Assembly (NCBI GenBank): GCA_026391995.1
Contig: JAPLCY010000340.1
Span: 1-21,807 of the forward strand
Direction: 5' to 3'
DNA length: 21,807 bases
Source: Candidatus Auribacterota bacterium
GTDB lineage: Bacteria > Auribacterota > Tritonobacteria > UBA1439
The notes under the pieces were generated by a model that was not told the origin of the DNA, did not search any database, and saw only the letters and a program-made list of their open reading frames with translations. The position numbers and the translations under genes were made by a program. The number at the start of each line of letters is the position of its first letter. Position 1 is the first letter of the stretch. Shown here piece after piece: positions 1 through 21,807 of this stretch.

Positions 1-76
1 CGAAGGCGCCCTCGGTGGTGAGCCGGTTGATGACATTCTCGACGATGGCGGCTATCTGCGCTTCGGTGAGATTCAT
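1..76 (-). CDS. N-terminus of a probable BMC cargo enzyme (partial)
   Basis: Only the first 25 codons are inside the window (MNLTEAQIAAIVENVINRL, then TTEGAF). The start is ATG at 76, preceded by an AAGGAAG ribosome-binding site about 7 nt upstream. The residues alternate hydrophobic and polar as an amphipathic helix, with A/I/V/I/L on one face. This is the usual form of the encapsulation peptide that targets enzymes into bacterial microcompartments. It follows three shell genes on the same strand, so it is inferred to be the first core enzyme. An acylating aldehyde dehydrogenase is the commonest owner of such an N-terminal helix, but the catalytic part lies off the window and the identity cannot be decided here. 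Confidence 0.55.
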   Translation of the reverse strand, partial: MNLTEAQIAAIVENVINRLTTEGAF

Positions 77-209
77 AACTGACTTCCTTGACGATTGAGG
101 GTGACCCGCCCCTGCCCCGGAATAGTGATAGCCGGATGCAGGAGCAGTTAATTTCCTCAGCCCCAGGCGTTACACATCGGGCTGTGTGTGCGCCCCGGCG
201 ACGTCAACG

Positions 210-506
210 CTACGAGCTGCTTTTCCTGTACTGGAGCGCGCCGTTGAGATCCCAGCTGTCGACGATGCCGATGATGGTCGCGTCCGCAGGCTTCCCCTCG
301 GTCGCCGCCGTGTAACGGGCCGAGCTCCCCGCGACGTAGACGACGACCTCGCCTGTCCCCGCGCCGACCGAGTCAACCGCGATGACGAATGTACCCGCGG
401 GCGCGCCCTTCATGTCGAGTTTCTCGACGACCAGGAACTTGAGCCCCCGCAGCTTCTCGTCCTTCTGTGTGGACACAAGGGTGCCCATTACCTTGCCCAA
501 GAGCAT
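210..506 (-). CDS. BMC-P pentameric shell vertex protein (EutN/CcmL family)
   Basis: A 98-aa protein beginning [19 protein letters not shown]. It matches the EutN/CcmL family, whose pentamers cap the vertices of microcompartment shells. Family marks are the N-terminal GKVxGTLVST strand, the [11 protein letters not shown] segment, the [21 protein letters not shown] stretch (about residues 45-65) and the C-terminal [10 protein letters not shown] strand. The frame is open to 557, but ATG at 506 is chosen because a GCAGGAGG site lies just upstream (511-518) and the family starts at this strand. The stop codon is TAG. It is third in the shell operon after BMC-T and BMC-H, and the partial cargo gene follows 133 nt later. 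Confidence 0.93.
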
Positions 507-585
507 GCACGCCTCCTGCAATAAAAAACGGTACATTTGTACATCGCGCCTCTGCACGAACTACTATGGTACGATGTACTGATTA
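507..585 (-). other. Inter-shell-gene spacer with inverted repeats
   Basis: The 79-nt gap between BMC-H and BMC-P holds an 8-bp inverted repeat, GTACATCG (539-546) and CGATGTAC (572-579), and a 12-nt palindrome GTACATTTGTAC (531-542). On the minus strand the palindrome is followed by CG and a run of six T. The stems are AT-rich and weak. They could set mRNA stability or attenuation between shell genes, but this is inference from the structure alone. Confidence 0.35.
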
Positions 586-876
586 TTAATCCTTGCCCGA
601 CGGACGGCCGAGCGGCAGGACCGTGTCGACGTTGACGTGCGGCCTCGGGATCACGTGCACGGAAATCACTTCGCCCACCTTCTCCGCGCCGCGCGCGCCC
701 GCCTCGACCGCCGCCCGCACCGCGGCGACATCCCCGCGGACGATGGCGGTGACATAGCCGCCGCCGATTTTCTCATAGCTGACCAGCTCGACCTTCGCGG
801 CCTTGACCATCGCATCCGAGGCCTCAACCATGGCCGCAAACCCCCGAGTCTCGATCATTCCCAGTGCCTCTGACAT
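586..876 (-). CDS. BMC-H hexameric shell protein
   Basis: A 96-aa single-BMC-domain protein (Pfam BMC, PduA/CcmK/EutM type), which forms the hexagonal tiles of a microcompartment facet. Diagnostic features are the start [21 protein letters not shown], the [18 protein letters not shown] pore-loop region (KIGGGY about residues 36-41), [13 protein letters not shown], and the C-terminal [15 protein letters not shown] segment. The length is typical. ATG at 876 has a GGGGGTT-type purine-rich ribosome-binding site. It lies between BMC-T and BMC-P on the same strand. The pore residues GGGY differ slightly from the common GSG, and pore selectivity cannot be read from this. Confidence 0.96.
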
Positions 877-951
877 CTGTAACCCCCTTTCCCTTGCGAG
901 TGTTTTCTTTTGCGCGAAACTCGCTACCCGCGACTGGTAACCGTCGTTACG

Positions 952-1584
952 TTACTCTCCCTTGCCGCCGTGCTCCTTGCCGGTGATGGCCTCTATGGCC
1001 TTGATCGCGGCTTCGCTCCCGACCATGATGTCGCGCTCCTCGCCGCCGAGATAGAGGCGCCCGAACCGGCCCACGGGGCGGACCTCGACGAGCGTCACGT
1101 CCGACGATTTCTCCGCCTCGTTCGCGGCGATGGTGACGTATGCGGCCGGATCCGTCTCCATGATGTAGAGCGTCTGTTCTCCGAGGAGCATTGAGCCGTC
1201 GCGCCCCTTGTTGATGAGCTGCGACTGGTACGGGCTGATCCTCCTGATGATCTGGGTGGCGACGACCTTCGGTTTCAGCCGGTCCTCCTGCTTCAGACCG
1301 AGGTAGTCCAGGATTGCCTTGCCCGCGTTGATCACCTGACCCTTGTCTTCCGAGTGGATCTCGAGCACACCGTACGCCCGCTCCACCACCTGGACCGCGG
1401 GGCGGCAGGAGGTCGCCTTCAGCGCGACGTCCAGCGCGCGAATGATCTCCATGCCCGGGGCGACCTCGACATAGAGGGAGGCCATCCCCGCCACCGGCAT
1501 GAAGCCTTTCGCGGCTGACGCGACAAAGGACGCGAGCTGGGGTTGGAGGCTGTCGATGAAGACGAACGACCTGAGCTGCACCAT
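952..1584 (-). CDS. BMC-T tandem-domain trimeric shell protein
   Basis: A 210-aa protein with two fused BMC domains, about residues 1-85 and 95-200, which assemble as pseudohexameric trimers in microcompartment shells. Seen in sequence: the start VQLRSFVFIDSLQPQLASF, AAKGFMPVAGMASLYVEVAPG, VQVVERAYGVLEIHS closing domain 1, and NKGRDGSMLLGEQTLYIMET with TLVEVRPVGRFGRLYLGGEE in domain 2. ATG at 1584 has an excellent AAGGAGG ribosome-binding site 7 nt upstream. It is the first gene after the promoter at 1661-1689, with BMC-H and BMC-P downstream. Only one Cys is present (near residue 59), so a PduT-type iron-sulphur site is not evident. The subtype is not resolved. Confidence 0.93.
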   Translation of the reverse strand: MVQLRSFVFIDSLQPQLASFVASAAKGFMPVAGMASLYVEVAPGMEIIRALDVALKATSCRPAVQVVERAYGVLEIHSEDKGQVINAGKAILDYLGLKQEDRLKPKVVATQIIRRISPYQSQLINKGRDGSMLLGEQTLYIMETDPAAYVTIAANEAEKSSDVTLVEVRPVGRFGRLYLGGEERDIMVGSEAAIKAIEAITGKEHGGKGE

Positions 1585-1660
1585 GGGTTCCCTCCTTCGC
1601 GTATAACTGCTGAATCCGCCGCCTGGCAGTCAGGCGGACGCTATTGTTACAATCGAAGCC

Positions 1661-1689
1661 AAGATACGCTATCAGGCGTGTGATGTCAA
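1661..1689 (-). promoter_or_regulatory. Sigma-70-like promoter of the BMC operon
   Basis: On the minus strand a consensus TTGACA (-35, plus-strand 1684-1689) is followed by exactly 17 nt and TATCTT (-10, 1661-1666, 4 of 6 consensus bases). It is about 75 nt upstream of the BMC-T start. A perfect TATAAT (1712-1717) lies further upstream without a matching -35. No operator could be recognised. Confidence 0.65.
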
Positions 1690-1746
1690 TAAAAATATGC
1701 CGGAGTACTATATTATACTATTTTAGCAGTTGACCCGTTTGCCGGC

Positions 1747-3135
1747 TCAATATTCAAATTCCGCGCTGTTGCCTCCGGGCGCACACACGCTGTTGAGCCG
1801 GTGACGGTTTTGCGTGATATCTCGGATCCAGCTGACGCAGAGGATCACACAAATAATCAGGAGCGCGCAGAGCCGGCCTTTCGTGATCATCCGCCGCATT
1901 AAGTTGCCGGGGGCGATGAGGCGTCCTGCGCACACGGCCAGCACGGGGACGAGCGGGAGATGAAACCGGCTCTCCCCGAACGTCATGACATGGGCGGCGC
2001 TGAAATACAGGAGCACAAGGACAAGGAGCGCCCACGCGCCTCCATTGTTGCCGGTGCGCAGGAAGAGACCGGTGAGCGCGAGGGAGACGAGGAGGGGAAA
2101 CGAGGCCAGGGTGGCAATGGTTACCGGTATGAGAAGGCGGGCCGGCACGGCGCCGAAGTAATCTTTCGAGTATGCCCATGACAGTTCCCTGATCTCGAGT
2201 CCGTAGAGATATCCGAGCTTGCGGATACCCAGCGTGAGGAATCTGCGCGGATGGGCGGCAATGAACCCGAGACCTTCGCGGTAGCTTCGCGTCGAACCGG
2301 CCGGGTCCACATACATGACCCATTCCCGCGAGGAATCGGGCGAGCCCGGCTCCTGAACGTTCCAGTATTTGACGGCGAGATCATAGAGCCGCGCGAGATC
2401 CTGACGCCCGGTGGCGTCGGGGTTGTTCCCGATCAGGAAATTGTAGCCTCCAAACATGTCGATCGGAACAAGGGTGTGGTGATAGCGGTAGTTGCGGATC
2501 GTCCAGGGCGCGATGGTGAGCAGCGCACCGAGGAGGAAGAGGAATGCGCCGAGGCGTACGCGGGTCCCCCGGAGCCAGAGGGCTGCGAGAGGAATAAAGC
2601 CGGCGAGGACGGACCTGGTGAGACAGGCGAGGCCGAGGATAACGCCGGCGAACAGGGCGTGCGCCTTGCCATCCATCCTTGGAGAGAGCATCATCCAGAG
2701 CGATGCCACGAGGAGGGGGATGAAGAGGTTTTCCGACATGAGGAAACAGGTATATATGACAAGGCTCGGGTAGCAGGCAACGAGGAGTCCCGCGAGGCGC
2801 GCGCCCCGCCGGCCGCAGAGGCGATAGGCGATGAAATAGGTGAGGAGGCAGACTACCGTACCGAGCAGCGCCTGGGTGCTTCTCACCGGAATGCTCCATT
2901 CTCCGAAGGTCTTGTATACAGCCGCGAGCATGAACGGGTAGAGCGGCGGCCGGGTCGCCGCGCGGTACGCCCCCTCTTCGACGATCAGACGCGCCTTCGC
3001 GTGGTACGCCTCCATGTCGGAAAAGATACGGAGCGGGGAGGGGAACAGTATGAAGATGCCTCTCAGCATCAGGGCGCACAGGCAGATGATGATGATGTCC
3101 CTGCGTATCGGGGCGCTGTTGCCGTTCGATTGCAT
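1747..3135 (-). CDS. GT-C membrane glycosyltransferase (ArnT/PMT, GT39/GT83-like)
   Basis: A 462-aa integral membrane protein with roughly ten hydrophobic helices. It looks like the PMT/ArnT superfamily, which transfers a sugar from a polyprenyl-phosphate donor on the outer face of the inner membrane. Seen: an N-terminal helix (residues 13-31), then the first extracytoplasmic loop with SDMEAYHAKA, where Asp40 is the expected catalytic acid and YH follows. Next come ATRPPLYPFMLAAVY, LTIAPWTIRNYR, YNFLIGNNPDATG, and the late FGESRFHLPLVPVLAV motif common in this superfamily. A purine-rich AGAGGAAG precedes the ATG at 3135. It is divergent from the GT2 gene at 3235. The acceptor is unknown; lipid-linked glycan or exopolysaccharide are candidates. 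Confidence 0.82.
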   Translation of the reverse strand: MQSNGNSAPIRRDIIIICLCALMLRGIFILFPSPLRIFSDMEAYHAKARLIVEEGAYRAATRPPLYPFMLAAVYKTFGEWSIPVRSTQALLGTVVCLLTYFIAYRLCGRRGARLAGLLVACYPSLVIYTCFLMSENLFIPLLVASLWMMLSPRMDGKAHALFAGVILGLACLTRSVLAGFIPLAALWLRGTRVRLGAFLFLLGALLTIAPWTIRNYRYHHTLVPIDMFGGYNFLIGNNPDATGRQDLARLYDLAVKYWNVQEPGSPDSSREWVMYVDPAGSTRSYREGLGFIAAHPRRFLTLGIRKLGYLYGLEIRELSWAYSKDYFGAVPARLLIPVTIATLASFPLLVSLALTGLFLRTGNNGGAWALLVLVLLYFSAAHVMTFGESRFHLPLVPVLAVCAGRLIAPGNLMRRMITKGRLCALLIICVILCVSWIRDITQNRHRLNSVCAPGGNSAEFEY

Positions 3136-3197
3136 TTGCTTTTTCTTCTTCCTCTTTCCAGCAACTGGTGACTGATGACTGTTGTTGCCGCTTTTAG

Positions 3198-3226
3198 GCT
3201 ACCAGAAAAAATCCATCTATGGTAGC
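3198..3226. repeat. Small stem-loop before the GT2 gene
   Basis: GCTACCA (3198-3204) and TGGTAGC (3220-3226) form a 7-bp stem around a 15-nt loop, followed by TTTT and the GTG start of the glycosyltransferase at 3235. It sits where a ribosome-binding site would be expected. Its role is unknown. Confidence 0.35.
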
Positions 3227-3234
3227 TTTTCCCC

Positions 3235-4107
3235 GTGAATACCTTGAGTGTGATCATCCCCTGCCGGAACGGCCGTGAGACCGTGGGAAAATGTCTCGGG
3301 GCGCTGCTCGCGCAGACGGTGAAACCCGGCGAGGTCATTGCCGTGGACGGCGCCTCCGTCGACGGATCGGTTGAGATCATCAGGCGTTTTCCCGTAACGC
3401 TGCTGGCCTCGCCCGTGCCCCTCTCCGCGGGAGAGGCGCGCAACATGGGGAGGGAGCGGGCCACCGGCGCGATCATTGCGTTCCTCGATGCCGACGCCAT
3501 CCCCGACCCGGAGTGGGCAGAGCGGATCCTCCGCGCCTTTGAGGAGCATCCGGCCGCCTCGGGCGTCGGGGGCAGCGTGCGCGACGGCTCCCGGAGCCTC
3601 GCGGGAAGGCTCGAGTATCTCTCGAACTTTTCAGAGTTCATCCCTCGCGGCCGCCCGCGGGAGATTTCGACAATACCGACCATCAGCGTGGCCTACAGGC
3701 GCGTGGCCATCGAGGGGATGACGTTCATCCCCACCACCGCGGGTGAAGACACGATGTTCAACGCGGAGTTGCGTGCGCGCGGCGGCACGCTCCTGTTCGA
3801 TCCGTCGATACGGGTGACGCACCTGCCGGCGCGGCGCGGCCTCGGGGCATTCTTCAGGAATCAATACCGATGCGGGCTCGCTTTCGTCTATCCGCGGGCG
3901 CGGTTTAATCTCCGCGGCGGGGTTCTCCTGCGTCATCCCTGGCTTCTCTTCCTCATGCCCCGGCTGTCGGTCCTGCTGGGGCGATACCTATTTACTCGCT
4001 GGCTCCCGCAGTTTATAGTGTTACTGCCCCTCCTCGCGGCCGGCGAGGCGTTCCGGACGGCGGGTGTGATCGAGGGGCGGAAGGTGGTGCGACGTGGGGC
4101 GTATTGA
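3235..4107 (+). CDS. Family 2 glycosyltransferase
   Basis: A 290-aa GT-A fold enzyme that would transfer a sugar from a nucleotide-sugar donor in the cytoplasm. Seen: the N-terminal Rossmann-like strand LSVIIPCRNGRETVGKCL (residues 4-21), VIAVDGASVDGS with Asp38, SAGEARNMGRERATG (64-78), the metal-binding FLDADAIPDPEW (DAD at 85-87), and the acidic AGEDTMFNAEL further on. Hydrophobic C-terminal segments (about residues 225-270) suggest membrane association. The GTG start lacks a clear ribosome-binding site and follows a stem-loop, but the usual family start falls here and no better start was found. It overlaps the radical SAM gene by 14 nt, so the two are probably co-transcribed and part of one glycan or envelope function. 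Confidence 0.88.
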   Translation: MNTLSVIIPCRNGRETVGKCLGALLAQTVKPGEVIAVDGASVDGSVEIIRRFPVTLLASPVPLSAGEARNMGRERATGAIIAFLDADAIPDPEWAERILRAFEEHPAASGVGGSVRDGSRSLAGRLEYLSNFSEFIPRGRPREISTIPTISVAYRRVAIEGMTFIPTTAGEDTMFNAELRARGGTLLFDPSIRVTHLPARRGLGAFFRNQYRCGLAFVYPRARFNLRGGVLLRHPWLLFLMPRLSVLLGRYLFTRWLPQFIVLLPLLAAGEAFRTAGVIEGRKVVRRGAY

Positions 4108-5200
4108 AAGGTCATTCCGTTTCCTGGGCGTGCTCGGCGAGGCGCTGCCCTGGGCGCAGGGCCTCTTCCAGCTCACGCACTTCGTCACCGCCGGGTGCGA
4201 CGCGCGGTGCGGCCACTGCTTCTACGCGGTCAACCGCCGCCGGCGCGAGTTGAGCATCGAGGAGATCAGGCGTGTCGCCGGATCGATTCCCCGGCTTCGC
4301 TTTCTCCTCATCAGCGGGGGCGAGCCCTTTCTGCGAAACGACCTCCCCGCGATCATCGAGGCGTATTTCCGTGCGACCTCGTTCGTCAATTGCTCGATCC
4401 CCACGAACGGGTTGAGGACAGAGGCAGTCCTCGACGCGGTGCGGCAAATCTGCCGCATCTCCCCCGATCTTTCGTTGAGCCTTTCCGTGTCGCTGGACGG
4501 CTTCCGGGAACTACACGACGCCCTCCGCGGCGTGCAGGGGATATTTCCCCGCGCGCTCGCGACGCTCGCGGGGGCGATACGGCTCAAGGCCGACTTCCCG
4601 AACCTGCACGTCGGCGTGGTCACGACGCTGATGCGTGAAAACCTCGCCGAGATCGGGCGGCTCATTGAGTTTGTCAGGCACGAGGTCGGGCCGGACTCGC
4701 ACACCCTCAACGCCTGGCGCGGCAGCGGGCCGGGGATGAGGCCTCCGGGGGTGACGCCGTCCGACTACCTGGCGCTGAACCGGACGCTCGCAGCCCTGTA
4801 CGCGGGGGCAGGGCGTTCACTCAAGCGGCGGATGCGCGATGCGGCAAACGAGCTGCGCTAGGAATATATTGCCCGCGTCTGGCGGGAGGGGGGCTTCATC
4901 ATGCCCTGCCGGGCGGGCGCACGGGAGGCGGTGATGGGGGAGGAGGGGGACGTGTTTCCCTGCGAGCTCATGTTCAACCGCGGTATCGGCAATGTGCGCG
5001 AGTGGGGATACGACCTGCCGGGGCTCATGCGCGGCGACGCCGCGCGGCAGTTCATCGCCTGGCGCCGGAGAGAGCGGTGTGTCTGCACGCACGAGTGCAA
5101 CACCCGCACCATGCTGCTGTTGAGACCCGCGACGCTCGCGCGGATACTCTTGCGCACGGCGCGGGGAAAAAGCGCTTGCGCGGGGGAAGGGTTCTGTTAA
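4094..5200 (+). pseudogene. Radical SAM/SPASM protein interrupted by an in-frame TAG
   Basis: Codons 1-255 encode a radical SAM domain with C35-x3-C39-x2-C42 (AGCDARCGHC) and the SAM-binding LLISGGEPFL (71-80). An in-frame TAG at 4859-4861 (codon 256) stops translation. The same frame then reads on without a break to 5200 with a SPASM-like C-terminus: PCRAG, GEEGDVFPCELM, NVREWGYDLPGL, and the cluster RCVCTHEC. Both halves are in one frame, so a single base change (for example TAC or TAT to TAG) explains it. The full length would be about 368 residues. GTG at 4094 has AAGGTGG 6 nt upstream and overlaps the GT2 gene. SPASM enzymes modify peptides or carbohydrates; the substrate here is unknown. 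The break could be real decay, readthrough or a sequence error. Other genes in the window end in TAG, which argues against general reassignment. Confidence 0.85.
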
Positions 5201-5261
5201 AATGAGGCCGCAGTGGGGCTGATCGCGTGGTGGATGGCCCCGGCCACTGGAGCGTGCGAAC

Positions 5262-6281
5262 ATGATGGTGTTTCCCCGCGAGATAATAGAGCTTGTGTGT
5301 TGCGCCCTGCTGGCGGCGTCGAGCGTGCTGGTTGTCGTACGGCGCGGGGTGCGCGCCGTCGAGTGGCGCGCGGCGCTGGCCATACTGGCGACGATTGGCG
5401 TGACGGTCGCATACCTCGTCATTCTCGGCACGCGCTACGGCGTGCCCCCCGACCTCCTGATCTCGGTCCTCCTGGTGGAGCTCGGCGTGTGCGCGCACGT
5501 GTACGACCGGTACCGCACCTTTCATAGCGTGTCCGGAAGCTTGAGGAACATCGGGAGCATCTACCTCTTTGTCGGTGTCATAGGACTCCTCTCGCGCCCC
5601 ACACGGTTCCCCATGTATCTCTGGGCGATCCCGGTGCTCTTCTTCTCCTGCGGCTACTTCTTTTTCAAGCGCCGCCGCGGCGCCGCCAATCTCTGCAAGG
5701 GGCTCGGCGTGCTTGTCTCGGTGGCGTTCATGGCGTCAATCCTCTATGATATCCGTGAGGACAGCGTCCCCGGCGCCCCGCATGGATATTCGCGGGGCCG
5801 GCTCTCCGACATTATCAGGCCGTCCATCGTCGAAAAGCTCAACGCCCTGAACGAACGGGTCTTCACGCTCGAAGCCGAGAAGGTGCGCCTCTCGTCAGAT
5901 CTTGCGGGCGAGAGGGCGGCGGCCGCGCAGGCGCGCACGACCATGAACGGGGAACGGGCCGCTTTTGAGTCGAAACGCACGGAGCTCGAGGGCGCCCTCG
6001 CCGCCGCCCGCAACGCCCAGCAGGAGGCGCAGGGAGCGCTCGACCGGGAGCGCGGGGCGAGGGCCGAGGCGGAGCAGAAGCTGGGCGAGGCGAAGGCCGC
6101 CGGCAAGGAGGGGTTTTCGGCCCTCGATGAGAAGCTCGCGCTTGCCGCGGAGAACCTGAAAAAACTCGTCGCCGAAAATGAGGCGCTCAAGGCGGAACGT
6201 GAGGCGCTCAAGAGCACCCCGCCGCCCGGAGGCATGCCGGCGGGGCAGGCGGGAGCTGAAGGCGCTGAGGGGCGAGAATGA
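5262..6281 (+). CDS. Membrane protein with C-terminal coiled coil, 3' end possibly frameshifted
   Basis: Not recognised as a known family. The 339-aa product has about six hydrophobic helices in residues 5-165, with short loops such as the RYRTFHS segment and FKRRRGAANLC. A long charged coiled coil follows (about 190-320), rich in E, K, A, R and L, with repeats such as ALKAEREALK. The frame ends in a low-complexity stretch (STPPPGGMPAGQAGAEG) and TGA at 6279-6281. The +1 frame over 6250-6300 reads RELKALRGENERLKLQ, a natural coiled-coil continuation, so a one-base slip in the G-rich 6236-6252 tract is likely. A GGAG site precedes ATG at 5262. It may organise a membrane-bound assembly; this is inference. 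Confidence 0.7.
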   Translation: MMVFPREIIELVCCALLAASSVLVVVRRGVRAVEWRAALAILATIGVTVAYLVILGTRYGVPPDLLISVLLVELGVCAHVYDRYRTFHSVSGSLRNIGSIYLFVGVIGLLSRPTRFPMYLWAIPVLFFSCGYFFFKRRRGAANLCKGLGVLVSVAFMASILYDIREDSVPGAPHGYSRGRLSDIIRPSIVEKLNALNERVFTLEAEKVRLSSDLAGERAAAAQARTTMNGERAAFESKRTELEGALAAARNAQQEAQGALDRERGARAEAEQKLGEAKAAGKEGFSALDEKLALAAENLKKLVAENEALKAEREALKSTPPPGGMPAGQAGAEGAEGRE

Positions 6282-6284
6282 GCG

Positions 6285-6434
6285 GCTCAAACTGCAAACT
6301 TCAAAACAAAGACAAGATCCAAACTACAAAATCCCAAGCAGCGTCACTGAGTTTTGTTGAGCTCATGAGTCAGTTGTTCGGATTTTGATTTTGGGATTTG
6401 ATATTTGTTTGGAGGTTTGAAGTTTGTGGTTTGT
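6285..6434. repeat. Dispersed A/C-T/G inverted repeat, copy 1
   Basis: The left arm (about 6288-6337) is nearly free of G apart from a few bases and carries CAAACTGCAAACTTCAAAAC and AATCC motifs. The right arm (about 6378-6434) is its imperfect complement, with GGATTTGATATTTGTTTGG and GGTTTGAAGTTTGTGG. The reverse complement of the right arm starts CAAACCACAAACTTCAAACC, matching the left arm at 17 of 20 positions. The base composition is sharply unlike the flanking GC-rich genes. A related element lies at 17736-17885. Such arms could fold as a long hairpin and act as an insertion module or terminator. Confidence 0.65.
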
Positions 6435-6456
6435 TTTCGAACTGATTGGAGCCCAT

Positions 6457-7323
6457 ATGGTTGCACAGCGTATAGGGATCATCGGCGGAAGCGGGTTGTA
6501 CCAGATGGCGGGTATCGAGGGGGCGCGCGAGAAGCGCGGGCGCACGCCGTTCGGCGCGGCCTCTGATCCGTATATCATCGGAACAGTGGGGGGGAGGGAG
6601 GTCGTCTTTCTGACGCGTCACGGGGCGGGTCACCGCTACATGCCGAGCGAGATCAACTACCGCGCTAACATATTCGGAATGAAACTGCTCGACGTGCACT
6701 GGATCATCTCGGTCAGCGCTGTCGGGAGCCTCCAGGAGCGCTATCGCCCGCTCGATATCGTTGTGGTGAATCAGTTCTTCGACCGCACGTACCGGCGCAA
6801 CGCCACGTTCTTCGGCGAGGGGCTGGTCGCGCACATCGCCTTTGCCGAACCGATCTGCGCGCAACTGGCCGGGACTCTCTTCGCGGCCGGCAACGAGATC
6901 GGTGTCTCGATCCACAATGGGGGGACGTACGTCAATATGGAGGGGCCCGCCTTCTCCACCAGGGCCGAGTCGAACGCCTACCGTGCGATGGGGATGGACC
7001 TGATCGGCATGACCAACCTCACCGAGGCGAAGCTGGCCCGGGAGGCGGAGATTTGTTACGCGACGCTCGCGATGGTCACTGACTATGACTGCTGGCACCC
7101 CGAGCATGAGGCGGTTACGATGGAGGCGGTCGTGCGCAACTTGAAGAAGAACGCCGCCACCGCCACCAGGCTCATTGGCAAGGCCATTGGCGCGATACCC
7201 GCCCGGCAGAAGTGCTCGTGCGGCAGCGCCCTTAAGGCCGCGATCGTCACCGATCCCACAAGGGTGCCGTTGGAGATAGCCAGGAGGCTTCGGCCCATCG
7301 TGGGGAAATATCTTAAAGGGTAG
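6457..7323 (+). CDS. mtnP: S-methyl-5'-thioadenosine phosphorylase
   Basis: A 288-aa PNP/MTAP-family enzyme. It cleaves methylthioadenosine with phosphate to adenine and 5-methylthioribose-1-phosphate, clearing the by-product of polyamine synthesis in the cytoplasm. Seen: phosphate-binding IGIIGGSGLYQ (residues 6-16), FLTRHGAGHRYMPSEINYRAN, SVSAVGSLQE, the ribose/purine-site NMEGPAFSTRAES, GMTNLTEAKLARE, and TDYDCWH, whose two Asp are the 6-amino-purine specificity residues in MTAP. The length is normal. ATG at 6457 is preferred over upstream codons in the repeat because a GGAG site lies 5 nt upstream and the family begins here. No other methionine-salvage gene is in the window. The next gene converges 9 nt away. 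Confidence 0.95.
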   Translation: MVAQRIGIIGGSGLYQMAGIEGAREKRGRTPFGAASDPYIIGTVGGREVVFLTRHGAGHRYMPSEINYRANIFGMKLLDVHWIISVSAVGSLQERYRPLDIVVVNQFFDRTYRRNATFFGEGLVAHIAFAEPICAQLAGTLFAAGNEIGVSIHNGGTYVNMEGPAFSTRAESNAYRAMGMDLIGMTNLTEAKLAREAEICYATLAMVTDYDCWHPEHEAVTMEAVVRNLKKNAATATRLIGKAIGAIPARQKCSCGSALKAAIVTDPTRVPLEIARRLRPIVGKYLKG

Positions 7324-7332
7324 CCCTGCCCG

Positions 7333-7959
7333 TTAATGCCCGCCGAAGCTGAAGCCGCTTCCCCCGCCGGATGACGTTGTGGTGGAAGCCGTTCCGCTTG
7401 TGCCCTCGGATACGGGGGCGAAGGGAGAAGAGGGAGCGGTGCCCGGCGAAGAGGCCGTTCCCGGACTCTTTGATCCGCTGGCCTTGGAGCGGTCGCTCCG
7501 CTCCTTGGCCCGATCCTCGGAGCGCTTCTTCCGCTCATCCACGCCGCGTTTCTTGGTGGTTTTGCCCGCCTGCTGGCCGGGGCGCCTCGTGCCGGGGCGA
7601 ATACCTCCTGGTCCCCTCGCGGTTTTGGGCCCCGGGGCGCTGCCGCTGTAGTAGACCGGATCAAAACTGCGTCCGGGATTGTGGACGCCGCCCTGCTGGA
7701 ACACCGTGCGGTTCTCCGTCTCGGTCCCCTTCCGTATCGACTCGATTGTGCCCCTGTTGAGGAAGGTGGTGACGACCTTGCCGCGGTGCGGCATCCGTAC
7801 CTTCACAAGGTCTTTCATCTCCTTTATCACCACGCACGTGATGGTGTTGCCGTTCCTGAGCGTGATGGTGTCGGAGAAGGCGGTGAGGGCGAGCGCGCAC
7901 AGGGAGAGCGCGACAATAACGACCGTTGCCGAAGATCTGTGATAGCGCGCCGCGAGCAT
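7333..7959 (-). CDS. Secreted SH3-like protein with low-complexity tail
   Basis: A 208-aa protein of unknown function. A signal peptide (hydrophobic VVIVALSLCALALTAF, residues 12-27) is followed by a small domain, DTITLRNGNTITCVVIKEMK to TTFLNRGTIESIRKG (about 30-75). This has the D-I-x-L-x-N-G ... V-x-V pattern common in small exported proteins of PVC-type and related bacteria. The remaining 130 residues are disordered: a basic KKRGVDERKKRSEDRAKERS stretch and a Ser/Gly/Thr/Pro-rich end finishing SGFSFGGH. ATG at 7959 is chosen over GTG at 7971 because GGAGGTGAG lies immediately upstream with 5-nt spacing from GGAGG. It is convergent with mtnP. Confidence 0.7.
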   Translation of the reverse strand: MLAARYHRSSATVVIVALSLCALALTAFSDTITLRNGNTITCVVIKEMKDLVKVRMPHRGKVVTTFLNRGTIESIRKGTETENRTVFQQGGVHNPGRSFDPVYYSGSAPGPKTARGPGGIRPGTRRPGQQAGKTTKKRGVDERKKRSEDRAKERSDRSKASGSKSPGTASSPGTAPSSPFAPVSEGTSGTASTTTSSGGGSGFSFGGH

Positions 7960-8018
7960 TCTCACCTCCACTAATAGTATAGCATAGGAGTGAGGGGACC
8001 GGTAATGACAATTGGTGA

Positions 8019-8048
8019 TTGAAATGCCGTGCCGACGTTTTGTATAAT
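8019..8048 (+). promoter_or_regulatory. Promoter of the nucleotidyltransferase-like gene triplet
   Basis: TTGAAA (8019-8024) is followed by 18 nt and a perfect TATAAT (8043-8048), about 65 nt upstream of the ATG at 8115. This suggests the three paralogues and probably the TIGR04073 gene form one housekeeping-sigma transcription unit. The leader is AT-richer than the genes. No operator was recognised. Confidence 0.65.
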
Positions 8049-8114
8049 AACACGCTTCATCAAAGGCGTGTGGCCTGAGGTGAGGCTTTTTCTCTTTATG
8101 GGTATGGACGGTAC

Positions 8115-9152
8115 ATGATGAAAGCCGATCAGTTCGACCGGATCATTGGCGAGTACGTGGTGCCGATCGCGGAGCTCACCGACGGCGCCGGCGACGCCTT
8201 CTACTTCCTGCGCAAGAACGGGAGCTTTGTCTTCACGCAGGGGTACGCGCATCCGGCGGGTGGCATTTATTGCAAGATCATCTATTTTCCCGAGCGCGGG
8301 GGATGGGTGAATATCCACGGGCGTGAGTACAACACGACCATCAAGCGCGTCGTGAACGGCGCGCTCGAACTGGTGCCGCACGATGAGCAGCTCCGCAGGC
8401 ACTACGAGATCGACCCGACCCTCGACCCGAAGGAAAAGATCCCCTGCTGGGCAGAGTATCACGTGAGGCTTCCCCTCTCCGACTTCATCGGTTACTTTGA
8501 CCACCGCAAGTCGCTTCGCAGGGCGATGGTCATGTACCCGCAGGTCGCCGAGGCGGTGAACCGCGCGAGCGAGATCCTCGAGGTCCCGATCGGCCAGCTC
8601 GGCTGCACCGGGTCGCTCTCCTACGGGCGTTTGGAGGAGCCGGCCGATGACATCGACCTCTGCATCTACGGGACCCTGGCGGAGAACAAAAAGGTGATCG
8701 AGCGGATTTACAGGCTCACCCGGGAGCCGGCGCGGAGGGTGGTCGAGTTCAGCAAGTTCTGGCCGATGCGTTTCTACCACGGCCCGCTCATGATATGCCC
8801 CTTCTTTGAATATCTCGATCCTGATGAGATACCGCTCAAGGAGCTCGAGACGGAAATTCTCCGTGAGAACGTGAAGGCAACGGGGCGCGTCAAGGACGAC
8901 ACGCACGGCATCTACATGCCGGTGGTGCTCACGCTCGAGAGGGTGACGATCGGCGGCGAGCCGCACGCCGATCTGCCGCTCATCATCTACGACGGATCGC
9001 TGCGGGGCGAATTCGCGAAAGGCGACTCGGTCATCCTCAACCGTGCGCGGCTGGTCAGGGTTCGGGAGCGGGGGAAGACGTTCACGGCCCTCATGGTCAC
9101 CCTCAGCCCTCAGATCAGCAAGGATGTTCCGGCGCGCCCGGACGCGCGTTAG
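8115..9152 (+). CDS. Nucleotidyltransferase-like protein, paralogue 1 of 3
   Basis: A 345-aa protein with three regions. N-terminal (1-110): YFLRKNGSFVFTQGYAHP, KIIYFPERGGWVNIHGREY and TTIKR. Central (120-245): FIGYFDHRKSLRRAM, then LGCTGSLSYGRLEEPADDI, a Pol-beta-type nucleotidyltransferase signature (G-S plus D-x-D in DDIDL), then FSKFWPMRFYHGPLMICPFF. C-terminal (265-335): LPLIIYDGSLRGEF, GDSVILNRARLVRVRER, probably a small beta-barrel. The architecture resembles archaeal 'DNA polymerase beta domain' proteins of unknown function. Where those carry a third acidic residue, this protein has Cys-Pro-Phe-Phe, so catalysis is uncertain. First gene after the promoter; the next follows after 6 nt. 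The substrate is unknown. Confidence 0.75.
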   Translation: MMKADQFDRIIGEYVVPIAELTDGAGDAFYFLRKNGSFVFTQGYAHPAGGIYCKIIYFPERGGWVNIHGREYNTTIKRVVNGALELVPHDEQLRRHYEIDPTLDPKEKIPCWAEYHVRLPLSDFIGYFDHRKSLRRAMVMYPQVAEAVNRASEILEVPIGQLGCTGSLSYGRLEEPADDIDLCIYGTLAENKKVIERIYRLTREPARRVVEFSKFWPMRFYHGPLMICPFFEYLDPDEIPLKELETEILRENVKATGRVKDDTHGIYMPVVLTLERVTIGGEPHADLPLIIYDGSLRGEFAKGDSVILNRARLVRVRERGKTFTALMVTLSPQISKDVPARPDAR

Positions 9153-9158
9153 GGAGCG

Positions 9159-10187
9159 ATGCGGGACCAGATGAGCGATAGATTCCTCGACGTGATCAAC
9201 CGGTACCTGCTCCCGATGGAGCGCCTCGAGCGCGTCATCGACTCGAGCTACTTCCTCCGGGCGAATCTGAGCTTCGCCTTCGCCCAGGGGTATTGCCATC
9301 CCCCCGACGGCTTTTACGGGAAGATGATCAACTACCCGGACCCCGGCGGGGCGCTCGATATCTTCGGGCGGCGCTATGCCAACACGAACAAACGCCGCCG
9401 CGGGAACGGCCTCGAATTGATTCCCATCGACGAGCAACTCGAGCTTCACTATAGCGTGGAACCCGCGCTGAAGCGCCGCGAGGGAATGCCGCCGTTCGCG
9501 GAGTACCATGTCCGTTTCCCGCTGAGCGGCTGCACCGGTTACTTCGATCACCGTCACTCGCTCCGCACGGCGATGGAGACGCATCCCCTGCTCCAGAAAA
9601 GGGTCCCGGCAATCGCCTCGTTTCTCGAGCTGCCGCAGGAGCGGCTTGGCGTGACCGGCTCGCTCTCCTACGGAAGGCTCGAGGACGAGGACGACGACAT
9701 CGATCTCGCCGTCTATGTGACGGTCGATGAGCAGTGGCAGATCGCCCGCCGGATCAGGGATCTGGTGAAGCGGCCGGAGCATCAGGTCATCGAGTTCGGC
9801 AAGTTCTGGCCGATGCGTTTCTTCTACGACGGCACACTCATCTGTCCGTTCTTCATATATGCTGACCCCGGTGAGATACCGCTGGCGTCAATGACAATGG
9901 AGACGATCGCGGAGCCGCAGCCGTTCAGCGGGCGCGTGTGCGACGACCGGCATGGCGCGTTTCTCCCGATACTCCTCGAACTTGAGAGGGTGCAGGTCGG
10001 CCCGGAACGGGTGGATCGGATCCAGCTCATCATCTACGACAGCTCCGTGCGGGGCGAATATGTTTCCGGCGACGTGATCACCGGGACCGCCAGGCTTGTG
10101 CGCGTGACAACGCCCGCGAACACGTACCGGGCGTTGCTGGTGACCACGGGAACGGCAATCAGCGGGGGCGGCCGCCGGCGGGGGTAG
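9159..10187 (+). CDS. Nucleotidyltransferase-like protein, paralogue 2 of 3
   Basis: 342 aa, with the same domain order as its neighbours. Seen: YFLRANLSFAFAQGYCHP and NYPDPGGALDIFGRRYANT (N-terminal), CTGYFDHRHSLRTAM, LGVTGSLSYGRLEDEDDDI (signature with D-x-D in DDIDL), FGKFWPMRFFYDGTLICPFF, and IQLIIYDSSVRGEYVSGD then TARLVRV (C-terminal). Over the central 125 residues it is about half identical to paralogue 1, so the duplication is old and both copies have been kept. The start is uncertain: ATG at 9159 has GGGAG only 2 nt away, while ATG at 9171 (MSDRFLDVINRY) aligns equally well with the neighbours. The tail is short and basic. It would act with its paralogues, perhaps as subunits of one complex; this is inference. 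Confidence 0.75.
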   Translation: MRDQMSDRFLDVINRYLLPMERLERVIDSSYFLRANLSFAFAQGYCHPPDGFYGKMINYPDPGGALDIFGRRYANTNKRRRGNGLELIPIDEQLELHYSVEPALKRREGMPPFAEYHVRFPLSGCTGYFDHRHSLRTAMETHPLLQKRVPAIASFLELPQERLGVTGSLSYGRLEDEDDDIDLAVYVTVDEQWQIARRIRDLVKRPEHQVIEFGKFWPMRFFYDGTLICPFFIYADPGEIPLASMTMETIAEPQPFSGRVCDDRHGAFLPILLELERVQVGPERVDRIQLIIYDSSVRGEYVSGDVITGTARLVRVTTPANTYRALLVTTGTAISGGGRRRG

Positions 10188-10243
10188 GCGCGCCGCGGTG
10201 CGGGTCTATGAGCAGCGTGTACAGGGACAATCGGAGGAAAGAC

Positions 10244-11254
10244 GTGGAAACAAGGTATCCCAACTTCTGGAAAACCATCGACGAGTACATCGCCCCGATG
10301 GAGCAGCTCCACCGCAAGATATGGGATTCGACCTACTTCATGCGGAACGATGACAGCCTCGTGTTCTGCGAGGGGTATTGCCATCCCCGGAAAGGGCTCT
10401 GGGGGAAGATCATCTACTACCCCCGCGAGGAGGGTGACGTGAGCATTCATGGCCGCCCCTACGAGTGCATCACCAAGAGGCTCATCGATGATGAGATGAT
10501 CTATATCACGCACCCGGCGCAGATTGCCCGGCAATGCGAGATCGATCCGAGCCTCGACCGGGTGCGCCCCCCCTACGCGGAGTACGAGCTCGAATTCCCG
10601 TTTGAGCAGTTTGTCGGGCACTTTGATTGCCGCAAGTCGCTCCGCATCGCCATGGGGCACTACCCGCGAATCGACGCCGCGGCGCGCCAGGTCTCGGAAG
10701 TCCTGGAGGTACCGATCAAGCGGATGGGGGTGACCGGTTCGCTCGCGTATGGCGTGTACGATCCGCACGACGAGGATTTCGACGTCGTCTTCTTCGGTAC
10801 GGTTGAGGAGAACCGGCGGGTCGTGGAAAGAATTTATGACATCACCCGGGATCCGTCGCATCAAGTTATCGAGTACAACAAGCTCTGGCCGATGCGGTTT
10901 CACCACAACGGCGTGCTTGTCTGTCCGTTCTTTGTGTATTCGGAGTGGGGGGAGGTGCCGCTGAAGGATTTCCGCGTGGAGCTCATCAAGGAGAAGATTC
11001 GCGCGACGGCGCGGGTGTGCGAGGACCGGCACGCGATCTACATGCCGGCGTTCCTCCAGCTCGACCAGCTGGTCGTCGACGGCGAACGCCGCTCCCCGAT
11101 GCCGCTGATCATCTACGACGGCGCGCTCCGCGGCGATTTCAAAAAGGGCGATGAGATTCGCACGAGCGGAATGCTTGTCCGGGTCAGCCAGGGGCGCGAG
11201 GAGTTCGAGGCGGTCCTGGTGAACCTCTATAATCAAATCCGAAAGGTGAAGTGA
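10244..11254 (+). CDS. Nucleotidyltransferase-like protein, paralogue 3 of 3
   Basis: 336 aa from GTG at 10244. This start is preferred over ATG at 10208 because GGAGG (10233-10237) lies 6 nt upstream and the product then aligns end to end with its paralogues. Seen: YFMRNDDSLVFCEGYCHP, KIIYYPREEGDVSIHGRPY, FVGHFDCRKSLRIAM, MGVTGSLAYGVYDPHDEDF (signature with D-x-D in EDFDV), YNKLWPMRFHHNGVLVCPFF, and MPLIIYDGALRGDFKKGD. It is the most divergent copy: its D-x-D sits in a less canonical EDFDV, but the G-S and both Asp are kept. All three share the Cys-Pro-Phe-Phe in place of the third acid. The TIGR04073 gene starts 28 nt downstream. Function unknown. Confidence 0.75.
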   Translation: METRYPNFWKTIDEYIAPMEQLHRKIWDSTYFMRNDDSLVFCEGYCHPRKGLWGKIIYYPREEGDVSIHGRPYECITKRLIDDEMIYITHPAQIARQCEIDPSLDRVRPPYAEYELEFPFEQFVGHFDCRKSLRIAMGHYPRIDAAARQVSEVLEVPIKRMGVTGSLAYGVYDPHDEDFDVVFFGTVEENRRVVERIYDITRDPSHQVIEYNKLWPMRFHHNGVLVCPFFVYSEWGEVPLKDFRVELIKEKIRATARVCEDRHAIYMPAFLQLDQLVVDGERRSPMPLIIYDGALRGDFKKGDEIRTSGMLVRVSQGREEFEAVLVNLYNQIRKVK

Positions 11255-11282
11255 CGGCCCTACGCGGGGCAGGGAGGGAGTG

Positions 11283-11633
11283 ATGAAGGCATGGATCGTG
11301 ATGGCGGCACTGGCCGCCGCGGGGGCGGCATGGGGTGGCGAACCCGCGCCTGAGGCGCAGGCACCCCGGGAGAAATCCGTCCCGGAATCATATTCCCATC
11401 AGGCGGGCAAAAAATTGGCGCGGGGCGGAACCAACATGGCGCGCTCCGTGACCGAGTTTTATGTCCAGCCAATGGAGGCGAAAAGGGCCAGCGGCAAGAG
11501 TATCTCCATGCTCTGGCCGGGGATGGGCGAGGGGATGGGGATGTTCCTCACGAGGGTGTTTGGGGGAATGCTCGAGGTCGTCAGCTTTGCCGTGCCGTTT
11601 CCCAACGGCTGGCAGCCGCTGCTCGACGAATAA
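11283..11633 (+). CDS. Exosortase-system-associated protein, TIGR04073-like
   Basis: A 116-aa exported protein. A short signal peptide (MKAWIVMAALAAAGAAWGG) is followed by a Pro/Ala linker and the core from about residue 42: GKKLARGGTNMARSVTEFYV, KSISMLWPGMGEGMGMFLTR, VFGGMLEVVSFAVPFPNG, WQPLLDE. This matches the TIGR04073 pattern (K-L-x-R-G ... G-x-G ... R-x-x-x-G-x-x-E-x-x-x-F-x-x-P-x-P). The family occurs in genomes with exosortase/PEP-CTERM-type sorting; its molecular role is not known. ATG at 11283 has AGGGAGGGAG just upstream. It lies 28 nt after the nucleotidyltransferase triplet, so co-transcription is likely. A perfect palindrome follows the stop codon. Confidence 0.75.
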   Translation: MKAWIVMAALAAAGAAWGGEPAPEAQAPREKSVPESYSHQAGKKLARGGTNMARSVTEFYVQPMEAKRASGKSISMLWPGMGEGMGMFLTRVFGGMLEVVSFAVPFPNGWQPLLDE

Positions 11634-11641
11634 CTCCCGTC

Positions 11642-11706
11642 CTGGGGTCAAATCTTTATCCTTGACAGTTCTGGTTCAATTGTCAAGGATAAAGATTTGA
11701 CCCCAG
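11642..11706. repeat. Perfect 26-bp inverted repeat (REP/MITE-like palindrome)
   Basis: Arms 11642-11667 and 11681-11706 are perfect reverse complements over 26 bp, starting CTGGGGTCAAATCTTTATCC, with a 13-nt loop. The element sits exactly between two convergent genes (TIGR04073 and alr). The GGGGTCA outer end and the long flawless stem resemble palindromes mobilised by REP-associated tyrosine (Y1) transposases. No transposase is present in the window, so it would be non-autonomous. It could also act as a bidirectional terminator or mRNA end protector, although no T run follows the stem. Confidence 0.8.
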
Positions 11707-11728
11707 TCACACATCCCCATCCTCATCC

Positions 11729-12856
11729 TCACTCGTTCAAGTAGATCCGGTGCTGGACCTGTTTTCCCATGGCGCACATCACGTCATACGGAATGGTGCT
11801 GATGAGGTCCGCGACCTCGTTGACCGTGATCTCGTTCTCCCCCTGTTTCCCGATGAGAACCGCCTCGTCGCCGACGCGCACCCCGGGGATGTGACCGACA
11901 TCGATCATCGTCTGGTCCATGGTGACGTTGCCGACGATCGGCGCCCGCTGCCCGCGCACGAGCACCTCGCCCCGGTTCGAGAGGAGGCGGCAGTAACCGT
12001 CCCCGTAGCCGATCGGGATGGTGGCGATCCTGGTATCACGGTAGGTGACATAGCTCCGGCAGTAGCTGATCGACCTCCCCTTCGGCACCTCCTTCAGGTA
12101 GCCGATCTCCGTCTTGAGCGTGAGGGCGGGCCGGATCGGGATGCTCTTGATCACCTCGCGCGACGGGTAGACGCCGTACATCATGATGCCGAGCCGCACC
12201 ATGGTAAAAAAGGAGGTGGGGAGGCCCAGGATGGCGCCGCTGTTGGCGATGTGGGTGAGGGGGGCGCGGATGCCCGCGCGCTCGCACCGGCGCAGCAGTT
12301 TTTTAAAGTGATCGAGCTGGAACTTGCTGAAGCCGAGATCCCGGTCCGCCGCGCAGGCGAAATGCGAGGAGAGTCCCTCCAGCCTGACCCCCTTCGTGCG
12401 CGCGGCACGCTTGACGAATTCAAACGCCCGTTCGTGCCAGATACCGATGCGCCCCATCCCGGTATCGACCACAATGTGTATGCCCACGCGCCGCCCCGCC
12501 TTCCGCGCCGCGGCAGCAACCGCCTCGAGCATCTCGATCGAGCAGATGACCGGCGTGACGCGGTGGCGCACGATGGCCTTCGCGTGCCCCTCCATGCCGG
12601 CGCTGAGGATGAGGATCAGCGCCTCGGGGTGGGCCTTTCTGAGCAGGAGGGCCTCGTGGATATTGGAGACGCCGAGCCAGGTCACCCCCGCCTCGAGCGC
12701 GGCGCGCGAGACCTGCGACATGCCGTGGCCGTAGGCATCGGCCTTCACCACCGCGAGGATCTTCACCCGCCGGCCGATGCGCTCACGGATACGGGCGATA
12801 TTGTCCCTCACCGCCCCGAGGTCGATCTCCGCCCAGGTTTTATAGAGTTTTTCCAT
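11729..12856 (-). CDS. alr: Alanine racemase
   Basis: A 375-aa PLP enzyme of fold type III that interconverts L- and D-alanine for peptidoglycan in the cytoplasm. Seen: TWAEIDLGAVRDNIARIR at the N-terminus; the PLP lysine in ILAVVKADAYGHG (Lys38); IVVDTGMGRIG; LSSHFACAAD; HIANSGAIL; VRLGIMMYGVYP; the SYCRSYVT region, where the second catalytic base (Tyr) is expected; and IPIGYGDGYCRLLSN with VGNVTMDQTMIDV in the C-terminal barrel. Length is normal. ATG at 12856 gives the usual family start; an in-frame GTG at 12877 would add seven residues. Neither has a strong ribosome-binding site. A TATAAT lies at 12895-12900. It is convergent with the TIGR04073 gene. Confidence 0.97.
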   Translation of the reverse strand: MEKLYKTWAEIDLGAVRDNIARIRERIGRRVKILAVVKADAYGHGMSQVSRAALEAGVTWLGVSNIHEALLLRKAHPEALILILSAGMEGHAKAIVRHRVTPVICSIEMLEAVAAAARKAGRRVGIHIVVDTGMGRIGIWHERAFEFVKRAARTKGVRLEGLSSHFACAADRDLGFSKFQLDHFKKLLRRCERAGIRAPLTHIANSGAILGLPTSFFTMVRLGIMMYGVYPSREVIKSIPIRPALTLKTEIGYLKEVPKGRSISYCRSYVTYRDTRIATIPIGYGDGYCRLLSNRGEVLVRGQRAPIVGNVTMDQTMIDVGHIPGVRVGDEAVLIGKQGENEITVNEVADLISTIPYDVMCAMGKQVQHRIYLNE

Positions 12857-12894
12857 TGCGATGTGCGGGTGCGGCACGCACCCCAGCGGTGCAC

Positions 12895-12900
12895 ATTATA
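12895..12900 (-). promoter_or_regulatory. Possible -10 element of alr
   Basis: A perfect TATAAT reads on the minus strand about 40 nt before the alr ATG. No convincing -35 is found 16-18 nt upstream (TTTGGA-like at best). The resulting 5' leader would be about 30 nt to the ATG and lacks a clear ribosome-binding site. Confidence 0.35.
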
Positions 12901-13006
12901 CTCCTCCGGTCGCCCTTCCAAAAAGCAAAATCAAGCAGCGGCAAACGCGCGAGGCCCCTGCGGGCACTGGACTGAGGTGAAGATACCGGTTCAGCGGTAG
13001 GAAGGA

Positions 13007-13501
13007 CTATTTGAAGAGATCCGGCGTGAGCGTCCCTTCCATGAGGCGCTCGAGAACCCGTGGGTTCCGGGCGAACCACCCCCACTGCCACTCCGAGTAG
13101 CACAGCACCAGCACGACGGCAAGCGCCGCGATGATCTCCTGGAACGAGCGCACGCGTAGCATCCGCACTATAAAGTAAATCACCCCGAGCGTCATCAGGA
13201 TGTGGCCCGCCTGCGGGATGAGGTTCATCCCGCGCCATCCGAATACGAAGAGGCCCAGGGTGCCGAAGCGGAACATCAGCCCCGCCCCCACGGCCATGAG
13301 CATCCGGTTACCAATAATGAAGCCGATCGCGAAAACCGCGATGCTCGGGGCGCACGAGTTCATCGCGAGCCATCCGGCAAAACCGGCCCGGAGCTGGGTG
13401 GTGAAGTAGAGGGTGGAGTTGGCCGCCATCAGGAGATTGAGGATCACGATGGTCCAACCCGTCCGGTCGCGTCTGAATTCGGTCTGCGCTTCGTCGCACA
13501 T
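13007..13501 (-). CDS. Four-helix integral membrane protein, unknown function
   Basis: A 164-aa protein I do not recognise. Its N-terminal 14 residues are charged (DEAQTEFRRDR). Hydrophobic helices follow at about 17-34 (TIVILNLLMAANSTLYF), 50-66 (SIAVFAIGFIIG), 70-90 (AVGAGLMFRFGTLGLFVFG), 98-113 (HILMTLGVIYFIV) and 122-138 (IIAALAVVLVLCY). The C-terminus is rich in Trp (SEWQWGWF) and then polar. ATG at 13501 has GGAGGA about 8 nt upstream. It starts 15 nt after the nuclease stop codon on the same strand, so the two are probably one transcript. No signal peptide or enzyme motif was seen. Confidence 0.75.
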   Translation of the reverse strand: MCDEAQTEFRRDRTGWTIVILNLLMAANSTLYFTTQLRAGFAGWLAMNSCAPSIAVFAIGFIIGNRMLMAVGAGLMFRFGTLGLFVFGWRGMNLIPQAGHILMTLGVIYFIVRMLRVRSFQEIIAALAVVLVLCYSEWQWGWFARNPRVLERLMEGTLTPDLFK

Positions 13502-13516
13502 GCGAATATCCTCCGG

Positions 13517-14191
13517 TTACCCCTCCGCTGTCCGCTGCGCTACCAGGCCGCAGTAGTCGCACCCCGCCGCTGCCCTCGGGCGCGGGGAGGAGAGGAGCAG
13601 CACCGCGTCGCGCACGACCCGCTTAGCGCGCTCGGTGCTGGTTTCGATCATGAGCGGGGTCACCTTGAATTGCACCATCCCCTGCTCCTTCACCTCGAGC
13701 GGCCAGTAGTAGAGCAGATAGGCGAGCCCGTCCGTCTTGAAGCCGCTCGCCTCGAGCATGAGGCAGTAGCAGTCGAGCTGTGTCTGGTAGTACACGGCGG
13801 GATTCTCCTTGAGGTCGGAGCCACGCGTTTTGTAATCGAGCGGAATGTAAAACTCCCCGTCGACCAGGCAGTCGTCGAGGGCGCCGGAAAGCGAGGCGTT
13901 GACCGCCTTGTCGGTGTAACATAGATCCGTCGACCGCCAGCTCCGCCATCGTTCGAGGATCCGGATGTCGGGAAAGAGTTTTCCCCGGACATTCCCGCGC
14001 ACCTCGGGGGGGAGCTGATCGGAGGCTCGGTAGCGGTCGAAATATTTCTTGATGGCGAGGTCCATGCCGCCGGGGAGGGAGGGGAATATGCCGCGCGGCC
14101 GCTTGATCCCCTCGTTTTTCTCGAGCCAGAAACAGAGCGGGCATTCGAGAAAGAGGTTGAGGGCCGAGGGGGAGAGCTTGATGGTTTTCAC
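13517..14191 (-). CDS. Cas4-like PD-(D/E)XK nuclease
   Basis: A 224-aa protein of the PD-(D/E)XK nuclease superfamily (PDDEXK_1/Cas4/AddB-like). Seen: the N-terminal LSPSALNLFLECPLCFWLEK; the first metal ligand in GALDD (Asp106); the active-site LDYKTRG (Asp119, Lys121); and the YYQTQLDCYCLML helix with Gln138. Cys17 and Cys20 near the N-terminus and Cys211 and Cys214 (CDYC) at the C-terminus could hold a 4Fe-4S cluster as in Cas4. GTG at 14191 is chosen because GGAGG lies 6 nt upstream and the product then begins at the conserved segment; the longer frame to 14284 has no such site. No CRISPR array or cas1/cas2 is nearby, so a repair or recombination role is more likely than CRISPR adaptation. 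Confidence 0.8.
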   Translation of the reverse strand: MKTIKLSPSALNLFLECPLCFWLEKNEGIKRPRGIFPSLPGGMDLAIKKYFDRYRASDQLPPEVRGNVRGKLFPDIRILERWRSWRSTDLCYTDKAVNASLSGALDDCLVDGEFYIPLDYKTRGSDLKENPAVYYQTQLDCYCLMLEASGFKTDGLAYLLYYWPLEVKEQGMVQFKVTPLMIETSTERAKRVVRDAVLLLSSPRPRAAAGCDYCGLVAQRTAEG

Positions 14192-14294
14192 CGGTATCCT
14201 CCGCTGTTGTGGTGTCGGACGCACCATTGATGATAATATATCGGCCGCCCCGTGGCAAGGCGCGGGTTGTGCCATGCGGAACAAGGAGGGAAGG

Positions 14295-15059
14295 ATGAGG
14301 CGATTGCATTATATGCGAGCGGGATTTGTTCTATTGCTGCTCTGGGCGTTCACCGCGTGCACCCCGGACGTGCACGCCCTTTCGAACGGCGTTGCGTGGG
14401 TTCTCAGGTCCGACGCATACAAGGCGTGTGTCGCACAGGCGTATGCCGACGCGAGCTGCCGCCTTCGGGAGCTCGCCGCGGGCGCGAAGTCGGGGGGCTG
14501 GTGTGTCGTCCTGGACGCGGACGAGACGATTATCAGCAACGCGGCCTTCGAGGCGGAGCTTGATGAGAAGGGGACCGTGCATTCGGACGAGACGTGGACC
14601 GCCTGGTGCAACCGCGAAGCGGCGACGCTCCTCCCGGGGGCGCGGGAGTATTGCGCGCTCGTGAAATCGCTCGGCGGCAGGGTGATCATCATCACCAATC
14701 GCGAGGCCCCAGTCCGGGCGGCGACGCTGAAGAATCTCGACCGTCTCGGCTTGCCGTACGACCTCTGCATCTTCAGGGAGGGGCCGTATCTCAGAGACTC
14801 CCTCAAGACCACCCGTCGCGCGGACATCGAGGCGGGGGAGATAAAGATGCTGCCCGGGGAAAAGCGCCTGCCGCCGCTGAGGATACTCATGCTCGCGGGC
14901 GACCAGATGCACGATCTCTACAATCCCAGGGAGAAGGGCTTCGAGCAGATGAGGGAGCGATTCGGGAAGGACCTGGTGGCGATACCGAATCCGATGTACG
15001 GCGATTTTATGAAACAGCCCAAGTCCCCGGGCCCGAAGCCCAAGGACAGCCAGAAGTAA
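14295..15059 (+). CDS. HAD acid phosphatase lipoprotein (class B / e(P4)-like)
   Basis: A 254-aa envelope lipoprotein. The signal peptide ends in WAFTAC with Cys22 as the lipidation site. The HAD domain has motif I VVLDADETII (Asp74 nucleophile, Asp76 acid), motif II IIITNRE with Thr, and motif IV LAGDQMHDLYN (GDxxxD). The family (PF03767, HAD subfamily IIIB) removes phosphate from nucleoside monophosphates or NMN outside the cytoplasm, supporting nucleoside uptake. ATG at 14295 has AAGGAGGGAAGG directly upstream, and the in-frame extension to 14049 is antisense to the nuclease gene and is rejected. It is divergent from the nuclease, with 103 nt between starts. It ends in the terminator shared with the kinase gene. 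Confidence 0.9.
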   Translation: MRRLHYMRAGFVLLLLWAFTACTPDVHALSNGVAWVLRSDAYKACVAQAYADASCRLRELAAGAKSGGWCVVLDADETIISNAAFEAELDEKGTVHSDETWTAWCNREAATLLPGAREYCALVKSLGGRVIIITNREAPVRAATLKNLDRLGLPYDLCIFREGPYLRDSLKTTRRADIEAGEIKMLPGEKRLPPLRILMLAGDQMHDLYNPREKGFEQMRERFGKDLVAIPNPMYGDFMKQPKSPGPKPKDSQK

Positions 15060-15095
15060 CACACGCCCCCGGCCTTAAGCGAAAATCCAGGTTTC

Positions 15096-15140
15096 AAGCG
15101 AAAAGCCCGGTGATGTCGCGATTCTTCGGGCTTTCGGCTT
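15096..15140. terminator. Bidirectional terminator between convergent genes
   Basis: AAGCGAAAAGCCCG (15096-15109) pairs with CGGGCTTTCGGCTT (15127-15140) with two mismatches in 14; the inner AAAGCCCG/CGGGCTTT is perfect. The loop is 17 nt. It ends next to the stop codon of the minus-strand kinase and 36 nt after the phosphatase stop. The U-tracts are short (CUUUC), so efficiency is uncertain. Confidence 0.6.
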
Positions 15141-16187
15141 TCAACCGTGGTACGCGCTGCCCCCGATGAACTCCCGCAGGAGCGAGGTGGGGGGGATGAT
15201 CGAATCGTCGCCCAGGACGCGCACCTCATCCAGGTACCGCAGGCAGCGTGCCGCCCTCCTGAAGGCGTCCTCCCTCCCGGCCTCCCGGCTGAATGTCTCC
15301 ACCGCTTCGCGCAGGCTCGCGTGCAGGTATCTTTTATGAACCGGGAGTTCATAGGCGAGATAGCCGTTCACCACGACTTCGGCGTCCTTGATGAACGGCA
15401 CGATATACTTCTTCTCGGCGGCGCGGACATAATGCCAGTGGCCGACGGTTTTTACGGGCGTGTAGTTGCGGTGCAGGCTATCGCGCACCATCCTCCGCAG
15501 CAAACGGATATCGGTCCAGGGGATATACGAGCCGGTGCGATCACACAGCTGGCAGATCGCCTCGATATAGACGCGGAACTGCACCGCCCTGGGGATCCCC
15601 TCGCTCACGCCCCGGTGAAAGGCGTGGAGCCCCTCGATTACGAGAAGCTGTCTTTCCTCCAGCTGCATCGCGAGGCGCTTTTTCTCGCGCCGGCCGGTCT
15701 TGAAGTTGTAGACCGGCACCGAGGCCTTTTTCCCGCCGATAAGCGCCGTGAGATTCCCATTGATTGTCGCGCAGTCGAGCGCTTCGGGGGTTTCGAAGTT
15801 GTAATCGCCGAGGGCGTCGCGCGGCTGGTTGGCGAGATCCCAGAAGTAGTTGTCGAGCGAGAGCATCTGGAGACTGACGCCGCGCCGTCGCAGCCCCTCG
15901 CAGAGCTTGATCGTGGTGGTGGTTTTTCCCGACGAGCTCGGCCCGGCGACGATGACAATCTGCAAGGCCTCGCGCTGCGCTGCGATCGCGTCCGCCGCCC
16001 GTCCGATCGTGTCCTCGTACGCCCGGTCGGCGTCGCGGATCAGGCCGGTGTAGCCGCCGTAGATGAGGCGGCGGTTCAACCCGGCGATGGTGTCGGCGTC
16101 GCGCATCCTGTTCCATGCCCTGGCTTTTTTCACGACCTCCAGCTCATAGAGCTCTTTCCACTGCAGCGCGCAGGCGGTATCGGTCAT
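15141..16187 (-). CDS. P-loop kinase, uridine kinase/phosphoribulokinase family
   Basis: A 348-aa cytoplasmic kinase. The Walker A motif is GPSSSGKT (82-89) after the strand LQIVIV. The URK/PRK-type SLDNYFWD follows, where Asp would be the catalytic base. Then come YNFETPEALD, VPVYNFKTGRREKKRL (substrate-binding region), and the Walker B-like LLVIEGLHAF. An N-terminal region of about 70 residues precedes the P-loop (WNRMRDADTIAGLNRRLIYG) and resembles the helical lead-in of larger bacterial 'uridine kinase' paralogues rather than Udk itself (about 210 aa). The true substrate is therefore open. Its ATG overlaps the stop of the ATP-grasp gene (ATGA, 16184-16187), implying translational coupling and a shared pathway. 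Confidence 0.82.
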   Translation of the reverse strand: MTDTACALQWKELYELEVVKKARAWNRMRDADTIAGLNRRLIYGGYTGLIRDADRAYEDTIGRAADAIAAQREALQIVIVAGPSSSGKTTTTIKLCEGLRRRGVSLQMLSLDNYFWDLANQPRDALGDYNFETPEALDCATINGNLTALIGGKKASVPVYNFKTGRREKKRLAMQLEERQLLVIEGLHAFHRGVSEGIPRAVQFRVYIEAICQLCDRTGSYIPWTDIRLLRRMVRDSLHRNYTPVKTVGHWHYVRAAEKKYIVPFIKDAEVVVNGYLAYELPVHKRYLHASLREAVETFSREAGREDAFRRAARCLRYLDEVRVLGDDSIIPPTSLLREFIGGSAYHG

Positions 16188-17725
16188 GGCGTATCCTTCA
16201 CGCGTTCTTCGCCCGGGAGCAGGCGCGGGGGACAGGGGGTGAGACCGAGCGCCGCGTAGACGCAGTCCGCGATCTCCCTCCAGCGCCGGTTCACCTGGCG
16301 CCAGTTGTCCCGTTCGACGATGCTCTCCCTGGTGATCAGGTAGCAGAGAAAGACATTGTAGTCCCCATAGCGGGGATGGCCGAGCGTGAGCCCGTCCCAG
16401 GGGACGCCGTTGGTGATCACGAACTCGTCGCTACCGCGGGTCTGCGAGAGCAGGTAGCCGTCGCGCAGCCTGGTGAGTGTTCCCCCCTCGCAGCGGTAGA
16501 TGCCGGAGGTGATGCCGCCCCGCGCCGTGAACGTCCCCTTTTCGCGGGTGTAGAGGAGGAGTGCGGAGCCCTCGAGATCGGGGAGTTCGGCGTTGTACGC
16601 CTCGATATCCCGCGGCGTGATTTCGTCGATGTTCAGCCACTCGGCCAGGTGGAAGAAGGTGAGGGGCACGGAATCCTTCATCGACTGCCAGTCGGCCAGG
16701 TACTGCGATTCGCCGACGAGGCGGGCATTCACCTCGCTGACGTAGATTTCGCGGACCCGGTTGCCCGAACCGACCGTCGAGAGAAAGTCGACGCCGAAGT
16801 TGCCGCGGTAGCCGCGCGCCCCCATCCAGGCGCCGATGCGGCGGGTGATGTCCAGGATCTCACTCCGGGCGCCGGCGTCGAACCCGTTCCGGGCGAAATC
16901 GGAGCCGATATACTGTCCCGGCGTCTTCACGAAGTACGGGTCACCCACGACCTGGATGTCGGGCTGTGAGAGGGCGACGGCGCCGTTCACCACGCAGCCG
17001 GTGCAGTTGAGGCTCGGCCCCGCGAGGAAGGGGGTTATCTTCACCTGCGTCTTGTCGAAATACGCCCCGAGCGCCGCCCTGTTCTCGGCGACGACCCGCT
17101 CGAAATCCTCCCGCGTGAACACGAAGTGCGTCCCCCCGCCCGCTTGGGAGAGGGGGATCTGGACGACGAAGCCGCCCTCGTAGTCGTCGGCCAGCTGGGC
17201 GTAGTCCAGCGCCCCGAAGAGCATGACCCGGGAGTCGGGGGGGATCGGGATGCCGATCTCGCGAGCGCTCCACGCCAGCCGCGCCTTGTAGTCGAAGAAG
17301 TTCTGGACTATGGTGGAGTTCTGCAGGAGGTGGTGGCGGCTCCCATGTGTGAAGAGGAACTCCTCCAGCCCCGGCGTGACCTGGAACGGCACGATGCAGA
17401 CATCGCCCTTCAACCCGTCCAGGGCTGCGGCGATCTCGCGGCCGTGGTCATGGTAGAAGTAGCGGTTGAAGATGCCGCTCTCGTTGTGGCGGACGCCGGT
17501 GAGCTTCTCATAGGAGAAAACGGTCGTCCCCCATTCCCCCTCGATGTAGCGCTGGACCTCCTGGCCGTAGTACTCGGCGACGATCGCCGAAACGGGGAGG
17601 AAGTGGGCGAACATGTGGGCGCCCAGGGGGCCGAGCCCCTGGTACACGAGTCGCGTGTCGCGGAACCAGCCGCGCGCCGCGATCAGTTTCTTGAGCGTGG
17701 TCAGATTGTCGAGTGGACGGGACAT
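16184..17725 (-). CDS. ATP-grasp superfamily ligase of unknown substrate
   Basis: A 513-aa protein. An N-terminal pre-ATP-grasp domain (about 20-130, with VYQGLGPLGAHMFAHF and CIVPFQVTPGLEEFL) is followed by an ATP-grasp core. Seen there: the GGFVVQIPLSQAGGGTHFVF nucleotide-binding strand-loop (184-203), VKITPFLAGPSLNCTGCVVN (228-247), and the metal-binding end RGNFGVDFLS ... IYVSEVNARLVGESQ (307-341), with Asp, Glu and Asn ligands. The C-terminal 170 residues (LYTREKGTFTARGGITSGIY and on) are not recognised. ATP-grasp ligases join a carboxylate to an amine or thiol through an acyl phosphate. It is coupled by a 4-nt overlap to the kinase downstream. The GAGG ribosome-binding site lies in the edge of the dispersed repeat. 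Confidence 0.8.
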   Translation of the reverse strand: MSRPLDNLTTLKKLIAARGWFRDTRLVYQGLGPLGAHMFAHFLPVSAIVAEYYGQEVQRYIEGEWGTTVFSYEKLTGVRHNESGIFNRYFYHDHGREIAAALDGLKGDVCIVPFQVTPGLEEFLFTHGSRHHLLQNSTIVQNFFDYKARLAWSAREIGIPIPPDSRVMLFGALDYAQLADDYEGGFVVQIPLSQAGGGTHFVFTREDFERVVAENRAALGAYFDKTQVKITPFLAGPSLNCTGCVVNGAVALSQPDIQVVGDPYFVKTPGQYIGSDFARNGFDAGARSEILDITRRIGAWMGARGYRGNFGVDFLSTVGSGNRVREIYVSEVNARLVGESQYLADWQSMKDSVPLTFFHLAEWLNIDEITPRDIEAYNAELPDLEGSALLLYTREKGTFTARGGITSGIYRCEGGTLTRLRDGYLLSQTRGSDEFVITNGVPWDGLTLGHPRYGDYNVFLCYLITRESIVERDNWRQVNRRWREIADCVYAALGLTPCPPRLLPGEERVKDTP

Positions 17726-17735
17726 CAGACAAACC

Positions 17736-17885
17736 TCGAACGGGAAACCTCAAACCTCAAAAAGCGCACCGCACAACAAATCCGAAATAAAAAAATCAAC
17801 CCTGGTATCGGAAGCAAGTGCCGGATTTGATCGCTTGGATTTGGCTGATTGGATTTGTTTTGGATTTCGATGTTTAAGGTTTGAA
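17736..17885. repeat. Dispersed A/C-T/G inverted repeat, copy 2
   Basis: The left arm (about 17736-17806) has GGGAAACCTCAAACCTCAAA and CAACAAATCCG. The right arm (about 17820-17885) has GGATTTGATCGCTTGGATTT, GGATTTGTTTTGGATTTCG and AAGGTTTGAAGTTCG. The arms are imperfect complements, with the same words as copy 1 at 6285-6434 (TTCAAAC / GTTTGAAG, ATTTGTTT, GGATTTGAT). It fills the gap between the ATP-grasp gene and the small basic protein gene. Its sharp change of composition against the GC-rich genes suggests an inserted module. Confidence 0.65.
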
Positions 17886-17892
17886 GTTCGCT

Positions 17893-18159
17893 TTATTTTT
17901 CGGCTCGCGCTGCCTTTTTCTTCGCGCGCGCCGTTTTTCTGGACGTTTTCTTCTTCGGTGCGGCCGTCTTTTTCGGTTCCTCGACCTTCCTGAGCCGCGC
18001 CGCCCGGATCTCTTCGAATTCTGTTTCCCCGGAAACCTTTGTTTTGACAAGGCAGATCCCCCCGGGCAGGAGATCCTGGACCACTCCTTGGCGCAGATGC
18101 GTGGTCGAGGCCGAGTTGCCCGCGCGCCACTCCACGCGATCTTTCGGTTTGAGTGCCAT
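17893..18159 (-). CDS. Small SH3/KOW-like protein with Lys/Ala-rich tail
   Basis: 88 aa, not a recognised family. The first 55 residues (ALKPKDRVEWRAGNSAST ... GVVQDLLPGGICLVK ... FEEIRAARLRKV) look like a small beta-barrel of the SH3/KOW or DUF2945 sort. The last 30 are a histone-H1-like basic tail (EEPKKTAAPKKKTSRKTARA, then KKKAARAEK). This combination fits a nucleic-acid-binding protein, but that is inference. ATG at 18159 is chosen because AAGGAGGTGG lies immediately upstream (GGAGG with 7-nt spacing), not the longer frame to 18201. It lies between the hydrolase fusion and the ATP-grasp gene on the same strand. Confidence 0.72.
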   Translation of the reverse strand: MALKPKDRVEWRAGNSASTTHLRQGVVQDLLPGGICLVKTKVSGETEFEEIRAARLRKVEEPKKTAAPKKKTSRKTARAKKKAARAEK

Positions 18160-18243
18160 GGTGCCACCTCCTTGGTTACAGGGTATCACAGTAGCACACA
18201 AATCGGGAACTGTCCATACGGCGGAATTGCTTGGCGGGATTGC

Positions 18244-20166
18244 TCACGGCAACGGGTAGAGCAGCTCCAGGCATCGCCCGATCCGCTTCCGCCAGAAGAC
18301 CTCGTTATGGTAGTGCCCCGGCGCCACGATCCCCAGGAAATTCTCCCCGGGCCGCATCCCCTTATCGAGAGCGATGGCGATAAGATCCCTGGTGATTTCG
18401 GTATGGTCGTCGCGCTGGGGCTGGTCGTAGGCCCAGCGGGTGCCGCAATCGGCGTAGAAGCGGTGCATGGGGAGGCGCCGGGCGGCGCGCATCCGGGCGC
18501 GGATCGGATCGCTCGGCATCAGCGCGTAGGAGAAGCTGCCCGCCAGCCTGAAGGTGTCGGGGCGCCGGATCACGGCGTAGATGGCGCAATTCGCGCCGTA
18601 CGAAGCTCCGACGATGCCGATATCGCGCGGATCGTGTGAGAGGCGCAATTCCTTCCGGAGGAAAGGGAGAAGCCGGTCGGCCAGGAAATCGACGTACTGA
18701 TCGGCCGCGCCGTGCGGAGGGGGGAGGTAGGTGAAGTCCCGGCGGGGATGCGCTACGACCGAGACGAGGACGACGTCCCGGCAGCGCCCCCGTCTTGCGA
18801 GATCGAGGGCGATGGCGTCGGTGTGCCATCCGCCGTGGGCCCCCTGGTTCTTCCACTGGTTCTGTCCGTCGTTGAGGACGAGGACCGGGTAGGGGCCGTG
18901 GGCGCCCGCGCCGTAATCGCGCGGGAGCATGACGTTGATCCGGTAGTAGTGCGCAAGCGTCTTGCAGTGGAGCTCATAGGTGGGGTACGCGGGTGGATGC
19001 CGGAAGTGCGGTGGTGGTTGTGAGAAAAACTCGCCGTCCATCATGGAGAGTGTCCGTCCGGTCGGGTCGTAAAAGCCGCGTTCCCGGGGCCTGTCTTCGC
19101 CGGTGCTCCCGGACAGATACAGCAGGCCGCCGGGGGGCAGCGGGATCCGCCCCTCGCAGATCCCCTCGCCGTGGACGCGCCCGGGTCCCACGCGCCTGAG
19201 CATCACGCGCGCGAGCTCCATGCCGCGGCGGTCGCAGACATGCGCCGTGGGCTGGCTCCATGCCGTATAGTAGCTGAGCGTGGTCATGCCCTCCCGGTCT
19301 TTCGCGGAGATGCGCTGCGCGGGCTTGCGGATCCGCCAGCAGCGCCGGGGGAAGTCCGCGGCGAGCCATTCCGTGACACGCCTGGTGACGGGAAGGTGGT
19401 GGAGGCTCATCAGGATGCTTCCGTGCGAGTAGCCATCGCACACCAGCCGCGCCGCCCTGTAATACTGCGCGAGCGCATCCTGAACCCGGTCGTTGCCGGA
19501 TACGCTGATGGTGATCACCGGGCAACGGACCTGCGACGCGTCAACCTCGATTCGTTCGATCTCGAGCTCGCGATACGCCCGCCCGGACAGGTACGAGTTC
19601 CTGAAGAGGTTGAGCAGTTCCCGCAGTTCCCGCTCAGTAGGAGTTCTTCCCAGCATCTCCTCGACAATCTCCCTTCCCGGGACAAAGTGCATCACGGAGG
19701 GGAGGGGCGGGGGTGTGTGCCGCCTGAGACGCGCCATGCGGGCGACCTGGAGGGGGGCATCGCTGTCGTAGAGAATGAGCGCCCTCGCCCCGTGGAGCTC
19801 GGCGAACTTCTGCATCAGGAGCCCGCCCATGCTGTAGCCGGCGCAAATCGCGCCGTCGGGGGCGAGGCGGTTGCGGACGGAGAGGATGTCGTTGAGATAA
19901 TCCTGGCAGCACAGCGCCGCCACGTGGGGCCACCGGCTCTTGTAATAGCCGCGCAGGTTCAGGGCGTACGCGGGCCAGCCGCACGCTGCCCAGTAGTCGA
20001 GCTGCTGGCGGCATATCCAGCTCCCGTCAAACGCGCCCCCGACGAAGAGGATCGGGGGTTTCCCCGTCTCCATCTCGGGGCGCACTCCTTCGACGAAGAT
20101 GCGATGCGCACCAATGGCGATATCGCAGGGGATGACCCTGTAGGCTGGTGTTACTTGCTGTTTCAT
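18244..20166 (-). CDS. Fusion of an alpha/beta hydrolase and an esterase-D-like hydrolase
   Basis: 640 aa with two hydrolase modules. Module 1 (about 35-275): PPILFVGGAFDGSW, nucleophile elbow CAGYSMGG (Ser112), SVSGNDRVQD (Asp226 candidate acid) and DGYSHGSILM (His248 candidate). A linker of about 110 residues with beta-rich SYYTAWSQPTAHVCDRRG and PLPPGGLLYLSGSTGE follows. Module 2 (about 400-640) is esterase-D/enterochelin-esterase-like: YRINVMLPRDYG, PYPVLVLNDGQNQW, VVLVSVVAHPRRDFTYLPP, nucleophile elbow IVGASYGAN (Ser522), and APGHYHNEVFW with the catalytic His. No signal peptide, so probably cytoplasmic. ATG at 20166 is chosen for the GAGGG site and conserved start; the extra 54 codons upstream look non-coding. 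The substrate is unknown. Confidence 0.8.
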   Translation of the reverse strand: MKQQVTPAYRVIPCDIAIGAHRIFVEGVRPEMETGKPPILFVGGAFDGSWICRQQLDYWAACGWPAYALNLRGYYKSRWPHVAALCCQDYLNDILSVRNRLAPDGAICAGYSMGGLLMQKFAELHGARALILYDSDAPLQVARMARLRRHTPPPLPSVMHFVPGREIVEEMLGRTPTERELRELLNLFRNSYLSGRAYRELEIERIEVDASQVRCPVITISVSGNDRVQDALAQYYRAARLVCDGYSHGSILMSLHHLPVTRRVTEWLAADFPRRCWRIRKPAQRISAKDREGMTTLSYYTAWSQPTAHVCDRRGMELARVMLRRVGPGRVHGEGICEGRIPLPPGGLLYLSGSTGEDRPRERGFYDPTGRTLSMMDGEFFSQPPPHFRHPPAYPTYELHCKTLAHYYRINVMLPRDYGAGAHGPYPVLVLNDGQNQWKNQGAHGGWHTDAIALDLARRGRCRDVVLVSVVAHPRRDFTYLPPPHGAADQYVDFLADRLLPFLRKELRLSHDPRDIGIVGASYGANCAIYAVIRRPDTFRLAGSFSYALMPSDPIRARMRAARRLPMHRFYADCGTRWAYDQPQRDDHTEITRDLIAIALDKGMRPGENFLGIVAPGHYHNEVFWRKRIGRCLELLYPLP

Positions 20167-20421
20167 TATGCCCTCGCCTGACTCGTTCAACCTCGTAGGT
20201 GGGACAGGGTTACCGACGAGGTGGAATGCAGGAGGCATATTATTACCCGTGCCGGCCCGGTTGTCCATCGCCATCTGTGGATGCAGAAAAGGAGATGATA
20301 GAGATAAAAGTGTGTACTTTGGATACACTGCAGGGCACCTTAACCTGGATTATTCATCAGACTGATACGAGAGCAATTTTTAACGGCCTGTTATATGCAA
20401 CTGCAGATTTCGCGCCCCGAG

Positions 20422-20456
20422 CCGAAGGCTTCCCTTTGGGAAAGGGGTCCCTTCGG
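20422..20456. repeat. Two-tier GC-rich stem-loop
   Basis: Outer stem CCGAAGG (20422-20428) pairs with CCTTCGG (20450-20456); inner stem TTCCC (20430-20434) pairs with GGGAA (20438-20442) around TTT. Seven unpaired bases (AGGGGTC, 20443-20449) lie on the 3' side. No T run follows, so it is more likely a repeat or folded leader element than a terminator. Confidence 0.5.
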
Positions 20457-20559
20457 GGGATTGGACGGATTACGGCAGAGGGAGGGTGGGGGGTGTGCTA
20501 ACCCCACGAGGCATTACTGGAGGACCGAACTTGTGTCTGCATCATTTAGCAGGGTGGTG

Positions 20560-20565
20560 TATAAT
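20560..20565 (+). promoter_or_regulatory. Possible -10 element of the nitroreductase gene
   Basis: TATAAT lies 38 nt before the ATG at 20604, a plausible distance for a short leader. The best -35 at 18 nt is TCTGCA (3 of 6), so the assignment is weak. Confidence 0.35.
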
Positions 20566-20603
20566 GTAACGCTCTGCGGAATGGTCCGCTCAAGGAGGTG
20601 TTC

Positions 20604-21254
20604 ATGAAGCGATATGTGTTGTTGTCCGGCTGTATGTTCCTGGCGTTTCTCTGCGGCGTTCCCTCAGGCGCGGAGGACGCGCTTCAGGCGATCGCGCTTC
20701 CCGCACCGCGGAAAGACGCCGGCAAGCCGCTCATGCAGGCCCTTGCCCAGCGCCGCTCGTCGCGAGCCTTCAGCAAGAAAGGGCTTGCCCCCCAGGTGCT
20801 CGGCGACCTGCTCTGGGCGACATGCGGCGTCAACCGCCCAGACTCCGGCAAGCGCACGGCGCCGACGGCGAAAAATATGCAGGAGATAGATATCTACGCG
20901 GCCATGGAGAAGGGGTTGTACCGGTATGACGCTCTTTCGAACAAGCTTGTTCCCGTTCTTGCGAAAGACATCCGCGCAAAGGCCGGTGAACAGCCGTTTG
21001 TGAAAATAGCGCCGGTGGTGCTGATCTTCGTGGCGGACTATGAAAAGATGGGGAATATGCCGGTCGGCACGAAGGAATTTTACGCGGCGACGGACACCGG
21101 CTTTGTCAGCCAGAATGTGTATCTCTACTGCGCCTCGGAGGGGCTTGCCACGGTGGTGCTGGGATGGGTCAACAGGGAGGAGCTCGCGAAGGTGATGGGG
21201 CTTCGCGGGGACCAGAAGATCATCCTCTCCCAGCCGGTGGGGTACCCTGGCTAA
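20604..21254 (+). CDS. Exported nitroreductase-fold flavoprotein (SagB-like)
   Basis: 216 aa. An N-terminal signal peptide (MKRYVLLSGCMFLAFLCGV, then PSGA-ED) is followed by a nitroreductase domain that would bind FMN: LMQALAQRRSSRAFSKKGL (about 45-63), LGDLLWATCGVNRPDSGKRT, APTAKNMQEIDIYAAMEKG, YRYDALSNKL, and the C-terminal TGFVSQNVYLYCASEGLATV, VLGWVNREELAKVMGL, ILSQPVGYP. The R-R-S-x-R motif and the late G-x-P are family marks for flavin-dependent reductases and SagB-type oxidases. Reductases of this fold are mostly cytoplasmic, so export is notable. ATG at 20604 has an optimal AAGGAGGTG upstream. The downstream DHH gene begins 38 nt later. Confidence 0.87.
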   Translation: MKRYVLLSGCMFLAFLCGVPSGAEDALQAIALPAPRKDAGKPLMQALAQRRSSRAFSKKGLAPQVLGDLLWATCGVNRPDSGKRTAPTAKNMQEIDIYAAMEKGLYRYDALSNKLVPVLAKDIRAKAGEQPFVKIAPVVLIFVADYEKMGNMPVGTKEFYAATDTGFVSQNVYLYCASEGLATVVLGWVNREELAKVMGLRGDQKIILSQPVGYPG

Positions 21255-21292
21255 TCTTTTTGGGGACGGTCCACTGCTTGGAAGGGCGCGGG

Positions 21293-21807
21293 ATGAAACA
21301 GGCCAGAAATGAATTGCGAACAGAGCTGCTTGAGAAGATCAGGCAGGCCGTCAACGCGCACGACCGCTTTGCCGTCTTTTCGCACGAGGAGCCGGACGGC
21401 GACGCGATCGGCTCGCAGATTGCCCTCACCCTCGCCCTTCGCTCGCTGGGGAAGGAAGTCCTCGCCGTGCGGCTGGACGGGGTTCCTGACTCGCTCGCCT
21501 TCCTGAACCGGGACAGGGCGATCGAGCGGTACGACGAGGCGCGTGACCGGGCGCGAATCCGCGAGGTGCAGGTGGTCGTCGTTGTTGACGCGTGCGGCTA
21601 TCACAGGCTCGGCGCGCTCGCCGGGCTTGCCAGGGGCACCGGTGCGCGCACGATCAACATAGATCACCATCGCGACAATCAGTTTTTCGGTGACGTCAAC
21701 TTTGTCCGGTTTCAGGCGGGGGGCGCGGCGGAGCTGGTGTCCGAGGTCATTCGGGCGATCGGGGTCCCCCTCACTGGGGCGATCGCGGAGGCGATCTACG
21801 TCGGCAT
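21293..21807 (+). CDS. nrnA: DHH-family phosphoesterase, NrnA-like (partial)
   Basis: The first 171 codons of a DHH/DHHA1 phosphoesterase; the 3' end is beyond the window. Seen: RFAVFSHEEPDGDAIGSQIA (motif I with D-x-D metal ligands, about residues 25-44), VQVVVVVDACGYHRLG (motif II Asp, about 93-108), and TINIDHHRDNQFFGDVNF (the DHH motif, about 121-138), then GGAAELVSEVI. This order fits NrnA-type bifunctional oligoribonuclease/pAp phosphatase, which clears short RNAs and 3'-phosphoadenosine 5'-phosphate in the cytoplasm. The DHHA1 domain is not visible, so related nanoRNases or c-di-AMP/pApA hydrolases remain possible. ATG at 21293 has GGAAGGG upstream. Confidence 0.88.
   Translation, partial: MKQARNELRTELLEKIRQAVNAHDRFAVFSHEEPDGDAIGSQIALTLALRSLGKEVLAVRLDGVPDSLAFLNRDRAIERYDEARDRARIREVQVVVVVDACGYHRLGALAGLARGTGARTINIDHHRDNQFFGDVNFVRFQAGGAAELVSEVIRAIGVPLTGAIAEAIYVG

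Follow-up and report, generated by a model that had tools for sequence, protein, structure and literature searches.

What three adjacent, diverged genes resembling nucleotidyltransferases (NTases) do for their bacterial host, and whether their products still transfer nucleotides, is the question raised by the locus described here. The window, that is, the whole 21,807-nt stretch of DNA that was analysed, carries on its forward strand gene 1 (8115..9152, 345 aa, orthogroup OG5), gene 2 (9159..10187, 342 aa, OG3) and gene 3 (10208..11254, 348 aa, OG4), the product of the last having been modelled at pLDDT 95.1. All three open reading frames (ORFs) are uninterrupted and lie exactly where the preliminary description had placed three consecutive genes of about 340 codons, and alignment of the products shows one domain order end to end: N-domain, NTase core and OB domain. 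The spacers of 6 bp (genes 1 and 2) and 20 bp (genes 2 and 3), as well as pairwise protein identities of 48% (genes 1 and 2), 44% (genes 1 and 3) and 39% (genes 2 and 3), agree with the near absence of gaps and the divergence to about half identity in the core claimed there. The family profile matches six places in the source genome, five of them full length and one a 57-codon fragment at a contig end; 100 family ORFs were extracted from 12 genomes, and dN/dS is 0.09-0.40 (20 orthologue comparisons, three genome pairs). Purifying selection thus acts on the paralogue family, and the triplet is real rather than a chance arrangement. Its neighbours are MTAP, PCMT, LpxA-like and nucleoside transporter genes. 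Downstream lies a small co-directional gene (11280..11633, forward strand), TIGR04073-like at 40.8 bits, below the cut-off of 50, whose homologues (c23) occur near the operon in 4 of the 12 genomes.

The family is present in 12 of the 44 searched genomes of the source phylum (Candidatus Auribacterota, or Aureabacteria by the names of the matches). It comprises about nine paralogue groups, mostly single-copy across the 12 genomes, and the triplet represents OG5-OG3-OG4 of this lineage-specific family. Two partial ORFs (G007) were excluded from the orthogroups, and residue counts refer to the other 98 members. In the careful tree, support is 91/79 for OG5 and 89/78 for OG6; in a quick combined tree, OG4, OG5 and OG7 are not clades. 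With at most seven candidates scored per genome, profile A3 produced weak partial matches in a further genome of the phylum (G018, E = 2e-4) and, besides bacterium G176, in ten genomes outside it. A profile search of the protein database named no archaeon among the best 120 of 139 matches.

Adjacent copies, for which the preliminary description had proposed a search, were found in every family-bearing genome: OG5 and OG4 share one operon in 12/12, with OG3 between them in six, and OG2 and OG1 are neighbours in all 10 genomes in which a single contig carries the two. OG3 is restricted to the taxonomic family of the source genome, where it occurs in 6/6 genomes and always between OG5 and OG4; OG7 was found in two other taxonomic families. 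Measured operon gaps range from -4 to 57 bp, except for 146 bp in G019, the OG3-OG4 gap being unavailable for G022, G023 and G024, in which the OG4 ORFs were called too long. Neither the nine-group family nor the constant OG5-OG4 pairing had been noticed in the preliminary description.

The neighbours of one orthogroup differ between taxonomic families and are mostly assorted housekeeping genes. OG1 precedes glutamate dehydrogenase (c25) in three genomes, OG9 comes immediately after a gene for a large NAD-glutamate dehydrogenase (c21), in the same orientation, in two, and glutamine synthetase (c54) is encoded close to OG8 in three. In the other taxonomic family, OG9 is found directly after MetW (c53) in three genomes and has an alpha/beta-hydrolase (c6) upstream in five. 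No functional partner common to the families emerged from the neighbour tables of the nine groups or from Pfam searches with 40 cluster representatives; those of c4, c32, c27 and c31 had no Pfam match at E<=0.001, and no HEPN family was detected among the scanned neighbours.

Domain architecture was analysed using a model of the gene 3 protein. A family-specific N-terminal domain, apparent in both alignment and model, occupies residues 40-140 (10325..10627, forward strand) and carries the motifs GY.HP, K.I.Y.P and GR.Y, whereas residues 256-348 (10973..11251, forward strand) are predicted to form an OB-fold domain, the expected barrel being present in the model. Because fold searches with the whole protein were filled by the OB domain, a second model was made of residues 30-254. 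The preliminary description had made its case depend on an NTase fold, and a core of the pol-beta type is indeed predicted at residues 149-247, with modest structural scores: the best Foldseek match, an archaeal CCA-adding enzyme (E = 0.64), and the second, the NF45-NF90 entry 4at7 (E = 1.1), are both insignificant, and CD-NTases are among the tied structural rows. Searches with the gene 3 protein, the A2 profile and the archaeal profile retrieved no solved homologue. With the pol-beta superfamily (Pol beta/mu, Cid1, poly(A) and CCA enzymes, CD-NTases; PF01909) the proteins thus share the core fold and both superfamily motifs, hG[GS] and [DE]h[DE], in the form of GS and DxD. They differ in the addition of the specific N-domain and the C-terminal OB domain, and in having no acid at the position where the third catalytic carboxylate would be expected.

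The nucleotide/metal-binding motifs of gene 3, G177-S178 and D190-x-D192 (10736..10783, forward strand), are retained in 97-98 of the 98 members (G177 in 98; S178, D190 and D192 in 97 each), and E222 is almost invariant. One OG8 copy lacks D190, D192 and S178; judging from a long branch in the tree, it probably belongs to G023. By contrast, an acid at residues 238-242, the expected site of the third carboxylate, occurs in 0/98 members, and any acid within strand 236-244 in 17/98. C239 (10922..10924, forward strand), a Cys in 98/98, is the residue that most likely corresponds to the third Asp. This placement is based on the G-x-x-x-[D or C] spacing and on the ends of the ranges aligned with Pol mu, Pol beta, Pol lambda and Cid1, which each time put the third Asp on model residue 210, that is, C239, assuming ungapped alignment ends and the usual residue numbers of the third Asp in these enzymes. 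Sequence aligners disagree on which residue matches the third Asp, leaving the placement of C239 unsettled, and a substitute such as E222 may take the role of the carboxylate. The functional interpretation in the preliminary description, NTases kept together as a heteromeric complex or for three substrates, is partly supported.

A likeness to archaeal 'polymerase beta domain' proteins had been pointed out earlier. Profile comparison ties the present family to an uncharacterised archaeal one, with which hhalign aligns it end to end over 267 columns (probability 99.4%, E = 7.2e-22), although the alignment is gapped and uncertain just after DxD. We take this NTase-OB family to be COG1665, 'predicted nucleotidyltransferase'; its members are named 'nucleotidyltransferase domain-containing protein', 'predicted nucleotidyltransferase' or 'hypothetical protein'. 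Conversely, when the Auribacterota loci are searched with a profile of five archaeal sequences, 100 ORFs match at E<=1, the best of them at 5e-17 (the best 24 of 100 listed). The archaeal relatives were reached through 36 of 80 listed 16S loci, and GS and DxD are present in 76/76 of the rows compared (two being duplicates). However, all 20 euryarchaeal copies examined have Asp at the third-carboxylate place, where Auribacterota have no acid, and archaeal rows are longer by some 20 residues ahead of the last core strand. Moreover, the 36 Auribacterota proteins sampled are set off together from the others by a long branch (SH-aLRT 100) and come in about nine groups, whereas the archaeal family is mostly single-copy in Halobacteriota and has 1-6 copies in Thermoproteota, some likewise adjacent. 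Sequence comparison, then, places the Auribacterota proteins on a separate branch of a family that is mainly archaeal and uncharacterised. Halobacteriota relatives are situated directly downstream of a gene cluster represented by Sua5/TsaC, a tRNA-modification enzyme (5 loci), and Thermoproteota relatives beside a weakly Bud32-like kinase (4 loci; 39 bits, cut-off 125). The order DUF1464-NTase-CitG is found in three Thermoproteota loci, and bacterium G176 has DUF1464-NTase-DUF447 plus CitG. Literature searches by COG number, archaeal annotation and phylum names yielded no description of the family, which does not prove its absence, and the word 'nucleotidyltransferase' did not appear in the main text of the one Auribacterota paper found.

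The promoter-like site TTGAAA-18-TATAAT (8019..8048, forward strand; 11/12 consensus positions, sigma-70-like) lies 5' of gene 1, in keeping with the shared promoter proposed earlier; the only other such site reported in 7900-11800 is on the minus strand, and the two compare with 1.0 expected in shuffles. The remaining five leaders from the source genome's taxonomic family show, when read by eye, TTGACA or TTGAAA together with a TAnnnT box whose end is 5 nt 5' of the leader hairpin. That hairpin, GCUUCAUC...GGUGAGGC with a U-run after it (8054..8093, forward strand), is attenuator-like and located at the predicted mRNA 5' end; such a terminator-like hairpin opens the predicted operon mRNA in 6/6 genomes of this taxonomic family. 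Its 8-bp stem pairs in 48/48 cells (six genomes), as opposed to 33-54% when slid, with no compensatory changes seen across the six. All six leaders have in common the 8-mer GCTTCATC, an equally long shared word arising in 0/200 shuffles. RNA model R2, built from these same leaders, recovers each of the six hairpins at E<=7.8e-9. No further candidate came below E = 0.045 among the 150 that were scored out of 860-1547 in each genome, so that weaker copies may be missed. Rfam has no match anywhere within the window.

Among known systems, MntA/HepT type VII toxin-antitoxin NTases share the PF01909-type core, and the MntA model gave one weak match to gene 2 (E = 0.046; 13.6 bits, cut-off 60), genes 1 and 3 not being among its matches. 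However, the proteins described here have about 345 aa as opposed to about 100 (the model has 106 positions) and lack HEPN families among the scanned neighbours. No PADLOC-DB family, including CBASS, was matched by the three proteins at E<=0.1. With MntA far below cut-off and no PADLOC match, a toxin-antitoxin or defence identity was rejected. A different analogy is offered by NF45-NF90, whose DZF-domain proteins are presumably degenerate NTases.

The best explanation, which we favour tentatively and at rather less than even odds, is that the proteins assemble into hetero-oligomers that bind NTP and RNA, their transfer activity being changed or lost. Each protein would bind NTP and metal via GS and DxD, and its OB domain RNA or another nucleic acid; OG5 and OG4 would form a hetero-oligomeric core, joined by OG3 in the taxonomic family of the source genome or by OG7 in two others. 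Since no acid occupies the expected third-carboxylate place and C239, its most likely counterpart, is fixed, nucleotide addition may be unusual or lost; most likely the complex would dispense with the usual reaction and act rather as an NTP-gated RNA-binding or RNA-remodelling machine, which could plausibly target the 5' hairpin of its own operon and so regulate itself by attenuation. In its manner of working it might resemble the NF45-NF90 heterodimer, in which NTase-fold paralogues are paired within an RNA-binding complex (PMC11952958). NF45-NF90 is, however, eukaryotic, binds double-stranded RNA and has no demonstrated sequence relation to the present family. A more elaborate version, quite improbable in our estimation, has Cys replacing the third Asp as a redox- or metal-sensitive switch or as the site of a covalent nucleotidyl-cysteine, in a set of nine NTase-derived, OB-armed proteins that work as NTP-gated RNA-binding heteromers, the core complex regulating its operon through a dedicated 5'-terminal attenuator hairpin.

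Alternatively, the proteins could be active nucleotidyltransferases, each paralogue serving another RNA (e.g. the ends or loops of tRNAs), while the role of the third carboxylate would fall to E222, to C239 or to groups of the substrate. The near invariance of GS, DxD and E222, the OB domain, the nine kept paralogues, which suggest several substrates, the archaeal relatives near Sua5/TsaC and the Bud32-like kinase, and the insignificant Foldseek match to a CCA-adding enzyme are all consistent with this possibility. Yet the acid is missing from 238-242 in every member, and the Sua5-neighbouring euryarchaeal branch keeps its Asp and thus differs from Auribacterota, which makes active RNA-directed enzymes a somewhat doubtful alternative. 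Protein nucleotidylyltransferases (AMPylators or UMPylators) tuning metabolic enzymes, one target per paralogue, might account for OG1 and OG9 beside glutamate dehydrogenases, OG8 near glutamine synthetase, and OG9 behind MetW with an alpha/beta-hydrolase upstream; we consider them unlikely, given that these neighbours shift between families, that those of the triplet offer no target, and that an OB domain would be unexpected.

The OG8 copy that has lost key residues and the incomplete active site are what one would expect of inert relics or selfish paralogues without retained function, but the dN/dS values, the nearly single-copy orthologues in 12 genomes and the conserved operon largely refute such an origin, which we regard as very improbable. 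Least credible of all is a role in the synthesis of methanopterin-type C1 cofactors, suggested by the company of DUF1464, DUF447 and CitG, which we take to be methanopterin-linked, in Thermoproteota and G176: methenyl-H4MPT cyclohydrolase (MCH, PF02289) is absent from all 44 genomes of the phylum and CitG is present in two, against 12 with the NTase family, so that, as far as PF02289 and CitG tell, the pathway can be rejected for Auribacterota.

The pol-beta superfamily ranges from tRNA-end and poly(A) enzymes to signalling and antitoxin enzymes; within it, selection has preserved about nine sisters from a single unstudied family in one branch of a candidate phylum. The family comes with a built-in contrast: among the euryarchaeal relatives examined, all three catalytic acids are present and genomes mostly have a single copy, whereas the multiplied relatives are mostly devoid of an acid at the third place. 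This comparison makes it directly testable how an NTase turns into something else.

Three consecutive ORFs occupy 8115-9152, 9159-10187 and 10208-11254 on the forward strand (genes 1, 2 and 3) with gaps of only 6 and 20 bp, as proposed in the preliminary description, within a genome assembled into 395 contigs and 84% complete. The shared domain order and divergence claimed for the products were likewise confirmed, end-to-end alignment giving 39-48% identity, and the claimed common promoter corresponds to a strong promoter-like site 5′ of gene 1 (8019-8048, forward strand). Searches with the triplet proteins returned PF01909 alone from Pfam, as a weak match, a single far sub-threshold match from NCBIfam and none from PADLOC, and sequence and profile searches found no solved structure with a sequence relation to the family. 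The triplet and its family are real and conserved, and the family is uncharacterised as far as our searches reached. Elsewhere in the window, a bacterial-microcompartment shell gene trio lies at the start on the reverse strand (210-557, EutN_CcmL; 586-876, BMC; 952-1584, weak C-terminal BMC match), and a gene for a 513-aa protein without Pfam match (16187-17725, reverse strand) adjoins a uridine-kinase-like gene.

Searches with the gene 3 protein and with a profile yielded 85 and 139 relatives, respectively; the named bacteria among the matches listed are Ca. Aureabacteria, Ca. Auribacterota, Euphemobacter, Tritonobacter, or unplaced. Among 44 genomes of the phylum, the window's own included, the profile search found 6 to 10 matches in each of 12 and none at E ≤ 0.001 in the remaining 32. 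We extracted 100 family ORFs from the 12 genomes, and the 98 long enough for a tree fell into nine paralogue groups (OG1-OG9; genes 1, 2 and 3 belong to OG5, OG3 and OG4). The family has about nine members, not three. OG4, OG5 and OG7 are present in all 12 genomes, OG1, OG2 and OG6 in 11 each, OG9 in 10, OG8 in nine, and OG3 in six, all from the window's family of genomes. More than one copy is present in two genomes: G009 has three of OG2, and G019 has two each of OG2 and OG6. The window's own genome has five full family genes and one contig-end fragment, in line with the incompleteness of the assembly. Mean identity is 50-63% inside groups versus 27-46% across groups, and dN/dS is 0.09-0.40 (20 comparisons, three genome pairs). 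One OG8 copy, most likely L091:8601-9632 (reverse strand), lacks S178, D190 and D192 (gene 3 numbering); it is most likely a decaying or repurposed paralogue, its long branch pointing to genome G023 as its source.

OG5 and OG4 share one operon-like run in 12 of 12 genomes, ordered OG5-OG3-OG4 in six genomes (the window's family), OG5-OG4-OG7 in five (two other families) and without a third paralogue in one. Each run thus comprises two or three paralogues, the third partner being variable. A second pair, OG2-OG1, is adjacent in all 10 genomes carrying both on one contig, and the remaining groups are solitary amid assorted genes. Glutamate dehydrogenases recur at OG1 and OG9, as does glutamine synthetase close to OG8, along with shikimate genes near OG6; these nitrogen and amino-acid neighbours are not the same from family to family. 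A large NAD-glutamate dehydrogenase gene lies directly 5′ of OG9 on the same strand (L054, L059) and an ordinary glutamate dehydrogenase gene 3′ of OG1 (L045, L050, L059), so that two paralogues adjoin two different glutamate dehydrogenases. In four genomes (L070, L079, L090, L097), a 370-aa protein of cluster c4, whose representative has no Pfam match, is encoded 10-19 bp 3′ of OG6.

Five nucleotides past the −10 box, the OG5 leader of all six window-family genomes begins with GCTTCATC, which pairs with a 3′ arm followed by a T-rich run. Pairing holds in 48 of 48 cells of the stem, versus 33-54% when slid; its variation is one-sided only, and there is therefore no compensatory change. The longest word common to the six leaders is an 8-mer, compared with 4-6 nucleotides for the remaining groups and no more than 5 in 200 shuffles. 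An RNA model built from them found each once and, of the candidates it scored, gave no other an E-value under 0.045, and by eye the hairpin was not seen in OG5 leaders of other families. It is likely an attenuator or 5′-end stabiliser; that it is a target of the encoded proteins is a guess. OG7 in the window's family looks leaderless by eye, with a TATAAT-like box ~8-13 nt 5′ of the ATG (L005, L073, L078, L085, L089, L096).

The suggested likeness to archaeal proteins held up. Of 36 named archaeal genomes, 13 contain ORFs, mostly of 304-378 aa, that match the family profile (E ≤ 1), an archaeal profile reciprocally recovered the Auribacterota proteins, and profile-profile comparison scored 99.4% (E = 7e−22, 267 columns). 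Matches occur in 89 of 120 Halobacteriota genomes, single in 87 of these, and in 75 of 151 Thermoproteota genomes, with 1 to 6 each; among the 66 Thermoproteota genomes with matches listed, two or more copies lie within 600 bp in 39, and eight carry three or more consecutively. A set of 289 genomes selected for their relation to the window yielded a full-length member beyond the 12 only in G176, a bacterium of another phylum, and this protein groups with those of Thermoproteota. A combined tree (110 rows) sets the 36 Auribacterota proteins sampled on one side of a long branch and has the 20 euryarchaeal proteins as a separate group; the family thus looks to have expanded independently in Bacteria and Archaea. 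The G176 gene (L257/L297) lies between DUF1464 and DUF447 genes, close to a CitG homologue, with a small upstream gene that is FolB-like by eye. At five Halobacteriota loci (L237, L239, L241, L314, L316), a gene of the Sua5/TsaC cluster (t6A tRNA modification; representative annotated) directly precedes the single NTase-OB gene.

G177, S178, D190 and D192 are present in 97-98 of the 98 members. The structural alignments end at model/template residues 218/426 (Pol mu), 218/264 (Pol beta), 217/497 (Pol lambda) and 215/165 (Cid1); with ungapped ends assumed, and with what we take to be the template numbers of the third catalytic Asp, all four place it at model residue 210, C239, and the TdT row is one residue off. 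Motif spacing agrees (euryarchaeal G-T-Y-F-D versus Auribacterota G-V-L-V-C). MAFFT put C239 in the archaeal Asp column under one of six settings, hhalign three columns off at low confidence, and another sequence alignment in a different column again. The model would make C239 the counterpart of the third Asp; the sequence aligners disagree and do not settle it. Whichever residue is the counterpart, positions 238-242 carry no acid in any of the 98 members, and the entire strand 236-244 none in 81; OG9 has Glu at 237 (10/10), and residue 239 is Cys throughout (98/98). In 76 archaeal and G176 rows (two duplicates), this place holds Asp in 20, all euryarchaeal, and otherwise Ser (27), Phe (14), Glu (5), Tyr (3), Thr (3), Val (2) or Met (2). 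E222, the only further core acid kept (97/98), may stand in for the third carboxylate. The family is a variant of a known fold family, not a new kind, and as a hypothetical mechanism we predict that nucleotide binding is retained and acceptor activation lost or altered.
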